Source of the DNA: Candidatus Solirubrobacter pratensis
Lineage (GTDB): Bacteria > Actinomycetota > Thermoleophilia > Solirubrobacterales > Solirubrobacteraceae
Direction: 5' to 3'
Length of the DNA stretch: 64,000 bases
Assembly: GCF_000425945.1 (NCBI RefSeq)
Contig: NZ_AUEK01000003.1
Location: 248,001-312,000 of the forward strand
Shown here one piece after another: positions 1-64,000 of the stretch; within the stretch, counting starts at the first letter, position 1, and every line of letters starts with the position of its first letter. The position numbers were made by a program, and so were the translations under genes. Under the pieces are notes generated by a model. That model did not search any database and had not been told where the DNA came from. It worked only from the letters and a program-made list of their open reading frames with translations.

Positions 1-1205
1 ACGACGTTCAGCGCGTCGAACAGCCCGGGCGAGACCGAGCCCGACGGGACGAGCGCGAGGAAGGCCAGCGGGAGCGCAAGGAGGAATGCCATCAATGACG
101 CGGCGCGGACCTCACGTGTGACAGCGCCGATCGCGACGCCCAGCGCCGCGAAGCCGAGCGCACCCGCGGCGAGCGCCAGCGCCCACAGCGGCGAGCGGCC
201 CCAGTCGAGCCCGACGAAGGCCGCCAGCCCGGCGGTCATCGCCAGCGTGACGGCGAACGCGCACAGCGCCGCGAGCACGACCTTCTCGGCCAGCAGCGCG
301 GAGCGCGAGACGAGCCCGCGGACGAGCCGCCCGAAGACGTGCTCCTCGCGCTCCAGCGCCAGCAGCCCCGCGGCGAGCAGGAGCGTGACGAACATCAGGC
401 TGATCGCCACCGCGACGGCCACCGCGAAGCTGTCCAGCGGCGTGCGCGAGCCGTTGACGACGGTCTGCCTCACCTGGACGGGCGAGCCGATCGTCGCGAG
501 GATCGGCTCGGACACGTCGAGGTTGTCGCCCGCGAGCTTCGCGAACCGGCTCACCTGCTGCAGCGCGACGCGGCGCGGGTCGCGCTGCGGCAGCCCCGCG
601 ATCGTGGCGTCGATGATGGTCTGCGCGCGCCGCAGGCCGAGGATGTCGACCGATCCGAGGAACGGGATCGAGAGCTTCCCGCCCTTGACGACGACGTCGA
701 GATAGCGCGCCGCCTCGGCGAGCACCGCGTCCGAGAGCGCGGCGTTGGCCTCGGCGAGCTGCGAGCGGATCGTCGACTCGACGTAGCGCCGCTTGATCGG
801 GTCCTCGGCGTTGTAGAGCACCTCGACGGTGGGCCGCGCGCCGCCTCCGAGCCCCACCAGCGCGCGCAGCCGGTCCCCGGTGTCGGCGGGGATGACGAGC
901 GCGGCCAGCGCGTCGCCGTCGCGGACCTTCTCGAGCGCCTGCGCGCGCGTCCGCACGCGGATCGGATCGACCGCCGTGAACAGGCGCGACGCGTAGGAGG
1001 CGGCGTCGAGCGAGCGGTCGCCGAGCTGGACCTTGGAGTCGCCCGCCGGCACCAGGTTCGCGAACGCCACGCGAGGCTTCGACGGCCCGGCCGACAGCGC
1101 CGCGCCGATCAGCACGGCGATCACGACCGGGTAGACGACCAGCAGCGACACCAGCAGCGGCGAGCGGCGCAGGATGCGCAGGTCCTTGAGCAGGAGCCAG
1201 CGCAT
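1..1205 (-). CDS. ABC-2 type transporter permease (3' end outside window)
   Basis: Membrane subunit of an ABC exporter, paired with the ATPase immediately upstream; the ATPase stop and this ATG overlap by one base (TGATG), so the two are translationally coupled. The protein starts MRWLLLKDLRILRRSP, has one N-terminal membrane span (about residues 16-38), a soluble extracytoplasmic region of about 210 residues, then a run of hydrophobic spans from about residue 255 that continues off the left edge. This is the layout of the ABC2_membrane_3/NatB-YhaP family. The exported substrate cannot be read from sequence. About 401 codons are visible and no stop is reached. Confidence 0.85.
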   Translation of the reverse strand, partial: MRWLLLKDLRILRRSPLLVSLLVVYPVVIAVLIGAALSAGPSKPRVAFANLVPAGDSKVQLGDRSLDAASYASRLFTAVDPIRVRTRAQALEKVRDGDALAALVIPADTGDRLRALVGLGGGARPTVEVLYNAEDPIKRRYVESTIRSQLAEANAALSDAVLAEAARYLDVVVKGGKLSIPFLGSVDILGLRRAQTIIDATIAGLPQRDPRRVALQQVSRFAKLAGDNLDVSEPILATIGSPVQVRQTVVNGSRTPLDSFAVAVAVAISLMFVTLLLAAGLLALEREEHVFGRLVRGLVSRSALLAEKVVLAALCAFAVTLAMTAGLAAFVGLDWGRSPLWALALAAGALGFAALGVAIGAVTREVRAASLMAFLLALPLAFLALVPSGSVSPGLFDALNV

Positions 1206-1867
1206 CAGTGGCCGTGCTCATGCAGGAAGGCGACGAAGGCCGCCTCCAGGTCGGCGCCGCCGAAGCCGCGCAACTCGGTGGGCGTGCCGGTGAACAGCAG
1301 CTCGCCGTCGGCGAGGACGAGCACGCGGTCGGCGTAGCGCTCCGCCTCGCCGACGTCGTGCGTGGTGTAGACGACGGTGGCGGGCAGCGCGCCGACGAAC
1401 GCCCACAGGCGCTCGCGCTGACGCGGGTCCAGCGCCGCCGAGGGCTCGTCGAGCAGCAGCACCGGCGGGTCGCCGAGCAGCCCGATCGCGATGTTGAGCC
1501 GCTGCCGGTTGCCGCCCGACAGCGTCCCCGCCTCCTCGCCGCCGCCGAGCGCGGTCAGCTCGAGCATCGCCGCGACGGTGGCGTCGACGTCCGCGACCCG
1601 CTCCAGCCGCGCGAACAGCCGCAGGTTCTCGGCGACCGTGAGCTTGCCGTAGAGCGCCGGGCGCTGCGGGACCCAGCCGGTCGGGCCGGCCGTCACCTCG
1701 CCGCCGTCGGGCGCGAGCGCGCCCGCGAGGATCTGCAGCAGCGTCGTCTTGCCGGCGCCGTTGGGGCCGATCACGGCCAGCCGCTCGCCCGGCGCGGCGG
1801 TGAACGACACGCCCCGCAGCGCCTCACGCTCGCCATAGCGCTTGGCGATTGCCGAAACGTGGATCAC
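1205..1867 (-). CDS. ABC transporter ATP-binding protein
   Basis: ATPase subunit (220 aa) powering the neighbouring permease. Walker A GPNGAGKT is at residues 34-41, the signature LSGGNRQR at about 117-124, Walker B VLLLDEP at about 137-143, and the switch histidine in YTTHDV near 168. The length is that of a single nucleotide-binding domain. The start is a GTG that follows by one base the hairpin core of a dispersed repeat filling the gap to the AI-2E gene. Co-directional with the upstream gene and overlapping the downstream permease. Substrate unknown; NatA- or CcmA-like drug or lipid exporters are the nearest families in form. Confidence 0.9.
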   Translation of the reverse strand: MIHVSAIAKRYGEREALRGVSFTAAPGERLAVIGPNGAGKTTLLQILAGALAPDGGEVTAGPTGWVPQRPALYGKLTVAENLRLFARLERVADVDATVAAMLELTALGGGEEAGTLSGGNRQRLNIAIGLLGDPPVLLLDEPSAALDPRQRERLWAFVGALPATVVYTTHDVGEAERYADRVLVLADGELLFTGTPTELRGFGGADLEAAFVAFLHEHGH

Positions 1868-1931
1868 CGGGAGTCTCGCCCTCCGGGCGATGCTCCCAGC
1901 GAAACGAGCGCGCAGCGCGAGGCCTCGCCGC
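1868..1931 (-). repeat. Dispersed intercistronic repeat, copy A
   Basis: The whole gap between the AI-2E gene and the ATPase gene is one repeat copy. Read on the minus strand it contains CGCTGGGAGCATCGCCC and then GGGCGAGACTCCC, a near-perfect dyad (core 1869-1897), and the GTG start follows directly. The same core and the same orientation toward the next gene occur in copies near 5.65, 7.75 and 46.7 kb. Confidence 0.75.
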
Positions 1932-3269
1932 TCATGTAGGCGCCGAGGCGCGGGCGGCCGCCGCGGCGTCGGAGTCGCCCAGCTCGGTTCCGCACGCCGC
2001 GCACTCCTGCGCGCCGCGCGGCACGGCCGCCCCGCACTCGGGGCAGTGGTCCTGCGGCGGCGCCGGCGGTGGGGCGGCGGGAAGGTCCCATTTCTGGAAC
2101 GTCAGGTGGCGGGAGAAGTACACGACGCTCTCGCGCACGATCGACGCGAGCGGCAGCGCGATGAACGCGCCGACGAAGCCGGCCACCTCCCCGCCCAGCA
2201 GGAGCGCGAAGATCACCAGCAGCGGGTTGATGCGCAGCGCCTGGCCGAACACCTGCGGCGCGACGATGTGCCCCTCGAGCTGCTGCAGGACGACGAACGC
2301 GATGATCAGCCAGACCGCGTCGAGCGGCTGGGCGGACAGCGCCGCCACGATCACCGGCGGGCCCGCGCCGATCGCCGGCCCGACATACGGGATCAGCTCC
2401 GCGAAGGCGTAGAACGCGCCGAACGCGAGCGCGTAGGTCTTGCCGTCGGGGAAGATGCCGAGCGAGCCGAGGACGTACAGCACGGCGCCCGCGCTGGTCC
2501 CCATGATCAGGCTGAACAGCAACTGGCCCCGCACGTAGCCGAACACCGCGGCCTGGATGCGGGTCGGGAAGTCGTCTCCGGGCGTCCCGTCGCCCGCCGG
2601 CACGACCGCACGCACCACCGCCCCGATGCGGTCGCCGTAGAGCAGCATGTACACCGTCAGGACGATTACGAGGATGAGCGCCAGGCTGCCCTCCACGATC
2701 GTCTGCACGGCGTCGCGCGTGAAGCTCACGACGTCGCCGGTCCCGCCCGCGATGCGGTCGCCGAGCGTCTGGAGCGCCGTCTGGCCCTCCTCCTGCACGC
2801 GGACCTTGATGCCATTGCGGTCCATCCAGTCCTGCAGCTTCGACAGCGAATGGTTCGCGTCGTGGACCCAGCCGGGCACGTTGCGCTGGAACGTCGACGC
2901 CTGGTCGGAGACCGGGTTGGCGAGCAGGAAGCCGAGGCCCGTGATGCAGGCGACGAGCGACACCATCACGATCGCGACGGCCGCGCCACGCGGCATCCGC
3001 GTGCGCTGCAGGAGCGTGACGATCGGATTGAGCAGCAGCGCGATCAGACCGGCGATCGTGAACAGCAGCACGACCCGGCCGGCGGCGCGGAGGATCAGGT
3101 AGGCGCCGACGATCGCCAGCGGCAGCAGGACCATCTGGACCCAGCGCGGGACGACGACCGGCTCGAACCGCGCCGGCGGGACCGGGGGCGGCGGCTCGAC
3201 CGGCGCGGCCCCCTTCGGCGCCGGCTCGCCGACCTCGAGCACGTGGTCGTCGGTGGTGTCCTGCGCCAT
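1932..3269 (-). CDS. AI-2E family (PerM-like) transporter with C-terminal zinc ribbon
   Basis: Polytopic membrane protein of 445 aa. A Pro-rich cytoplasmic N-terminus (about 45 aa) is followed by the AI-2E transporter domain: paired N-terminal spans, an amphipathic extracellular segment and a block of spans with the family motif region ELIPYVGPAIG and LQQLEGHIVAPQV. Despite the family name most members are not shown to move autoinducer-2; several are Na+/H+ antiporters or unknown. The extreme C-terminus carries CPECG and CAACG, a zinc-ribbon tail not typical of the family. The start ATG was chosen because upstream codons run into the divergent promoter region. Likely first gene of a leftward unit with the ABC genes. 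Confidence 0.85.
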   Translation of the reverse strand: MAQDTTDDHVLEVGEPAPKGAAPVEPPPPVPPARFEPVVVPRWVQMVLLPLAIVGAYLILRAAGRVVLLFTIAGLIALLLNPIVTLLQRTRMPRGAAVAIVMVSLVACITGLGFLLANPVSDQASTFQRNVPGWVHDANHSLSKLQDWMDRNGIKVRVQEEGQTALQTLGDRIAGGTGDVVSFTRDAVQTIVEGSLALILVIVLTVYMLLYGDRIGAVVRAVVPAGDGTPGDDFPTRIQAAVFGYVRGQLLFSLIMGTSAGAVLYVLGSLGIFPDGKTYALAFGAFYAFAELIPYVGPAIGAGPPVIVAALSAQPLDAVWLIIAFVVLQQLEGHIVAPQVFGQALRINPLLVIFALLLGGEVAGFVGAFIALPLASIVRESVVYFSRHLTFQKWDLPAAPPPAPPQDHCPECGAAVPRGAQECAACGTELGDSDAAAAARASAPT

Positions 3270-3364
3270 CGATTCCGAGTATGTCGGATCGCCCGGGGCG
3301 CGGGCCACGGTCGAGTGCGGGCCATGCGAGGCAGGGTCCGGAGGCCTCGCGGGCGGGCGACCGG

Positions 3365-3370
3365 TAGCGT
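3365..3370 (+). promoter_or_regulatory. -10-like box upstream of ymdB
   Basis: TAGCGT, the same hexamer seen 6-7 bases before other starts in this window. Seven bases separate it from an in-frame ATC codon at 3378; the GTG at 3369 overlaps the box itself. Confidence 0.4.
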
Positions 3371-4166
3371 GCCGCCGATCACGGCGATCCTGTTCATCGG
3401 CGACGTGGTCGGGCGAGCGGGGCGCCGCGCGCTGCGCGAGCTGCTGCCCGGGCTGCGCGAGGAGCTCGCGCCCGACTTCGTGGTCGCCAACGGCGAGAAC
3501 GCGGCGGGCGGCATCGGCATCACGCCGAAGGAGGCCGACGAGCTGCTGCGCGCCGGCGTGGACGCCATCACGCTCGGCAACCACACCTACCGCCACCGGG
3601 AGATCTGGTCGTACCTGGAGCAGGAGCGCCGGATCGTCCGCCCGGCGAACTACCTCCCCAACCAGCCCGGAAGGGGGACGACGATCGTCGAGCGCGACGG
3701 CGTCACGCTCGGCATCGTGAACCTGTCCGGCGCCGTGCACCTGCAGGCCGGGAGCCCGCCGCTGGTTGCCATCGACGGCGCGCTAAAGGAGGTCGCCCGC
3801 GCCGACCAGATCCTCGTCGACATGCACGCCGAGGTGACGAGCGAGAAGGTCGCGCTCGGCTGGTACCTCGACGGCAAGGTGACGGCCGTCGTCGGCACGC
3901 ACACGCACATCCCCACGGCCGACGCCCGCGTGCTGCCCGGCGGGACCGCCTACATCACCGACGTCGGGATGACCGGCGCGCGCGGCGGCGTGATCGGGAT
4001 GAAGCGCGAGCAGTCGATCGCCGTGATGCGCACGCACATGCCGATGCGCTACGAGCCCTCCGACGAGGACCCGTGGATCAACGCCGTCCTGATCCGCGCC
4101 TCGAAGCCGCGGCGGGCCGACGAGATCAGGCAGATACTCCGAAGTTCTCCAGCACCATCGGCGTGA
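3369..4166 (+). CDS. ymdB: YmdB/TIGR00282 family metallophosphoesterase
   Basis: Predicted cyclic-nucleotide phosphodiesterase of the calcineurin-like family, 265 aa. Metal ligands are visible in FIGDVVG (Asp), NGENAAGG (Glu/Asn), GNHTYRH (Asn-His) and VGTHTHIPTAD (two His) in family order, and the family ending with TGARGGVIGM is present. Family members in Bacillus hydrolyse 2',3'-cAMP and affect motility/biofilm switching; no direct evidence here. The start is uncertain: GTG at 3369 lies in a -10-like box, whereas the family usually begins right at the ILFIGD motif, four to six codons downstream, where only ATC is available at the leaderless position. The 3' end overlaps the convergent gene by 41 bases. 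Confidence 0.88.
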   Translation: MPPITAILFIGDVVGRAGRRALRELLPGLREELAPDFVVANGENAAGGIGITPKEADELLRAGVDAITLGNHTYRHREIWSYLEQERRIVRPANYLPNQPGRGTTIVERDGVTLGIVNLSGAVHLQAGSPPLVAIDGALKEVARADQILVDMHAEVTSEKVALGWYLDGKVTAVVGTHTHIPTADARVLPGGTAYITDVGMTGARGGVIGMKREQSIAVMRTHMPMRYEPSDEDPWINAVLIRASKPRRADEIRQILRSSPAPSA

Positions 4167-5601
4167 TGTCGCGCAGCGCCCACTGCTCCTTGGAGTCCGC
4201 CGCCGGCCCCGTGCCGGCCCACAGCAGCGAGCCGAACGAGTCGTTGGCGTGCAGGGAGCCGTGCGAGCCGCCGCCGACGTGGTGGGCGCCGCCCCAGTCG
4301 CGGAACTCATAACCCGGCCGCGCCGAGGCGAGCACCTCGCCTGAGCTGCGGCAGCGCAGCGCCGACCAGACGCGGCTGAGCGCGTCCGGGTAGGTCGCCG
4401 AGCGCACGCGGTCGTCCTCGATCGTCAGCCCCAGCAGGTCGATGTCGCCCTCGACGCTCCAATGCTCCCCGCGCGCGTCGGTCAGATCGCCGCGCGGCGC
4501 GAAGCGGACCTCCTTGACGCCGCGCGAGCGCTCCCCGCGCACGATCGCCTCGCCGTCCGGGTGGTCGCCCATCCGCATCACGAGGTCCACGCCGTCGAGG
4601 GCGAGCAGCGTGCGCTCGATCCGCGGCACGACCTTGCGGCGCTGGTCGCGGTCGAGCACGTAGACCTGCGCGGCGCGCGAGTTCGGGCAGACGGCGATCT
4701 CGTCGCCCGGCCGCGGACGCTGCGCGGCTCGCACGCCGAACCCGTCGAACGCCTTGAACAGGTCGATCTCCTGTTCGACCTTCGACTGCGAGTGGTCGCT
4801 GCAGATGATGATCGCGTGGTTCTCGAGGAACGCGTCGATCCCGCCTGCCGGCTCCATCATCCGCGCGAGCTGGCGATCGGCGGCGGCGAGGCTGTCGATC
4901 TGCGCGAACGGTCCGTACTTGTGCGAGTGCGTGTCGTTGTCGGGCAGCGAGAGCAGCAGGAAGTCGAACAGGTCGTTCTGCACGAGGAACTCCGCCACGC
5001 AGCCGCCGTGCTGATCGCGCACGCCGGGCAGGCCGAGTTGCGAGCGGCAAGGCGTCCGCCGCGACGCGAACAGGTCGGCGTAGAAGAGTTCCTTCGGGCC
5101 CCAGGTCGGCAGGCCGAAGACGGCGTGCGCGAGCCGCGTCAGCGCCGTGTCGACGGCCGGCTCGTGCCGGTGGCGGCCGCGGTACATGAGGTACGTCGTG
5201 CCGGCCGTGCGAACGCCGCCGGTGTCGTCGAGCCGCTCGAACACCGTCTCGACGTCGCGCGAGAGGTGCTCGAGGTTCATGTTGTAGATCGTGTCCGTGA
5301 GCGACTGGCGGATGCCGAACGCGCGCGAGGCGCCGAAGCTCGTGCCGTACTCGACGTAGCGCTCCTCCTCGCGATGCCACCAGTTCATCGCGGGGATGTC
5401 GTGCTCGCCCGGGCCGGTGCCGGTGGCGATCGAGGCCGCGCACACCGGCGTCACCGACGGGAACGCGGCGACGCAGGAGTCGACCACCTCGCCGCGCTCC
5501 ATCAGCGCCTGCAGCGTGGGCGCCCGCCCGGTCGCGACCGCCCGCTCGAGCATGGCGGGCTTCATCGCGTCGATGACGGCGAGGACGAGCTTCTTGCTCA
5601 C
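4126..5601 (-). CDS. Alkaline phosphatase/nucleotide pyrophosphatase family protein
   Basis: Cytoplasmic-looking metal-dependent phosphoesterase of 491 aa (no signal peptide). The two-metal site of the superfamily is visible: Asp11 in VLAVIDAMKP, nucleophile Thr51 in FPSVTPVC, LPDNDTHSH around residues 217-225, and ICSDHSQSK near 268, with a C-terminal His in GGGSHGSLHANDSFG that is typical of the type I phosphodiesterase/pyrophosphatase branch. Physiological substrate unknown. The GTG start sits at the end of a tandem repeat unit supplying GGTGAC as Shine-Dalgarno. Upstream is the co-directional DUF4126 gene; the 3' end overlaps ymdB. Confidence 0.82.
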   Translation of the reverse strand: MSKKLVLAVIDAMKPAMLERAVATGRAPTLQALMERGEVVDSCVAAFPSVTPVCAASIATGTGPGEHDIPAMNWWHREEERYVEYGTSFGASRAFGIRQSLTDTIYNMNLEHLSRDVETVFERLDDTGGVRTAGTTYLMYRGRHRHEPAVDTALTRLAHAVFGLPTWGPKELFYADLFASRRTPCRSQLGLPGVRDQHGGCVAEFLVQNDLFDFLLLSLPDNDTHSHKYGPFAQIDSLAAADRQLARMMEPAGGIDAFLENHAIIICSDHSQSKVEQEIDLFKAFDGFGVRAAQRPRPGDEIAVCPNSRAAQVYVLDRDQRRKVVPRIERTLLALDGVDLVMRMGDHPDGEAIVRGERSRGVKEVRFAPRGDLTDARGEHWSVEGDIDLLGLTIEDDRVRSATYPDALSRVWSALRCRSSGEVLASARPGYEFRDWGGAHHVGGGSHGSLHANDSFGSLLWAGTGPAADSKEQWALRDITPMVLENFGVSA

Positions 5602-5730
5602 CGCGTCACCGTGCCCGGAAGCATCGCCCTCTGGGCGAGTCGTCCCCGGACCGCGTCACCCTGCCCGGGAGAATCGCCCTCTGGGCGATTGCTCCCAGCG
5701 ACGCCAGCCCTCTGGGCGAGTCGTCGCCGG
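5600..5730 (-). repeat. Dispersed intercistronic repeat, copy B (tandem, 50-bp period)
   Basis: The gap between DUF4126 and the phosphoesterase gene holds two units in exact 50-base register: ACCGCGTCACC starts at 5600 and again at 5650, each followed by TGCCCGG and an ATCGCCCTCTGGGCGA dyad. The second unit has the full core GGGAGAATCGCCC/GGGCGATTGCTCCC (5667-5696). A third partial dyad (5706-5730) follows. The first unit overlaps the GTG start of the phosphoesterase. Confidence 0.85.
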
Positions 5731-6315
5731 TCAACGGAGGATCCGCAGGCCCGCGTACTTCTCGCCGGCGCGGCGCCGGCCACCGATCAGCAGCCATGCG
5801 AGGGCCCCGACCACGAGGATCGCGAGCGGCGGGAGCAGGATCGAGACGCCGGCGCCGATCAGCGCCGCGCCCTCCGCGAACAGCGGCAGCGCGGACTGCG
5901 CCTCGGCGTCCAACCGGGTGCGGACGCGGGCGAACAGCGAGCGGGTGGCGGCGAAGCCCAGACCGGCGGCGACCGCACCGACGATCAAGCCGGGCCACCA
6001 GTCGTCGGAGTGGTCGGCGATCGATCCGCTCACCTGCAGCATCCCCAGCACGAGCGCGATGCCGAGCAGCACCGCGACGGCGGAGCGGTTCGACGAGAGG
6101 TCCCGGCGGCGTTCGATGAAGCCGAGGACGGCCACCGCGACCAGCATGGCGAGCAGGAAACCGGGCTTCTCCAGGAAAGAGAAGTCCGTTCCGTCGAAGT
6201 CGAGGCCCACGTTCTCGGCCGCCAGCGCACCGGCCAGCAGCGTGGGGAGGAACGGGCGGATTCCGATCGCCGCGGCGATCCCCAGTCCCTGGAGCAGATC
6301 GAACAGGTAGTCCAT
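5731..6315 (-). CDS. DUF4126 domain-containing membrane protein
   Basis: Integral membrane protein of 194 aa starting MDYLFDLLQGLG. It has about five hydrophobic spans, the GIRPFLPTLL motif near the N-terminus and a Trp-rich segment (DDWWPGLIVG) characteristic of DUF4126. Function unknown. The ATG at 6315 was chosen over an upstream frame extension because it matches the family start and lies four bases from a CTAG-containing box shared with the divergent aminotransferase gene. Followed co-directionally by the phosphoesterase gene across repeat copy B. Confidence 0.8.
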   Translation of the reverse strand: MDYLFDLLQGLGIAAAIGIRPFLPTLLAGALAAENVGLDFDGTDFSFLEKPGFLLAMLVAVAVLGFIERRRDLSSNRSAVAVLLGIALVLGMLQVSGSIADHSDDWWPGLIVGAVAAGLGFAATRSLFARVRTRLDAEAQSALPLFAEGAALIGAGVSILLPPLAILVVGALAWLLIGGRRRAGEKYAGLRILR

Positions 6316-6345
6316 GTGCGCGCTAGCGTTCCCGATCGGGCGGCC

Positions 6346-7677
6346 ATGACGATAGACGAGACACCGAAGGGCAGCGCCCACGAGATCGAGCGCTACAGCG
6401 GTCTGTTCGCACGCCGTTCACAGGGGATGCGGTCATCCGCGATGCGCGACATGATGGCGATCACCGCGCGGCCCGAGGTGATCTCGCTCGCCACCGGCCT
6501 CCCCGACACGACGACGTTCCCGGCCGAGGACTTCGCCGCGCTGATGACGCGCGTGGCGGTCGACTCGACCGCGACGGCGCTGCAGTACGGGCCGACCGAG
6601 GGCCAGGACGACGTCCGCCGGGCGATCGTGCAGGTGATGGCCGCCGAGGGCATGGCCGTCGAGGAGGAGGACCTGATCGTCACGACCGGCGGCCAGCAGG
6701 TGATCGACCTCGTCTGCCGCACGTTCGTCGATCCGGGCGACGTCGTCGTCGCCGAGGGCCCGACCTACCCCGGAGCGGTGCCGTGCTTCAGCTCCTTCCA
6801 GGCCGACGTCGTGCAGGTCGAGATGGACGACGACGGCATGAGCATCGACGTGCTCGCGGAGACGCTGGAGCGCCTGCGGGCCGAGAACCGGCGGCCGAAG
6901 TTCATCTACACGATCCCGTCGTTCCAGAACCCGGCCGGCGTGACGATGTCGCTGGAGCGCCGCCGCGCGCTCGTGCGGATCGCCCACGAGCAGGAGCTCG
7001 TGATCCTGGAGGACAACCCGTACGGCCTGCTGCGCTACGAGGGCGACCCGCTGCCGACGCTGCGCTCTCTCGACGGCGGCCGCTACGTCGTCTACCTCGG
7101 GACCTTCTCGAAGATCCTCTCGGCCGGCCTGCGGCTCGGCTGGGCCGCGGCGCCGCGCCCGATCCTCGAGAAGTTGAACCTCGGCAAGCAGGCGGCCGAC
7201 CTGTGCTCGTCGGCGCTGACCCAGCACTTCGTCGCCGCCTACTTCGACCAGCGCGACTGGCGCGCGTACCTCGACAAGCTGCGTGCGCTGTACCGGCGGC
7301 GCCGCGACGTGATGCTGGAGGCGCTGGAGGAGCACCTCCCCGCCGAGGCGACGTGGACGCGCCCGCGCGGCGGCCTGTTCATCTGGGCAAAGCTGCCCGA
7401 TTACATCGACACGACCGACCTGCTGGCCCGGGCCCTGCGCGAGAACGTCGCGTTCGTCCCCGGTCGCGCCGCCTACCTCGACGGCCGCGGCGGATCGGAG
7501 ATGCGCCTGAACTTCTCCGGGGTCAGCGACGACGACATCCGCGAGGGCGTGCGGCGGATCGGCAAGGTCGTCTCCGAGCAGGTCGCGCTCTACGGAACGC
7601 TGACCGGCCTCAAGCCGGCGGCCAGGCCGGCGCCCGAGGCACAGGTGCTGCCGCTGCGGCGGCGGGAGGCCTCGTGA
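6346..7677 (+). CDS. PLP-dependent aminotransferase, class I/II (LysN/MocR-type domain)
   Basis: Fold-type I aminotransferase of 443 aa. The Schiff-base lysine is Lys256 in GTFSKILSAGLRLGW, with PLP-contact motifs GGQQVIDLVCR, PSFQNPAG and EDNPYG; Arg in MRLNFSG binds the carboxylate. It resembles 2-aminoadipate/multifunctional transaminases and lacks the GntR domain of MocR regulators. A TAGCGT box at 6324-6329 lies 16 bases before the ATG and no Shine-Dalgarno is seen. Next in the operon, across a repeat, is an ATP-grasp ligase of the Ddl family, so the two may build or use an amino-acid-derived dipeptide; that is inference. Confidence 0.88.
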   Translation: MTIDETPKGSAHEIERYSGLFARRSQGMRSSAMRDMMAITARPEVISLATGLPDTTTFPAEDFAALMTRVAVDSTATALQYGPTEGQDDVRRAIVQVMAAEGMAVEEEDLIVTTGGQQVIDLVCRTFVDPGDVVVAEGPTYPGAVPCFSSFQADVVQVEMDDDGMSIDVLAETLERLRAENRRPKFIYTIPSFQNPAGVTMSLERRRALVRIAHEQELVILEDNPYGLLRYEGDPLPTLRSLDGGRYVVYLGTFSKILSAGLRLGWAAAPRPILEKLNLGKQAADLCSSALTQHFVAAYFDQRDWRAYLDKLRALYRRRRDVMLEALEEHLPAEATWTRPRGGLFIWAKLPDYIDTTDLLARALRENVAFVPGRAAYLDGRGGSEMRLNFSGVSDDDIREGVRRIGKVVSEQVALYGTLTGLKPAARPAPEAQVLPLRRREAS

Positions 7678-7798
7678 GGGGCGACGACTCGCCTTCGGGG
7701 CTCGCGTTGCTACGAGCGATCGCCCGTGCCGACAGGGAATCCCTGGGAGCGCCGGAGGGCCCGGAGCCGAGGGCGATTCTCCCGCGCGAGGTGGACCG
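7678..7798 (+). repeat. Dispersed intercistronic repeat, copy C (interrupted core)
   Basis: The gap contains GACGACTCGCC, GGGGCTCGCGTTGCTACGAG, then the left half GCGATCGCCC (7716-7725) and the right half GGGCGATTCTCCC (7771-7783), separated by about 45 bases that include the small palindrome AGGGAATCCCT. After the right half come GCGAGGTGGACCG and the ATG of the next gene, so the copy supplies its Shine-Dalgarno. Confidence 0.75.
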
Positions 7799-8740
7799 AT
7801 GAGGGTCGCCGTCCTGAAGGGCGGCAACTCGCTGGAGCGCTACGTGTCGCTGCGCTCGGGCGCCCGCGTGGAGGACGCGCTGGAGCGGCTCGGGCACGAC
7901 GTCGTGCCGATCGACGTCGGCGCCGACCTCGTCGAGCGCCTGCAGGCCGACCGCCCCGACGTGGCGTTCGTCGCCCTGCACGGGCGCGGGGGCGAGGACG
8001 GCACGGTCCAGGAGCTGCTCGAGCTGGTCGGCGTGCCCTACACGGCGTCCGGTCCAGGTGCGTGCATCCGCTGCATGGACAAGGTCGTCGCCAAGCACGC
8101 GCTGCGCGACGCCGGCATCCCGACGCCGGACTTCTACGCCTTCAGCCAGGCCGCGTTCGCGGATCTCGGCGCCGCCAAGGCGCTGCCGGCGATCGAGGAG
8201 CGGCTCGAGTTCCCGATCGTCGTCAAGCCGGCGGCCGGCGGGTCGGCGATGGGGATCAAATTCGCGCGCACCGCAGGTGACGTGCCGGGCGCGCTCATCG
8301 CCGCCTTCTCCTACGACACCAAGGTGCTGCTGGAGCGCCACATCGCGGGTCGCGACCTCGCGGTCTCGGTGCTCGACGGCCCGGACGGGCCGCGGGCGCT
8401 GCCGGTCGTCGAGGCGATTCCCACCGGCGACTCGTACGACTTCGAGGCGCGCTACGAGATCGGCGCCACCCGCTTCGACTGCCCCGCCGAGCTGCCCGCC
8501 GAGCTCGCCCGCCGCGCGCAGGAGCTCGCGCTGGGGACCTGGCGCGTGCTCGGCTGCCGCGGCTTCGCCCGCGTGGACCTGATGCTCGAGGGCGAGGAGC
8601 TGACCGTGCTCGAGGCCAATGCGATCCCCGGGCTCACGGACACGTCGCTGCTGCCGCTCGCCGCGGACGCCGCCGGCATCGGCTTCGACGAGTTCGTCGC
8701 GCGGACCCTGGACCTGGCCGTCGCGCGCACCGCGGCGTAG
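7799..8740 (+). CDS. D-alanine-D-alanine ligase family (ATP-grasp) protein, divergent paralogue
   Basis: ATP-grasp ligase of 313 aa with the Ddl layout: N-terminal GGNSLERYVSLRSG, LHGRGGEDGTVQ, CMDKVVAKHAL, KPAAGGSAMGI, and metal-binding LEANAIPGLTDTSLLP. Compared with the canonical Ddl near 40 kb the first motif has ERY for the usual EHD/EHE, the last has EANAIPG for ENTLPG-type residues, and the protein is slightly shorter. It may still be a D-Ala-D-Ala ligase, or ligate other amino acids. It follows an aminotransferase and ends two bases before an AraC-type regulator gene. Start ATG with GAGG about 6 bases upstream inside the repeat. Confidence 0.82.
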   Translation: MRVAVLKGGNSLERYVSLRSGARVEDALERLGHDVVPIDVGADLVERLQADRPDVAFVALHGRGGEDGTVQELLELVGVPYTASGPGACIRCMDKVVAKHALRDAGIPTPDFYAFSQAAFADLGAAKALPAIEERLEFPIVVKPAAGGSAMGIKFARTAGDVPGALIAAFSYDTKVLLERHIAGRDLAVSVLDGPDGPRALPVVEAIPTGDSYDFEARYEIGATRFDCPAELPAELARRAQELALGTWRVLGCRGFARVDLMLEGEELTVLEANAIPGLTDTSLLPLAADAAGIGFDEFVARTLDLAVARTAA

Positions 8741-8742
8741 CC

Positions 8743-9159
8743 GTGGGCTACGAGGAGAACCGACGGCTGCTGCGGGCGCGCGACGCGATGGACCGCAGCT
8801 ACGCCGACGCGCTCGACGTCCAGGCGCTCGCCGACGCCGTCCACCTCTCCCGCGCGCACTTCATCCGCAGCTTCCGCGACGCGTTCGGGGAGACGCCGCA
8901 CCGCTATCTCCAGCGCCGGCGGATCGAGCGGGCGATGGCGTTCCTGCGCGAGACCGGCCGGCCGGTGACGGAGATCTGCTTCGACGTGGGCTTCTCAAGC
9001 CTCGGCACGTTCTGCCGCACGTTCCGCGCGATCGTCGGGTGCTCGCCGACCGAGTACCGCGCCCGCTCGGCCCCGCGGCGGATCCCGGGCTGCATGGCGA
9101 TGGCGCTGGACCGCCCATCGGGCACTTTCGGAGAAGCCCGGAGCGCGCGCCGCGCGTAG
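8743..9159 (+). CDS. AraC family helix-turn-helix regulator
   Basis: Small DNA-binding protein of 138 aa consisting almost entirely of the AraC HTH_18 domain: DVQALADAVHLSRAHFIRSF is the first helix-turn-helix (about residues 26-45), and VTEICFDVGFSSLGTFCRTF the second, followed by the GCSPTEYR family signature. There is no ligand-binding domain. GTG start two bases after the ligase stop. The next gene is a VOC (glyoxalase-fold) protein, then a DHFR-like protein, a pairing common in actinobacterial genomes; it may regulate these neighbours. Confidence 0.88.
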   Translation: MGYEENRRLLRARDAMDRSYADALDVQALADAVHLSRAHFIRSFRDAFGETPHRYLQRRRIERAMAFLRETGRPVTEICFDVGFSSLGTFCRTFRAIVGCSPTEYRARSAPRRIPGCMAMALDRPSGTFGEARSARRA

Positions 9160-9162
9160 CGT
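9157..9162 (+). promoter_or_regulatory. -10 box for a leaderless VOC transcript
   Basis: TAGCGT ends six bases before the ATG of the VOC gene; its TAG is also the stop codon of the AraC gene. The spacing is that of actinobacterial leaderless promoters (TANNNT followed by start about 7 bases later). No clear -35. Confidence 0.6.
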
Positions 9163-9168
9163 GCGCGC

Positions 9169-9594
9169 ATGCTCAGCTCCATCTCGCACACGCCGGTCTA
9201 CGTCCTCGACCATGACGCGGCGCTCGACTTCTACGTCGGCAAGCTCGGGCTCGAGGTCCGTACCGACGCGCAGCTCGAGTTCATGCGGTTCCTGACCATC
9301 AACGTCCCCGGGGATCCGCACCACGAGCTGCTGCTCACCGTCCCCGGCCCTCCGCTGCACGACGACGCCACGGCGCAGGCCCTGCGCGAGCTGATCGGCA
9401 AGGGCGCGCTCACCGCGGCCCTGTTCCGCACCGCCGACTGCCGCGGCACGTACGCCCGGCTGCGCGACTTGGGCGTGGAGTTCACCGAGGAGCCGACGGA
9501 ACGCTTCTACGGCATCGACTGCGCGCTGCGGGACCCGTTCGGCAACTGGATCCGGATCACCCAGCAGGCCGAGATCGTCGTGGTTCCGTCGTGA
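9169..9594 (+). CDS. VOC family (glyoxalase/bleomycin resistance-like) protein
   Basis: Single vicinal-oxygen-chelate domain protein of 141 aa. The first beta-alpha-beta unit reads TPVYVLDHDAALDFYVGKLG and the second ends FYGIDCALRDPFGNWIRITQ, the usual dioxygenase/glyoxalase-like signature. Candidate metal ligands are His8-region and the final Glu/Ile segment but are not certain. No Shine-Dalgarno; a TAGCGT box six bases upstream indicates a leaderless mRNA. Overlaps the next gene by 4 bases (GTGA). Substrate unknown. Confidence 0.88.
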   Translation: MLSSISHTPVYVLDHDAALDFYVGKLGLEVRTDAQLEFMRFLTINVPGDPHHELLLTVPGPPLHDDATAQALRELIGKGALTAALFRTADCRGTYARLRDLGVEFTEEPTERFYGIDCALRDPFGNWIRITQQAEIVVVPS

Positions 9595-10151
9595 TCACCG
9601 TCGTCACGCATCTCACGCTCGACGGCGTCATGCAGGCTCCGGCTGCCGCCGGGGAGGACACGCGCGGCGGCTTCACCCGCGGCGGCTGGGCGGTGCCGTA
9701 CCAGGACGAGGCATTGATGCGCCTGGTCGGCCCGCAGACCGGCGCGGGCGGCGGGCTGCTGCTCGGCCGCCGGACCTACGAGCACTTCTTCTCGGTCTGG
9801 CCCAAGCGCGCCGGCGACGGGAATCCGTTCAGCGAGATCCTGAACCGGACGACCAAATACGTCGTCTCGCGGACGCTCCAGGAGCCGTTGGCGTGGGAGA
9901 ACTCGGTGCTCATCCGCGAGCCGGTGCGCCCGGAGCCGGACGTCACCGTGCTCGGGAGCGGTGAGCTCGTCCAGTCGCTGCTGGCGCGCGACCTCGTGGA
10001 CCGCCTCCTGCTCGCGATCCATCCGCTCGTGCTGGGCCAGGGCCGGCGGCTGTTCCCCGACGGCGGGGCGCCCGTCACGCTCGACCTGGTCGAGTCCGAG
10101 GCGACGCCGAAGGGCGTCGTGTACGCGCAGTACGTGCGCGCGGGGACCTAG
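9591..10151 (+). CDS. Dihydrofolate reductase-like (RibD C-terminal) protein
   Basis: NADPH-binding reductase fold of 186 aa. Visible family motifs are THLTLDGVMQAP at the N-terminus, LLLGRRTYEHF near residue 60, TKYVVSRTL near 92, and the C-terminal half LVDRLLLAIHPLVLGQGRRLF. Proteins of this group (COG0262) are usually of unknown substrate; they are not the folate-pathway FolA. GTG start overlapping the VOC stop by 4 bases, so the two are coupled. Followed by a G-rich tandem repeat. Confidence 0.87.
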   Translation: MITVVTHLTLDGVMQAPAAAGEDTRGGFTRGGWAVPYQDEALMRLVGPQTGAGGGLLLGRRTYEHFFSVWPKRAGDGNPFSEILNRTTKYVVSRTLQEPLAWENSVLIREPVRPEPDVTVLGSGELVQSLLARDLVDRLLLAIHPLVLGQGRRLFPDGGAPVTLDLVESEATPKGVVYAQYVRAGT

Positions 10152-10274
10152 TTGAGGTCGGTAGTTGAGGTCGGATGATGGGGGTGGGGCGGAGGGGCTG
10201 CTGGCCTCAATCGCGGGGGGGGGCGGAGGGGCTGCTGGCCTCAATCGCGGGGTGGGGCGGAGGAGCTGCTCGCC
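10152..10274 (+). repeat. G-rich tandem repeat (family 2)
   Basis: Two copies of GTTGAGGTCGG, then about 2.7 units of a roughly 34-base repeat whose constant part is GTGGGGCGGAGGGGCTGCTGG followed by CCTCAATCGCGGG-type sequence. The gap lies between convergent genes. The left part, GGTCGGATGATGGGGGTGGG plus CGGAGGGG, is nearly identical to the reverse complement of the gyrB-gyrA gap. Confidence 0.85.
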
Positions 10275-10766
10275 TTAATCATCCCCGCCCGCGAAGTCCT
10301 CAGGGGACACGCGGTCGAGGAACTCCTTGAACTTGTCGACGACCTCTTCGGTCTCCTCGACCTCATGCTCGAACTCGATCGCGGACTCGGCGATCACGTC
10401 CTCGGCGGCGAAGATCGGGGCGCCGGAGCGGACGGCGAGCGCCAGCGCGTCGCTCGGCCGGGAGTCGATCTCGACCTCGCGTCCGTTCACTGACAGGGTG
10501 ATCGACGCGTAGAAGGTGTTCTCGCGCAGTTCGGTGACCGAGACGCGGGTGCACGACACCTCGAGCTCGCCGAGCATGTCGAACAGGAGGTCGTGCGTCA
10601 TGGGCCGCGGCGTGGACGCTCCCTGCAGCTTCATCAAGATGGCCGCGGCCTCTGGATGCCCGATCCAGATGGGCAGGAACTTGTTCGTGTCGACGGCCTT
10701 GAGCAGCACGATCGGCTGTTTGCCGACCATGTCGAAGCTCACGCCGTAGATGACCATCTCCTGCAC
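10275..10766 (-). CDS. Bifunctional nuclease (DUF151) family protein
   Basis: Protein of 163 aa with the DUF151 core: GKQPIVLLKAVDTNKFLPIWI, EAAAILMKLQG, RPMTHDLLFDML and the SRPSDALALAVRSGAPIFA signature, followed by an acidic C-terminal tail. The family includes plant bifunctional nucleases and Mycobacterium Rv1829; the cellular role in bacteria is poorly defined. GTG at 10766 was chosen because GAGGAG lies about ten bases upstream; the ATG three codons later has its AGGAG too close to be used. A TATACT -10 sits at 10804-10809. Confidence 0.85.
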   Translation of the reverse strand: MQEMVIYGVSFDMVGKQPIVLLKAVDTNKFLPIWIGHPEAAAILMKLQGASTPRPMTHDLLFDMLGELEVSCTRVSVTELRENTFYASITLSVNGREVEIDSRPSDALALAVRSGAPIFAAEDVIAESAIEFEHEVEETEEVVDKFKEFLDRVSPEDFAGGDD

Positions 10767-10803
10767 TCTGGGGGCGCTCCTCGCTCGCTCGCGTGGGTCC
10801 CCA

Positions 10804-10825
10804 AGTATAGGCGCCGCCCTATCCT
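10804..10825. promoter_or_regulatory. Divergent -10 boxes: DUF151 (minus) and histidine kinase (plus)
   Basis: On the minus strand TATACT (10804-10809), a canonical -10, precedes the DUF151 gene by a 38-base leader. On the plus strand TATCCT (10820-10825) ends 7 bases before the GTG of the kinase gene, the leaderless spacing. The two boxes are only ten bases apart, so the promoters likely interfere. Confidence 0.6.
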
Positions 10826-10832
10826 CGACCCA

Positions 10833-12434
10833 GTGGCCTCCGACCGGCCGCTCGACGATGCGCAGGCCGTGCTCGGAGGGCCGGTCATCGGTGCCCGCAG
10901 CTCGCGGGGCGGCGATGAGACCGATCCGTCTCTCGGACGTGCGCCCGTCGCGCGGGAGGTGGAAGATGCAGGGGTGGCAACGCCGATCCGTCGCCGGCTG
11001 AAGGCCGGCCTCGTGAGCGCGGCGCTCATCGCCGCGGTCTCCGCGGTGATCGCGCTCCTCCAGACGGGCGTGCCCGCCTCCGGCTTGGGCGTGCTCTACC
11101 TGCTCGCCGTCGTGCCGCTCGCGCTCGCCTACGGACTGGCGACGGCGGTCCCCGCCTCGCTGGTGAGCATGGCGGTCTTCGACTACTTCTTCCTCGCGCC
11201 GCGGGAATCGATCGACCCCGGCAACTCGGACAACTGGATCATCCTCGCGGCCTTCCTGGCCGCCGCGCTCACGGTCTGCGTGCTGGCGGAGCGGTCCAAG
11301 CGCGAGGCACGCCTGTCGGCGCGGCTGGCGGACGAGCAGGCGGCGCTGCGGCGCGTCGCGACGCTGGTGGCGCGGGCCGTGCCCTCGCAGGAGCTCTTCG
11401 AGGCCGTGACGAGGGAGATCGGCGTGCTGTGCGGCGCCGACATGGCGCGGCTCGAGCGCTACGAGCCCGACGGAACGGTCACGGCGGTCGCGGCGTGGAC
11501 GCGCGGCGACGCCGCGCGGCTCGCGGTCGGGCGGCGGTTTGCACTCGAGGGCGCGAGCATCGCCCAGCAGGTGCGCGAGACCGGGCAGCCGGCGCGCATC
11601 GACAGCTTCGCCGACGCCCACGGCCCGATCGCTCGCGAAGCCCGGTCGGTCGGCATCCGTTCGTCGATCGGCGGCCCGATCGTCGTGGGGCGCCGGGTCT
11701 GGGGCGTGATCGCCGCGTCGACGTGGAGCGACGACCCGTTTCCGCCGGGCACCGAAGCGCGGATCGGGGAGTTCACGGAGCTGATCGCCACCGCGATCTC
11801 CAACGCGCAGGCCAACGCCGAGCTCGTCGCCTCGCGCACGCGCATCCTGGCGACCGCCGACGACGCGCGGCGCCGGGTGGCGCGCGACCTCCACGACGGC
11901 GCCCAGCAGCGCATCGTGCAGACGATCATCATGCTCAAGCTCGCGCAGCGCGATCTGCCCGCCGACCACCCGGCTGCGGCGCTCGTGGACGACGCGCTCG
12001 CCCAGGCCGAGGAGAGCAACGCCGACCTGCGCGAGCTCGCCCACGGCGTCCTGCCGTCGGTGCTGACGCACGGCGGGCTTCGGGCCGGCGTCGACTCGCT
12101 GGTCTCGCGCGTGAGCATCCCCGTCGACGTCGCGGTCCCGGACGAGCGGCTCCCCGCCGGGATCGAGGCGAGCGCGTACTTCGTCGTCGCGGAGGCGCTG
12201 ACGAACGTCGTCAAGCACGCCCAGGCCGGGCACGCCGAGATCACCGCACGCGTCGAGGCCGGTGCGCTGCGGCTCGGCGTCCGCGACGACGGCATCGGCG
12301 GCGCCGAGCACGCGGGCACGGGGCTGATCGGCCTCGGCGACCGCCTCTCGGCGATCGGCGGCGAGCTCAGCGTGCACAGCCCGCCGGGCGGCGGCACGAC
12401 GGTGGAGGCGACGTTCCCGCTTCCCGCGGATTGA
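10833..12434 (+). CDS. Membrane sensor histidine kinase (DUF4118-GAF-HisKA_3)
   Basis: Sensor kinase of 533 aa. After a polar N-terminus come about four membrane spans (about residues 59-150) of the DUF4118/KdpD type (LGVLYLLAVVPLALAYG, AVFDYFFLAPR), a GAF domain (about 190-330), then a NarL/DegS-type dimerisation domain with phospho-acceptor His354 in RDLHDGAQQR and an HATPase domain with EALTNVVKHA, DDGIGG and GTGLIGL. The expected LuxR-type response regulator partner is not adjacent. The GTG start is set by a TATCCT box 7 bases upstream; a second GTG at 10974 would remove 47 residues. Ends just before a terminator and tRNA-Ile. Confidence 0.88.
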   Translation: MASDRPLDDAQAVLGGPVIGARSSRGGDETDPSLGRAPVAREVEDAGVATPIRRRLKAGLVSAALIAAVSAVIALLQTGVPASGLGVLYLLAVVPLALAYGLATAVPASLVSMAVFDYFFLAPRESIDPGNSDNWIILAAFLAAALTVCVLAERSKREARLSARLADEQAALRRVATLVARAVPSQELFEAVTREIGVLCGADMARLERYEPDGTVTAVAAWTRGDAARLAVGRRFALEGASIAQQVRETGQPARIDSFADAHGPIAREARSVGIRSSIGGPIVVGRRVWGVIAASTWSDDPFPPGTEARIGEFTELIATAISNAQANAELVASRTRILATADDARRRVARDLHDGAQQRIVQTIIMLKLAQRDLPADHPAAALVDDALAQAEESNADLRELAHGVLPSVLTHGGLRAGVDSLVSRVSIPVDVAVPDERLPAGIEASAYFVVAEALTNVVKHAQAGHAEITARVEAGALRLGVRDDGIGGAEHAGTGLIGLGDRLSAIGGELSVHSPPGGGTTVEATFPLPAD

Positions 12435-12445
12435 CCCGGGCAGAG

Positions 12446-12468
12446 AAAAGGCCCCTGTGCGGGGCCTT
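12446..12468 (-). terminator. Intrinsic terminator after tRNA-Ile
   Basis: AAGGCCCC (12448-12455) pairs with GGGGCCTT (12461-12468) around a 5-base loop; in the minus direction the stem is followed by TTTTC. It ends the tRNA transcript and may also stop the kinase mRNA from the other side. Confidence 0.85.
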
Positions 12469-12474
12469 CGTGAG

Positions 12475-12548
<74 letters not shown>

Positions 12549-12569
12549 GCTGCGGCGCGGAATGATAGC

Positions 12570-13454
12570 TCAGCCGCGCTCGAGGGCTCCCAGCCGCTCG
12601 GCCAGCGCCTCCGCCTCATCCAGCGATCCGACCGCGAGCGTGACGGTGAAGCCCTCGCGGCGCGGGGCGATGCGGACGTCGGCGCCGAGGGCGCGGGCCA
12701 GGGCGTCCTGCAGGCGCTCGGCCGCGGCCTGCTGGTCGGGATGGACCGTGCGCTTGGGGCTGTGCGGGGCCTCGGGCGGAGCGGCGGCGGCGCGGGCGCG
12801 GGCCTCGGTCTCGCGCACCGTCCAGCCCTCCTGCACCGCCGTGCGGGCGAGGCGGCGGCGGTCGGCGTGGTCGGGCGCCGTGAGCAGCGCGCGGCCGTGG
12901 CCCTCGCTGAGCCGGCCCTCGGTCAGAAGGTCCAGGACCTCGTCCGGGAGGTCCAGCAGCCGCATCAGGTTCGACACCGCGACGCGGGAGCGGCCGACGC
13001 GGCGGCCGACGTCCTCGCGTGTGAGTCCCAGCTCGTCGACCAGCAGCGCGCAGGCGCGCGCCTCCTCGACCGGGTTGAGGTCCTCGCGCGCCATGTTCTC
13101 GATCAGCGCCAGCTCGAGCGTCTCCGCGTCCTCGTGCGGCTGGACGACCGCCGGGATCGTCTCCAGGCCCGCAAGCTGGGCCGCGCGCCAGCGGCGCTCT
13201 CCGGCGATCAGCTCGTAGCTGCCGCCGGGGACCGGGCGCACGAGCACCGGCTGCAGCACGCCGCGCGCGCGCAGCGAGTCGGCCAGCGCCACGAGGCTGT
13301 CCTCGTCGAACGCGCGCCGTGGCTGGCGCGGGTTCGGCGTGATCAGCTCCACCGGCACGCGCCGCAGGTCGGGTGGCAGGTCCGCCCCGGGCGTGCCGGT
13401 CGGCGAGAGGATCGCCGCGAGCCCGCGGCCCATCCCCCGGTTGCGCTCAGCCAC
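12570..13454 (-). CDS. parB: Chromosome-partitioning protein ParB (CTPase, parS-binding)
   Basis: Centromere-binding protein of 294 aa. The N-terminal ParB/Srx domain carries the CTP-binding motif GERRWRAA (in YELIAGERRWRAAQLAG, about residues 84-100) and the box II NMAREDLNP; the helix-turn-helix LTREDVGRRVGRSRVAVSNL follows, then a C-terminal dimerisation region. Start and parA stop overlap by 8 bases. Two parS sites lie 1.7 kb upstream at the rsmG start. It spreads on DNA as a clamp and recruits SMC in known systems. Confidence 0.95.
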   Translation of the reverse strand: MAERNRGMGRGLAAILSPTGTPGADLPPDLRRVPVELITPNPRQPRRAFDEDSLVALADSLRARGVLQPVLVRPVPGGSYELIAGERRWRAAQLAGLETIPAVVQPHEDAETLELALIENMAREDLNPVEEARACALLVDELGLTREDVGRRVGRSRVAVSNLMRLLDLPDEVLDLLTEGRLSEGHGRALLTAPDHADRRRLARTAVQEGWTVRETEARARAAAAPPEAPHSPKRTVHPDQQAAAERLQDALARALGADVRIAPRREGFTVTLAVGSLDEAEALAERLGALERG

Positions 13455-14202
13455 GGGCGGCCACCTCCTTGGCCAGCTCGAAGTACGCCTCCGAGCCGGC
13501 GCAGTGCGGATCGTGGTGGATCACGGGCACGCCGTAGCTCGGTGCCTCGCCGAGCCGCACGTTGCGCGGGATCACGGTGTCGAAGACGAGCGCCGGGAAG
13601 TGCTCGCGCACCTCGCGCTCGACGTCCTGCGCGAGCTTCGTGCGTGCGTCGTGCATGGTCAGCAGCATGCCGGCGACCGTCAGGCGCGGGTTCAGCTCGC
13701 GCTGGATCAGCGACAGCGTGTCCAGCAGGCCCGCGAGCCCCTCGAGCGCGAAGTACTCGGTCTGGACCGGGACGATCACGCGATCGGCCGCGACCAGCGC
13801 GTTGACGGTGAGCGGCCCGAGCGAGGGCGGGCAGTCGAGCAGGATGAACGCGAAGTCCTCGCGCAGCGGCGCGATCGCGTCGCGCAGGCGCATCTCCGAC
13901 CCCGCCGAGCGCGGAAGCTCCATCGTCGCGCCCGCCAGGTCGGGCGTCGAGACGAGGATCGAGAGATGGTCGATCGCGGTTGGCCGGATCGCTTCGGCCG
14001 CCGGCAGCTCGCCGGTCAGGACCTCGTAGACGCCGGCGGAGTCGCGGTCGACCCCGAGGCCGACCGTCGCGTTGCCCTGCGGGTCCACATCGACCACCAG
14101 GGTCTCGTAGCCGGCCGCGGCGATGCACGCGGCCACATTGACCGCGGTGGTCGTCTTGCCGACCCCGCCCTTCTGGTTGGCGATCGCGTAGATGGTGCCC
14201 AT
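13447..14202 (-). CDS. parA: Chromosome-partitioning ATPase ParA (Soj)
   Basis: Deviant-Walker ATPase of 251 aa, short Soj-like form without an N-terminal HTH. KGGVGKTTT is at residues 11-19, the Walker A' VVDVDPQGN near 39-47, and Walker B FILLDCPPSLG near 113-123. It binds DNA non-specifically and moves ParB-parS complexes. A TAGCGT box on the minus strand (14213-14218) lies ten bases before the ATG and there is no good Shine-Dalgarno, suggesting a very short leader. Overlaps parB by 8 bases. Confidence 0.96.
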   Translation of the reverse strand: MGTIYAIANQKGGVGKTTTAVNVAACIAAAGYETLVVDVDPQGNATVGLGVDRDSAGVYEVLTGELPAAEAIRPTAIDHLSILVSTPDLAGATMELPRSAGSEMRLRDAIAPLREDFAFILLDCPPSLGPLTVNALVAADRVIVPVQTEYFALEGLAGLLDTLSLIQRELNPRLTVAGMLLTMHDARTKLAQDVEREVREHFPALVFDTVIPRNVRLGEAPSYGVPVIHHDPHCAGSEAYFELAKEVAARG

Positions 14203-14468
14203 GTCGCCCCCGACGCTAGCGATCCGGGCGGCGGATCCGCGGTTCAGGGCGGCGGCTCGACGACCGGTGATGCGCGCGGGATCCGCATCGCGGGCGGCGA
14301 TCCACTCCGGCTCGGCTCGTCATCGGCGCGCCGAGGGGCGCCCGGCCCCGCGTCCGCCGCCGGTGGCCGCGCTCACCCGTGGCCAGATTCGCCCCCCAAT
14401 CGACGAGGATCGCGGGCGGCGGCGGCGGTCCCACGCGGCGGCACCCCAGAGGATTCCGCGGTTACCGG
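14203..14468. other. parA-rsmG gap with direct repeats
   Basis: 266 bases without a convincing gene. They hold the parA -10 box (14213-14218 on the minus strand) and several imperfect GC-rich copies of GGATCCGC / GCGGGCGGCG-type sequence (around 14233, 14279 and 14408). No terminator with a T tract and no parS site is visible here. Confidence 0.5.
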
Positions 14469-15158
14469 CTACGCCAGCGGGCGCTTCATCGCCATTCCGG
14501 GCCGGCGCGGGAACCGCTCCGGGGTGGGCGCGGTCTTGCAGAACACGTGCAGCGTCCGATCCCGCGCCGCCGGATAGGGCTGCACCTCGACCACCTCGAC
14601 GGGCGCCAAGCCCAGGATCTCGGCGGCCGCGGCGCCGGCCGCCGACTCCTCCGGCGAGACGGCGGCCTTCCAGGCGACGACGTGACCGCCGTCCTCCAGC
14701 AGCGGCGCGGCGTACTCGAGCACGACCGGCAGCGCCGCCAGGGCGCGCGCGGTGACGAGGTCGTGGGCGGCGAGCCCCTCCTCCCACTCCTCCGCGCGCG
14801 CGTGGACCACGCGTACATTCCGCATTCCGTCGGCGGCCCGCTCGAGGTAGCGGCAGTGGCGGATCGCGCTCTCGACGAGCCGCACGTCCGCGTCGGGGAG
14901 CGCGGCGGCGAGCGCGAGCCCCGGCCAGCCGGCGCCGGAGCCGAGGTCGGCGACCCGGCGAGCTGCCGCGACCATCGGGAGCTCCAGCGCAACGAGCGAG
15001 TCGGCGACGTGGCGCTCGAGCGCCTGAGCCGGATCACGGACCGTCGTCGACGCCGCCGGGTCCGTGGCCTGCAGCTCGAGGATGCGAGCGAGCGGCTCCG
15101 CAGCGCTCTCGGGAGCGCCGAGGCGTTTCACGTGAAACGCGACGTCCTCGTGTTTCAC
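14469..15158 (-). CDS. rsmG: 16S rRNA (guanine527-N7)-methyltransferase RsmG (GidB)
   Basis: SAM-dependent methyltransferase of 229 aa that in known bacteria methylates G527 of 16S rRNA. The SAM motif VADLGSGAGWPGLALA is at about residues 68-83, followed by LVESAIRHCRYL and the VTARALAALPVVLEYAAPLL region of the family. The GTG start (15158) lies inside a parS site, and codons 8-12 (FHVKR) are the second parS site read as protein, so the N-terminal residues are dictated by the centromere sequence. Position between parA and khpB/yidC is the conserved origin order. Confidence 0.93.
   Translation of the reverse strand: MKHEDVAFHVKRLGAPESAAEPLARILELQATDPAASTTVRDPAQALERHVADSLVALELPMVAAARRVADLGSGAGWPGLALAAALPDADVRLVESAIRHCRYLERAADGMRNVRVVHARAEEWEEGLAAHDLVTARALAALPVVLEYAAPLLEDGGHVVAWKAAVSPEESAAGAAAAEILGLAPVEVVEVQPYPAARDRTLHVFCKTAPTPERFPRRPGMAMKRPLA
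15124..15139. promoter_or_regulatory. parS site 1
   Basis: CGTTTCACGTGAAACG, a perfect 16-base palindrome matching the conserved bacterial parS GTTTCACGTGAAAC; it is read as codons for FHVKR in rsmG. Confidence 0.95.
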
Positions 15159-15165
15159 GTGAAAC
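15152..15165. promoter_or_regulatory. parS site 2 (contains the rsmG start codon)
   Basis: GTTTCACGTGAAAC, centre 27 bases from that of site 1. The GTG inside it is the rsmG start. Expected to be bound by ParB encoded 1.7 kb away. Confidence 0.95.
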
Positions 15166-15171
15166 GGTGGG

Positions 15172-15633
15172 TCAGGAGCCCAGCGGTGCGACGACGAGGT
15201 GCCGATCCGGCTCGGTGCCCTCGGAGTACGTCTCGACGTCGTCGCGGTCCTTGAGGTACTCGTGCACGACCTTGCGCTCGGTGGCGCTCATCGCATCCAG
15301 GGCGACCGGCCGGCCGGAGCGCACGGCGTCTGCGGCCGCGTCGTCGGCCTGCCGCTGCAGCGCCTGCTCACGCCGGTCGCGGTAGCCGGCGGCGTCGATC
15401 ACCACGCGAATGCCCGCCGACGGCGGGACGTCGCGCGTGGCCACCTTGAACGCCAGGTGCTGCACAGCGTCGATCGTCGTGCCGTGGCGGCCGATGAACA
15501 GGCCGAGGTCATCGCCCTCGAGGATGCCGCGGATGTTGCGGCCCTCCTCGTCGACGACCACGTCGGCGTCGAGACCCAGCGCTTCGCTGACGTGCTCGAG
15601 CAGGTCGCGCACCCGATCTGCCGCGTCGCTCAT
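15172..15633 (-). CDS. khpB: RNA-binding protein KhpB/Jag (KH-R3H)
   Basis: RNA-binding protein of 153 aa. The KH domain carries the GxxG-type loop in LFIGRHGTTIDAVQHL and is followed by an R3H domain (MSATERKVVHEYLKDRDDV, with R and H of R3H). The N-terminal Jag_N domain of Bacillus Jag is absent, which explains the short length; actinobacterial members are often short. Starts 4 bases inside the end of yidC (ATGA overlap). In firmicutes KhpB works with KhpA in cell-division control. Confidence 0.9.
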   Translation of the reverse strand: MSDAADRVRDLLEHVSEALGLDADVVVDEEGRNIRGILEGDDLGLFIGRHGTTIDAVQHLAFKVATRDVPPSAGIRVVIDAAGYRDRREQALQRQADDAAADAVRSGRPVALDAMSATERKVVHEYLKDRDDVETYSEGTEPDRHLVVAPLGS

Positions 15634-16568
15634 CGGCGCCTCCCTGACCGCTTCTTCTTCCGCCTCGGCGGCGATGGTGGCCGCCCGGGCGGGCGGCCCT
15701 TCGGCTCGCCGGCGGCTGCCGGCGTCGCAGCAGGACGCTTGGCGGGCGGCGCCTTCGTCTTCGTGTCTCCGCGTGACTCGCCGCCGCCGGTCAGATCTTT
15801 CAAGCTCCCGAACAACGATGGTGGCGACTCGCCCTCCGGTGTCGGCGGGCGCAGCGGGCCGAGACGCTTCTTGATGATCGTCTGCTGCACGATCGTCCAC
15901 ATGTTCGTGGTGATCCAGTACACGAGCAGGCCCGCGGGGAACTGGATCACGAACGTGACGAAGATGAACGGGAGCGCGATGAAGATCATCCGCTGCGTCC
16001 GGTCCGTCGTCGTCGACATCAGCAGCGTCGAGAACAGCTGTGTGCCGACGTACAGGACGATCAAGATGATCAGGACGCTGCCCGTCGCCTTGTTCGTCAG
16101 GTCGTGGATGAAGAGGAACGACGCGTCGCCGCCGTCACCGCACGGGATCGGAGTCTTGAAGTGCTCCGTCCCCGGCCCGTTGATCTCCGGGCAGATGTCG
16201 CGGCGCAGGTCGGTGCGCAGCATGTAGTACAGCGAGATGAAGACCGGGAACTGGGCCACCATCGGCAGGCACGAGGCCAGCGGGTTGACCTTGTTCTCGC
16301 GGTAGAAGCGCATGACCTCCTGGTTCATGCGCTCCTTGTCGTTCTTGTACTTCTCCTGGATCTTCTTCAGCTCGGGCTGGAGATGCGCCATGCGCTGCAT
16401 CGAGTGGAACTGCTTGAAGGTCAGCGGCAGCAGGCAGGCGCGGACGATGATCGTCAGCGCGATGATCGACCAGCCCCACTGGATCCCGATGCTGTCGTGG
16501 AAGAACTTCAGGATCGCTTCGAAGAAGTCGATCAGCGGCTGGAGTGGATTGGTCGCGAAGAGCGGCAA
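15630..16568 (-). CDS. yidC: Membrane protein insertase YidC (Oxa1 family)
   Basis: Insertase of 312 aa. Five membrane spans are visible: FFHDSIGIQWGWSIIALTII, then after a charged hairpin (MQRMAHLQPELKKIQEKYK) LPMVAQFPVFISLYYML, VLIILIVLYVGTQLF, MIFIALPFIFVTFVI and a final span; the conserved Arg of the hydrophilic groove is in IIVRACLLPLT. It lacks the large periplasmic domain of Gram-negative YidC. The C-terminus is a long Pro/Lys/Arg-rich basic tail (about 60 aa) that can bind ribosomes in other actinobacteria. Upstream yidD is 4 bases away. Confidence 0.95.
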   Translation of the reverse strand: MPLFATNPLQPLIDFFEAILKFFHDSIGIQWGWSIIALTIIVRACLLPLTFKQFHSMQRMAHLQPELKKIQEKYKNDKERMNQEVMRFYRENKVNPLASCLPMVAQFPVFISLYYMLRTDLRRDICPEINGPGTEHFKTPIPCGDGGDASFLFIHDLTNKATGSVLIILIVLYVGTQLFSTLLMSTTTDRTQRMIFIALPFIFVTFVIQFPAGLLVYWITTNMWTIVQQTIIKKRLGPLRPPTPEGESPPSLFGSLKDLTGGGESRGDTKTKAPPAKRPAATPAAAGEPKGRPPGRPPSPPRRKKKRSGRRR

Positions 16569-16572
16569 CGGG

Positions 16573-16818
16573 CTAATGGATGTGGGCGTGGCGCCGGAAG
16601 AGGGTCTGGTCGGTCACGGGGTCATAGCCGCCGTGGCTGAAGGGATTGCAGCGCAGCAGTCGCCACGCGGCGAGGACGGCGCCCCGGAGGATGCCATAGC
16701 GCCCGATCGCCTGCACGGCGTATTCGGAGCAGCTGGGGTAGTACTTGCAGCGAGGTCCCAGGAGTGGTGAGAGGACCCGTTGGTAGACGCGGATGACCGC
16801 GATCGCCGCCGGCCTCAT
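16573..16818 (-). CDS. yidD: Membrane protein insertion efficiency factor YidD
   Basis: Small protein of 81 aa with the whole family signature: [34 protein letters not shown], and [15 protein letters not shown] with three conserved cysteines. It aids YidC/Sec insertion at the membrane. Its ATG overlaps the rnpA stop by 4 bases, and yidC starts 4 bases downstream. Confidence 0.95.
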
Positions 16819-17216
16819 GCCGGCTCCTCGCGCGCGGGTGTACCTCCGAGCGCGGTGACCAGCTCGGCGAGTGCGCCCTGCATGCCGCTCGCACCCTCGC
16901 GTTCGGCGAGGTCGCGAGCGTCGGGACGCGCCACGACGACGTAATCGCTGCTGTTCGGCAGCCGCTCGGCCTCGGCCCAGAACGCCTCCCGCAGCACGCG
17001 CTTGACGCGGTTGCGGTCCACGGCGCCGCCGACCCGCCGGGATACCGACAGGCCGAGGCGCGGACCGTCCTCCTCACGATCGGAGGCGTCGTCCTCGCGT
17101 GGAAACGCGTAGAGCACGAGATAGCGGTTGCCCTTGGAGCGACCCTGCCGGTAGACACGCTCGAACTCCGCGCTGCGAGAGAGGCGGCGACGGCGAGGAG
17201 CGCGGCCCGGAGGCAT
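16815..17216 (-). CDS. rnpA: Ribonuclease P protein component
   Basis: Protein subunit of RNase P, 133 aa. The RNR signature is [15 protein letters not shown] (about residues 64-78); the N-terminal [15 protein letters not shown] is the usual start of the fold. The ATG at 17216 was chosen because it begins the conserved [11 protein letters not shown] segment and has GGAGG upstream (partly overlapping). Lies 74 bases after rpmH and overlaps yidD, the standard origin order. Confidence 0.93.
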
Positions 17217-17290
17217 CAGCGGTTCCGTTCGCAGGATCGGCGCATCGTCCGGGAGCTGCCGGAATCCGTCGAGCGTCCGGACGGGCCCAC

Positions 17291-17425
17291 CTAGACGGTC
17301 AGTCGCTTGCGGCCCTTGTCGCGGCGGCGCTTGAGCACGAGCCGGCCGGCCCGGGTGCTCATACGGGCGCGAAACCCGTGTGTACGGGCGCGCTTTCGCT
17401 TCTTGGGCTGATAGGTGCGCTTCAC
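17291..17425 (-). CDS. rpmH: 50S ribosomal protein L34 (bL34)
   Basis: 44-residue, strongly basic ribosomal protein: begins [19 protein letters not shown], then [20 protein letters not shown] and ends KRLTV, full length for bL34. GTG start with AAGGAG eight bases upstream, a strong ribosome-binding site. First gene of the leftward rnpA-yidD-yidC unit; its leader holds two stem-loops. Confidence 0.97.
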
Positions 17426-17463
17426 GTTTCGGACTCCTTAGCCGCGGGCCGTCGGGTTCGCGG

Positions 17464-17512
17464 GCTCGGCGCAGCGCCGAGCCGCCGCGCTGCGCGGCGG
17501 CTGACAAGGATA
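17464..17512 (-). promoter_or_regulatory. rpmH promoter and double stem-loop leader
   Basis: On the minus strand TATCCT (17507-17512) fits a -10 box. The leader that follows contains two adjacent perfect inverted repeats: GCCGCCGCGC/GCGCGGCGGC around one base (17481-17501) and GCTCGGCG/CGCCGAGC around three bases (17464-17482). They share two bases, so they may compete in the RNA. Confidence 0.6.
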
Positions 17513-17625
17513 CAGCGCCCGCGTGCACACCCTGCACACACGCCGTCCACAGGCGTGTTCACAACATTCGTGCGCGATTTGCGAAAGCGCTCCGGAAGGC
17601 CCGGATCCGGCCCCTGAGCCCATGC

Positions 17626-17631
17626 TATGTT
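17626..17631 (+). promoter_or_regulatory. Candidate dnaA -10 box
   Basis: TATGTT about 80 bases upstream of the dnaA GTG. Upstream (17530-17575) are only weak DnaA-box-like sequences such as CGTCCACAG and TGTTCACAA. No clear -35. Confidence 0.4.
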
Positions 17632-17712
17632 CGCCCTTCCGGGCCCTCAGCGGCCCCACCTGAAGCCCACCACCGAGCCCTCGCCCTCGCCGAGGAGACC
17701 CTTCCGCGCGCA

Positions 17713-19026
17713 GTGTCAGACCCCGAGCTAGACCGAATCTGGCACCGGATCCGCGGTGAGCTCCGGCGCGCCGTCAGCGATTCGACCTGGCACATCTGGC
17801 TGGAGCGGCTCGACGTCAGCTCGCTTGACGGGACGACGCTCGCGATCGAGGCGCCCGACGACGTCCGCGCATGGGTCCAGGGCCGCTTCCACCGGCTGCT
17901 GCAGGCCTGCGCCGAGCGCGTGCTCGGGCCGGGGACGCGCGTGGAGATCCGCGGGCCGCAGGACGTCGAGCCCGAACCGGCGAGGGTCGCGGCCCAGGCC
18001 TCGCAGGAGCTCAACCCGCGCATGACGTTCGAGCAGTTCGTGATCGGCGACTCCAACCGCTTCGCCCACGCGGCCGCGCTCGCCGTCGCGGAGATGCCCG
18101 GCCTCGCGTACAACCCGCTCTTCATCTGCGGTCCTCCCGGACTCGGCAAGACGCACCTCCTGCACTCGATCGCCAACTACGTCACCGAGCACGGCGGCGG
18201 GATGAGCGTCCGGTACACGACGGTGGAGGCGTTCACCGACCACTTCGTCGGCTCGCTGCGCGGCGGGATGGACGCCTTCAAGGCCGCCTACCGCGGCGTC
18301 GACGTGCTGCTCGTGGATGACGTCCAGTTCCTCCAGAGCAAGGCGAAGACCGAGCAGGAGTTCTTCCACACGTTCAATGCGCTCCACCAGGCGGGAGCGC
18401 AGCTCGTGCTCACCTCCGACCGCCTGCCGCGCGACATGGACGCGCTGGAGGACCGCCTGCGCGAGCGCTTCGAAGCAGGCCTCGTCGTCGACGTCGCGCC
18501 GGCCGACCGCGCGACCCGCCTCACGATCCTGCGCAAGCGCGTCGCCCAGGACGACGTCGGGGACGTCGGCGAGGGCGCGCTGGAGCTGATCGCCGACCGC
18601 GTCGACACCAACATCCGCGCACTCGAGGGCGCGCTGATCCGCGTCGTGGCCTTCGGCTCGCTCACCGGCCGGTCGGTCGACGCCGAGCTCGCCGGCGAGG
18701 TGCTCGCCGGGCTCTACCCCGAGCTCACGCCGCGCTCGCGCACGCTGCGCGAGATCCAGGAGCGCACCTGCGAGGCGTTCGGCATCTCGCTCGAGGAGCT
18801 CCTGTCCTCCAGCCGCGCCCAGCCGCTCGCCTGGCCGCGCCAGGTGGCGATGTACCTCTCGCGCGAGCTGACCGACGCCACGCTGCCGGCCATCGGCCGC
18901 GCGTTCGGCGGGCGCAACCACACGACGGTCCTGCACGCCTACCGCAGGACCGCGGAGCGCATCGCCTCCGACCGCGACGCCTTCGAGGCGGTCCGCCGCT
19001 TGACCGAGACGCTCGGCGGGCGTTGA
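17713..19026 (+). CDS. dnaA: Chromosomal replication initiator protein DnaA
   Basis: Initiator AAA+ ATPase of 437 aa. Domain I (about 1-70) starts DPELDRIWHRIRGELRR and includes TWHIWLERL; domain II is very short. Domain III holds Walker A GPPGLGKTHLLHS, Walker B VLLVDDVQFLQ and the sensor motifs; domain IV has the DnaA-box-reading HTH ending FGGRNHTTVLHAYRR. The short domain II makes the protein smaller than the roughly 450-500 aa common in actinobacteria. GTG at 17713 was chosen because the conserved domain I begins there and no other start lies close. dnaN follows after 166 bases. Confidence 0.96.
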   Translation: MSDPELDRIWHRIRGELRRAVSDSTWHIWLERLDVSSLDGTTLAIEAPDDVRAWVQGRFHRLLQACAERVLGPGTRVEIRGPQDVEPEPARVAAQASQELNPRMTFEQFVIGDSNRFAHAAALAVAEMPGLAYNPLFICGPPGLGKTHLLHSIANYVTEHGGGMSVRYTTVEAFTDHFVGSLRGGMDAFKAAYRGVDVLLVDDVQFLQSKAKTEQEFFHTFNALHQAGAQLVLTSDRLPRDMDALEDRLRERFEAGLVVDVAPADRATRLTILRKRVAQDDVGDVGEGALELIADRVDTNIRALEGALIRVVAFGSLTGRSVDAELAGEVLAGLYPELTPRSRTLREIQERTCEAFGISLEELLSSSRAQPLAWPRQVAMYLSRELTDATLPAIGRAFGGRNHTTVLHAYRRTAERIASDRDAFEAVRRLTETLGGR

Positions 19027-19192
19027 TGGGTCCGGTTCGCCTGACAGACTCGGGCAGTTCATCCACAGCCCGTGCACAGCAGGATTTCGCGCCCCAGCGT
19101 CATGCTCGGCGCTTGCGCACAGAATTGACAGCCCCGATGACCACTAGAGAGACCCTTCTTTCGATGTCGACGAGGAGAGAGGCGAGAGCCGA
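19027..19192. other. dnaA-dnaN gap: candidate oriC
   Basis: Holds three same-direction DnaA-box-like 9-mers: TCATCCACA (one mismatch to TTATCCACA), CGTGCACAG and TTGCGCACA, in 19058-19121, plus the least GC-rich bases nearby and TTGACA at 19125-19130, a possible -35 for dnaN. Placement between dnaA and dnaN with parS close by fits an origin. The box number is low and no AT-rich unwinding element is obvious. Confidence 0.45.
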
Positions 19193-20302
19193 ATGAAGAT
19201 CACGACCCGGCGCGACGCCCTCTTCGGACAGCTGCAGACGGTCACGCGCGCCGCATCCACCCGCAGCGCCGTCCAGGCGCTGTCCGGCGTCCAGCTGCTC
19301 GCGCACTCTGGTGCGATCGAGCTGCGCGCCACCGACATGGAGATCGGCCTGCGCGTGCCGCTGGAGGGCGACGTGGTCCGCGAGGGTGCCGTCGTGCTGC
19401 CGGCGCGCCTGGTGGTCGACGTCGTGCGCGCGCTCCCGGGAGACGAGGTGTCGCTCGAGCTGCGGCCGGCGGAGCAGGACGTCGAGCTGATCGGCGGCGC
19501 CGCGACCTTCCATCTGCGCACGCTGCGCTCGGAGGACTTCCCGCCGTTCCCGGAGCCAGAGGACGAGGGGCGCGTCAACGTCCCCGCCGCCGCCTTCGTC
19601 GAGACGGTGCTCAAGGTCGCCCGCTCCGCGTCGCGCGACGAGACGCGCCCGGTGCTCACCGGCATCCTCGTCTCGGCGTCAGGCGACGAGCTGCGGATGG
19701 TCGCGACCGACTCCTACCGCCTCTCGGTCAAGGAGACCAAGCTCGACGCGCCGCTCGCCGGCGCCTTCGAGGCCAACGTGCCGGCCCGCGCGCTGCAGGA
19801 GCTGACGCGGATCGTCCAGCACGAGAACGCCGAGGAGCTCTCGGTCTCCGTGCGCGCGAACCAGGTCGTGTTCGAGGCCGGCGGCGTCGTGCTGTCCTCG
19901 CGGCTGATCGACGGGCAGTTCCCGAACTACCGCCAGCTGTTGCCCGACGCGTACGAGCACGAGCTGCGGCTCGCCGGCGGTGAGGCGACCGAGGTCGTGC
20001 GCCGGATCTCCCTGCTGGCGCAGAAGAACGCGCCGCTGCGGCTGGCGTTCACCGAGGGCGAGCTGACGGTGTCGGCGCGCACGCCCGACGTCGGCGAGGC
20101 GCGCGAGACGCTGCCGGTCCCGTTCCAGGGCGAGCCGCTGGAGATCGGCTTCAACCCCGAGTTCCTGCGCGACGGCCTGGAGGCGGTCGAGGGCGGCGAC
20201 GCGATCCTGAAGCTCATCTCACCGCTGCGCCCGGGGCTGATCGAGGCCGGCGACGCGTCGGGCTTCCAGTACCTCCTGATGCCGATCAGACTGAACGTGT
20301 AG
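19193..20302 (+). CDS. dnaN: DNA polymerase III beta subunit (sliding clamp)
   Basis: Sliding clamp of 369 aa with three topologically equal domains. N-terminal MKITTRRDALFGQLQTVTRA, central TRPVLTGILVSASGDELRMVATDSYRLSV and the C-terminal EFLRDGLEAVEGGDAILKL and YLLMPIRL, which forms part of the peptide-binding cleft. ATG with GAGGAG about 16 bases upstream and GGCGAG nearer. Lies between dnaA and recF as usual. Confidence 0.96.
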   Translation: MKITTRRDALFGQLQTVTRAASTRSAVQALSGVQLLAHSGAIELRATDMEIGLRVPLEGDVVREGAVVLPARLVVDVVRALPGDEVSLELRPAEQDVELIGGAATFHLRTLRSEDFPPFPEPEDEGRVNVPAAAFVETVLKVARSASRDETRPVLTGILVSASGDELRMVATDSYRLSVKETKLDAPLAGAFEANVPARALQELTRIVQHENAEELSVSVRANQVVFEAGGVVLSSRLIDGQFPNYRQLLPDAYEHELRLAGGEATEVVRRISLLAQKNAPLRLAFTEGELTVSARTPDVGEARETLPVPFQGEPLEIGFNPEFLRDGLEAVEGGDAILKLISPLRPGLIEAGDASGFQYLLMPIRLNV

Positions 20303-20328
20303 CGCCCGCCGGGCGCCGTCAGCCCGCC

Positions 20329-21519
20329 ATGATCGCCACCTCGCTCACCGTCCGCGACTTCCGCTCCTACGAGGCGGCGGACGTCCGGCTGGGAGCGGGC
20401 CTGACCGTCATCGCGGGCCGCAACGGCGCCGGCAAGACGAACCTGCTGGAAGCGCTCTACTTCGCCTGCACCGGCCGCTCGTGCCGTACGGCGAACGAGC
20501 GCGAGTGCGTGCGCTTCGGCGCCGCGCTGACGCGGCTGGAGCTGCGTTGCGAGGACGCGCACGAGCGGCACGTCCTCAGCGTCGGGTTCCAGCCGGGCGA
20601 GGCGAAGCGGCTGAAGGTCGACGGCGCGGCGGTCGAGCGGCTGACGGACAGCTCCGCCCGGCCGCTGGTGTCGGTCTTCCTTCCTGACCGGCTGGAGCTC
20701 GTGCTCGGCGCGCCGGCCCTGCGCCGGTCGCACCTGGATCAGGTGATCGCCGCGCTGTGGCCCGCCCGCGCCGCGACCCGCCGCGCCTACAGCGCCGCGC
20801 TGGCGCAGCGCAACGCGCTGCTGACCGGGATCAAGGCCGGCCGCTCCGGCCGAGCGTCGCTGCCCGCATGGGACGCCGAGCTCGCGCGCCACGGCATCGA
20901 GCTGATGCGCGACCGCGCCGCGACGGTCGAGCGGCTCGCGCCGCGCTTCGCCGAGCACGCGGCCGGACTCGGGCTCGAGGGCGAGGTCGAGCTGCGCTAC
21001 CGGCCGCGCTCGAAGGCCGCCGACGCTGCGGGCCTCGCGGCCGAGCTCGCCGAGCGGATGGATGCCGACGTCGAGCGCGGCTTCACCGGCCACGGCCCGC
21101 ATCGCGACGACCTCGCGTTCCGGCGCGAGGGCCGCGAGCTGCGCACCTATGGCTCGCGCGGGCAGCAGCGGCTCGGCCTGCTCGCGCTGCTGCTGGCCGA
21201 GCGCGAGGAGCTGGCCGCCGAGCGCGGCGCCGCGCCCCTGCTGCTGCTCGACGACGTGATGAGCGAGCTCGATGCCACGCGCCGCGAGCGCCTGACGACG
21301 CTGCTGCGCCGCGGCGGCCAGGCGGTGATCACGACGACCGAGCTGGCGCACGTGCCGGGCGCCGAGCAGCCCGACGTGGCGAGGATCGCCATCTCGGCGA
21401 TCGCTCGCCCTGCGGGCTCGGATCGTGAGGAGGCCCCGCCCGCGGGGCTCCGCCTCCCGCCGCCTGCCAGCACCATCGACCAGGATGTCCTCGTCACCGG
21501 CGGGGCGAGAGCGGCGTGA
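20329..21519 (+). CDS. recF: DNA replication and repair protein RecF
   Basis: SMC-like ATPase of 396 aa for loading RecA at gaps. Walker A GRNGAGKTNLLEALY at residues 27-41, signature region GSRGQQRLGLLALLLAE near 270, Walker B LLLLDDVMSELD near 308. The last 60 residues after HVPGAEQPDVARI are low-complexity Pro/Ala/Arg and not conserved; they include DNA loosely like the dispersed repeat. ATG start 26 bases after dnaN. Overlaps the dciA-like gene by 4 bases. Confidence 0.94.
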   Translation: MIATSLTVRDFRSYEAADVRLGAGLTVIAGRNGAGKTNLLEALYFACTGRSCRTANERECVRFGAALTRLELRCEDAHERHVLSVGFQPGEAKRLKVDGAAVERLTDSSARPLVSVFLPDRLELVLGAPALRRSHLDQVIAALWPARAATRRAYSAALAQRNALLTGIKAGRSGRASLPAWDAELARHGIELMRDRAATVERLAPRFAEHAAGLGLEGEVELRYRPRSKAADAAGLAAELAERMDADVERGFTGHGPHRDDLAFRREGRELRTYGSRGQQRLGLLALLLAEREELAAERGAAPLLLLDDVMSELDATRRERLTTLLRRGGQAVITTTELAHVPGAEQPDVARIAISAIARPAGSDREEAPPAGLRLPPPASTIDQDVLVTGGARAA

Positions 21520-21812
21520 GGCGGCGCGGCCCGCGCCCGGTCTCCTACGCGCTCGACGGGCTCACCTCGGCGCTCGCGCCGGCGACCCTCCTGGCCGAGG
21601 TGCAGCGAGCGTGGCCGGAGGCCGCCGGAGACCGCTTCGCGCCGCACTCCGAGCCGGTGAGCGAGCGCGACGGGGTGCTGATCGTCGCCTGCTCGGAGGC
21701 TGTCTGGGCGCAGGAGCTCGACCTGATGTCGGAGCTCGTGCTGCAACGATTGAACACCGCGCTCGGCCGGCCCGCGGTGCGGCGGTTGCGGGTTCGCGCG
21801 ACACGCATCTGA
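21516..21812 (+). CDS. DciA/DUF721 family protein
   Basis: Short protein of 98 aa with the DUF721 fold signature: LLAEVQRAWPEAAGDRFAPH, DGVLIVACSEAVWAQELDLM and a C-terminal LRRLRVR-type beta strand. DUF721 proteins are DciA, the helicase-loading partner of DnaB in bacteria without DnaC; assignment is by family and by its place between recF and gyrB, which is typical for actinobacteria. GTG start in a GTGA overlap with recF. Confidence 0.88.
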   Translation: MRRRGPRPVSYALDGLTSALAPATLLAEVQRAWPEAAGDRFAPHSEPVSERDGVLIVACSEAVWAQELDLMSELVLQRLNTALGRPAVRRLRVRATRI

Positions 21813-21860
21813 TCCCGACTCCGTTTTGTGCCTGTTTGCAGCACTTTCGTCAGGCCGTGA

Positions 21861-24392
<2,532 letters not shown>

Positions 24393-24474
24393 GGCGATGC
24401 AGCCCCTCCGCCCCACCCCGACACCGAAGCGGCACATCCCCTCCGCCCCACTCCGATCATCCGGCCTTTAAGAA
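24393..24474 (-). repeat. gyrB-gyrA gap: family 2 repeat, two units
   Basis: Contains CAGCCCCTCCGCCCCACCCC and CATCCCCTCCGCCCCACTCC followed by GATCATCCGGCC. The reverse complement of the second unit matches the 10.18 kb site over about 30 bases with three or four differences. The gap gives gyrA no obvious Shine-Dalgarno. Confidence 0.85.
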
Positions 24475-27057
24475 ATGTCCTCTTCAGACATCATCTCCGG
24501 CGGCAACGTCGAGCCCCGCGGGCTCGAGGAGGAGATGCGCTCCTCCTACCTGGACTACGCCATGTCCGTCATCGTCGGGCGCGCGCTGCCCGACGTCCGC
24601 GACGGCCTGAAGCCGGTCCACCGCCGCGTGCTGTTCTCGATGAACGAGAACGGCCTGCAGCCGAACCGCCCGTACGTAAAGGCGGCCCGCATCGTCGGCG
24701 ACGTCATGGGCAAGTACCACCCGCATGGCGACTCGGCGATCTACGACACGCTCGTGCGCATGGCGCAGGACTTCTCGCTGCGCTATCCGCTCGTCGACGG
24801 CCAGGGCAACTTCGGCTCGATCGACGGCGATCCGGCGGCCGCCATGCGGTACACCGAGGCGCGGCTGGCGGCGATCGCGCGCGAGATGCTGCGCGACCTG
24901 GACTCCGACACGGTCGACTTCGGGCCCAACTACGACGGCCAGGAGCGGGAGCCGCTCGTCCTGCCGGCGCGCTTCCCGAACCTGCTGGTCAGCGGGTCGA
25001 GCGGGATCGCCGTCGGCATGGCGACGAACATCCCGCCGCACAATCTCAAGGAGACGATCGCGGCGACGATCGCCTACATCGAGGACCCGGAGATCGACAC
25101 GCCGGGCCTGATGAAGCACATGCGCGGGCCGGACTTCCCGACCGGCGGCGTGATCCTGGGCCTCTCCGGCATCCGCGACGCCTACGAGACCGGCCGTGGC
25201 CGCGTGCGTGTGCGGGCGACCGCCCACATCGAGCAGATCCGCGGCAACCGCGAGGCGATCGTGGTCACCGAGCTGCCGTACCAGGTCCGCAAGGGCGGCG
25301 ACGGCGGCGTGATCTCGAAGATCGTCGAGCTGGTCAACGAGAAGAAGCTGACCGAGATCTCCGACGTCCAGGACTACACCGACCGCAGCGGCATGCGGAT
25401 CGTGATCGAGCTCAAGCGCGACGCGAACCCGAAGGTCGTGCTCAACAAGCTCTACAAGCACACGCCGATGCAGTCGACATTCGGCGTGAACATGGTCGCG
25501 CTGGTGGACAACGTGCCGCGGCTGCTGCCGCTGCGCTCGGTCATCCACAACTACGTCCAGCACCAGCGCGAGGTCATCGTCCGCCGCTCCAAGCACGAGC
25601 TGCGCGCGCTCGAGCGCTCGGTGCACCGGCTCGAGGGCCTGCTCGTCGCGCTCGATCACCTCGACGAGGTCATCGCGCTGATCCGCGGGTCGGCCGATCG
25701 CGACACCGCCCGCACCGGGCTGATGGAGCGCTTCGAGCTCACGCACATCCAGGCCCAGGCGATCCTCGACCTGCGCCTCCAGCAGCTGACCGCGCTCGAG
25801 GCCGACGCGCTGCGCAAGGAGCACGCGGACAAGATGGAGCGCATCTCCGAGCTGCGCGAGCTGCTCGGCAACGAGGACATGGTGCTCGACCTGATCAAGA
25901 CCGAGCTCGTCGAGATCTCCGACCGCTACGGCGACGAGCGCCGGACCAAGATCGCGCCGTCCGAGGACGACATCGACATCGAGGACCTGATCGCCGACCA
26001 GCAGATGGTCATCTCGATCACGAACTCGGGCTACATCAAGTCGCTCCCGCTCGCCACCTACCGCGCGCAGCGCCGCGGCGGCGTCGGAATCATCGGCATG
26101 GAGATGAAGGACGACGACTTCATCGAGCACCTCTTCGTCTCCTCCACGCACGACTACCTGCTGTTCTTCACGAACCGCGGCAAGGTCTACCGGTCGAAGG
26201 TCTACGACCTGCCGGAGATGAGCCGGACGTCGCGCGGGCGTTACCTCGGCAACGTGCTGCCGCTGCGCGAGGGCGAGCGGGTCCAGTCGGTGCTCGCGAC
26301 GCGCGACTTCGCCGAGGCACCGTACCTGGTGTTCGCGACGCGCAACGGCACGGTAAAGAAGACCGCCTTCCAGGCGTACAACACGCCGATCAAGGCCGAC
26401 GGCATCATCGCGATCAACATCCGCGAGGACGACGAGCTGGTCGCCGTGCGCCGCGTCGACGAGGACGACGAGATCCTGATGGTCTCGCACAACGGCCTCG
26501 CGGTGCGGTTCAAGGAGCAGGACGCGCGCGCGATGGGCCGAGACACCAGCGGTGTGCGCGGCATGGACGTCTCGGGCAAGGGCAACTACGTCATCGCCAT
26601 GGACGTGGCACGTCCCGGCCAGGACCTGCTGGTGGTGACCGAGAACGGCTACGGCAAGCGGACGTCGATCGACGAGTACCGGCTCACGTCGCGCGGCGCC
26701 AAGGGCGTCAAGACGATCGCCTTCACGGAGACCAAGGGCCTGCTCTCGGGCGCGCTCGTCGTGCGCGAGCACGACGACCTGGTGTTCATCTCCCAGAACG
26801 GCATGGTCCAGCGCACGGGCGTGCGCGGGATCAACCGCTACGGGCGCACGTCGCAGGGCGTGCGGGTGATGAACCTGCGCGAGGGCGACGTCGTGTCCGC
26901 GGTGGCCCTGGTGGTCGAGAGCGAGGCCGCGGCGCCGGCCGAGGCGCTCGGCGACGGGCTGCCCGCCGAGCTCGGGGCGCTCATTCCGGAGGACGCGCTC
27001 GAGGGCGTCGAAGAGGTCACCCCGGAGACCGGCGAGGACGTCGACGAAGACGCCTAG
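24475..27057 (+). CDS. gyrA: DNA gyrase subunit A
   Basis: Breakage-reunion subunit, 860 aa. Catalytic Tyr126 in [10 protein letters not shown]; the quinolone-resistance-determining region [10 protein letters not shown] has Ser87 and Asp91, the susceptible-type residues equivalent to E. coli Ser83 and Asp87. The C-terminal beta-pinwheel repeats and the GyrA box region ([10 protein letters not shown]) are present, followed by an acidic tail of about 40 residues. Starts 82 bases after gyrB behind a GC-rich repeat; only AAGA precedes the ATG, so initiation may rely on coupling or on features of the repeat. Confidence 0.97.
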
Positions 27058-27091
27058 ACGGCTGTTGGTAGAGGTCCGCCTCCGGGTTCGC

Positions 27092-27097
27092 TAATCT
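27092..27097 (+). promoter_or_regulatory. -10 box of the gyrA-downstream RNA
   Basis: TAATCT, a good TANNNT box 35 bases after the gyrA stop. TTGGTA at 27065-27070 could be a -35, though the 21-base spacing is long. Confidence 0.5.
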
Positions 27098-27129
27098 CGG
27101 TTGCACCAGAGAAAGGGGGTGGTCCGAAG

Positions 27130-27174
27130 TTGAGTGACAGTTCTTGTGGGACCCTGGAGGTGCCCGGCCGCTAG
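27130..27174 (+). CDS. Possible 14-residue leader peptide
   Basis: TTG frame reading MSDSSCGTLEVPGR and stopping at TAG. AAAGGGGGTGGTCC (27112-27125) pairs, counting G-U, with 14 bases of the 16S 3' end, ideally placed 4-10 bases upstream. Either a true leader peptide in the RNA above or a fortuitous frame; the unusually long Shine-Dalgarno favours translation. Confidence 0.35.
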   Translation: MSDSSCGTLEVPGR

Positions 27175-27303
27175 ACCAGCCGGCGCTGGACTCTGCTGGA
27201 AGCGGAATCCACACCGGTGCACCGCCGTCGTCGGTGCCGGAGTTCGTCCCCCCGGCCGATAGAAAGGCTGACGACGGCCGAAAAGTTCAGCAAGTTGTAG
27301 GCG

Positions 27304-27333
27304 AAGCCCCCGGTAGTCGACCGGGGGCTTTCG
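27304..27333 (+). terminator. Intrinsic terminator of the gyrA-downstream RNA
   Basis: AAGCCCCCGGT (27304-27314) pairs perfectly with ACCGGGGGCTT (27320-27330) around a 5-base loop, followed by TCG; stem of 11 bp. Confidence 0.85.
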
Positions 27334-27504
27334 TCGTTAAGGAGCGCGCCGGGCGGCAAGGCGCGGCGGCAAGGCGCGCGGCCGCGCGATCAACTTCCGG
27401 CGCCGACTAGGAGCGGCCATCGGGGACGCCGGCGCGGCGGGAGTTCTCGCCCCCCGGGCGATAACTCCCACCGGAACGGCCCGAGACGAGCCGCTAGGCG
27501 AGTC
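27334..27504. other. Non-coding gap with repeat copy F
   Basis: Between the RNA terminator and the HNH gene stop. It has short direct repeats (GGGCGGCAAGGCGCG, GGCGGCAAGGCGCG) and, at 27439-27469, a dispersed-repeat core: GGGAGTTCTCGCCC facing GGGCGATAACTCCC. No gene is supported here. Confidence 0.6.
27439..27469. repeat. Dispersed repeat core, copy F
   Basis: GGGAGTT-C-TCGCCC / GGGCGA-TAACTCCC dyad with a CCC centre, the same core as copies A-C. Unlike those it is not placed before a start codon but beyond the 3' end of the HNH gene. Confidence 0.7.
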
Positions 27505-28107
27505 TTAGGCCGCTTCCGGCAGGTACTGGCGCCAGGTCGCCGGGATCGTCGGCGACGCGAGCTGGATGAAGATGTGGGCGCCCGGCGTGCGGGGCTTGGC
27601 GCGCGGGTGCATGTTGATCTGATGCGGGAGCTTGTCGGCCTTGCGCCGGTTGCATGGCGCGCAGGACGCGACGATGTTGTCCCACCCGGACCCGCCGCCC
27701 TTGGAGCGCGGGATCACGTGGTCGACCGTCAGCGAGGTCCTGGCGCCGCAGTACTGGCACTGCCAGCCGTCGCGGGCGAAGACCGCGCGGCGCGTGATCT
27801 TGCGCTTGTGCGTGTCGCGCGGGATGCGGACGTAGGTGACCAGCCGGATCACGACCGGGCGCGGGAGCGAGCCCGTCGCCCAGTGCAGGTCCTGCGTGCC
27901 GATCTCGACGACCTCGGCCTTGTCCTTGAGCAGCAGGACCGTGGCACGACGGACCGTGCACACGTTGATCGGCTCGAACGTGGCGTTGAGCACCAGCACA
28001 CGACCACCACTCCAACGGCTGCTTGAGCCGTCGAACGTAGGTCCGTGCCGCGGGTGATCGTCGAGCGGCACGGACCCCAGTGGGCCTGGGGGCACAGCGG
28101 ATGCCAC
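27505..28107 (-). CDS. HNH endonuclease family protein
   Basis: Predicted nuclease of 200 aa of the conserved actinobacterial/cyanobacterial HNH group. Zinc knuckle CQYCGA and CAPCNRRK flank the catalytic LTVDHVIPRSKGG (His in DHV) and WDNIVASC. The first conserved segment VLVLNATFEPINV starts at about residue 38. GTG at 28107 is supported by a TACACT box 8 bases upstream (leaderless spacing); an internal GTG before VLVLN with GGAG upstream is an alternative giving about 163 aa. Members are housekeeping-like single genes of unknown role rather than restriction enzymes. Confidence 0.85.
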   Translation of the reverse strand: MASAVPPGPLGSVPLDDHPRHGPTFDGSSSRWSGGRVLVLNATFEPINVCTVRRATVLLLKDKAEVVEIGTQDLHWATGSLPRPVVIRLVTYVRIPRDTHKRKITRRAVFARDGWQCQYCGARTSLTVDHVIPRSKGGGSGWDNIVASCAPCNRRKADKLPHQINMHPRAKPRTPGAHIFIQLASPTIPATWRQYLPEAA

Positions 28108-28115
28108 GATTCGGG

Positions 28116-28140
28116 AGTGTAGCGGTCGGTCCCGACCGCT
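28116..28140 (-). promoter_or_regulatory. HNH gene -10 box fused to a perfect inverted repeat
   Basis: TACACT (28116-28121, minus strand) ends 8 bases before the GTG. Its first base is the end of AGCGGTCGG-TC-CCGACCGCT (28121-28140), a 9-bp-arm palindrome starting two bases after the pheA stop. It can act as a pheA terminator hairpin or as an operator over the HNH promoter; there is no T tract. Confidence 0.55.
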
Positions 28141-28142
28141 TT

Positions 28143-28982
28143 TCAGTCAGCGGCCGCGGCGAACGATCCGAGGACTCGAACCACCTCGGCGTGCGTGCGC
28201 AGCTCGGCGACGGCGTCGGCGACCGGCGAGGAGGCCAGCGATCCCTCGAGATCGAGGAAGAACATGTAGCGGCCCATTCCCTGGCGCAGCGGCCGCGACT
28301 CGATCCGCACGAGGTTCACGCCGCGCTTGGCGAAGCCGTCGAGGCAGTCGACGAGCCAGCCGGGGTTGCCCGAGCCGGCGCCCCAGAACACGAGCGCCGT
28401 CTTGGCCGCGCCGGAGGCCGGCGGCGCCGCGGACCCCACCGGCGCGAGCAGGGCGAAGCGCGTGGCGTTGCCCGGCTCGTCCTCGACGCCGGAGGCCAGG
28501 ACCTCGGCGCCGTAGCGCTCGGCCGCCAGTCGCGGGCCGATCGCCGCGCGCCGCCCGTCGGCCGCCGAGGCGACCTCGCGCACGGCGTCCGCCGTCGACG
28601 CCGTCGGGACGATCGCGGCGCCCGGGAGCCGCTCAGCCAGCCAGCGCGCGCACTGCCCCAGCGCCTGCGGATGCGAGAGCACCGTCTCCACCGCGTCCAG
28701 CGAGAGTCCCGGCGGCCCGACGAGGTTGTGCACGACGGGCTGGATGTGCTCGCCGATCAGCTCGACGTCCGGCGCTTCGAGCGCCAGTGCGTCGAGCACC
28801 GGGTCCACCCCGCCCTCCAGCGCATTCTCGAACGGCACGATCGCCCGCTCGACCTGCCCGCGCTGCACCGCGAGCACGACGTCGCGCAGCGTGCCGAGCG
28901 GCACCGCCTCGAGCTCGGGGGCCGCCGCCGCCAGCGCCTCCTCGCTGAACGTGCCGGCAGGACCGAGATACGCGCCGCGCAT
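28143..28982 (-). CDS. pheA: Prephenate dehydratase
   Basis: Converts prephenate to phenylpyruvate in phenylalanine synthesis; 279 aa, monofunctional. The PDT domain (about 1-178) starts AYLGPAGTFSEEA and has the catalytic NATRF motif (GNATRFALL); the C-terminal ACT regulatory domain has the phenylalanine-binding IESRPLRQGMGRYMFFLDLEG segment, so feedback inhibition is expected. No chorismate mutase domain is fused. ATG overlaps the upstream DUF4446 stop by one base (TGATG). Confidence 0.95.
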   Translation of the reverse strand: MRGAYLGPAGTFSEEALAAAAPELEAVPLGTLRDVVLAVQRGQVERAIVPFENALEGGVDPVLDALALEAPDVELIGEHIQPVVHNLVGPPGLSLDAVETVLSHPQALGQCARWLAERLPGAAIVPTASTADAVREVASAADGRRAAIGPRLAAERYGAEVLASGVEDEPGNATRFALLAPVGSAAPPASGAAKTALVFWGAGSGNPGWLVDCLDGFAKRGVNLVRIESRPLRQGMGRYMFFLDLEGSLASSPVADAVAELRTHAEVVRVLGSFAAAAD

Positions 28983-29500
28983 CAGTCGAGCGTGACGGAT
29001 CCGACCTCGCCGGCGAGCGCGAGGCGGACGGCCTCGGCCTCCTCGGGCGAGAGCTCGTGCTCGCCGCGCCCGGCGTGGACCTGCTTGCAGTACATGCGCG
29101 CCGTGTCGCGGTGCGCGATCGTCGAGATCACGACCCCGTTGTGGCCCGCGTCGAGCAGCGCGATCGTCGTCGACTGGTGCCCGGAGAGCTCGCCGTAGGC
29201 GTCGTAGCGGACCAGCGCGCGGTACGCGATCGTGCCGTCGAGCCGGTCCTCGGCCGTGGCCATGCGCTCCTCGAGCCGCGTCACGACCTCCTCGACGTGC
29301 TGGTGCAGCGCCTCGAAGGCGAGCTGCAACTCGCTCGCGTGGGCGATCAGGTCGGTGCTCCCGTACTCGCCGAGGACGACCTGCTGCGCGGAACGCATCC
29401 GGCGCAGGTTCACGGCCAGCACCACGGCGACGATCAGCGCGACCAGCGCGAGGACTCCCGCCGCGAGAGCGACCAGGTCCGACCCTTCCGTCAAGTCCAT
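28982..29500 (-). CDS. DUF4446 family membrane-anchored protein
   Basis: 172 aa with one N-terminal membrane span (LVALAAGVLALVALIVAVVLAV, written here in part: residues 10-31), a coiled-coil-like segment, then the DUF4446 core YRALVRYDAYGELSGHQST and LLDAGHNGVVIST. Family function unknown; it is common near chromosome-partition and wall genes in Gram-positives. Translationally coupled to pheA. Confidence 0.82.
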   Translation of the reverse strand: MDLTEGSDLVALAAGVLALVALIVAVVLAVNLRRMRSAQQVVLGEYGSTDLIAHASELQLAFEALHQHVEEVVTRLEERMATAEDRLDGTIAYRALVRYDAYGELSGHQSTTIALLDAGHNGVVISTIAHRDTARMYCKQVHAGRGEHELSPEEAEAVRLALAGEVGSVTLD

Positions 29501-29552
29501 CCGACGTCGTCCGAGATCAGCGCTTGCGAGGACGGAGGCCGCAACCCGCTCT

Positions 29553-30683
29553 CTACCCGCGCTTGAAGAGCGCCGGGTAGGACGACTTGTTGTTGTCGGT
29601 CTTCTTCTCGCCCGGGACGGGGGCGACGGTGACGCGGATGTTGGCCGAGGTGTTCAGCGGCGGCGTGCGGTTGAGCTTGAGCTGGGCGGTCGCCTTCGCG
29701 CCCTTGGCGATGGAGTCGACCGTCGTGCTGATGGTGATCGGCGAGCTGCTCTCGCTCTCGATCCGCAGCGTCACCTTGACGTTGAACTCGTCGTTGTCGC
29801 CCTGGTTCATGAAGGCGACCTGGAACGTCATGCCCGGCTGGTAGGTGATCTGGTTGGGCGTGCCCGGCTGCAGCGTCTGGTTGCCCACCGACGTCGAGCT
29901 CACGCCGGTGCCGTGCAGGCCGGGGCCGGTCGGCTGCGGCTTGCCGCCGGAGCTGCCGTTCGACGCGCCGCTCGTGAGCTGCTGATCGAGCTTGGAGGCG
30001 ATCACCTGCTGCGAGAGCCAGTCGACGTTGGGCAGGAAGGTGGAGCTCGTGATCGGGGCGGCGATGCTGCGCTTGGCCAGCGCCGCCTTGATGAACGGGA
30101 TCACGCGCGCCTGGTAGAGCACGTCGGACGCGTTGAACGCCGCCATCTGGCCGGCCATCCGCTTGATCGCGGCGTCCGCCTGCTCGCCTGAGTCCCCCAG
30201 CGCGGTGCGGATGTTCTCGGCGATCGACTCGAGTCCGTTCTTGCGCAGCTCCAGCGCGATCAGCAGCGACTGCTGCGCCGGCACCATGTCGTCCGGGACG
30301 CTCAGCTCCTGGCCCTGCTGGAGCGTCCGCTCGGCCTGGACCCGCAGGCTGTTGATGTTCGTCTGCAGCTCCTGCCCGGACGGCTGGCCCTGGCCGAAGA
30401 GCTTGAAGAACTCGCCGCCGGTCTGCTGCGACTCGCCGGCGAGCGCGCTGACTTTGCTGTTGTAGTCCTTGAGCGCGTTCTCGGCCTGGCGACCGCGGCA
30501 GCTCGACACGAACAGTCCGAGGAGGACGACGAGCAGCACGAGACCGAGCCCGAGGAGGGCTCGGCGGATGTAGATCGTCTGTGAATCGGTGGCGGCGCCT
30601 CCGGCCGGACTGCCGCGCCGCGGCCGCGGCCGCCGGCGTTGAGTCGTCCGAAGGGGCTCGTCGTCCTCGTCGAAGAAGGACAC
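29553..30683 (-). CDS. Anchored secreted protein of unknown function
   Basis: 376 aa. A basic cytoplasmic N-terminus (RRRPRPRRG) is followed by one membrane span (LLGLGLVLLVVLLGLFV, residues about 43-59) and a large extracytoplasmic part: a helical region to about residue 230 with Gln/Asn-rich coiled-coil character, a Gly/Ser linker, and a C-terminal beta-rich domain (FQVAFMNQGDNDEFNVKVTL) resembling a CARDB/Ig-like fold. Such proteins occur beside wall-synthesis genes but I cannot name a family. GTG at 30683 has CAGGAG six bases upstream. Divergent from the kinase gene. Confidence 0.75.
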   Translation of the reverse strand: MSFFDEDDEPLRTTQRRRPRPRRGSPAGGAATDSQTIYIRRALLGLGLVLLVVLLGLFVSSCRGRQAENALKDYNSKVSALAGESQQTGGEFFKLFGQGQPSGQELQTNINSLRVQAERTLQQGQELSVPDDMVPAQQSLLIALELRKNGLESIAENIRTALGDSGEQADAAIKRMAGQMAAFNASDVLYQARVIPFIKAALAKRSIAAPITSSTFLPNVDWLSQQVIASKLDQQLTSGASNGSSGGKPQPTGPGLHGTGVSSTSVGNQTLQPGTPNQITYQPGMTFQVAFMNQGDNDEFNVKVTLRIESESSSPITISTTVDSIAKGAKATAQLKLNRTPPLNTSANIRVTVAPVPGEKKTDNNKSSYPALFKRG

Positions 30684-30695
30684 TTTGTCTCCTGC

Positions 30696-30740
30696 GGACC
30701 ACCTCCCAAGCGGGCCGGTGGTCCCGTCGGTCCCAAGGTA
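30696..30740 (-). promoter_or_regulatory. Promoter and leader hairpin of the secreted-protein gene
   Basis: Minus-strand TACCTT (30735-30740) fits a -10 box. The leader can form GGACCACC/GGTGGTCC (30696-30703 with 30717-30724, 13-base loop), ending just before the CAGGAG ribosome-binding site, so it could affect initiation. Confidence 0.45.
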
Positions 30741-30803
30741 CGGCCCCCTCAGGATGACACGGGGTCCGGAGGGAACCGCCGCGCGACGCCGAACCCGGGC
30801 GTG

Positions 30804-32453
30804 ATGGAGACCACGGACGAGCTGCCGGCGGTCGCGCCCGCGCCGCTCGTCCTGGGGCGCTACCGGCTCGGCGAGCGACTCGGGGCCGGCGGCTTCGGGA
30901 CCGTCTACGCGGCGGTCGACGAGCGCCTGCGCCGCCACGTCGCCGTCAAGGTCATCCCCGGCGCCGATGACTGGGATCGTCCCCGCGGTCAGCGCGAGGC
31001 GCTCGCCGCGGCGCGGCTCGACCATCCCGGCGTCGTGGCCGTCTTCGACGCGGGCGAGGACGGCCGCGCGCGCTACCTGATCTCCGAGCTGGTCCATGGC
31101 AAGACGCTCGACCGCCTGAGCGCGCAGGGCGTGCTCTCGGATCGCGACGTGCTGCGGATCGGGCTCGCCCTGTGCGGCGCGCTCGAGCACGCGCACGGGC
31201 GCGGCGTCGTCCATCGGGACGTCAAGCCGCAGAACGTGATCATCCCGGAGGCGCCGCGCTCGGCGGCCGGCGTCGCCAAGCTCGCCGACTTCGGCGTCGC
31301 CCACCTGGCCGGCGACGAGCCGCTGACGCGCACGGGCGACGTCGTCGGGACACTCGCCTACATGGCCCCGGAGCAGGCGGCCGGGCGGCGCGTCGACGAG
31401 CGCGCCGATCTCTACAGCCTCGCGCTCGTGCTGTACGAGGCGCTGGCCGGCCGCAATCCGGTTCGCGCCGGGTCCCCCGCGGCGACCGCAAGGCGCGTCG
31501 GCACGGTGCTCCCGTCGCTGGCCCGCTCGCGCGGTGACCTGCCGCAGGAGCTGGCGGAGGCGATCGACACGGCCCTGCGGCCCGGCCCCGAGGAGCGCGG
31601 GACGCTGGCGGAGCTCGCGCAGGCGCTCGAGGCGGCGCTGTTGGAGGTCTCCGACGAGGGCGGGACCGTCGCGCCGCATCCGCTGGAGCGGCGGGCGCTG
31701 CCCTCGTGGGCGGGGCGCCTGGCGGGAGCGGCGCTCGCGGCCGCGCTCGCCGCGCTCGCGGTGCGATACGCGGCGGGAGGCGGCGACGCTGCGGGGCGGC
31801 GCGCCGGCTCGATCCCCGCGTGGCCCGCCGCCGCCGCGGTGTTCGCGGCGGTCGCCCTCCTCCCCCGGCTCGGCTGGCTGGCGGCGGCCGCGGCCGCGGC
31901 CGCCGTCCTGGCGCGGGATCGTCCCGCCGCCGCGGGCCTCGTGGCGGTCGCCGCGGCGCCGGTGCCGATCCTGCTGCGCCGCCACGGCGCCGCGTGGTCC
32001 GTGCCCGCGCTCGCGCCCGCGCTGGGCGCGGTCGGGCTGGCCGTCGCGTTCCCGGCGCTCGCCGGGCGCGCGCGCACGTGGCTCGCCCGCGCCGCGCTCG
32101 GCGCGCTCGGCGCGTGGTGGCTGTTGCTCGCCGAGGCGGCGCTCCATCGCACCTTCCTGACCGGCGGCGCCGGCTCGCTCGGCGACGTGCTCGCCAGCGG
32201 CGCGCTGCTGTACGCGGCGATCTGGGCGCTCGCCGCCGCGCCGCTGCCATGGCTCGTACGCGGCCGCGCGCTCGTGCCCGACGTCGTGCTCGCCGCCGTG
32301 TGGGCCGGCGCGCTGGGGGCCGCGATGGCGGCCGCGGCGCGGTCCCTCGATGCCCCGGAGCCGCGCGGCCTGACGGCCGGAGCGGCGCTCGCCGGCGTGC
32401 TCGCGCTGGCGCTCCGGGGGCCCATCAGGCATGCCGCGCCGGTGGAGCCTTGA
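30804..32453 (+). CDS. Serine/threonine protein kinase with polytopic membrane C-terminus
   Basis: 549 aa. Hanks-type kinase domain (about 18-285): Gly loop LGAGGFGTVY, Lys49 in HVAVKVI, catalytic VVHRDVKPQN (Asp139), DFG in LADFGVAHL, MAPEQ. Instead of a single span and an ectodomain, the C-terminal half (about 305-545) is Ala/Leu-rich with perhaps eight to ten membrane spans and almost no extracellular domain, so it would sense something in or at the membrane. ATG at 30804 or the GTG one codon before. Faces the secreted-protein gene and precedes the fha-pknB operon. Confidence 0.88.
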   Translation: METTDELPAVAPAPLVLGRYRLGERLGAGGFGTVYAAVDERLRRHVAVKVIPGADDWDRPRGQREALAAARLDHPGVVAVFDAGEDGRARYLISELVHGKTLDRLSAQGVLSDRDVLRIGLALCGALEHAHGRGVVHRDVKPQNVIIPEAPRSAAGVAKLADFGVAHLAGDEPLTRTGDVVGTLAYMAPEQAAGRRVDERADLYSLALVLYEALAGRNPVRAGSPAATARRVGTVLPSLARSRGDLPQELAEAIDTALRPGPEERGTLAELAQALEAALLEVSDEGGTVAPHPLERRALPSWAGRLAGAALAAALAALAVRYAAGGGDAAGRRAGSIPAWPAAAAVFAAVALLPRLGWLAAAAAAAAVLARDRPAAAGLVAVAAAPVPILLRRHGAAWSVPALAPALGAVGLAVAFPALAGRARTWLARAALGALGAWWLLLAEAALHRTFLTGGAGSLGDVLASGALLYAAIWALAAAPLPWLVRGRALVPDVVLAAVWAGALGAAMAAAARSLDAPEPRGLTAGAALAGVLALALRGPIRHAAPVEP

Positions 32454-32488
32454 CGCGGGGCTGGATACTGTGCACCGGCACCATGGCC

Positions 32489-32556
32489 GGTATCCGGGAA
32501 CGGCAATACGCGGGCAAGGCCCGCCAGATCCCGGCGTATTGCCGAGATCGGATACC
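32489..32556. repeat. Long interrupted inverted repeat before fhaA
   Basis: Outer arms GGTATCCG (32489-32496) and CGGATACC (32549-32556); inner arms CGGCAATACGC (32501-32511) and GCGTATTGCCG (32534-32544), all perfect, separated by a 4-base unpaired step and a 22-base top with its own GGGC/GCCC. It is 21 bases from the fhaA start. Confidence 0.85.
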
Positions 32557-32577
32557 CGACGCACCGGGTAGCCGCCC

Positions 32578-33339
32578 ATGAGCGTGCTGCGCAACCTCGA
32601 GTCCAAGCTCGCCGGCCTTGTCGAAGGGACGTTCTCGCGCGCCTTCAAGTCCGAGGTGCGCCCGGTCGAGATCGCGCGCAAGCTCGCGCGCGAGATGGAC
32701 GAGCACACGGTTCAGTCCTTGTCGCGCGTCTATGCGCCCAACGAGTACGCGGTCTGGCTCTCGCCGGACGATCGCGCGCAGTTCGAGGGCTATGAGGAGG
32801 AGCTGGCGCGCGAGCTCTCCGGCTACCTGCTCGAGCACGCGCGGCGCGAGCGGATCGCGCTCGTCACGCAGCCGCAGATCGCGTTCAAGACCGACGAGCG
32901 GCTGCGGCTCGGCGAGTTCGGCATCCAGGCACGGCTCGTGCGGCCGCCGGCGCACGAGCAGGAGCATGCGAGCCAGGGCGACGAGGGGCACACGATGGTC
33001 TACTCGCTCTCCGAGCGCGTGTCGGAGCCGCTGCGCGAGCCCGATCCGCGCCGCGGCAGCGCCCGGCTGGTCGCGAACGGGCGCACGATCGTCGCCGGGC
33101 CCGCTGGGGCGGTCCTGGGGCGCTCGCGCGACTGCGACGTCGTGCTCGACGACCCCAACGTGTCGCGCCACCACGCCGAGGTACGCCCGTCGGGCGGCTC
33201 GTGGATCGTCAACGACCTCGGCTCGACCAACGGCGTCAAGGTCAACGGCCGCAGATTGGAACCCGCCCGCCCCGAGTCCCTCAAGCCGGGGGACGTCATC
33301 GAGCTCGGCACGTCGAGCGTCACCTTCGACCTGGGGTGA
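32578..33339 (+). CDS. fhaA: FhaA-type protein (DUF3662-FHA)
   Basis: 253 aa, cytoplasmic phosphothreonine-reading adaptor. The DUF3662 domain (about 1-120: LESKLAGLVEGTFSRAFKSE, RPVEIARKLAREMD) is followed by a linker and an FHA domain (about 165-250) with the binding loops LGRSRDCDVVLDD, VSRHHAEV and DLGSTNGVKVNG. In mycobacteria FhaA binds phosphorylated MviN and PknB targets in wall synthesis. First gene of a seven-gene operon in the same order as the Mycobacterium locus. Confidence 0.93.
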   Translation: MSVLRNLESKLAGLVEGTFSRAFKSEVRPVEIARKLAREMDEHTVQSLSRVYAPNEYAVWLSPDDRAQFEGYEEELARELSGYLLEHARRERIALVTQPQIAFKTDERLRLGEFGIQARLVRPPAHEQEHASQGDEGHTMVYSLSERVSEPLREPDPRRGSARLVANGRTIVAGPAGAVLGRSRDCDVVLDDPNVSRHHAEVRPSGGSWIVNDLGSTNGVKVNGRRLEPARPESLKPGDVIELGTSSVTFDLG

Positions 33340-33346
33340 ACTGAGG

Positions 33347-33835
33347 ATGGAGCTCGATCCGGTCGCCGTCGGCCTGAAGTTCGGCTTCCTCGCCGTCCTG
33401 TACCTGTTCCTGGTGTGGGTGGCCCGCTCGGCGCTGAAGGACCTGCGGCGCGGCGCGGAGCAGGCCTACGCCGGTCCGAGCGCGGACTACGAGGACGCCA
33501 CCGGGCTGCATTCGGCCTCGGGCGCGCTGGGCGCCGACGGGGGCATGCCGAAGCTGCGCGTGGAGACCGCGCCGGGCCTCCAGGCCGGCTCCGCCTATGA
33601 TCTCAGCGACGGCGCACTGCTCGGTCGAGGAGAGCAAGCCGACATCCAGCTCGAAGATGGATTCGCTTCCTCACGGCACGCGCGGCTCGTCCCGCAAGGG
33701 GATGTGATGGTGTTGGAGGACTTGGGCTCCACGAACGGCACCTACTTGAACGGCGAGCCGCTGCGCGGGCCGCAGCCGCTGCATGCGGGCGACCGCATCC
33801 GTATCGGCGACTCCGAGTTCAGCTTCGAGCGGTGA
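33347..33835 (+). CDS. fhaB: FhaB/FipA-type FHA-domain protein
   Basis: 162 aa with one N-terminal membrane span (LKFGFLAVLYLFLVWVA, residues about 9-25) and a C-terminal FHA domain (about 85-160) with LGRGEQADIQLED, SSRHARL and DLGSTNGTYLNG. Reads phosphothreonine on partners of the linked kinase. The ATG at 33347 follows GAGG. Its stop overlaps the phosphatase start (GTGA), the first of five such 4-base overlaps in this operon. Confidence 0.93.
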   Translation: MELDPVAVGLKFGFLAVLYLFLVWVARSALKDLRRGAEQAYAGPSADYEDATGLHSASGALGADGGMPKLRVETAPGLQAGSAYDLSDGALLGRGEQADIQLEDGFASSRHARLVPQGDVMVLEDLGSTNGTYLNGEPLRGPQPLHAGDRIRIGDSEFSFER

Positions 33836-35157
33836 GCATGTTGAGGATCGCGGAACAGTGGGCCGACTCCAACCTCGGCCTCCAGCGCCAAGGCAACGAG
33901 GACAACTACTTCGTGCGGGCGCCGTTGTTCGTCGTCGCGGACGGCATGGGCGGCGCGCAGTCGGGCGAGGTGGCGTCCGAGATGGCCGTGGCGGCGTTCG
34001 ACCGCGGGCTCCCGGACGGCCCCTCGCCGGCCGAGGGCCTGGTGGCGATCATCGAGAACGCCAACCGCAGCATCCACGAGCGCTCGCGCACCGAGCAGCA
34101 GCGCGCGGGCATGGGCACGACGGTGACGGCGGCGTACGTCGGCGAGGACAGCGTGACGGTCGCGCACGTGGGCGACTCCCGCTGCTACCTCGTCCGCGAC
34201 GGCGAGCTGACCCAGCTCACCGACGACCACTCGCTCGTGTGGGAGCTGGTCAAGCGCGGCAAGCTGACCGAGGAGCAGGCCGAGTCGCATCCGCAGCGCT
34301 CCGTGATCACGCGCGCGCTCGGCCCCGAGCCGAGCGTGCAGGTCGACGTGCAGGAGTACGGGGCGCGCGGCGGCGACCTCTTCCTCGTCTGCTCGGACGG
34401 ACTGACCTCGATGGTCCAGAAGGCCAAGCTCGAGCCACTGCTGACCAACGGCTCGCGGCCGCTGGACGAGCTCGGCCCGGAGCTGATCGCGGCCGCCAAC
34501 GCGGCGGGCGGGCGCGACAACATCACCGTGATCCTGTTCCGGCTCGAGGAGGTCCCGGCGAGCGGCGGCGATCGCCCGGCCGCCGAGGACGGAGCACGGA
34601 GCGACGACGACACGCACGAGTACGCGACCTTCACCGGCGAGGCGGTGACCGAGCCGCGCCAGGGCGTCAGCCGGCCGCAGGAGGAAGGGCCCTCGCGCGC
34701 GAGTGACGCGCAGGAGGCCGAATACCGCGCGTCGGCGACGGTGGCGCTCGCGGCGGTCCGCCCGCGCGCGCAGCCGATCGAGGAGTCCCAGCCGCACGGT
34801 CCGCCGCCCGCGGACGGGCCCGACGGCCGCCGCCGGCGCCGGCGGCGGCTGCTCAGCCCGGGCCGCGTGCTCTTCCTCGGCGCCGTCGTCGGCGTGCTGC
34901 TGGCCCTCTGGCTGGCCACCCGCGAGGTGTACTTCGTCGGCATCGACGAGCAGCGCGGGAACGTCGTGACCGTGTACCAGGGGCTGCCGTACGACCTGCC
35001 GCTCGGCGTCAAGCTGTACAGCCCGGTCGCGCATTCCGGTGTCACCCTGGAGACCGTGCCGCCCGCGCGCCGCAAGGCGTTCACCGACCACAAGCTGCGC
35101 CAGCGCAAGGACGCGGAGAGCCTCGTGCTCGCCGCCGAGCAGGGCCGTCTTCAGTGA
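33832..35157 (+). CDS. pstP: PP2C-type Ser/Thr phosphatase PstP
   Basis: 441 aa. The catalytic PP2C domain (about 1-240) shows NEDNYF, VADGMGGAQSG, VGDSRCYLV, CSDGLT and GGRDNITV with the expected metal Asp residues. Then a long Pro/Arg-rich linker, a span near 345-365 (VLFLGAVVGVLLALWLA) and an external tail of about 75 residues. It dephosphorylates the linked kinases in known systems. GTG at 33832 overlaps fhaB by 4; an ATG two codons later is possible. Coupled to the rodA/ftsW gene by another GTGA overlap. Confidence 0.94.
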   Translation: MSMLRIAEQWADSNLGLQRQGNEDNYFVRAPLFVVADGMGGAQSGEVASEMAVAAFDRGLPDGPSPAEGLVAIIENANRSIHERSRTEQQRAGMGTTVTAAYVGEDSVTVAHVGDSRCYLVRDGELTQLTDDHSLVWELVKRGKLTEEQAESHPQRSVITRALGPEPSVQVDVQEYGARGGDLFLVCSDGLTSMVQKAKLEPLLTNGSRPLDELGPELIAAANAAGGRDNITVILFRLEEVPASGGDRPAAEDGARSDDDTHEYATFTGEAVTEPRQGVSRPQEEGPSRASDAQEAEYRASATVALAAVRPRAQPIEESQPHGPPPADGPDGRRRRRRRLLSPGRVLFLGAVVGVLLALWLATREVYFVGIDEQRGNVVTVYQGLPYDLPLGVKLYSPVAHSGVTLETVPPARRKAFTDHKLRQRKDAESLVLAAEQGRLQ

Positions 35158-36467
35158 GTGCGCGAAACCGCGAGCTGCTGGCGCTCCTGCCCGCGTCGGC
35201 GCTGCTGACCGCCGGTTTCGCCGCGATCTTCGTCCAGCGCTCCGACGTGCTGTCGGACGTGTCGCTGACCTACGGCGCGATCTTCCTCGGGCTCTGCTTC
35301 GCGACGCATCTCGTCATCCGCTTCACGCTGCCGCACGCGGACCCGTACATGTTCCCGCTGGTCGCCGTGCTGGCGTGCTTCGGGCTGGTCGTCGTCTACC
35401 GGATCGACGACAAGCTCGCGCGCGACCAGGCGCAGTGGTTCGTGATCGGGCTGCTGCTGTTCGTGGCGACGATCGTCGTGCTGCGCGACTTCCGGACGCT
35501 CGAGCGCTACCGCTACACGATCGCGTTCGCCGGGCTCGCGATGCTGCTGCTCCCGCGCGTGCCGGGGATCGGCCAGCAGGTCAACGGCGCCTACCTCGGC
35601 GTCAGGGTCGGGCCGATCAGCTTCCAGCCGGCCGAGTTCGGCAAGATCGCGATCGTCATCTTCCTCGCCGCCTACCTGCGCGACACGCGCCAGGTGCTCG
35701 TGCAGGGGTCGCGGCGCTTCCTCGGGATCACGATCCCGCCGCTGAAGCACTTCGGCCCGCTGCTCGTGGTCTGGGGGGCGGCGATGCTGATGCTCGTCTT
35801 CATCCGCGACCTCGGCTCCTCGCTGATGTACTTCGGCGCCTTCCTGGCGCTCGTCTACATCGCGACGAACCGGTTCTCGTTCGTGCTCGTCGGAATGCTG
35901 CTGTTCGCCGCCGGCGCGTGGTTCTTCGCCACGCACATCGGGCACGTGCACGAGCGCGTGGAGATCTGGCTGAACCCGTTCAAGGACCCCGGCGGCGCCG
36001 GCTACCAGATCGCCAACGGGCTGTTCGCGCAGGCCGACGGCGGGCTGTTCGGGACGGGCCTGGGCGCCTCGATGCTCAGCCTCCCGGGCGGCGCGCCGCT
36101 GATCCCGGCGCCGCAGACGGACATGATCTACGCGGTGATCGTCAACGAGCTCGGGCTCGTCGGCGCCTGCGGCCTGATCGGCGTCTACCTGATGTTCGCC
36201 GAGCGCGGCTTCAAGACCGCGATGCTGGCGAGCGACTCGTTCTCGAAGCTGCTCGCCTCCGGGCTGACGGCGGTGATGGCGCTGCAGGTCTTCGTGATCG
36301 TCGGCGGCGTCACGCGCGTGATCCCGCTGACCGGCGTGACGCTGCCGTTCGTCTCCTACGGCGGCTCGTCGATCCTCGCGAACTTCGTGCTGCTCGCGCT
36401 GCTGCTGCTGATCTCCGACCGCGCGCGCCGCCCGACCGGCGTCGGCGCCGCCCGGGGCCTGCGGTGA
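35154..36467 (+). CDS. rodA: FtsW/RodA/SpoVE family peptidoglycan glycosyltransferase
   Basis: SEDS polymerase of 437 aa with about ten membrane spans. Motifs: GVRVGPISFQPAEFGKIA with the conserved Asp/Glu neighbourhood, MLVFIRDLGSSLMYFG, GLGASMLSLPGGAPLIPAPQTD and LPFVSYGGSSILANF at the C-terminus. It forms a pair with the transpeptidase encoded next (GTGA overlap), as in the mycobacterial rodA-pbpA pair; by context RodA-like rather than division FtsW, but sequence alone does not settle this. Confidence 0.93.
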   Translation: MSARNRELLALLPASALLTAGFAAIFVQRSDVLSDVSLTYGAIFLGLCFATHLVIRFTLPHADPYMFPLVAVLACFGLVVVYRIDDKLARDQAQWFVIGLLLFVATIVVLRDFRTLERYRYTIAFAGLAMLLLPRVPGIGQQVNGAYLGVRVGPISFQPAEFGKIAIVIFLAAYLRDTRQVLVQGSRRFLGITIPPLKHFGPLLVVWGAAMLMLVFIRDLGSSLMYFGAFLALVYIATNRFSFVLVGMLLFAAGAWFFATHIGHVHERVEIWLNPFKDPGGAGYQIANGLFAQADGGLFGTGLGASMLSLPGGAPLIPAPQTDMIYAVIVNELGLVGACGLIGVYLMFAERGFKTAMLASDSFSKLLASGLTAVMALQVFVIVGGVTRVIPLTGVTLPFVSYGGSSILANFVLLALLLLISDRARRPTGVGAARGLR

Positions 36468-37840
36468 ACGCGCCGATCTACCGGCTGTTCGGGCTCTTCG
36501 TCGTGCTGTTCGCTGTGCTGATCGGCTTCACGTCGCGCTGGGCCGTGTTCGGCGCCAAGCGGCTCAAGGACAACCCCTCCAACGCGCGCGTCGTGCTCGA
36601 GCAGCAGCAGATCAAGCGCGGCGTGATCCGCGCCGACGACGGCAAGGTCCTGGCCGGCAGCACGCCGCTGTCGGCGGGCCGCTACGGCCGCCGCTACCCG
36701 ACCGGCGACCTGTTCGGGCACGCCGTCGGGTTCGACGACGTGCGCCTCGGCCGGAGCGGGCTCGAGAAGCAGTACAACGACGAATTGACCGGCGCCAAGA
36801 GCGAGTTCGCGGGGATCGTGGACTCGCTGACGAAGAAGAAGCAGGTGGGCGACGACCTCGACACGGCGCTGGATCCGAAGGCCCAGCAGGCGGCCTTCGC
36901 CGGGCTCGCCGGCCGCGCCGGCGCCGTCGTGGCGCTGGACGTCGAGACCGGCGCGGTGCGCGTGCTCGCCGGCAACCCCCCGCTCGATCCCGACCACCCG
37001 GCGAAGCACCAGCTCAACCCGGCGACGCAGGGCCTGTATCCGCCGGGCTCCACGTTCAAGACCGTGACGGCCACGGCGGCGCTGGACACGGGCCGCTACG
37101 AGCCGGGCTCGCGCGTGTCGGGCAAGAACGGCAAGATCATCTCCGGCACGCCGCTGCGCAACTTCGGTGGCGAGGACTTCGGCGACGTCGACCTGACCTT
37201 CGCGCTGACCCACTCGATCAACACGGTCTGGGCGGAGGTCGGCGTCAAGCTCGGGCGCTCCACGATGGCCGACTACATGCAGCGCTACGGCTTCGGCTCC
37301 AAGCCGCCCATGGACTACCCCGACGGGCAGATGAGCACGTCGGGCTCCTACCGCAAGGGCAAGGTCATCAGCGAGAAGTCGAGCTACGTCGACGTCGGGC
37401 GCACGGCGATCGGCCAGGCGCTGCTGCTCGTCACGCCGCTGCAGATGGCGAGCGTGGCGCAGACGATCGGCAACGGCGGCGTGCGGATGAAGCCGCGGCT
37501 GGTCAAGCAGGTCGTCGATCCGGACGGCCGGACCGTCGAGGAGCCGCTGCCCCAGGAGGCCGAGCGCGTGATGTCGACTGCCACGGCCGACAAGCTGACG
37601 GCGATGATGAAGCAGGTGGTCAAGGAGGGCACGGGCACCGCGGCGGCGCTCTCGGGCGTCGAGGTCGCGGGCAAGACGGGCACGGCCGAGCTCAACATCG
37701 CGCAGGGCATCAACGACCTGTGGTTCATCGGCTTCACGCCGAAGGTCGCCGTCGCCGTCGTGCTCGACCACCTGCAGGGCCAGGGCGGCACGGTCGCCGC
37801 GCCGGTCGCCAAGAAGGTCCTCGAGGCGCTGGGGCAGTGA
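36464..37840 (+). CDS. pbpA: Class B penicillin-binding protein (PbpA-type transpeptidase)
   Basis: 458 aa. N-terminal anchor span (FGLFVVLFAVLIGFTSR), a reduced pedestal region, and the transpeptidase domain with active-site Ser196 in GSTFK, SIN in THSINTVW, and KTGT (Lys404). Length is like mycobacterial PbpA. Cross-links peptidoglycan made by the SEDS polymerase encoded just before. GTG start in a GTGA overlap. Followed, again by GTGA, by the PASTA kinase. Confidence 0.94.
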   Translation: MNAPIYRLFGLFVVLFAVLIGFTSRWAVFGAKRLKDNPSNARVVLEQQQIKRGVIRADDGKVLAGSTPLSAGRYGRRYPTGDLFGHAVGFDDVRLGRSGLEKQYNDELTGAKSEFAGIVDSLTKKKQVGDDLDTALDPKAQQAAFAGLAGRAGAVVALDVETGAVRVLAGNPPLDPDHPAKHQLNPATQGLYPPGSTFKTVTATAALDTGRYEPGSRVSGKNGKIISGTPLRNFGGEDFGDVDLTFALTHSINTVWAEVGVKLGRSTMADYMQRYGFGSKPPMDYPDGQMSTSGSYRKGKVISEKSSYVDVGRTAIGQALLLVTPLQMASVAQTIGNGGVRMKPRLVKQVVDPDGRTVEEPLPQEAERVMSTATADKLTAMMKQVVKEGTGTAAALSGVEVAGKTGTAELNIAQGINDLWFIGFTPKVAVAVVLDHLQGQGGTVAAPVAKKVLEALGQ

Positions 37841-39669
37841 GCGTGCAGAGCATCGGACGCGACACGATCGTGGACGGGCGCTACCGGGTGCAGTCGCGCC
37901 TCGGCTCGGGCGGGATGGCGGAGGTCTGGAGCGCGGCGGACTCGCAGCTCGGCCGGCGCGTCGCGCTCAAGCTGCTCGCGTCGCGCTTCGCCGCCGACGC
38001 GGCGTTCCGCGAGCGCTTCCGCCGCGAGGCGTCGGCGGCGGCCGCGATGCAGCACCCGAACATCGTCTCGATCTACGACCGCGGCGAGTGGGACGGGACG
38101 TCCTACATCGCGATGGAGCTCGTCGAGGGGCGCACGCTCAAGCAGCTCATCCAGGATCACGGTCCGCTGGCCCCCGGCCCGGCGACCGACCTCACTATCG
38201 AGATCCTCAAGGCCCTGCGCTACGCCCACAAGCGCGGGATCGTGCACCGCGACATCAAGCCCCAGAACGTGCTGATCGACGCCGAGGGCGCCGTCAAGGT
38301 CGCCGACTTCGGCATCGCGCACGCCGGCGCCTCGGACATGACCGAGACGGGCGCGATCGTCGGCACCGTGCAGTACATCTCGCCCGAGCAGGCGCAGGGC
38401 AAGCCGGTGTCGCCGCGCTCGGACCTCTACTCGGTCGGCGTCGTGCTCTACGAGCTGCTCACCGGCCAGGTCCCGTTCGACGGCGAGGCGCCGGTCTCGA
38501 TCGCGCTCAAGCAGGTCTCGCAGCCGCCGGTCCCGCCGTCGCAGCTGGAGCCCGGCATCCCTCCCGCGCTCGAGCACGTCGTCCTGCGCGCGCTGGAGAA
38601 GGACCCGGCGCGCCGCTTCGCCGACGCCGACGAGTTCATCGCCGCGCTGGAGCGCGCGCGCCGCGCGCCGCCGGCGCGCCAGGTCGTGCTGGAGCCGACG
38701 CCGGGAGAGCCGTGGGCGCCGGTCGACGAGGAGGACCGCGGCTCGCGCTGGTGGGTCTGGCTGCTCGCGCTGCTGGTGCTCGCCGCCCTGGCCGCCGGCG
38801 CCTACTATCTCTTCGCCGCCAAGCGCGTCGACGTGCCGTCGGTGGTCGGCAAGACCACGAGCGAGGCCGCCGACACGCTGCACCGGCGCGGGCTGGAGGT
38901 CAACTTCGTCAACGAGGTGTCCAAGCACAAGCGCGGCGAGGTCATCTCGCAGGACCCGAAGGCGGGGTCACGAGCCAAGGAGGGCTCGACCGTCACCGCG
39001 CACGTGTCGGCAGGCCCCGGCACCGCGCCCGTCCCGCAGGTCGAAGGCCTCTCGCAGGCCGATGCGGAGAAGGCGGTGAAGGACGCCGGCCTGAACCCGA
39101 AGGTCAAGCGGACGTACTCCGACTCCGTCGCGAAGGGCAAGGTGATCTCCTCCAGCCCGGGCGAGGGCGAGGAGATCACGAAGGGCCGGACGGTGACCCT
39201 CACCGTCTCGCGCGGGCCGCAGGGGGTCACGGTGCCGAACCTCGTCGGCCTCTCCCGCGACGACGCCGCGGCCCAGCTGAGCGATCTCGGCCTGACGCCG
39301 TCGGTGACCGAGAAGGAGTCCGCGAAGGACCCGGGGACGGTGCTCAGCCAGGATCCGGCGGTCGGCGCGACGCTCGACAAGGGCGCGTCGGTGAGCCTCG
39401 TGGTCGCCCAGGAGCGTCCCGGGGTGCCCGACGTCACCACCGACAACCCGTCGCAGGCCGATGCCGAGCAGCGCCTGAAGGACGCGGGCTACAAGGTGCA
39501 GGTCCGGGAGGACCCCAATGCGCCGCCCGAGCTCGCCGGGCGCGTCACGGGGCAGGATCCCGCGGCCGGCGAGCGGCGCTCGACCGGCGCGACGGTGACG
39601 ATCACCGTCGGCGGCGCGCCCGCGGCGGCCGGTCCCACGCCCAGCCCGACGCCCTCGGCCACCCCATGA
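37837..39669 (+). CDS. pknB: PASTA-domain Ser/Thr kinase PknB
   Basis: 610 aa. Kinase domain (about 14-275) with LGSGGMAEVW, Lys45 in RVALKLL, VHRDIKPQN (Asp139), ADFGIAHA and SPEQ; a span at about 305-328; then four PASTA repeats (about 330-395, 396-463, 464-531, 532-600) that bind muropeptides in homologues; Pro/Thr-rich end. Couples wall status to phosphorylation of FHA partners. GTG start in a GTGA overlap; a GTG two codons on is possible. Stop overlaps the ddl ATG (ATGA), an unusual direct link of the kinase to a D-Ala-D-Ala ligase. Confidence 0.95.
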   Translation: MSVQSIGRDTIVDGRYRVQSRLGSGGMAEVWSAADSQLGRRVALKLLASRFAADAAFRERFRREASAAAAMQHPNIVSIYDRGEWDGTSYIAMELVEGRTLKQLIQDHGPLAPGPATDLTIEILKALRYAHKRGIVHRDIKPQNVLIDAEGAVKVADFGIAHAGASDMTETGAIVGTVQYISPEQAQGKPVSPRSDLYSVGVVLYELLTGQVPFDGEAPVSIALKQVSQPPVPPSQLEPGIPPALEHVVLRALEKDPARRFADADEFIAALERARRAPPARQVVLEPTPGEPWAPVDEEDRGSRWWVWLLALLVLAALAAGAYYLFAAKRVDVPSVVGKTTSEAADTLHRRGLEVNFVNEVSKHKRGEVISQDPKAGSRAKEGSTVTAHVSAGPGTAPVPQVEGLSQADAEKAVKDAGLNPKVKRTYSDSVAKGKVISSSPGEGEEITKGRTVTLTVSRGPQGVTVPNLVGLSRDDAAAQLSDLGLTPSVTEKESAKDPGTVLSQDPAVGATLDKGASVSLVVAQERPGVPDVTTDNPSQADAEQRLKDAGYKVQVREDPNAPPELAGRVTGQDPAAGERRSTGATVTITVGGAPAAAGPTPSPTPSATP

Positions 39670-40655
39670 GGGTCGCGGTGCTGGCCGGAGGGCGCTCGTC
39701 CGAGCACGACGTGTCGCTGAGCTCCGCCGTCGCGGTCCGCCAGGGCATCGCCGACGCGGGCCACGAGGTGGTTCCGGTCACGATCGAGCGCTCCGGCGCG
39801 TGGACGCACGAGGGCGAGGAGCTGGCCCTGCGGCCCGGCGGCGGCCTGCTCGGCGCCGACGCCGTCTTCCCGGTCCTGCACGGGCCGTTCGGCGAGGACG
39901 GCACGGTCCAGGGCCTGCTCGAGCTGCTCGACGTCCCGTACGTCGGCGCCGGCGTGCTCGCGTCCTCGCTGTGCATGGACAAGATCGTCTTCAAGGAGGT
40001 GCTGGCCGCCGCCAGCGTGCCGCAGGTCGACTACGCCGCGGTACGCGAGCCGCGCTGGCGCGCGCAGCCCGAGGCGGTGCTGCGCGAGCTGGCGGTGCTC
40101 GGGACGCCGGTGTTCGTCAAGCCGGCGCGGCTGGGCTCGTCGGTCGGGATCGCCAAGGCGTGGTCGGAGGCGGAGGTCGCCGAAGCGCTCGAGGGCGCGT
40201 TCGCGCATGACCCGCTGGTGATCGTGGAGGCGTTCTCCCCCGGCATGGAGGTCGAGTGCTCGGTACTCGGCAACGGCGAGCCGGAGGCCTCGGTGCCCGG
40301 CGAGATCGTCCTGCAGGGGGCCGAGTGGTACGACTACGCGGCGAAGTACTCCGACGGCGGGATGACCCTGCATGTCCCGGCGCGCCTGCCCGAAACGGTG
40401 CTCGAGGAGGTCCGCCGGCTCGCCGTGGACACGTTCGTGCGGGTCGGCTGCTCCGGCCTCGCGCGCGTCGACTTCTTCGTCGAGGGCGATCGCGTGCTGG
40501 TCAACGAGCTCAACACGCTGCCGGGGTTCACGGCGACGAGCGTGTACCCGAAGCTGTGGGAGGCGTCGGGGCTCGCGTTCGGAGACCTCTGCGACCGCCT
40601 GCTGCAGCTCGCGCTCGAGCGCTTCGCCGCCGAGCGGCGCAACCACGCCTTTTGA
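39666..40655 (+). CDS. ddl: D-alanine-D-alanine ligase
   Basis: 329 aa. Joins two D-Ala for peptidoglycan precursors. Canonical motifs: GGRSSEHDVSLSSA, LHGPFGEDGTVQG, CMDKIVFKEVL, VKPARLGSSVGI, and NELNTLPGFTATSVYPKLW with the metal-binding residues. Complete compared with the shorter paralogue near 8 kb, so this is the likely housekeeping enzyme. Start overlaps pknB by 4 bases; last gene of the operon, ending 26 bases before a convergent kinase gene. Confidence 0.94.
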   Translation: MRVAVLAGGRSSEHDVSLSSAVAVRQGIADAGHEVVPVTIERSGAWTHEGEELALRPGGGLLGADAVFPVLHGPFGEDGTVQGLLELLDVPYVGAGVLASSLCMDKIVFKEVLAAASVPQVDYAAVREPRWRAQPEAVLRELAVLGTPVFVKPARLGSSVGIAKAWSEAEVAEALEGAFAHDPLVIVEAFSPGMEVECSVLGNGEPEASVPGEIVLQGAEWYDYAAKYSDGGMTLHVPARLPETVLEEVRRLAVDTFVRVGCSGLARVDFFVEGDRVLVNELNTLPGFTATSVYPKLWEASGLAFGDLCDRLLQLALERFAAERRNHAF

Positions 40656-40681
40656 CGAACCGCGGAGCGGATCGGCGCCGC

Positions 40682-42202
40682 TCAGGTCGCCTTTTCCTCG
40701 AAGAGCCGGATCTCCGAGATCTCGGCGCGCTCGGTGTCGGCGCCGAGCTTGGTGATCCAGACGAGGTAGTAGCGGTACGCGGTGCCCTTGGTGTCCAGCT
40801 TGAAGCGCTTGTCGGGGGTATTGACCGTGCCTGACGCGAGCTTGGTCCAGCCGGCGGGGACGGTGTTCGGCACGCCGCCGGGCGGCGCCGCGTAGATCGT
40901 GGCCTTGAAGCCGGGCTGCGGCGTCTGGATCTGCAGCTGGACCGCCGCCACCTGCGGCTTGGCGTCGACGTAGATCCCGACACCGGCCTTGCCGGTGCCG
41001 TCGATGCCGTCGCGGTAGCTCTCGGTCGTCCACACGGTTCCCGGATCGCGGTCGACGACGCGCGACGCCTCCTCGTTGTGCTCCTGGTCGTCGCCGAGCG
41101 GGTCGTACGCGTGCGCCGAGGCGCGCGGCACCGAGACCGTGCGGGTGCCTGGCGGCGGCGCGCTCACGCGGCCTCCGCCGGTCCCGCGCTGCGTGTTCTG
41201 CGCCGCCTCGTGGCCGGCCAGCAGCATGACCGCGACCGCGGCCGCCACGATCGCCAGCACGGCGAGCAGCGAGACCGAGTGCCGCATCCGGAACGGCAGC
41301 CGCCGCCGCGCCCGCGCGGGCAGCGTGCGGATGACCGCCGTCGCCTCGCCGGTCGAGGTGCCGCTGCGGGCGGCCTCGATCGCCAGCGCCTCCTCCAGGT
41401 CGGCGACCAGCGACGGGACGTCGTGGTAGCGGTGCCCGAGGTCCTTGTCGGTCATGCGGTCCAGCACGGCGGCGAGCGTCGCGGAGACCTCGGGCCGGCG
41501 CAGCTGGATGTCCGGCAGGTCCTCGCGCACGTGCTTCATCGCGACGGCGATCTGGTTCTCGCCGCCGAACGGGACCTCGCCGGTCAGCATCTCGTAGAGC
41601 ACGATGCCGAGCGAATAGATGTCGGACTGGCCGTTGACGTCGTGTCCGAGCGCCTGCTCGGGCGAGACGTAGTCGGTCGTGCCGAGCACGCGGCCGTCGG
41701 CGGTCAGCCCGTCGTCCTTGAGCGAGCGCGCGATCCCGAAGTCGGTGACCTTCGCCGAGCCCTCCTCGTCGATCAGGACGTTCTGGGGCTTGACGTCGCG
41801 GTGCACGATCCCGTGCGCGTGGGCGCAGCCGAGCGCCCGCGCGATCTCGATCGCGTACGCGAGCGACTCGTCGACGGGCAGGCGGCCGAGCTCGCGGATC
41901 CGGTCCTTGAGCGTCTCGCCCTCGACGTACTCGAAGACGATGTACGGCCGCGCCTCGTCCTCGCCCGCGTCGATCACGCCGACGATGTGCGGGTGCGAGA
42001 GCTGGGCGACCGCACGCGCCTCGCGCCGGAACCGCTCCAGCTGGTCGGAGTCGGCCGACATCTCGCGGTGCAGCAGCTTGATCGCGACCTGACGCTCGAG
42101 ATTGACGTCGAAGGCGCGATAGACCGTCGACATCCCACCGGCGCCGATCTGGGCGTCGAGCCGGTACCGGCCGCTGAGCTGCATGCCCACAAGGGTGCTC
42201 AT
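40682..42202 (-). CDS. Ser/Thr protein kinase with discoidin-like ectodomain
   Basis: 506 aa. Kinase domain (about 11-275) with IGAGGMSTVY, Lys42 in QVAIKLL, VHRDVKPQN, TDFGIAR, SPEQALG. After a basic juxtamembrane stretch comes one span (about 308-330) and an outside region whose last 140 residues (HAYDPLGDDQEHNEEASRVV, WTTESY, AVQLQIQTPQPGFKATIY, RYYLVWITKL, EISEIRLFE) look like a galactose-binding/F5-8C-type fold. That suggests a glycan or wall ligand; this is inference. Translated alone, convergent to ddl. GGGGGTG precedes the ATG. Confidence 0.9.
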   Translation of the reverse strand: MSTLVGMQLSGRYRLDAQIGAGGMSTVYRAFDVNLERQVAIKLLHREMSADSDQLERFRREARAVAQLSHPHIVGVIDAGEDEARPYIVFEYVEGETLKDRIRELGRLPVDESLAYAIEIARALGCAHAHGIVHRDVKPQNVLIDEEGSAKVTDFGIARSLKDDGLTADGRVLGTTDYVSPEQALGHDVNGQSDIYSLGIVLYEMLTGEVPFGGENQIAVAMKHVREDLPDIQLRRPEVSATLAAVLDRMTDKDLGHRYHDVPSLVADLEEALAIEAARSGTSTGEATAVIRTLPARARRRLPFRMRHSVSLLAVLAIVAAAVAVMLLAGHEAAQNTQRGTGGGRVSAPPPGTRTVSVPRASAHAYDPLGDDQEHNEEASRVVDRDPGTVWTTESYRDGIDGTGKAGVGIYVDAKPQVAAVQLQIQTPQPGFKATIYAAPPGGVPNTVPAGWTKLASGTVNTPDKRFKLDTKGTAYRYYLVWITKLGADTERAEISEIRLFEEKAT

Positions 42203-42219
42203 CTACGCACCCCCTATTG

Positions 42220-42272
42220 TGGCCGATCCGGCCAGTGCCTCGGTGACGATCTTCATGGATCTCTACCGAGGC
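42220..42272 (-). promoter_or_regulatory. Two dyads upstream of the kinase gene
   Basis: TGGCCG-ATC-CGGCCA (42220-42234) lies 18 bases before the kinase ATG and could be an operator. GCCTCGGT (42237-42244) pairs with ACCGAGGC (42265-42272) over a 20-base loop, beyond the stop of the gene at 42305, as a possible terminator stem without a T tract. Confidence 0.4.
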
Positions 42273-42304
42273 TCAGTTCGCCAGGCGGCCGCCGTCGTCC
42301 TGCG

Positions 42305-42982
42305 TCAGGGATTCACGGAGCGCCCTGACCAGGTCCGCCATTCCGACGGCTGCTCCTCGGAGCGCCGCTCCGGGGCCGGCCCGGCGGGCTCGGCGGGCTC
42401 GGGCGTCTCGCCCCGCGCGGGGTCCCCCGCGGCCTCGATCGCCTCGTCCAGGCGCTGTTGCGCCGCCTCGGGCTCCGCGACGGCGTCGGTGAGATCGGCC
42501 TCGGCCTGCTCCTGGCCCTCGGACTCGCCCTCGCCGGCCTCCTCGAGCGGGCGCTCGGGCTCGGGAGCGAGCGCGCCGGGCTCGGCGGCGGCCGCGTAGT
42601 CAGGAGCCGGACCCCCGATGTTGGCCGCCTCGGCCGCGGCGGCGGCCTCCTCGGCCGCCTCGTCGATCGCCGGCGGGACCACCGGGTCGGGCGCGGGTAC
42701 GGTCGTCGCGGTGTTCGCGACCGGACCGCCGACGTCGTAGTTTGACGGCGCCGGCGGAGGCGGCGGCGCCGGAGCCGAGAACTCCTCGCTGTGGCCGGGC
42801 AGCAGCGCCGCGACCTTGTCGCGCTTGAGCAGCACGCCGGCGCCGAGCGCGGCGACCAGCCCGCCGAAGAGCAGCTTGCGCCCGCGGCGCTTCTTCGGCT
42901 TGGCGCCGAGATGATCGCGGGCGACGGACAGGGCGGCCTTGGCGATCAGCGCGTTGCGGGCCTTCTTGGAGAGTTTCGACAC
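42305..42982 (-). CDS. Hypothetical anchored Pro/Ala/Glu-rich protein
   Basis: 225 aa, no recognised family. A basic N-terminus (SKKARNALIAKAALSVARDH, AKPKKRRGRK) leads into one span (about 38-53), then a long acidic low-complexity region rich in Ala, Pro and Glu with no globular look. GTG start with GGAGGCGC upstream. It follows csrA across a repeat copy, so it may be the end of the leftward flagellar unit, but nothing ties it to motility except position. Confidence 0.6.
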   Translation of the reverse strand: MSKLSKKARNALIAKAALSVARDHLGAKPKKRRGRKLLFGGLVAALGAGVLLKRDKVAALLPGHSEEFSAPAPPPPPAPSNYDVGGPVANTATTVPAPDPVVPPAIDEAAEEAAAAAEAANIGGPAPDYAAAAEPGALAPEPERPLEEAGEGESEGQEQAEADLTDAVAEPEAAQQRLDEAIEAAGDPARGETPEPAEPAGPAPERRSEEQPSEWRTWSGRSVNP

Positions 42983-43110
42983 GGGAGCGCCTCCTTCGGG
43001 GGAACGGAGTAGAACCGTACCCGTCGAGTCGCCCGGGGGGCGATTCTCTGGCGAGTTCGGCGAGACGTGGTCGGATCCGACACGTCTCGCGAGCTCGCGG
43101 AGCCCTGACG
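42983..43110 (-). repeat. Dispersed repeat, copy G (subtype 2)
   Basis: On the minus strand: CGCGAGCTCGCGAGACGTG, then CGCCGAACTCGCCAGAG and AATCGCCCCCCGGGCGACTCG. The same blocks in the same order and spacing occur before fliJ (61.70-61.80 kb). The rest of the gap holds the ribosome-binding site of the next gene. Confidence 0.75.
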
Positions 43111-43326
43111 TCAGCGCCGCGCGGGCGATGGCAGGTCGCCCGGCGCGCGCGCGGCGGCGCGGTTCTCCTCGCGCACCGCGTGCCAGATCTCCTCCCGGTA
43201 GACCGGGAGCGAGCGCGGCGCCTCGATGCCGACGCGGACGGTGTTGCCGACGATCTCCATCACGTGGACGACGACGTCGTCGCCCACCATGACCTTCTCG
43301 CCGGCGCGGCGGGTGATGATCAGCAT
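43111..43326 (-). CDS. csrA: Carbon storage regulator CsrA
   Basis: 71 aa; RNA-binding post-transcriptional regulator. Starts MLIITRRAGEKVMVGDDVVV with the conserved Arg44-equivalent in IEAPRSLPVYREEIW. It binds GGA motifs in mRNA leaders, classically repressing flagellin translation, and is antagonised by FliW encoded just upstream. The C-terminal 15 residues are Ala/Pro/Arg-rich and not conserved. GGAGGAACCGCC precedes the ATG. Confidence 0.95.
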   Translation of the reverse strand: MLIITRRAGEKVMVGDDVVVHVMEIVGNTVRVGIEAPRSLPVYREEIWHAVREENRAAARAPGDLPSPARR

Positions 43327-43372
43327 GGCGGTTCCTCCTTGGATCCGCGTTGCGGGGGGATGTGCGGGGGTG

Positions 43373-43804
43373 CTACGCGGCCTGCACGGCCACGTCGGGG
43401 AACAGCGCGGCGCGCACGGGATGCGCGATCTCGTTGATCACCTGGTGGCCGCGGCCGTTGGCCACGACGATGGGCGCATGCAGGTTCGCGCTGAAGTCCG
43501 ACAGCTCGGCTCCGGCGCGGACGACGACCCAGACCTCGGCGGCGTCGGCGCCCACGCGGGCCGCGTCGGCGTCGGAGAGCTCGATCGCGAAGTCGGCGAA
43601 GAACGACCACGGATTCGTGACCGGGAGCGCGAGCCCCGGGTCGTCGACCGAGTGCAGCCAGCGGAAGGGCGACTCGGCGTCCGGCGCGAGGAGCGTGTAG
43701 CGGCGGCCGCCGAGCCCGACCAGGCCGGTCGGGAACTCGATCACGGCGTCCTGCGCGATCTCGAGCGCGCCGAAGCGCGTGGACTCGATGGTGAGGGTGG
43801 ACAT
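43373..43804 (-). CDS. fliW: Flagellar assembly factor FliW
   Basis: 143 aa; binds CsrA and flagellin in the Bacillus partner-switch. Recognisable as FliW by FGALEIAQDAVIEFPTGLVG, the SPFRWLHSVDDPGLALPV motif and the NLHAPIVVANGRGHQVI segment. Sits between flgL and csrA exactly as in Bacillus (flgL-fliW-csrA). The flagellin gene itself is not in this window. Confidence 0.95.
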   Translation of the reverse strand: MSTLTIESTRFGALEIAQDAVIEFPTGLVGLGGRRYTLLAPDAESPFRWLHSVDDPGLALPVTNPWSFFADFAIELSDADAARVGADAAEVWVVVRAGAELSDFSANLHAPIVVANGRGHQVINEIAHPVRAALFPDVAVQAA

Positions 43805-43837
43805 GGGTCTCCGAGAGGTGCGGATGGCGAGGTTGCT

Positions 43838-44761
43838 CTAGGTGAGGAAGTCCATGAGCGAGCTCTGGACGATGTTCGCCCCCGCCTTGAGCGCGGCCTG
43901 ATAGGCGACGGACTGGGAGTTGAAATCGATCATGGTCTTCGCGAAGTCGGCGTCCTCGGTGTCCGAGAGCTGCTTCGTGAGCGCCTCCTGGATCTGATCG
44001 AGGCGCGTCGATGCCGCCTCCAGCCGGTTGGTCCGCGCACCGTTGCGAGCGCGCACCTCCAGCAGGTTGTCGAGGTTCTTCTCGGCCGTTCCGAGGTCGG
44101 CCTTGAGCGCGGCGCCGTCGTTTGCCCGCAGGTGGTCGGCCACGTCGCGCAGGAGGTTGAGGATCTTGCCGTCGCCGGAGGCCTGGCCGTCGCCGAGGAC
44201 CTCGCGCGCCACCGTGTTGATCGACAGCGTCACGCCGGAGCCGATCTCGCGCAGCACGCCGGGGACCGCGGGGTCCAGGCCGGCGTCGTCGCCCTTGTAG
44301 GTGTCGTCGTCGCCCTGGACGTAGGGCGCGACGCCGGTGGCGGTGCCGGACATCACGTAGGAGCCGGCGAACTGGGCGTTCGCGGTCTCCTTGACGCCCT
44401 GGATGATCTGGTCGATCTCCTCGGCGATCGAGTTGCGCGAGGTCTGGTCGGCCGTGTCGTTGGCGCCTTCGGTGATCAGCGACGTGGCGCGGTTGAGGAA
44501 GTCGCCGACGCTCGCCAGCGTCGACTCGGTCGCGTCCATCCAGCCGGTGCCGTTGTCGATGTTCTTCTGGTACTGCGTGTTCGCGTTCTGCGACGCGCGC
44601 AGCCCCATCGCCTTCGCGGTCCCGAACGGGTCGTCGGACGGGCGCGTGATCTCCTTCTGCGATGCCGCCTTGGCCTGCGTCTTGGCGAGCTTGAGCGAGA
44701 GCGCGTTGAGGTCCGACAGCACGCTGCGCTGGACCATCGAGGTCGTCATGCGCGTGTTCAT
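43838..44761 (-). CDS. flgL: Flagellar hook-associated protein 3 FlgL
   Basis: 307 aa; hook-filament junction protein, flagellin-like. The N-terminal helix RMTTSMVQRSVLSDLNALSLKLAK is cut short here in citing; it has the family N-D0 look with ITRPSDDPFGTAKAM, and the C-terminal D0 helix DFAKTMIDFNSQSVAYQAAL. ATG at 44761 has AGGGGG ten bases upstream; a longer frame upstream lacks family similarity. Follows flgK. Confidence 0.93.
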   Translation of the reverse strand: MNTRMTTSMVQRSVLSDLNALSLKLAKTQAKAASQKEITRPSDDPFGTAKAMGLRASQNANTQYQKNIDNGTGWMDATESTLASVGDFLNRATSLITEGANDTADQTSRNSIAEEIDQIIQGVKETANAQFAGSYVMSGTATGVAPYVQGDDDTYKGDDAGLDPAVPGVLREIGSGVTLSINTVAREVLGDGQASGDGKILNLLRDVADHLRANDGAALKADLGTAEKNLDNLLEVRARNGARTNRLEAASTRLDQIQEALTKQLSDTEDADFAKTMIDFNSQSVAYQAALKAGANIVQSSLMDFLT

Positions 44762-44825
44762 GGCTAGAGTCCCCCTGCTCCGCATGCGCTACGCGCACGA
44801 TCGTGACGCGTCGACCCCGGCGACA

Positions 44826-46196
44826 TCAAAGTCCCACCTTCCCGGTCCGGTTGATGAGGACGTCGAGCATCTCGTCCATCGTCGACATCGCGCGGGCGGA
44901 GGCCTGGTAGGCGCGCTGGAAGCGCACCATGTTCGACATCTCCTCGTCCATCGAGACGCCCGCCACGCTCTGGCGGCGGTCCTCGACGGAGTCGGTCAGC
45001 ACCTGGGCGTTGCCCTGCTGGCGCTCGGCCTCGTTGACGTTGGAGCCGACCCGCGCGACGAACGCCCGGTAGGCGCCGTCGATGCTCGCGTCGCCGGCCA
45101 GCTTGGCGACCGCGAGCGCGATGTCGTTGGAGCCGGCACCGCCGGAGCCCCCGACCAGCGCGGACGGGTTCAGCTGCAGCGCCGGATCGACCTGGAGCGT
45201 CCCGGCCGCCGGCGTGCCGGCGGTGAAGAAGCTGCCGCCGTAGGCGCTGTTGACCGCGGTGGCGATCGTGCCCGCGATCGCGTCGAGCGAGCCGAGGTAG
45301 TCGTCGATCGTCCCGCCCGGGACCTTGGCGATGCCGAGCAGGCCGCCCATCTGGCCGCCGGGCGTCCAGTTGTCGCCCGCCGGGGGACCGCCCCAGGCCG
45401 CCGTCTGGTCGGCGACGATCGGGTACGTCGTGCCGGTCACCTTGTCGACGAACGAGACGTTCATCGACCCCGTGTCGAGCTGCTCGACCGAGATCTGGCC
45501 GTAGCCCGACAGCTGGTCGAGCAGCTGGTCGCGCTTGTCGAGCAGGTCGTTGGGCGCGTCGCCGGCGGTGAGGAAGTGCGAGATCGTGGTGTTGAGGTCG
45601 GCCAGCTGCGTCGCGATCTGGGCGATCTGGCCGCCCTGGTCGGTGCCGCTCGCGGGGCGCGTGATGTCGTCGTACTGGGCCTGGGCGACGCTCTGGGCCG
45701 CCTCCATCTGCGAGCGCACGCTGGCGATCGAGTCGGCCAGCGAGTTGCCCTTCTCGACGACGACCTGCTTGGCCGACGGCTCGGTCGTGCCCTGGCTGAA
45801 CGTCGACCAGGAGCTCCAGAAGTCCGCGAGCTGCTGGCTGACGCCGTTCTCGCCCGGCTCGGCGAGCGCCAGCTCGGCGCTGTCGAGGCCGGACGCGCGG
45901 GCGCTCCACTCCTGCAGGTTCGTGTTCTGCCCGCGGAACTGCAGGTCGAGGAACTGGTCCCGGATCCGGCGGTAGCTCTGCACGTCGACGCCGGACCCGA
46001 GATGGGCGCCGGAGCCGTTCGCGGTGCTGCCGGCCTGGATCTGCAGGGCCGGCGACGCGGCGAGCGTCGCCTCCTGGCGCGAGTACCCCACCGTCGAGGC
46101 GTTCGCGATGTTGTGGCCGGTGGTGTCGAGCATCCGCTGCTGGGCCATGAGCCCGCGCAGGGAGGTCTGGAGTCCGTAGAAGGAGGAGATCGGCAT
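44826..46196 (-). CDS. flgK: Flagellar hook-associated protein 1 FlgK
   Basis: 456 aa; joins hook to FlgL. N-terminal rod-type motif FYGLQTSLRGLMAQQRMLDT with NIANASTVGYSRQ, the FlgK-specific FWSSWSTFSQG-type segment, and the C-terminal VSMDEEMSNMVRFQRAYQAS typical of axial proteins. Secreted through the flagellar type III system with help from FlgN encoded 12 bases upstream. Confidence 0.95.
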   Translation of the reverse strand: MPISSFYGLQTSLRGLMAQQRMLDTTGHNIANASTVGYSRQEATLAASPALQIQAGSTANGSGAHLGSGVDVQSYRRIRDQFLDLQFRGQNTNLQEWSARASGLDSAELALAEPGENGVSQQLADFWSSWSTFSQGTTEPSAKQVVVEKGNSLADSIASVRSQMEAAQSVAQAQYDDITRPASGTDQGGQIAQIATQLADLNTTISHFLTAGDAPNDLLDKRDQLLDQLSGYGQISVEQLDTGSMNVSFVDKVTGTTYPIVADQTAAWGGPPAGDNWTPGGQMGGLLGIAKVPGGTIDDYLGSLDAIAGTIATAVNSAYGGSFFTAGTPAAGTLQVDPALQLNPSALVGGSGGAGSNDIALAVAKLAGDASIDGAYRAFVARVGSNVNEAERQQGNAQVLTDSVEDRRQSVAGVSMDEEMSNMVRFQRAYQASARAMSTMDEMLDVLINRTGKVGL

Positions 46197-46208
46197 TGGT
46201 CTGGGGGG

Positions 46209-46703
46209 TTATGCCTGGAGGTCCAGCGCGCGATGGGCAGGCGCAACGGCGGCGCCGCCCGGCGGGCGATAGCCCGGCTCGGGCTCCTGCCCGAGCACGC
46301 GCGTCAGGTGGGCGAGGAAGGTCAGCTCCTGGCGCATGAGCGCCCGGTTGATGCCGTGCTCGCGGGCGATCTCGGCCAGCAGCCCGCGCAGCTCGGCGGA
46401 GCGCTCCATGGCGGCGCGGCCGGCGGCGGGCGTGACGAGCGCGCACAGGCGCTCGAGCGTGACCTGCGTCGCGGGCACGCCGAGGGCGGTGCCGGCGCGC
46501 TGCAGCAGGCCCGTGCGCTCGGTCTCGAGCTTCGCGCGGGAGACCATCTCGCTCTGGATCTCGGCCAGGCGCTTGAGCACGGCCTCGACGTCGCGGGCGC
46601 GGATCGCGGTGCCCTGCGCGAGCACGTAGCTCAGCAGGCGGCGGGCCGAGGCGATCTGCTGGTCGAGGTGGACGAGCAGCTCGGCTTCGAGAACCGTACT
46701 CAT
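46209..46703 (-). CDS. flgN: Flagellar chaperone FlgN
   Basis: 164 aa, largely helical, upstream of flgK where its clients are encoded. N-terminal LLVHLDQQIASARRLLSYVLAQ and a later coiled region with LLAEIAREHGINRALMRQELTFL fit the FlgN family (HAP chaperones). ATG overlaps flgJ by 4 bases; its ribosome-binding site GGGAGGTGAC is inside a dispersed repeat copy. The anti-sigma factor FlgM, often next to flgN, is not seen. Confidence 0.85.
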   Translation of the reverse strand: MSTVLEAELLVHLDQQIASARRLLSYVLAQGTAIRARDVEAVLKRLAEIQSEMVSRAKLETERTGLLQRAGTALGVPATQVTLERLCALVTPAAGRAAMERSAELRGLLAEIAREHGINRALMRQELTFLAHLTRVLGQEPEPGYRPPGGAAVAPAHRALDLQA

Positions 46704-47077
46704 TGAGTCACCTCCCCCTGGGGAATCGGCCTCTGGGCGATTGCTCCTTGCGACGCGAGCCCGAGCGAAGCGGTGACGAGGCCTCCGGCCGGGGCAGGGG
46801 GCGAGCCGTCGCCGATCTCCTTGTACAGCGACTGCGCGAGCCCGAGGCCGCCGGCGCTCTCGACGGCGCTGGTCAGCGACGCCTGCATGGTGTCCGCGTA
46901 CGGGCCCTCGGCGAGGGCGCCGCTGTCGCCGGCCATGGTCTTGACCATCTGGCTGACGAGCATCTGCTCGAAGCCGAGCGCGGCCTTGTAGGCCTGCTTG
47001 TCGGCGGCCGATCCGTTGCGGACCGAGCTGGGAAGGGCGGAGTCGGCGACGGCCGGCAGACCCGGGATCTGCGCCAT
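46700..47077 (-). CDS. flgJ: FlgJ-type rod-binding protein (no muramidase domain)
   Basis: 125 aa. Matches the N-terminal rod-binding half of FlgJ: AYKAALGFEQMLVSQMVKTM and ALAEGPYADTMQASLTSAVESAGGLGLAQSLYKEI. The peptidoglycan hydrolase half is missing; a separate lytic transglycosylase is encoded near 62.3 kb. The last about 20 residues (LASQGAIAQRPIPQGEVTQ) are a translated dispersed repeat rather than protein-family sequence. ATG at 47077 overlaps the flgG stop by one base. Confidence 0.88.
   Translation of the reverse strand: MAQIPGLPAVADSALPSSVRNGSAADKQAYKAALGFEQMLVSQMVKTMAGDSGALAEGPYADTMQASLTSAVESAGGLGLAQSLYKEIGDGSPPAPAGGLVTASLGLASQGAIAQRPIPQGEVTQ
46703..46765 (-). repeat. Dispersed repeat, copy H (inside flgJ coding end)
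   Basis: Minus strand: GGGCTCGCGTCGCAAGGAGC, AATCGCCCAGAGGCCGATT, CCCCAGGGGGAGGTGACTCA and the flgN ATG. Core 46720-46747. Matches the intercistronic copy B over about 60 bases, but here it is read in frame as the flgJ C-terminus. Confidence 0.85.
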
Positions 47078-47811
47078 CAGCGCTTCACCCCGTTGGCGAT
47101 CTCCATCATCGAGTCGGCGGTCTGGATCGCCTTCGAGGTCAGCTGGTAGGTGCGCTGCGCGTCCATCATGTCGACCATCGCCTGCGCCATGTCGGTGTTG
47201 GACGCCTCCAGCGCGCCCTGCTTGAGCACGCCGGCGGTGGCGTTGCGCGCGGGGCCGGAGGCGGCCGTGGTGACGAACGCGTTGTCGCCGGTCGACAGCA
47301 GGCCGGAGGTCGAGCGCACGGTGACGAGCTGCAGCTTGCCGATGACGGCTTCGTTCGCGCGCACCGTCCCGTCGGTCGCGATCGCGATCCGGTCCTGCGG
47401 CGTGTTCGCGGGGATCTTGATCGCGGGCTGGATCAGCGCGCCGGTCGACGTGGCCAGGCGGCCGTCGCCGTCGACGTGCAGGCTGCCGTCGCGCGTGAGC
47501 GCCTGGCGCCCGTCGGCGAGGCGGACCGTGAGGAAGCCGTCGCCCTCGATCGCGACGTCGAGCGGATTGCCGGTCTCGCGCAGCGAGCCCTGCTCGAAGC
47601 CGCGGCCGGCCTCGACCGCGGCGGCGCCGGTGCCCCGGCGCACGCCGTCGGCGCCGGGCCGGCCGGTCTGCTCGTAGAGCAGGTCCTTGAAGCCGATGCG
47701 CACGTGCTTGTAGCCGGTGGTGTTGGCGTTCGCGAGGTCATTGGCGACGCCATCGAGCTTCTGCTGCATGGCCGCCATGCCTGCTGCCGCGGTTCGGAGT
47801 CCCTCGAGCAT
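47077..47811 (-). CDS. flgG: Flagellar basal-body rod protein FlgG
   Basis: 244 aa distal rod protein. Starts LEGLRTAAAGMAAMQQKLDG with NDLANANTTGYKHVR; middle GNPLDVAIEGDGFLTV; C-terminus LEASNTDMAQAMVDMMDAQRTY and SKAIQTADSMMEIAN, as in FlgG. Secreted by the flagellar export machine without cleavable signal. Lies between flgF and flgJ. Confidence 0.93.
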   Translation of the reverse strand: MLEGLRTAAAGMAAMQQKLDGVANDLANANTTGYKHVRIGFKDLLYEQTGRPGADGVRRGTGAAAVEAGRGFEQGSLRETGNPLDVAIEGDGFLTVRLADGRQALTRDGSLHVDGDGRLATSTGALIQPAIKIPANTPQDRIAIATDGTVRANEAVIGKLQLVTVRSTSGLLSTGDNAFVTTAASGPARNATAGVLKQGALEASNTDMAQAMVDMMDAQRTYQLTSKAIQTADSMMEIANGVKR

Positions 47812-47849
47812 GCCTTCGTCTGAATCGGCGGTTGCGCGCCCGACTTGAG

Positions 47850-48548
47850 CTAGCCGGACACCTTGCCGACCTCGGAGGACGCCTTGGCCAGCGTCCCGTC
47901 GATCGTCTGGATGACCTTCTGACCGGACTCGTAGGCCCGCATCGAGGCGATCATGTCCACCATCGCCTGCGTCGGATCGGCGCCGGAGCCCTCGAGCGCG
48001 CCGGAGCGCACCTGGCCCGCGACCTGGCCGGCCGGCCGCCCGGGCGTGCCGGTGACGAGGTTGTCGCCGCCCTTGCGCGGGTTGGTGAGCAGCACGACGT
48101 TCAGGTTGCGCGGGTCGACCTTGCCGTCGGCGCCGATCGTCACCGGGCGGCCGTTGCGGCCGAGGACCGGGTCGCCGTCGGCGGTCACGAGCCGCCCCTG
48201 CGCGTCGGCGCTGAACTGGCCGTTGCGGGTGTAGCGGGTCCCGTTGGCGGTCTGCAGCGCGAAGAAGCCGTCGCCGACGATCGCGAAGTCCAGCGGCTCG
48301 CCGGTGTCCTTGACGGGCTCCGCGGTGAAGTCGGTGACCTCGCCGGTGACCTGCACCGCGGTGCTCTGCGAGCCGATCGCCTGGCCGGTCTGCGAGTTGG
48401 TCAGCAGCAGCTGGCCGAACGACCGCTGCGTCGTGCGGTCGGCCTTGTAGCCGGGCGTCGACGCGTTGGACAGGTCATTGGCGATCTGGTTCTGGCGCAC
48501 CTGCTCGGCGAGCATGCCGGAGGCGGCGATGTAGAGCCCGCGGTCCAT
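47850..48548 (-). CDS. flgF: Flagellar hook-basal body protein, FlgF-type
   Basis: 232 aa. Family N-terminus DRGLYIAASGMLAEQVRQNQ with NDLSNASTPGYKADR, central GEPLDFAIVGDGFFALQ, and C-terminal GADPTQAMVDMIASMRAYES. Shorter middle than FlgG; best fits FlgF/FlhO. First gene of the leftward flagellar unit; AGGTGG six bases before the ATG, overlapping a sigma-28-like -10. Confidence 0.9.
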   Translation of the reverse strand: MDRGLYIAASGMLAEQVRQNQIANDLSNASTPGYKADRTTQRSFGQLLLTNSQTGQAIGSQSTAVQVTGEVTDFTAEPVKDTGEPLDFAIVGDGFFALQTANGTRYTRNGQFSADAQGRLVTADGDPVLGRNGRPVTIGADGKVDPRNLNVVLLTNPRKGGDNLVTGTPGRPAGQVAGQVRSGALEGSGADPTQAMVDMIASMRAYESGQKVIQTIDGTLAKASSEVGKVSG

Positions 48549-48558
48549 ATGGATCCAC

Positions 48559-48585
48559 CTATCGGCCCGATGGCGGCATCCTGAA
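48559..48585 (-). promoter_or_regulatory. Weak sigma-28-like promoter before flgF
   Basis: Minus strand: TTCAGGAT, 11 bases, GCCGATAG. The -10 matches GCCGATAA at 7 of 8; the -35 only about half. It sits very close to the ATG, leaving almost no leader. Confidence 0.35.
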
Positions 48586-48589
48586 GGGC

Positions 48590-49156
48590 ATGGAACCGAT
48601 AGCCGTCGCCGCAGCGCTGCTGCGCGAGCAGCTTCCGGACGTCACGCTGCGCGCCGGCTCGACCGTGATGGCGCGCGTGGCGTCCAAGCACGAGCAGCAC
48701 GCGGTGCTGGTGCTGGCGGGCATCCCGCTGACCGCCGAGGTGCCGCCCGAGGTGGAGAACGGCGCGACGCTGCGCCTGAGGGTGCGGGAGGTGACGCCGG
48801 AGCGGGTGACGCTGCAGCTGGATCCCCAGCAGCCCGTGACCGCCCCGCAGGCGCCGCAGCAGGCGCAGGCGCCGAAGGTCACGGTCGAGGAGTCGCCCCA
48901 GCGCCGCCGCGGCGCGGACGGCGAGCCGGCCGACGTGGTCGCGCTCGCGTTCCACTCGCCGACGCTCGGCCGGATCGACTTGCGGCTGGAGCTGCGCGGG
49001 GAGCACCTGCTGGCCGACGTGTCGACCGATGCCGGACCCCCGTTCGACCTCGCACACGGATCACGCGAGCGGCTACGCGCCAAGTTGGAGGCCTTCGGAC
49101 TCGACCCGACGGTGCGGGTGCACGAGCGCCGCCGCTCGTTCGACGCGTATGCCTGA
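48590..49156 (+). CDS. FliK-like protein linked to an FlhB-like gene
   Basis: 188 aa. The C-terminal third (ADVVALAFHSPTLGRIDLRL, then HLLADVSTD and ERLRAKLEAFGLDPTVRVHE) resembles the FliK C-terminal domain that talks to FlhB. The N-terminal part has a small beta domain and a Gln/Pro linker. The gene overlaps an FlhB C-terminal-domain gene, as Bacillus ylqG overlaps ylqH. A full FliK is encoded near 63 kb, so this is a second, shorter member; role unknown. Confidence 0.7.
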   Translation: MEPIAVAAALLREQLPDVTLRAGSTVMARVASKHEQHAVLVLAGIPLTAEVPPEVENGATLRLRVREVTPERVTLQLDPQQPVTAPQAPQQAQAPKVTVEESPQRRRGADGEPADVVALAFHSPTLGRIDLRLELRGEHLLADVSTDAGPPFDLAHGSRERLRAKLEAFGLDPTVRVHERRRSFDAYA

Positions 49157-49418
49157 GAAGGACGTCGTCGCCGCCCTGAAGTACACCGGCTCGGGCGCCC
49201 CGCAGGTGGTCGCCGCGGGACGAGGGCATGTGGCCGCCACGATTCTCGCCCGCGCGCGTGAGGCCGGCGTGCCCGTCCACCGCGATCCGGAGCTCGCCGA
49301 CGCGCTCGCCCAACTGGCCCTCGGGCAGGAGGTCCCGCCGGCGATGTGGACGGCCGTCGCCGAGGTCCTGGCGTGGGCCTACGGGCTCCAGAAAAGGGTG
49401 CCTACCCCAAATCGGTGA
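49149..49418 (+). CDS. FlhB-like C-terminal domain protein (YlqH/FhlB)
   Basis: 89 aa. Corresponds to the cytosolic domain of FlhB after the NPTH site: VAALKYTGSGAPQVVAAGRG, VAATILARAREAGVPVHRD, ELADALAQLALGQEVPPAM. No membrane spans and no NPTH. In Bacillus such proteins can partly replace the FlhB C-terminus in export switching. Overlaps the FliK-like gene by 8 bases. Confidence 0.87.
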   Translation: MPEKDVVAALKYTGSGAPQVVAAGRGHVAATILARAREAGVPVHRDPELADALAQLALGQEVPPAMWTAVAEVLAWAYGLQKRVPTPNR

Positions 49419-49490
49419 TGAAGGACCTGGGGTCATCACCCGATACAGGCTGCGTCCGTCAGCTGTCCCCTCCAGGAGCACCACCCCCGC

Positions 49491-50306
49491 ATGAAGCCCT
49501 CCACGACCACCAGCCGCCGCCGCGTCAGCGCGGAGGACGCGCTCGCCCTGTGGCGCGAGTACAAGGCCACCGGCGATCTCCAGGTCCGCAACCGGCTGGT
49601 CATGACGTACGCGCCGCTCGTCAAGTACATCGTGTTCAAGAAGGTGCGCGAGCTGCCGGCCCGGTGCGAGGTCGAGGACTTCATCTCCTGCGGCCTGGAG
49701 GCGCTGATCGCCTCGATCGACCGCTATGACCCGGAGAAGGGCGCCACGCTCGAGCAGTTCGCCTGGACCCGCATCCACGGCGCCGTGCTCGACGAGCTGC
49801 GCCGCCAGGACTGGGCGCCGCGCTCGCTGCGCCGCTGGGAGCGCGACATCGCCAGGGCGCGCGACCAGTTCACCACGCTGCACGGCCGCCGCCCCTCGCG
49901 CGAGGAGCTGGCCGACACGCTCTCGATCGGCGTCGAGGAGCTGCGCCGCCGCGAGGACGACATCTCCGTGTCGGACGTCACCTCGCTCAACACGCTCGTG
50001 ATCTCCGACGACGAGACCACCGTCGAGCGCATCGACACGCTGGCCGACGGCGACGCCCGCCTCGACCCGGAGAACGCCGCCGCCTCCACCGAGGCGAAGG
50101 CCAAGTTCCGGCGCGCGTTCGACGCGCTGCCGCAGCGCGAGCGCGAGGTCGCGGTCCTGCTCTACGTGAAGAACCTCACCCTGCGCGAGATCGGCGAGAT
50201 CCTCGGCGTCTCCGAGAGCCGCATCTGCCAGATCCACTCGCAGCTCAAGCGCACGCTCAAGCAGCAGCTCTCCGACGACTCGGTCCTCTTCTCCGCCGTC
50301 GGCTAA
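49491..50306 (+). CDS. fliA: Sigma factor FliA/SigD/WhiG family (sigma-28)
   Basis: 271 aa. Region 2 (LVMTYAPLVKYIVFKKV, CGLEALIASIDRYDPEKGA, QFAWTRIHGAVLDELRRQDW), region 3 (RARDQFTTLHGRRPSREELA) and region 4 HTH (LTLREIGEILGVSESRICQI) all of the FliA/WhiG class. It should read TAAA-N15-GCCGATAA promoters, and such sites lie after its own stop and before flgB. CAGGAG precedes the ATG by 12 bases. No FlgM anti-sigma gene is seen in the window. Confidence 0.95.
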   Translation: MKPSTTTSRRRVSAEDALALWREYKATGDLQVRNRLVMTYAPLVKYIVFKKVRELPARCEVEDFISCGLEALIASIDRYDPEKGATLEQFAWTRIHGAVLDELRRQDWAPRSLRRWERDIARARDQFTTLHGRRPSREELADTLSIGVEELRRREDDISVSDVTSLNTLVISDDETTVERIDTLADGDARLDPENAAASTEAKAKFRRAFDALPQREREVAVLLYVKNLTLREIGEILGVSESRICQIHSQLKRTLKQQLSDDSVLFSAVG

Positions 50307-50330
50307 AGGTTCCCCCGCCCCGGTCGATGA
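50304..50330 (+). promoter_or_regulatory. Sigma-28 promoter before flaG-fliD-fliS
   Basis: TAAAGGTT, exactly 11 bases, GTCGATGA, against the consensus TAAAGTTT-N11-GCCGATAA. The first TAA is the fliA stop. It rules out the ATG at 50327 as the flaG start. Confidence 0.75.
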
Positions 50331-50341
50331 CCGAGGGCGAG

Positions 50342-50680
50342 ATGAGTCTCGAGATCGGTCGCTTCACCTCTTCGTATCCGATCGCGCCGGTCCCGCCCGC
50401 GCAGCCGGCCGGCGTCTCCCCCGCGGACGCGCCCGCGCGGAGCTTCGACACCGTCCTCGGCGACGTCCCGCCCGCGCCGACCGAGGAGGTCCGCGCGCAG
50501 GTCGACCGCGCCGCCGAGATCGCCGGGCAGCTTGCGGCCGCCGATCGCGAGCTGCACTTCACGAAGGACGAAGACACCGGTCGCGTCGTGATCCAGGTCC
50601 GCGACCTCGACGGCAACGTCATCCGAACGATTCCACCGTCCCGCGTGCTCGACGTGATGTCGGGCGCCAAGGCGCTGTAA
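50342..50680 (+). CDS. flaG: FlaG family protein
   Basis: 112 aa starting MSLEIGRFTSSYP. Disordered Pro/Ala-rich first half, then the FlaG core: LHFTKDEDTGRVVIQVRDLD, VIRTIPPSRVLDVMSGAKAL. FlaG influences filament length in other bacteria; mechanism unclear. The start at 50342 is chosen because GAGGGCGAG lies just upstream and the earlier ATG is in the promoter -10. Followed by fliD after ten bases. Confidence 0.88.
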   Translation: MSLEIGRFTSSYPIAPVPPAQPAGVSPADAPARSFDTVLGDVPPAPTEEVRAQVDRAAEIAGQLAAADRELHFTKDEDTGRVVIQVRDLDGNVIRTIPPSRVLDVMSGAKAL

Positions 50681-50690
50681 AGGAGCCCAG

Positions 50691-52091
50691 ATGACCACCC
50701 TCTCCCTCTCCGGGCTGGCGTCGGGCGTCGACACGGACTCGATCGTCCAGCAGCTGATGGACGTCGAGCGCCAGGGGCTGACGCGCGTCCAGAACAGCCA
50801 GACGTCCGTGACCGCCCACCAGACGGCGCTCAAGGCGGTCAGCGCCAAGCTCAACGCGCTCTCCACCGCGGCGCAGGCGCTGACGGACCAGACCACCTGG
50901 AAGACGTCGCAGACGACCTCATCGTCGGACGCGTCGAAGGTCGGCGCGGTGATGATCGACGGCGCCGGCATCGGCGGCCACACCGTCGCCGTCGACCGGC
51001 TCGCCTCCTCCGCGCAGCACGGGTTCGCCTACGTCCCCAGTGGCAGCGCGGGAACGTTCACGATCTCCGCGGGCACGACCTCGGCGACGATCAGCGTCGC
51101 CGCCAACGCGACCGCCAAGGACGTCGCCACCGCCATCAACGCGAGCACGAGCGCGCCGGTGTACGCGGCCGTGGTCAAGGACGATGACGGCACTGACCGC
51201 GTCGTGCTGTCCTCGCGCAAGACCGGGGCCTCCAACGACTTCACGGTCGACTCGACCGGGCTCCAGACGGGCCAGCTCGCCGAAGACGCCGGCTACGCGC
51301 GCACGGGCGCGGTGCTCAACGCGCAGTACCGGCTCGACGGCGCGTCGGCGCCGCGCACGTCGGAGTCCAACTCGATCGAGAACGCGATCCCCGGCCTGCG
51401 GCTGACGCTCGCGGGCGTGACGACGAGCCCCGTGTCGATCACGACGAATGAGGCGACGATCGACAAGAGCGCGATCAAGGACAAGGTCAAGGCCTTCGTC
51501 GACGCCTACAACGCCGTCGTCGACGTCACGCGGTCCGACATCAGCGAGAAGGGCGTCGTCAACGCGTCCGCGACCGCCGACCTGCAGAAGGGCACGCTGT
51601 TCGGCGACCTCGGGTTGAACTCGATGCTGTCGACGCTGAAGAACACCTTCACGCAGACCGTCGCCAACATCGGCGGCCTCACCAGCCTCGCCGACATCGG
51701 CATCAGCACGCCCAAGTCGACCGGCGTCGTCACCGAGGACGCGAAGGCCGGCAAGCTCGAGTTCGACGCGACCAAGCTCGACGCCGCGCTCGACAAGGAC
51801 TGGACCCAGGTCAACAAGCTCTTCAACGGCGTCGGCGCGCGCAAGGGCTTCGGCCTGCTCGTGAACGACTTCGTCAAGGGCCAGACCGGGCTCAAGGGCG
51901 TCCTGACGGGCCGCATGGACAGCGACTCGACCTCGCTGAAGGACCTCGCGAACCAGGTCACCTCCACCAATCTGCGCCTCAGCCAGACCGAGACCCGCCT
52001 GAAGGCGCAGTTCGCGGCCATGGAGACCGCGCTGCAGAACGCGCAGGCGCAGCAGGCTTGGCTCCAAGGTCAGATCGCCAGTCTCGGCTGA
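50691..52091 (+). CDS. fliD: Flagellar filament cap protein FliD (HAP2)
   Basis: 466 aa. FliD_N begins SLSGLASGVDTDSIVQQLMD and FliD_C ends with SLKDLANQVTSTNLRLSQTE and MLARMETAL-type coiled coil (AQFAAMETALQNAQAQQAWL). The variable middle domain is about 200 residues. Caps the growing filament. AAGGAGCCCAG before the ATG is a strong ribosome-binding site. Confidence 0.95.
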   Translation: MTTLSLSGLASGVDTDSIVQQLMDVERQGLTRVQNSQTSVTAHQTALKAVSAKLNALSTAAQALTDQTTWKTSQTTSSSDASKVGAVMIDGAGIGGHTVAVDRLASSAQHGFAYVPSGSAGTFTISAGTTSATISVAANATAKDVATAINASTSAPVYAAVVKDDDGTDRVVLSSRKTGASNDFTVDSTGLQTGQLAEDAGYARTGAVLNAQYRLDGASAPRTSESNSIENAIPGLRLTLAGVTTSPVSITTNEATIDKSAIKDKVKAFVDAYNAVVDVTRSDISEKGVVNASATADLQKGTLFGDLGLNSMLSTLKNTFTQTVANIGGLTSLADIGISTPKSTGVVTEDAKAGKLEFDATKLDAALDKDWTQVNKLFNGVGARKGFGLLVNDFVKGQTGLKGVLTGRMDSDSTSLKDLANQVTSTNLRLSQTETRLKAQFAAMETALQNAQAQQAWLQGQIASLG

Positions 52092-52176
52092 TCGCCGCCT
52101 CAAGCGCCCGCGGGCCGGGCCGACTACCCGGGTCGATCCATCTCCGTCCCCCGTTCCTCGATCAGGGAGAGCTCCT

Positions 52177-52554
52177 TTGGCCACCTACGTCGGTAACCAG
52201 ACGACCGCCTATCGCCAGCAGTCGATCCTCACCGCGCCCCCGGGCCGGCTGGTGGTCATGCTCTACGACGGTTGCCTGCGATTCCTGCATCAGTCGGCGC
52301 ACGCGCTGCGCGAGGGCGATCGCACGACGTCGCTCGCGCGCATGCGCCGCGCCGAGGCGATCATCGACGAGCTGACGGTGACGCTCGACCACGAGCGCGG
52401 AGGCATCATCGCCAGCCGCCTGCAGGGCATCTACCTCTTCTGCCGCCGGCACCTGATGGAGGCCTGGCGCGCGAACGACGCCGACAAGATCGAGCAGGTC
52501 GCGAGCCTGCTGGGCGAGCTGCGCGAGGCCTGGGCCGAGATCGAGGGCTCCTGA
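52177..52554 (+). CDS. fliS: Flagellin export chaperone FliS
   Basis: 125 aa four-helix chaperone. Motifs TTAYRQQSILTAPPGRLVVM, LYDGCLRFLHQSAHAL, ERGGIIASRLQGIYLFCRRH and HLMEAWRANDADKI. TTG start with AGGGAGAG nine bases upstream. Clients (flagellin) are encoded elsewhere. Coupled to the following gene by TGATG. Confidence 0.94.
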   Translation: MATYVGNQTTAYRQQSILTAPPGRLVVMLYDGCLRFLHQSAHALREGDRTTSLARMRRAEAIIDELTVTLDHERGGIIASRLQGIYLFCRRHLMEAWRANDADKIEQVASLLGELREAWAEIEGS

Positions 52555-52868
52555 TGGACCCCTGGAGCGAGCTGGTCGCGCTCGCCGAGCGCGAGCACGA
52601 GCTCGCCGCGGAAGGCCGCTGGGACGAGGTCGCCGAGCTGTCCGGCGAGCGGCTGCGCCGCTCGCTCGCGCTGGGCGCCGCGCCGGCGTCGGCCCGGCCG
52701 CAGCTCGAGCAGCTCGGCCGCCTGGAGGCCCAGATCCACAACGCGCTCGTCACCGCGCAGGCGTTCGCCTCGCGCGAGCGCGCCGCCGCTCGCCGCGGCC
52801 GCACCGCGATTCGCGGCTACGCCGCATCGCTCGCGCCGGCGCCCTCGCGCGTCGACTCGCTCCGCTGA
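52554..52868 (+). CDS. FliT-like small helical protein
   Basis: 104 aa directly after fliS, coupled by a one-base overlap. Helical throughout (ELVALAEREHELAAEGRWDE, LEQLGRLEAQIHNALVTAQA), no Cys, Arg-rich end. Position and shape suggest a FliT-type chaperone for FliD, but sequence similarity is not decisive. Confidence 0.65.
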   Translation: MDPWSELVALAEREHELAAEGRWDEVAELSGERLRRSLALGAAPASARPQLEQLGRLEAQIHNALVTAQAFASRERAAARRGRTAIRGYAASLAPAPSRVDSLR

Positions 52869-52892
52869 GCTGGGCGATTCGGCCTCAAGTCC
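52869..52892 (+). repeat. Partial dispersed repeat, copy I
   Basis: TGGGCGATTCGGCCTCAAG matches the right half of the copy before fliJ (TGGGCGATTCGGCCTTCAGG). It overlaps the -35 of the sigma-28-like promoter described next. Confidence 0.5.
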
Positions 52893-52911
52893 CCCTCGGG
52901 GGCGCCGATGT
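52885..52911 (+). promoter_or_regulatory. Sigma-28-like promoter before flgB
   Basis: TCAAGTCC, 11 bases, GCCGATGT. -10 matches 6 of 8 and -35 matches 5 of 8 of the consensus with exact spacing; 79 bases before the flgB start. Confidence 0.5.
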
Positions 52912-52989
52912 AGGGAATGCGTCCAGGGATGGAATCGCGCCGGTCCACGGAAGGACCACCCCCTCTTTGATTCAGGAGAACCCGTCCCT

Positions 52990-53352
52990 GTGCTGTTCGA
53001 CACCACGCAACTCGCGCTCGAGCGCGCCATCTCGGGCGCATCCACGCGCCAGGAGGCGCTGGCCGCCAACATCGCCAACGCCGACACGCCGGGCTACCGC
53101 CGCGTCGACGTCGACTTCCACGGCGCGCTCGCCGCGGCGATGGGGGCCTCCGACAAGCGCTCCGCGCTCGAGCAGACCGGCTTCGCGCCGCAGATCGACA
53201 AGTCGGCCGGCGCCGTGCGCGCCGACGGGTCGACCGTCGACATCGACGCCGAGTCGGCCAAGATGGCGGCCAACGCGCTCGACCAGCAGGCCGCCGTGCA
53301 GGTCGCGCAGACGCGGATCCACATCCTCGAGTCCGCGCTGGGGGTCAAGTGA
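52990..53352 (+). CDS. flgB: Flagellar basal-body rod protein FlgB
   Basis: 120 aa proximal rod protein. LALERAISGASTRQEALAAN with IANADTPGYRRVDVDF near the N-terminus and a C-terminal helix NALDQQAAVQVAQTRIHILE. GTG start; CAGGAG lies about 11 bases upstream. First gene of the flgB-flgC-fliE-fliF-G-H-I block. Confidence 0.94.
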   Translation: MLFDTTQLALERAISGASTRQEALAANIANADTPGYRRVDVDFHGALAAAMGASDKRSALEQTGFAPQIDKSAGAVRADGSTVDIDAESAKMAANALDQQAAVQVAQTRIHILESALGVK

Positions 53353-53804
53353 TGAGCATGTTCGGCGGCCTCGAGATCTCGGCCAGCGGGCTCACGGCCC
53401 AGCGGCTGCGGATGGACGTGACGGCGGAGAACCTCGCCAACGCCCAGACCACCAAGGGCGCGGACGGCAAGCCGTACCGCCGCAAGGAGGTCGTGCTGCA
53501 GGAGATCCCGCAGGGCGGGGGCTTCGGCGCGCAGCTGACCGCCGCGATCGGCCCCGGCTCCTCCAAGTCGGCGGCCGGCGGCGTCCAGGTGGCGAAGATC
53601 GCCACCGACCAGACCGCCGGCAAGCTCGTGTACGACCCGGGCAACCCGGACGCCAACGCGCAGGGCTACGTGCAGATGCCCAACGTCGACACGGTCACCG
53701 AGATGGTCGACCTGATCGACTCCTCGCGCGCCTATGAGGCGAACGTCACGGCGATGCAGGCGTCCAAGCAGATGTTCGCCAAGACGCTGGAGATCCTGCG
53801 CTGA
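53352..53804 (+). CDS. flgC: Flagellar basal-body rod protein FlgC
   Basis: 150 aa. ISASGLTAQRLRMDVTAENL, NAQTTKGADGKPYRRKEV and C-terminal EMVDLIDSSRAYEANVTAMQ are all FlgC features. ATG at 53352 overlaps the flgB stop by one base; a GTG one codon earlier is possible. Coupled to fliE in the same way. Confidence 0.94.
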   Translation: MSMFGGLEISASGLTAQRLRMDVTAENLANAQTTKGADGKPYRRKEVVLQEIPQGGGFGAQLTAAIGPGSSKSAAGGVQVAKIATDQTAGKLVYDPGNPDANAQGYVQMPNVDTVTEMVDLIDSSRAYEANVTAMQASKQMFAKTLEILR

Positions 53805-54106
53805 TGCCGATCGATCCTTCCTTCGCCGTCGGTGGTCCTGAGTGGCGGATCGGCTCGCTCGAGGCGCCCGCCCAGCAGGGCACCGGAAGCGGCTTCGGGG
53901 CCATGATCGGCCAGTCCCTGCAGTCGCTGCAGGCATCGCAGGACTCCGCGGCGCAGGCCTCGACGGACCTCGCCACCGGCAAGGCGACCGACCCGACCGC
54001 GGTCGTGATGGCCGTCGAGCGCGCCCAGCTGGCGATGCAGCTCGCGAGCCAGATCCGCACGAAGGCGGTCGAAGCCGCCCAGACGATCTTCCAGACCCAG
54101 GTGTGA
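53804..54106 (+). CDS. fliE: Flagellar hook-basal body complex protein FliE
   Basis: 100 aa; links the MS ring to the rod. The C-terminal two thirds (GFGAMIGQSLQSLQASQDSA, DPTAVVMAVERAQLAMQLAS, TKAVEAAQTIFQTQV) match FliE, with the usual VRNKxxEAYQEIxxMQ-like end. One-base overlap with flgC; fliF starts nine bases on. Confidence 0.93.
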   Translation: MPIDPSFAVGGPEWRIGSLEAPAQQGTGSGFGAMIGQSLQSLQASQDSAAQASTDLATGKATDPTAVVMAVERAQLAMQLASQIRTKAVEAAQTIFQTQV

Positions 54107-54114
54107 CCTGAGCC

Positions 54115-55641
54115 ATGCCGCTCTTCGCCAAGAACCTGCTGGCGCTGCCGCCGCGCACCAAGGGCGTGCTGGCCGTCACGGCCGTCGCGATCCTCGCGAT
54201 CGTCTTCTTCATGCTCAAGCTCGCGACCGCGCCGTCCTACTCGCTGCTCTCGAGCGGCCTGGATCCGGCGCAGACCGGCAAGATCACCGCCGCGCTGGAC
54301 TCGCAGGGCATCGCCTACGAGCTGCGCAACAACGGCACCGCGCTCGCCGTCAACAAGGCGCAGGTGCCGCAGGCGCGGATCGCACTCGCCTCGCAGGGCG
54401 TCAGCGTCAACGAGTCCGGATCGCAGCCCGGCTACGAGCTGCTCGACCAGACCAAGCTCGGCACCTCGCAGTTCCAGCAGCAGGTCACCTATCAGCGCGC
54501 GCTGGAGGGCGAGCTCGCCCGCACGATCAACGGGGTCGAGGGCGTCAGCGGCGCGTCTGTCCAGCTCGTGCTGCCCGAGGACACGCTGTTCGCCAGCGAG
54601 CAGTCGCCGGCGACCGCCTCGGTGATGATGCAGAACACCGCCGACACGCTGCAGCCGGGCGCGATCCGCGGCATCGCGCAGCTGACGGCCTCCTCGGTCA
54701 AGGGCCTCAAGTCCGGCAACGTCACGATCACCGACGGCTCCGGCCAGCTGCTGTGGCCCCAGGGCGACGGCAGCGCCGGAGCGACCGCGGGCGCCACCAA
54801 GCAGGCGACCGAGGCGAGCTTCTCGCGCCAGCTCGAGTCCAAGGTCAACGCGATGCTCGCGTCGACGCTCGGCCCGGGCAAGGCGCAGGTGCAGGTCAGC
54901 GCCGACATGAACGTCGACAAGACCAACCTCAAGCAGCTCACCTACGGCAAGACCGGCGTGCCGACCAAGTCCACCAGCGACGTGGAGAAGCTGCGCGGCT
55001 CCGGCGCCACGACCGGCGGCACCGCCGGTACCGGCTCCAACGTCCCGACCTACTCCAACGGCTCCGGCTCCGGCTCGGGCAACTCGAACTACGACCACAC
55101 GGTCAAGACGACCGAGCAGGCGGTGAACAAGGAGATCAAGACGACCGACGTGGCGCCTGGCGCGATCAACAAGCTCAGCGTCGCGCTGCTGGTCGACAAG
55201 TCGGTCCCGGCGGCGACGCTCAACAGCCTCAAGCAGACGGTCGCCGCCGCCGCCGGCATCCAGCCCTCGCGCGGCGACACGATCGTCGCGTCCCAGATGG
55301 CGTTCGCCAAGCCGGCGACGCCCAAGACCGGCCCGGTCCCGACCACGCTGCTCGGCCCGCTGAAGTGGGTCGGCCTCGGCATCGCGGCGCTCCTGTTCGT
55401 GTTCTTCATGGCGCGCGGCCTGCGCAAGCGCGAGGCCGAGTCGCTCGGCACGCCGGCGTGGCTGAAGCAGATCGAGGAGCCGATCTCGCTCGCCCAGCTG
55501 GAGCAGAGCACGGTCGCGATGGCGCCCAGCGGCCTTCCGCCGCGCGTGCCCGACGCCAGCCTGCATCAGCTCGACCAGCTGATGGAGCGCGAGCCTGAGC
55601 GCGTGGCCGCCCAGGTCAGGCAGTGGATGGCGGCGGACTAG
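54115..55641 (+). CDS. fliF: Flagellar MS-ring protein FliF
   Basis: 508 aa. N-terminal span (VLAVTAVAILAIVFFMLKL), YscJ/FliF ring domains (SLLSSGLDPAQTGKITAAL, FQQQVTYQRALEGELARTI), a Gly/Ser-rich loop at about 290-325, a C-terminal span (LKWVGLGIAALLFVFFMA) and the FliG-binding tail EREPERVAAQVRQWMAAD. Forms the membrane platform of the motor. Confidence 0.95.
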   Translation: MPLFAKNLLALPPRTKGVLAVTAVAILAIVFFMLKLATAPSYSLLSSGLDPAQTGKITAALDSQGIAYELRNNGTALAVNKAQVPQARIALASQGVSVNESGSQPGYELLDQTKLGTSQFQQQVTYQRALEGELARTINGVEGVSGASVQLVLPEDTLFASEQSPATASVMMQNTADTLQPGAIRGIAQLTASSVKGLKSGNVTITDGSGQLLWPQGDGSAGATAGATKQATEASFSRQLESKVNAMLASTLGPGKAQVQVSADMNVDKTNLKQLTYGKTGVPTKSTSDVEKLRGSGATTGGTAGTGSNVPTYSNGSGSGSGNSNYDHTVKTTEQAVNKEIKTTDVAPGAINKLSVALLVDKSVPAATLNSLKQTVAAAAGIQPSRGDTIVASQMAFAKPATPKTGPVPTTLLGPLKWVGLGIAALLFVFFMARGLRKREAESLGTPAWLKQIEEPISLAQLEQSTVAMAPSGLPPRVPDASLHQLDQLMEREPERVAAQVRQWMAAD

Positions 55642-55643
55642 TC

Positions 55644-56699
55644 ATGAGCACCGACCTTGCCACCCGCGAGGCGCTTGCGGCGCCCTCCGCCGCAGCGGCC
55701 AAGCTGCGCGGGATCCAGAAGGCCGCGGTGCTGCTCGTCGCGATCGGCGAGCAGCGCGCCGGCGAGATCTTCAAGTACCTCGGCGAGCCTGAGGTCGAGG
55801 CGCTCTCGCTCGAGATCGCCAAGGCGTCCAAGGTCCCGACCGAGGTCTGCCGCGACGTGATCGACGAGGCGGTCGAGTCCGTGCTGGCCGAGGACTACCT
55901 CGCCGAGGGCGGCGTCGACTACGCCCGCAGCGTGCTGATGCGCTCGCTCGGCGGCGACCGCGCGGACGAGATCATCGGCCGCCTGGCGGCGACGATCGAG
56001 CGGCGGCCGTTCGAGTTCCTGCGCCGCACGCCGCCGGAGCAGATCGCCGTCTTCCTGCGCAACGAGTCGCCGCAGACGATCGCGCTGGTCATCTCCAACC
56101 TGCACACGACGCTCGCCGCCCAGGTGCTGTCGATGCTCGACGCCGACGAGCAGGCCGACGTCGCGCTGCGCATCGCGATGATGGCCGAGACGCGGCCCGA
56201 GGTGGTCGCGCAGGTCGAGAGCGTCGTGCGCTCGCGCCTGTCCGCCGTCGGCTCGCAGGAGTATGCGGCGGCCGGCGGCATCAAGTCGCTCGCCGACATC
56301 CTCAACCACTCCGACCGCTCGACCGAGCGCAACGTGCTCGACGAGCTGGCCAAGGCCGACAGCGAGCTGGCCGAGGAGATCCGCCTGCTGCTGTTCACGT
56401 TCGAGGACGTCGTCAAGCTCGACGACCGCTCGATCCAGATGGTGCTCAAGGAGACCGACCAGAAGGATCTCGCGATCGCGCTGCGCGGCGTGTCCGAGGA
56501 CGTCCGCAGCCGGATCTTCTCGAACATGTCCGAGCGCGGCGCCGAGCTGCTGCGCGAGGAGATCGACTTCCAGCCGCCGCAGCGCAAGCGTGTCGTCGAA
56601 GAGGCCCAGGGCCGCATCGTCGGCGTCGTCCGCCGTCTCGAGGAGGCCGGCGCGATCGTCATCTCGCGCGGCTCCGGCGGCGAGGACGCGCTGGTCTGA
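55644..56699 (+). CDS. fliG: Flagellar motor switch protein FliG
   Basis: 351 aa rotor protein. N-domain (KAAVLLVAIGEQRAGEIFKY, EVEALSLEIAKASKVP), middle EHPQ-equivalent region written here NESPQTIALVISNLH, and C-domain with the charged torque helix (VKLDDRSIQMVLKETDQKDL) and FSNMSERGAELLREEID. ATG at 55644 starts three bases after fliF; upstream in-frame codons overlap fliF and are unlikely. Confidence 0.95.
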   Translation: MSTDLATREALAAPSAAAAKLRGIQKAAVLLVAIGEQRAGEIFKYLGEPEVEALSLEIAKASKVPTEVCRDVIDEAVESVLAEDYLAEGGVDYARSVLMRSLGGDRADEIIGRLAATIERRPFEFLRRTPPEQIAVFLRNESPQTIALVISNLHTTLAAQVLSMLDADEQADVALRIAMMAETRPEVVAQVESVVRSRLSAVGSQEYAAAGGIKSLADILNHSDRSTERNVLDELAKADSELAEEIRLLLFTFEDVVKLDDRSIQMVLKETDQKDLAIALRGVSEDVRSRIFSNMSERGAELLREEIDFQPPQRKRVVEEAQGRIVGVVRRLEEAGAIVISRGSGGEDALV

Positions 56700-57313
56700 T
56701 GTCCGCCGTCGAGTTCGACTTCGAGACGCTGGAGACGCCCGCGGCGCCGGTCGCGGCTGAGGACGCCGCCGATGCCGTCATGGAGACGCTCGCGCAGGCG
56801 CGGGCGGACGCCGAGCAACTGCGCGAGGCCGCGTGGGCCGAGGGCTACGCGGCCGGGCGCGCCGAGGCGATGTCCGCGCTGGAGCCCGCGCTCGCGGCGC
56901 TGGCCGATGCGGTCGCCGGCATCAAGGCCGAGCAGGTCGCCGCGACCGAGCGGCTCGAGCGCAGCGCCGTCGAGCTGGGGCTCGCCCTGGCCGAGAAGGT
57001 GCTCGCCGGCGTGCTGGCCGTCGAGCCCGAGCGCGTGGTCGAGTCCGTCCGCGGCGCCCTGCGCGGGCTGGTCGAGCGCGAGCGCATCACGGTGCTCGTC
57101 AATCCCGCAGACCTCGAGCTCGTGGCCGGCGCGATGGAGGAGCTGCGGGCCTCGCTCGGCGGCATCGAGCACGTGGTCGTCGAGGCCGAGCGCCGCGTCG
57201 CGCGCGGCGGCTGCGTGGTGCGCACGCAGGACGGCGACGTCGACGCGGGCGTGGACACCAAGCTCGCGCGTGCGCGCGAGGTGATCGAGCAGGAACTGGG
57301 CCGCGCGGCATGA
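56699..57313 (+). CDS. fliH: Flagellar export ATPase regulator FliH
   Basis: 204 aa. N-terminal helical region with an AxxxG-like stretch (ADAEQLREAAWAEGYAAGRA), then the V-ATPase subunit-E-like domain ALAEKVLAGVLAVEPERVVE, VLVNPADLELVAG and the C-terminal GGCVVRTQDGDVDAGVDTKL. It tethers and restrains FliI. One-base overlap with fliG and 4-base overlap with fliI. Confidence 0.9.
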   Translation: MSAVEFDFETLETPAAPVAAEDAADAVMETLAQARADAEQLREAAWAEGYAAGRAEAMSALEPALAALADAVAGIKAEQVAATERLERSAVELGLALAEKVLAGVLAVEPERVVESVRGALRGLVERERITVLVNPADLELVAGAMEELRASLGGIEHVVVEAERRVARGGCVVRTQDGDVDAGVDTKLARAREVIEQELGRAA

Positions 57314-58710
57314 CCGCCCTGGTGGAGGGCGCCATGGGCGCTTTGCACGACGCGGACCTCCACCGCCGCCACGGCCGCGTGGCCGACCTGATCGGGCTGA
57401 TCGTGGAGGCCACCGGCCTGGAGGCCGAGGTCGGCGAGGTCTGCACCATCCAGACCGGCCGCGGGCGTCCCGAGGTGCCCGCCGAGGTCGTCGGCTTCCG
57501 CGCCGGACGCACGCTTCTGATGGCGCTCGGCGACGCGACGGGCATCGGCCCGGGCGCGCGCGTCACCGCCGGCGGGCAGCCGCTGCGCGTGGACGTCTCC
57601 GACGCGCTGCTCGGCCGCGCGCTCGACGGGCTCGGCCGCCCGATGGACGGCAAGGGCCCGATCCCGGGCGGCTCGTGGCGCGCCGCGGAGGCGCCGCCCC
57701 CGGATCCGCTCACGCGCCCACGGATCAAGGAGCGCGTCACGCTCGGCGTGCGCGCGCTCGACGCGCTCGTCCCGTGCGGCCGCGGCCAGCGGCTGGGCAT
57801 CTTCGCCGGCTCCGGCGTCGGCAAGTCCTCGCTGCTGGGCATGATCGCCCGCTCGTCCTCGGCCGAGATCAACGTCATCTGCCTCGTCGGCGAGCGCGGC
57901 CGGGAGGTGCTCGAGTTCATGGAGCGCGACCTCGGGGCCGAGGGCCTGGCGCGCTCGGTCGTCGTCTGCGCGACCTCCGACCAGCCCGCGCTGGTCCGCA
58001 TCAAGGCCGCCTACACGGCGACCGCGGTCGCCGAGCACTTCCGCGACCAGGGCCGCGACGTGCTGCTCATGATGGACTCGGTCACGCGCTTCGCGATGGC
58101 GCAGCGCGAGGTCGGCCTGGCGATCGGCGAGCCGCCGGCCACACGCGGCTACACGCCGTCGGTCTTCGCGCTGCTGCCGAAGCTGCTCGAGCGCTCGGGC
58201 ACGGCGCCCATGGGCTCGATCACCGCGCTCTACACCGTGCTCGTCGACGGCGACGACATGAACGAGCCGATCGCCGACGCCGTCCGCGGCATCCTCGACG
58301 GCCACGTGGTGCTCTCGCGGGCGCTCGCGCACGCCGGCCACTATCCGGCGATCGACGTGCTCTCGTCCGTGTCGCGCCTGGTCACCGAGATCGTCGATCC
58401 CGAGACCCGCCTCGCGGGCAACGAGGTCCGCACGCTGATGGCGACCTACAAGGAGAAGGCCGACCTGATCTCGATCGGCGCCTACCAGCCCGGCACCGAT
58501 CCGCCGACCGACGCCGCGATCCAGGCCCGTGGGCCGATCGACGCGTTCCTGCGCCAGCCCGTCGACGAGGCGTCCACGGCCGAGGACGCCGAGGGCATGC
58601 TGGCGGCGCTGGCCACGCTGAGCGGCGGCGCCGAGGTCCTCACGCCGGAGCCGGAAGGCCCGGGAACGCCGCTGCAGTCGGCGATCCCGTCCTTCAACAT
58701 GACGCCGTGA
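57310..58710 (+). CDS. fliI: Flagellum-specific ATP synthase FliI
   Basis: 466 aa export ATPase related to F1-beta. Walker A GSGVGKSSL at about 166-174, Walker B VLLMMDSVTRFAMAQRE, and the FliI signatures LPKLLERSG and ILDGHVVLSRALA. ATG in an ATGA overlap with fliH. In most operons fliJ follows directly; here three unrelated genes intervene before fliJ at 61.8 kb. Confidence 0.95.
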   Translation: MTALVEGAMGALHDADLHRRHGRVADLIGLIVEATGLEAEVGEVCTIQTGRGRPEVPAEVVGFRAGRTLLMALGDATGIGPGARVTAGGQPLRVDVSDALLGRALDGLGRPMDGKGPIPGGSWRAAEAPPPDPLTRPRIKERVTLGVRALDALVPCGRGQRLGIFAGSGVGKSSLLGMIARSSSAEINVICLVGERGREVLEFMERDLGAEGLARSVVVCATSDQPALVRIKAAYTATAVAEHFRDQGRDVLLMMDSVTRFAMAQREVGLAIGEPPATRGYTPSVFALLPKLLERSGTAPMGSITALYTVLVDGDDMNEPIADAVRGILDGHVVLSRALAHAGHYPAIDVLSSVSRLVTEIVDPETRLAGNEVRTLMATYKEKADLISIGAYQPGTDPPTDAAIQARGPIDAFLRQPVDEASTAEDAEGMLAALATLSGGAEVLTPEPEGPGTPLQSAIPSFNMTP

Positions 58711-58726
58711 CGTCAGCGGCCTGACG

Positions 58727-58864
58727 TCAACGGCCGCGCGCCTCCGCGATCGGGTCGAAGCCGACGGCGTAGCGCGGGCCCCGCGGGTCGCCCGCGACGC
58801 GGGTGCGGGACTCGAGGGCGAACAGCGAGACGAGTGAGGCGGCGAGGAGAAGGCTGCGATGCAT
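58727..58864 (-). CDS. Possible small secreted protein
   Basis: 45 aa reading MHRSLLLAASLVSLFALESR then a polar half ending YAVGFDPIAEARGR. The N-terminus looks like a signal sequence or short membrane anchor. A weak GAGG lies about nine bases upstream. It sits alone in the gap after fliI on the opposite strand; no family recognised. It could be a chance frame. Confidence 0.35.
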   Translation of the reverse strand: MHRSLLLAASLVSLFALESRTRVAGDPRGPRYAVGFDPIAEARGR

Positions 58865-58984
58865 GGCGGGAGCCTCGCTTGCGCGGATTGCCCGTCCGTT
58901 GCCGCAACCTTGCCGGGCGGATCGGAGCAACCCGAAGGAGCCGCGTTGGGCCCCGCTCAGGGGTGCCGGGGGGCCGGGCGTCCT

Positions 58985-58990
58985 TAGCGT
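58985..58990 (+). promoter_or_regulatory. -10 box for the hydrolase-MBL fusion gene (leaderless)
   Basis: TAGCGT ends 7 bases before the GTG start; no Shine-Dalgarno. The same box and spacing as at 9157. Confidence 0.6.
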
Positions 58991-58997
58991 GGGGGCC

Positions 58998-60728
58998 GTG
59001 CGAACGCTCCATCATCCGGCCACCGCCAGTGACCTGCGCGTCGTCGCCGAGGTGCTCGCGGACGTCCGCGCGGGCGGCGATTCCGGGGAGCTGACGCTCA
59101 AGCACGCACCGCCGCCGCCGCGCTACGCGACATCGTCATGGCGCCCCGCCGGCGTGGCCGCCGAGTGGGTGGCGGCCGCCGGGACGCGCGGGGACGCGGT
59201 CGCGCTGTACGTGCACGGCCGGCGGTTCCGGTTCGACGAGCCCGCCGGCGCGCTCGCCGCGCGCTTCTCCGGCGCGGTCGGCATCCCGGTCCTGCTGCTG
59301 CACCATCGCCTCGCCCCGGCGGATCCGTACCCGGCCGCGCTCGAGGACGTGCTGGCGGCGTACCGCACGCTGCTCGCCCTCCGTCCCGCCGAGCGGATCG
59401 TCCTCGCCGGCCACTCGGCCGGCGCGACGCTGGTGCTCTCGGCGCTGGCCGAGCTGGCCGCCGGCTCCGAGCCGATGCCCGCGGCGGTCGTGGCCGTGTC
59501 GCCGATCGCCGACTTCACGCTGTCGGGCGCGACGCTGAGCGCCAACGCGGACAAGGACGTGGTCGCCCTCGCCGAGCTCGAGGCGGCGCGCGACGCGTAC
59601 CTCGGTGCCGCCGATCCGGCCGGCGCGCCGCAGTCGCCCCTGTTCGCGCCGCTCGCCGGACTGCCGCCGCTGCTGCTGTGCTGCGGCGGCGACGAGATGC
59701 TCCTCGACGACACGCTCCGCGTCGCCGAGCGGGCGGATGCGGCCGGGGTCGACGTCACCGTCGAGCGCTTCGAGCGCATGGTCCACGGCTTCCCGGTCCT
59801 GCCCGTCACGGCCGCGGACGCGCTGCTCAGGCGGATCTCGGAGTTCTGCGGCGAATGGCTGCGCGGCGGTCCGGCTCCGCGGGCTCCGCGGCCGCTGAGC
59901 ATCCGGCGCGTGGGCTGGGCCGGCTATGAGATCACCTCCGAGCTCGGGACCCGCGTCGTCGTCGACCCGTACCTGACCGACTCCGAGGGCCTGCACCTCG
60001 GCCTGCCGGAGAGCCCGGTCGCCCCCGGCGAGCTGTGCGGGGCCGACATCGTGGCCGTCACCCACGCCGGGTACGACCACCGCGGCCAGGCGATCGAGAT
60101 CGTCGAGGGCGGCGAGGCGACGCTCGTCTGCGGCGCCGCGCTCCACGAGCACGCGCTGCGGCACGGCATCGCGCCCGGCCGCTGCGCGCCGATGGTCTCA
60201 GGCGTCGAGTTCCGCTACCGCGACGTCGCGGTCAAGGCGCTGGACGCGCGCCACCTCTCCAGCATGCGGACCGGCGGCGAGCTCGTCTCCGACCAGCCGC
60301 TGAGCTTCCTGGTCAGCACCGCCGCGGGGAGCCGGATCTTCTGCGGCGGCGACGTCTCGCTCTCGGCCGACATGCGGACCTGGCGCGAGCTCTACCGGCC
60401 GCAGGTCGCCGTGCTCGGCATCGGCGGCGTCGGGCCCGGGACGCACCGGGCGGTCGAGCTCCCTCCCGCCGAGGCCGCGATCGCGGCCGCCTGGCTGGGC
60501 GTGCACACCGTGATCCCCGTCCACCACCCGCCCGGCGACCCGGCCCCCGCCCAGCTCGAGGCCGACATCGCGGCCGCGGGCGCGCCGGTCCGCGTCGCCG
60601 CGCTCGAGCTCGGCGAGGCCTGGACCGCGGGCGTGACCGCGTCGCAGGAGCTCACGGGGCGGACCAGTCGAGTGGCCGGGCGGCGCGGCAGATCTCCAGC
60701 ACGGTGGGCCCGCCGCGGCCGCGGGTGA
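58998..60728 (+). CDS. Fusion of alpha/beta hydrolase and metallo-beta-lactamase-fold domains
   Basis: 576 aa. Residues about 30-300 are an HSL-type alpha/beta hydrolase: nucleophile Ser140 in AGHSAGAT, Asp in CGGDEMLLDD, His in MVHGFPVLP; the oxyanion motif is HGRR where the family has HGGG. Residues about 310-545 are an UlaG/MBL-like domain: VTHAGYDHRGQAI (first motif lacking the middle His), DARHLSS, FCGGDVS and IPVHHPPGD. A basic disordered tail follows. I know both families but not this fusion. GTG start fixed by the TAGCGT box. Lies inside the flagellar block without a motility motif. Confidence 0.8.
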   Translation: MRTLHHPATASDLRVVAEVLADVRAGGDSGELTLKHAPPPPRYATSSWRPAGVAAEWVAAAGTRGDAVALYVHGRRFRFDEPAGALAARFSGAVGIPVLLLHHRLAPADPYPAALEDVLAAYRTLLALRPAERIVLAGHSAGATLVLSALAELAAGSEPMPAAVVAVSPIADFTLSGATLSANADKDVVALAELEAARDAYLGAADPAGAPQSPLFAPLAGLPPLLLCCGGDEMLLDDTLRVAERADAAGVDVTVERFERMVHGFPVLPVTAADALLRRISEFCGEWLRGGPAPRAPRPLSIRRVGWAGYEITSELGTRVVVDPYLTDSEGLHLGLPESPVAPGELCGADIVAVTHAGYDHRGQAIEIVEGGEATLVCGAALHEHALRHGIAPGRCAPMVSGVEFRYRDVAVKALDARHLSSMRTGGELVSDQPLSFLVSTAAGSRIFCGGDVSLSADMRTWRELYRPQVAVLGIGGVGPGTHRAVELPPAEAAIAAAWLGVHTVIPVHHPPGDPAPAQLEADIAAAGAPVRVAALELGEAWTAGVTASQELTGRTSRVAGRRGRSPARWARRGRG

Positions 60729-60752
60729 GCGGCAGCCGGCCGAGCGACCGCG

Positions 60753-61661
60753 CTAGAGCTCGATCTCGCGCCCCGCGCCCGTCTCGAGCGCGAGGCGGAG
60801 GACCAGCTCGGCGGCCGCCGCGTCCTCGGCCACGTGTCCCATCGCCTTGTAGACGGTGATCTCGCCGGCGCCGTCGCGGCCGGGCGCGCGGCCGAGCAGG
60901 ATCTCGCCGAGCTCGGTCGCGGCCGCCGGATCGAGCCCTGCCAGCTCGGCGCAGCCGGCGGGCGGCGGGGCGAAGGCGCCGCGGGTCTCGACCAGCAGGC
61001 GCGCGCGGCGCGCGAGCTCGGGGTCGAGCTCGCCGCCCGGCGGCGCGTAGCCGACCGACGTCACGTGCGTGCCCGGCGCGACCTCGTCCGCCCGCAGCAC
61101 CGGCTCGCGCGCGCCGGTCGTGAGGCAGATGACGTCGGCGCCCTCCGCCGGGGCGCCGGTCACGCTCGCGCCGAACGCCTCCGCCAGCTCGCGCGCCGCG
61201 GCGGGATCCCTCGCGGTCACGCGGACCTCCTCGAAGTCGCACGCGAGCAGCGCCAGGTGCGCGCGGGCCTGGACGCCGGAGCCGACGACCGAGAGCACGC
61301 GCGCGTCCGGGCGCGCGGCGAGCCGGACCGACAGCGCGGACGCGGCGGCGGTCCGCATCGCCGTCACGTGGCCGCCGTCCATCGCCGCCAGCGCCTGTCC
61401 CGTGTCCGCGTCGATGACGCAGATCAGCGCAGGATGCGAGTCGGCGCTGTCCGGGAACAGCCCCACGAGCTTGATCACGACAGGCCCGCCGGCGCGGCGC
61501 CCCGGCATCGTGAGGACCGTCCCGCGCTCGACCTCGACGGCCTGGCGCGGCGGCGCCGACAGCTCTCCGGCAGACAGCGCGCGGAACCCGCCGGCGATCG
61601 CGTCGACCAGCGCGCCGGGCTCCAGCAGCGCCTCGACCTCCGCGCGTGAGATGAGAAGCAT
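60753..61661 (-). CDS. Ornithine cyclodeaminase/mu-crystallin family protein
   Basis: 302 aa NAD(P)-dependent enzyme. Family motifs: FRALSAGELSAPPRQAVEV, KLVGLFPDSADSHPALICVI, MDGGHVTAMRTAAASALSVR and the Rossmann loop VVGSGVQARAHL, with ITVYKAMGHVAEDAAAA near the end. Members include ornithine cyclodeaminase, alanine dehydrogenase and imine reductases; the substrate cannot be fixed. ATG has a TAGGCT box 8 bases upstream (61670-61675, minus strand), a leaderless arrangement. Convergent with the hydrolase-MBL gene, 24 bases apart. Confidence 0.88.
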   Translation of the reverse strand: MLLISRAEVEALLEPGALVDAIAGGFRALSAGELSAPPRQAVEVERGTVLTMPGRRAGGPVVIKLVGLFPDSADSHPALICVIDADTGQALAAMDGGHVTAMRTAAASALSVRLAARPDARVLSVVGSGVQARAHLALLACDFEEVRVTARDPAAARELAEAFGASVTGAPAEGADVICLTTGAREPVLRADEVAPGTHVTSVGYAPPGGELDPELARRARLLVETRGAFAPPPAGCAELAGLDPAAATELGEILLGRAPGRDGAGEITVYKAMGHVAEDAAAAELVLRLALETGAGREIEL

Positions 61662-61669
61662 GAGCGCCG

Positions 61670-61675
61670 AGCCTA
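61670..61675 (-). promoter_or_regulatory. -10 box for the cyclodeaminase-family gene (leaderless)
   Basis: TAGGCT on the minus strand, 8 bases before the ATG. Confidence 0.5.
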
Positions 61676-61699
61676 GTCTGCCCGGGCGCGCCGAGCACT

Positions 61700-61800
61700 C
61701 TCCGCGGCGCGAGCTCGCGAGGCGTGCGCTTCCTCGTCCGCGCCCGCCGAACTCGCCGAGGAATCGCCCCCTGGGCGATTCGGCCTTCAGGAATCTCGTG
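61700..61800 (+). repeat. Dispersed repeat, copy J (subtype 2), before fliJ
   Basis: GCGCGAGCTCGCGAGGCGTG, then CGCCGAACTCGCCGAGG and AATCGCCCCCTGGGCGATTCGG, the same order as copy G at 43 kb; homologous over about 76 bases. Core 61759-61785. It marks the junction where the flagellar genes resume. Confidence 0.75.
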
Positions 61801-61808
61801 CCCTGTCG

Positions 61809-62279
61809 ATGACAATGCTCGTGGAGACTCCGTCCTTCACGTTCCGGCTCGAGCGCGTCCGGACGCTGCGTGAGCGCGCCGAGGAGCGTGCGAAAGAAGC
61901 GCTCGCCCACGAGCTGCGGCTCCGCGTCCGCGGCGAGGCGGTCCTGCGCGAGGCCACGGACGCCGTGCACGAGGCCCGGGAGGCCGGGCTGAGCACCGTC
62001 AGCGGGCGCTCGAGCGCCTTCGACCTGCTGGCCGTCCAGGCGCACCTCGAGCGCGCCGAGCGCGCCCGCCGCGAGGCGGCGCTCGACCTCGACCGCCAGG
62101 ACGCCGAGGTGGCCGCCCGCCGCACCGCGCTGTCTGCCGCCGCGCGCGACCGCCAGGCGATCGACAAGCTCAAGGAGCGACGGCGCTCCGAGCACGAGCG
62201 CGAATGGGCGCGCCGCTCGCAGAACCAGCTCGACGAGCTCGCGCTCGCCGTGCACCGCCGCGGGAGCGTCGCCGCGTGA
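61809..62279 (+). CDS. fliJ: Flagellar export chaperone FliJ
   Basis: 156 aa antiparallel coiled-coil stalk of the export ATPase. Starts FTFRLERVRTLRERAEERAK as FliJ does, with long Arg/Ala/Glu heptads (RARREAALDLDRQDAEVAAR, DKLKERRRSEHEREWARR) and a C-terminal DELALAVHRR. ATG at 61809 (a second ATG two codons on). Overlaps the transglycosylase gene by 4 bases (GTGA). Confidence 0.88.
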   Translation: MTMLVETPSFTFRLERVRTLRERAEERAKEALAHELRLRVRGEAVLREATDAVHEAREAGLSTVSGRSSAFDLLAVQAHLERAERARREAALDLDRQDAEVAARRTALSAAARDRQAIDKLKERRRSEHEREWARRSQNQLDELALAVHRRGSVAA

Positions 62280-62926
62280 GCATCGAGTCGGTGCTCGACC
62301 GCATGAACGCGCTGCAGGCGATGCTGGACTCGGCCTCCGGGCCTCCCGCGCCCGCAGCCGCCGGCACGGGGGACGCGGCCGCGTTCTCGGCCGCGCTGGC
62401 CTCCGCGTCGGCGGGTGCGGACAGCGGGACGGACTCCGGCGCCTCCGCTGCAACGTTCGCAAGCCTCGCCTCGCCGCTCGGCGCCGCCGCGTCCGCGCCG
62501 GCCGGCGCCTCCGGGCTTCCCGCCGGCACGCCCTACGGCGCCGAGATCACCGCCGCGGCGCAGCGCAACGGCCTCGACCCCGCGCTGCTCGCGGGCCTGA
62601 TCGAGCAGGAGTCCGGCTTCGACGCCGGCGCCCGCTCCGGCGCCGGCGCGCAGGGGCTGACGCAGCTGATGCCGGGCACCGCCGCCGGCCTCGGCGTGAC
62701 CGACCCGCTCGATCCCGCGCAGGCGATCGAGGGCGGCGCCAAGTACCTCAAGCAGCAGCTCGACCGCTTCGGCGGCGACACCGCCCGCGCGCTCGCCGCC
62801 TACAACGCCGGGCCCGGCGCCGTGCAGCGCTTCGGCGGCGTGCCGCCGTACGCCGAGACGCAGAACTACGTTCGCGCCGTGCAGGCCAACGCCGCGTCCT
62901 TCCGCTCGTCCACCCCCACCGCGTGA
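62276..62926 (+). CDS. Lytic transglycosylase (SLT domain), likely flagellar
   Basis: 216 aa. Ala/Ser-rich N-terminal 80 residues without a cleavable signal, then an SLT domain: catalytic Glu112 in GLIEQESGFDAGARS, AQGLTQLMPGTAAGLGV, GAKYLKQQLDRFGG, ALAAYNAGPGAV. It probably opens peptidoglycan for the rod, replacing the hydrolase half absent from FlgJ, and is presumably exported by the flagellar system. GTG start overlapping fliJ. Confidence 0.9.
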   Translation: MSIESVLDRMNALQAMLDSASGPPAPAAAGTGDAAAFSAALASASAGADSGTDSGASAATFASLASPLGAAASAPAGASGLPAGTPYGAEITAAAQRNGLDPALLAGLIEQESGFDAGARSGAGAQGLTQLMPGTAAGLGVTDPLDPAQAIEGGAKYLKQQLDRFGGDTARALAAYNAGPGAVQRFGGVPPYAETQNYVRAVQANAASFRSSTPTA

Positions 62927-62931
62927 GCCAG

Positions 62932-64000
62932 ATGACCACCGATCGCACCGCCGTCGCCCCGCGCTCCACCGCGCTCGCCGAGCGCCCGGGCTCCGGTTCG
63001 CGCTCCAAGCCCCCGGCGCCCGGCGCCTTCGCCGCCCTGCTCGGCGCCCAGGCGCCCGCGGACGCCCGGCCGGCTCGCGAGGTCCAGCCGCGCGATGCGG
63101 CGCCGGCCCGTCCGGACGCGCCGCGCGACGACGCGCCCAAGGCCGGCGACAAGGCCGCCGAGCCGCCCGGCACCGCCGGCGACGCCGCGGCCCCCGCGTC
63201 GCCGCAGCCGCCGCAGCCCGAGCCGGCCGCCGCGCCCGCGCCGACGCCGGAGCAGCTCGCCGTCCAGCTCGCGTCCCCCCTGCCCGCCGCGCCGCCGCAG
63301 AGCGCCGCTCCGGCCACGGAGCCTCCCGCCCAGGCGCAGCAGCCGCCGCCCGCCGCCACGCAGCCCGTCGCCGCTCCGGTGCCCGCGGCCGCGCCGGCCG
63401 TCCCGGCGCCCGCTCCGGCGCCGGTCGCGCCCGAGACCGCGGCGCCGGTCGCCGCCTCGCAGGCCGCGATCGCCGAGGCGCCTGCGACGCAGACGCCGGC
63501 GCCGAGCGTGCCCGCCGTGGGCGACGCCAAGCCGCCTGCCGCGCCCGCCGCTCCCGCGCAGCCGGTCGCGCCCCAGCCGCCGGCCGGCACCGGCGTCAAG
63601 CCCGACACGAGCGACGCGCGCTCGCAGTCGCAGCCGCGGCCCGAGCAGACCGCCGCGCCCACGCCGACCCCGAGCACCGCGCCGGCCGACGTCGCGCCCA
63701 AGGCCGACGCGCCCAAGCCGGCCGAGAACGCGCCCGCGCAGCCGCTGCAGGCGCCCGCCCCGGCGGCACCCAGCCAGGCGGCCGCCGCCGCGCAGCGCGC
63801 CGTCCCGCTCTACCGCGCCCCGAACGTCGCTGCCGCCGTCATCCACCTCGCGCAGGAGCGCGGCGTCACGCACGCCCGCATCAACCTCAAGCCGGCCGAG
63901 CTCGGCGGCATCGAAGTGCGCCTGCACTCGACGCCGCAGGGCGTTTCCGCCCATCTCGTGGCCGACTCGCCCGAGGCCGCCAAGGCGCTCTCGCAGGCCG
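62932..64000 (+). CDS. fliK: Flagellar hook-length control protein FliK (3' end outside window)
   Basis: About 356 codons visible. A very long Pro/Ala/Gln-rich ruler-like region (about residues 20-290) precedes the start of the FliK C-terminal domain: VIHLAQERGVTHARINLKPA and ELGGIEVRLHSTPQGVSAHL, running into the right edge. Controls hook length by ending rod/hook export. ATG five bases after the transglycosylase stop. Confidence 0.87.
   Translation, partial: MTTDRTAVAPRSTALAERPGSGSRSKPPAPGAFAALLGAQAPADARPAREVQPRDAAPARPDAPRDDAPKAGDKAAEPPGTAGDAAAPASPQPPQPEPAAAPAPTPEQLAVQLASPLPAAPPQSAAPATEPPAQAQQPPPAATQPVAAPVPAAAPAVPAPAPAPVAPETAAPVAASQAAIAEAPATQTPAPSVPAVGDAKPPAAPAAPAQPVAPQPPAGTGVKPDTSDARSQSQPRPEQTAAPTPTPSTAPADVAPKADAPKPAENAPAQPLQAPAPAAPSQAAAAAQRAVPLYRAPNVAAAVIHLAQERGVTHARINLKPAELGGIEVRLHSTPQGVSAHLVADSPEAAKALSQA

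Follow-up and report, generated by a model that had tools for sequence, protein, structure and literature searches.

A candidate gene for a translated, structured small RNA behind gyrA in Candidatus Solirubrobacter pratensis, a putative divergent orthologue of Ms_IGR-5

Introduction

What occupies the interval behind gyrA in Candidatus Solirubrobacter pratensis, and does it belong to a neighbouring gene or act on its own? The window, by which we mean the whole stretch of 64,000 nucleotides analysed here (contig NZ_AUEK01000003.1), contains gyrA up to position 27057, followed by a candidate small-RNA gene at 27105-27333 on the plus strand; the next gene (27505-28107, minus strand, convergent) encodes an HNH protein. 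The original prediction for this interval, made from the sequence itself, described an autonomous structured RNA with a short translated frame and mutually exclusive hairpins, suggested the logic of an attenuator or a dual-function sRNA, and matched it to no known RNA class. We show below that an RNA family, Ms_IGR-5, aligns to it. In the accessible parts of the published accounts, Ms_IGR-5 is a small RNA without assigned function.

Materials and methods

Homologous loci were numbered in the order of their collection. The series L001-L060 came from BLAST and Rfam searches, L061-L090 and L131-L250 were found with patterns demanding both a Shine-Dalgarno sequence (SD) and GAGGTG, and L091-L130 are 40 true-looking places chosen by eye from the pattern-scan list. 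Altogether 279 loci gave 269 parsable ones, which were distinct in their first 150 nt in 243 cases. Although the parser gave preference to a stop near codon 5, it had only 272 candidates to choose from in the 269 loci. A stop at codon 5 is absent in nine loci (L069, L073, L074, L085, L087, L139, L202, and L096 and L097, in which the frame differs), leaving 234 loci; counting identical SD-to-stop stretches once gives 210. For the PK1 complement test, non-actinobacterial, short and repeated rows were removed, which left 218 sequences; seven of these could not be parsed in the end-pair test, leaving 211. An earlier loop parser had favoured PK1 pairing; in the end-pair test loops were picked by hairpin and CACC only, regardless of pairing, and GTC was required.

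Alignment A1 comprises 57 of the first 60 loci (L007, L037 and L057 excluded), and the covariance model R1 was built from 57 sequences. The helices were scored together in 47 motif-chosen sequences: the window, 39 members of its class (assigned by kinship code or name), three further members of the phylum, one of Acidimicrobiia and three without class.

Results

Transcription signals and neighbours of the locus

Judged by comparison with its homologues, the stretch 27105-27333 has the appearance of an independent small-RNA gene whose product would measure about 230 nt (Table 1). The -10 box TAATCT of the original prediction is present, and its place is conserved: TANNNT lies 17-18 nt upstream of the SD in 157 of 233 loci and anywhere between -30 and -8 in 175 of them, compared with 11/233 in an equal control window. 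Position -5 from the SD is A in 90% of the 233 loci. The conserved -10 box and this A together indicate that the RNA probably begins about five bases upstream of the SD. At the other end, the 11-bp terminator was confirmed as a hairpin with a weak U tract; a hairpin of at least 9 bp occurs downstream in 28/28 tested loci of the window's class and in 3/28 of a control region further downstream. Homologues are reported, in the accessible parts of the respective papers, to give a transcript in RNA-seq of S. lividans (PMC8079986), where the copy is SLIV_16488, a transcription unit in S. avermitilis (PMC8780764) and an overlapping transcript in M. smegmatis (PMC10454040).

Table 1 Features of the candidate small-RNA gene (window coordinates)
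Feature	Position	Strand	Basis
-10 box TAATCT	27092..27097	+	conserved TANNNT before SD
Predicted transcription start, A of ACCAG	27105	+	conserved A, 8 nt past -10 box
SD1, 16-nt Shine-Dalgarno AGAAAGGGGGTGGTCC	27110..27125	+	pairs with 16S tail
Short frame (sORF), TTG start, 14 sense codons, TAG stop	27130..27174	+	start/stop conservation in homologues
PK1 5' strand GGGACC, inside sORF	27148..27153	+	covaries with 27245-27250; 5/6 pairs form in window
GAGGTG, internal SD-like element, 9 nt upstream of stop codon	27157..27162	+	near-invariant in homologues
H2 5' strand, last sORF codons	27159..27167	+	pairs with 27214-27223
H4 5' strand GCTGGAC	27185..27191	+	pairs with 27285-27291
H2 3' strand CCGGTGCACC, one base bulged	27214..27223	+	pairs with 27159-27167
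H5 5' strand	27224..27235	+	12 bp with 27267-27278, G.U included
Inner hairpin 5' strand GCCGG	27236..27240	+	93.4% of cells paired in 47 sequences
PK1 3' strand CGTCCC, hairpin loop	27245..27250	+	covariation
Inner hairpin 3' strand CCGGC	27252..27256	+	pairs with 27236-27240
H5 3' strand	27267..27278	+	12 bp with 27224-27235, G.U included
H4 3' strand GTTCAGC	27285..27291	+	pairs with 27185-27191
Terminator hairpin, 11 bp	27304..27333	+	sequence and hairpin in relatives

That the RNA forms an autonomous unit with no gene following on its strand, as had been claimed, is supported by the downstream sequence, in which no recognisable same-strand gene precedes 30639. The three long same-strand open reading frames tested before this point (at 27574, 28080 and 29232) had no Pfam match and lie antisense to the HNH gene, the genes for prephenate dehydratase and a DUF4446 protein, and further minus-strand frames; the first tested same-strand frame with a Pfam match encodes a protein kinase at 30639. 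A near-perfect inverted repeat at 27439-27469 (GGGAGTT..AACTCCC with inner CGCCC/GGGCG, found by eye) lies just beyond the 3' end of the HNH gene and is probably the terminator of that convergent gene.

Origin of the RNA as part of gyrA (its 3' UTR) would fit the 25 of 32 loci of the window's class in which gyrA ends upstream, a count in which one genome figures twice and some contigs end early. However, the RNA has its own -10 box, and elsewhere its neighbours are others: outside the window's class a minus-strand gene with a GCV_T folate-binding domain lies upstream in L031, L133, L113 and L053, and ligA is found beside L052. The alternative of an antisense control of the HNH gene has to cope with an RNA that ends about 170 nt before that gene, and we give this reading, in either form, hardly any credence. 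The four copies with a GCV_T neighbour fall in separate clades.

A classical attenuator or leader of a downstream gene would explain the leader frame, the competing structures and the terminator hairpin, and some copies do stand before genes, namely rpmE (L208, and L213 as judged by the start of the encoded protein), rplM (L194) and a peptidase M24 gene (L195). At the window locus nothing lies downstream on the strand that could be attenuated, so that the attenuator logic of the original prediction is not supported here. Moreover, the HNH gene is convergent in 21 of the 32 loci of the window's class searched (one genome counted twice, some contigs ending early), and the neighbours differ between clades. 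We therefore regard this explanation as highly improbable. Among the loci compared, no neighbour recurs throughout, and this speaks for an independent gene.

Relationship to Ms_IGR-5 and distribution in Actinobacteriota

At the gathering threshold, Rfam reports only a tRNA in the window. Below it, RF02471 (Ms_IGR-5) alone stands out from eight other, weak matches. Contrary to the view that the RNA belongs to no known class, this family aligns over its full length (model positions 1-184 of 184) to 27105-27286. The score there is 28.6 bits, below the curated cut-off of 45, and no other place in the genome matches at E ≤ 0.01. The gap is bridged by relatives: in genome G273 of the same family the homologous locus (L054), which stands together with the window in alignment A2, scores 45.5 bits and thus lies above the cut-off, and the 60 loci of the BLAST and Rfam series link the window to RF02471 as intermediates. 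BLAST with the DNA of the window gave matches in 50/61 genomes, its own included. Through these intermediates we place the RNA of the window in the Ms_IGR-5 family, as a divergent form that the Rfam threshold misses.

In 296 genomes of Actinobacteriota, RF02471 has a match at E ≤ 0.01 in 68 and above the cut-off in 25. The model R1 reached 142/396 Actinobacteriota genomes at E ≤ 0.001, with one match in each and two in G279 only, and covarying pairs were found in PK1 and H2 (see below). Within the window's class, Thermoleophilia, under which named records with the same form of the RNA are also listed, 83 of 149 genomes have an R1 match at E ≤ 0.01, G509 and G534 having two; because many genomes are drafts, the lack of a match does not prove absence from a genome.

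A conserved short frame with a fixed end

The predicted frame of 14 codons with TTG start was confirmed, and its homologues carry strong signs of translation. The product in the window would be MSDSSCGTLEVPGR, in which no regulatory codon run occurs. After the SD, an in-frame AUG or near-cognate start is present in all 210 distinct SD-to-stop homologues kept, at +2 to +13 past the SD and without intervening stop in 207 of them. In the two other frames starts occur in 13/210 and 115/210, the latter in the frame shifted by two. The start codons are ATG (78), TTG (71), GTG (17), CTG (21), ATC (15), ATA (3), ATT (2) and ACG (3), where CTG, ATC, ATA and ATT were counted only in sequences with no standard start and ACG (L051, L154, L217) was read from the listing. 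Standard starts are mostly found at +4 to +6 (148/166), compared with +2 or +3 for 43 of the 44 near-cognate ones (CUG, AUC, AUA, AUU, ACG). The length is 12-15 codons in 209/210 homologues, and the frame is kept although the distance from the SD to GAG spans all residues modulo 3 (111, 66 and 33 cases).

Conservation of the SD and of GAGGTG is quoted from L001-L060 only, since most later homologues were found with patterns demanding both: in these 60 loci, whose searches did not demand the motif, 58 have GAGGTG and two GAGGGG. Of the 243 distinct loci, 234 have a stop codon exactly 15 nt from the first base of GAGGTG; among the 210 homologues it is TAG in 171, TGA in 26 and TAA in 13.

These data bear on the possibility of a bifunctional sRNA whose peptide of 12-15 residues is itself active. 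The conserved frame, the shared C-terminal EV and some codons that vary mostly at the third position are in its favour. Yet among the 11 variable codons the most variable position, by entropy, is the first in four, the second in four and the third in three; the N-terminal halves of the peptide differ between clades, and EV is fixed as the nucleotides GAGGTG. In addition, by our own reading of the sequences, L096 and L097 have GAGGTG in another frame with start and stop seemingly kept. Of the dual function originally suggested, the frame is supported; an active peptide is not, and we consider one very unlikely. The comparison suggests that the frame is conserved and the peptide mostly not. Start, stop and spacing are kept and codon entropy is mixed, so that, in our judgement, selection seems to favour translation to a set end point and not a particular peptide. 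Ribosome-protected reads on MS_IGR-5 are reported for M. abscessus and M. smegmatis in the accessible part of PMC4974804.

An extended Shine-Dalgarno sequence

The original prediction had placed a 14-base SD at 27112-27125. The extended SD is indeed present, with a length of 16 nt instead of 14: all 16 positions of SD1 can pair with the genome's own 16S tail GGATCACCTCCTTTCT, two of them as G.U. When the 6.6-Mb genome was scanned with the 16S-tail pattern at up to three mismatches, 15 matches were obtained, namely the 16S gene, SD1 with two mismatches (both G.U) and 13 sites with three, compared with three matches for the reversed control pattern. SD1 is hence the only site outside the 16S gene with two mismatches or fewer. 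The predicted duplex energy of -26.9 kcal/mol compares with -17.7 kcal/mol for a classic SD. If so, the RNA should bind ribosomes unusually tightly. In predicted folds SD1 is not clearly exposed, its unpaired probability being 0.29 versus 0.26 with the remainder shuffled (real value higher in 34 of 60 cases), a comparison that is uninformative. As SD1 and GAGGTG are nearly invariant, covariation cannot test pairings in which they take part.

Pseudoknotted fold interwoven with the frame

The 5' strand of PK1 consists of the bases nine to four upstream of GAGGTG, and its partner is a hairpin loop about 95 nt downstream. Among 218 sequences an exact 6-mer complement is found in 80 (shuffled mean 30.3, maximum 44) and a complement of at least five in six in 188 (shuffled mean 124.1, maximum 142), and at five other offsets there was no excess. 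The helix is imperfect: the 5' strands AGGACT and AGGACG, though common, have an exact partner in only 2/34 and 0/8 cases. In the end-pair test the two end pairs are Watson-Crick in 100/211 sequences each, against shuffled maxima of 73 and 75, and the next pair in 177/211 against 163; since the parser required GTC, the central pairs carry little information. At the first pair GC, CG, AT and TA all occur, and 111/211 sequences are non-Watson-Crick there.

H2 joins the last codons to a strand past the stop that reads CCGGnCACC or GCAGUCACC, with a mean of 9.24 pairs compared with a shuffled maximum of 8.63; a compensatory GGGGC/GCCCC was seen by eye in L006 and L007. When PK1, H2, H4 and the inner hairpin were scored together in the 47 sequences, 90.6% of cells were paired and 11 pairs had double changes, versus 5.7 after shuffling, with none of 500 shuffles reaching this value; as the shuffles ignore relatedness, the support lies in the spread of pair types across clades. 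A slide control at +1 gave 12 such pairs, but only 49.8% of cells were paired and the covariation score was halved. The outer five pairs of H4 form in 94.8% of cells, the inner two weakly (56%). The comparative fold is pseudoknotted, with both H2 and PK1 crossing H4.

The predicted 9-bp pairing of 27224-27232 with 27270-27278 was recovered in a conserved helix, H5, which extends to 12 bp in the window and has a mean longest helix of 7.23 (shuffled 5.49, maximum 5.89). The hairpin 27214-27240, thought to exclude it, is not conserved: it has seven of ten pairs in the window itself and four to six of ten in 39/47 sequences. It was rejected as a conserved competitor; the conserved competition is that of the translated codons with PK1 and H2. 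Folding of the single sequence was unremarkable (z -1.14, 28/200 shuffles at least as stable), and a consensus scan called neither a sigma-70 promoter nor a terminator at the RNA locus. The case rests, for these reasons, on comparison.

Copies in records from other phyla

A motif scan of named genomes gave at least 120 stretches, at least 106 in Actinomycetota and at least 14 in others. Among the 14 others listed, 12 have the frame with the usual stop, of which eight are labelled Acidobacteriota, two Myxococcota, one Zixibacteria and one Sumerlaeota. R1 aligns over the full length to all 12, with 64.2 bits for the Zixibacteria copy, 59.1 for Sumerlaeota, 47.9 and 37.7 for Myxococcota and 19.2 to 35.4 for six distinct acidobacterial copies. 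The other two labelled Acidobacteriota (L161, L250) reach 103-104 bits; they are probably mislabelled and resemble Acidimicrobiia. The Zixibacteria copy also passes the RF02471 cut-off with 55.9 bits. Of 18 further loci only L031, L041 and L153 reach the Rfam gathering threshold, and the remaining copies tested, drawn from Acidobacteriota, Myxococcota, Sumerlaeota and a number of groups within the actinobacteria, lie below it.

L202, from a record of Truepera (Deinococcota), has SD and GAGGTG with no stop at the usual place and 44.6 bits with R1, and L139, from a doubtful alphaproteobacterial record of Boseongicola, has SD and GAGGTG without the frame and 26.5 bits, both over the full length; they are possibly diverged copies. 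The kinship of the acidobacterial copies is weakest, because L139 without frame and L202 reach such scores and the search pattern demanded SD and GAGGTG. Each non-actinobacterial copy comes from one contig of one record, and those with a title are marked as MAG, so that contamination is possible. On this comparison, copies in the Zixibacteria, Sumerlaeota and Myxococcota records are likely, and those in Acidobacteriota are less well supported. Three of the six acidobacterial copies precede ribosomal-protein genes (L208 and L213 rpmE, L194 rplM) with a terminator-like hairpin between. By eye, the non-actinobacterial copies L140, L147, L153 and L167 look minimal: the CACC strand is followed closely by a T-rich terminator, and a distinct PK1 hairpin is not seen. 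The viral contigs scanned with the motif gave no match.

Discussion

With slightly better than even confidence we propose that the locus encodes, as a gene of its own, a structured RNA of about 230 nt that is translated, has a translation-gated regulatory role and is orthologous to, though diverged from, Ms_IGR-5. The codons of the frame form the 5' strands of PK1 and H2, and ribosome and fold should therefore exclude each other. From the frame lengths, PK1 begins +13 to +22 from the start codon, and the leading edge of an initiating ribosome falls near this distance. A ribosome recruited by SD1 would thus stand with its leading edge near PK1 at initiation and, when translating, would open PK1 and then H2. 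It would then pause at the stop codon, where GAGGUG, spaced from the P site like an SD, could act as one for this ribosome: the last sense codon starts 6 nt after GAGGUG, and an equal distance separates the SD1 core GGUG from the +2 starts. Depending on whether a ribosome passes or fails to do so, the 3' domain would switch between a pseudoknotted state and one in which the CACC and loop strands are free. Such a translation-switched 3' domain makes a trans effect gated by translation the likely output; an effect in trans or on the ribosome, rather than the peptide or control of a downstream gene, is what we infer.

An effect on the ribosome could also be the whole function, with the RNA holding ribosomal subunits and having no base-paired target. 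SD1 would then anchor the 30S subunit, weak starts would slow initiation, PK1 would block the entry side and GAGGUG would hold the ribosome at the stop. The strength of the 16-bp SD duplex, the best in the genome, the near-cognate starts close behind it in 44/210 homologues, the fixed spacing of GAGGTG and stop, and the acidobacterial copies in front of ribosomal-protein genes all fit such a trap. However, the RNA is present in single copy, and a trap would not need a conserved 3' domain beyond PK1 and H2; we consider it possible but rather unlikely.

A broader generalisation, which we find doubtful, is that of a phylum-crossing class of ribosome-docked RNAs, in which SD1 would capture the 30S subunit, codons would double as pseudoknot strands, near-cognate starts would be sensitive to IF3 proofreading and a second SD would park the ribosome at the stop. 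If true, such RNAs would be direct sensors or buffers of free ribosomes or of initiation quality, with the state of the fold as read-out.

Ms_IGR-5 as an Rfam family was known before. New are, on the strength of the alignments, the candidate translated frame, its near-cognate starts and its weave with PK1 and H2. The literature searched, which covered part of the field and lacked most subscription journals, held no description of the frame, the near-cognate starts or PK1 of this RNA, and searches of it for an extended SD, a 30S-sequestering sRNA or a pseudoknot gave nothing on this RNA. The comparison says that Ms_IGR-5 is translated and identifies its frame, which it shows to be part of a pseudoknotted fold kept in much of the phylum Actinobacteriota and probably beyond it. 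It turns an orphan RNA into one with directly testable predictions on the start codon, the stop spacing and swaps of PK1 and H2. With its conserved use of AUC, AUA, AUU, CUG and ACG starts after a 16-nt SD, the RNA would offer a natural setting in which to study start-codon proofreading.

The features of RF02471 shared by the window RNA are the SD, the frame end GAGGTG..TAG, the CACC strand downstream, the hairpin with the GTCC loop and autonomy. In contrast, the structure line of the family in Rfam shows no pseudoknot, and H4 is an addition of the window's class, whose copies mostly sit behind gyrA. Several well-known systems resemble the RNA in part. In the entrapment of rpsO, ribosomal protein S15 stabilises a pseudoknot and controls its own mRNA; a pseudoknot bordering the ribosome loading site is common to both, whereas the window RNA has no downstream gene and no known protein. 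Dual-function sRNAs such as SgrS and RNAIII encode conserved peptides and have known targets, and they share with our candidate the short frame within a regulatory RNA, but its peptide is mostly not conserved. The cysteine attenuators of actinobacteria and other leader-peptide attenuators precede the genes that they regulate and carry regulatory codon runs; here too a short frame overlaps competing structures, although the window has neither a regulated gene downstream nor a codon run. In prfB, finally, an internal SD lies upstream of a stop codon within the frame, and GAGGTG would be the corresponding SD-like element before the stop codon inside the frame of the window RNA.
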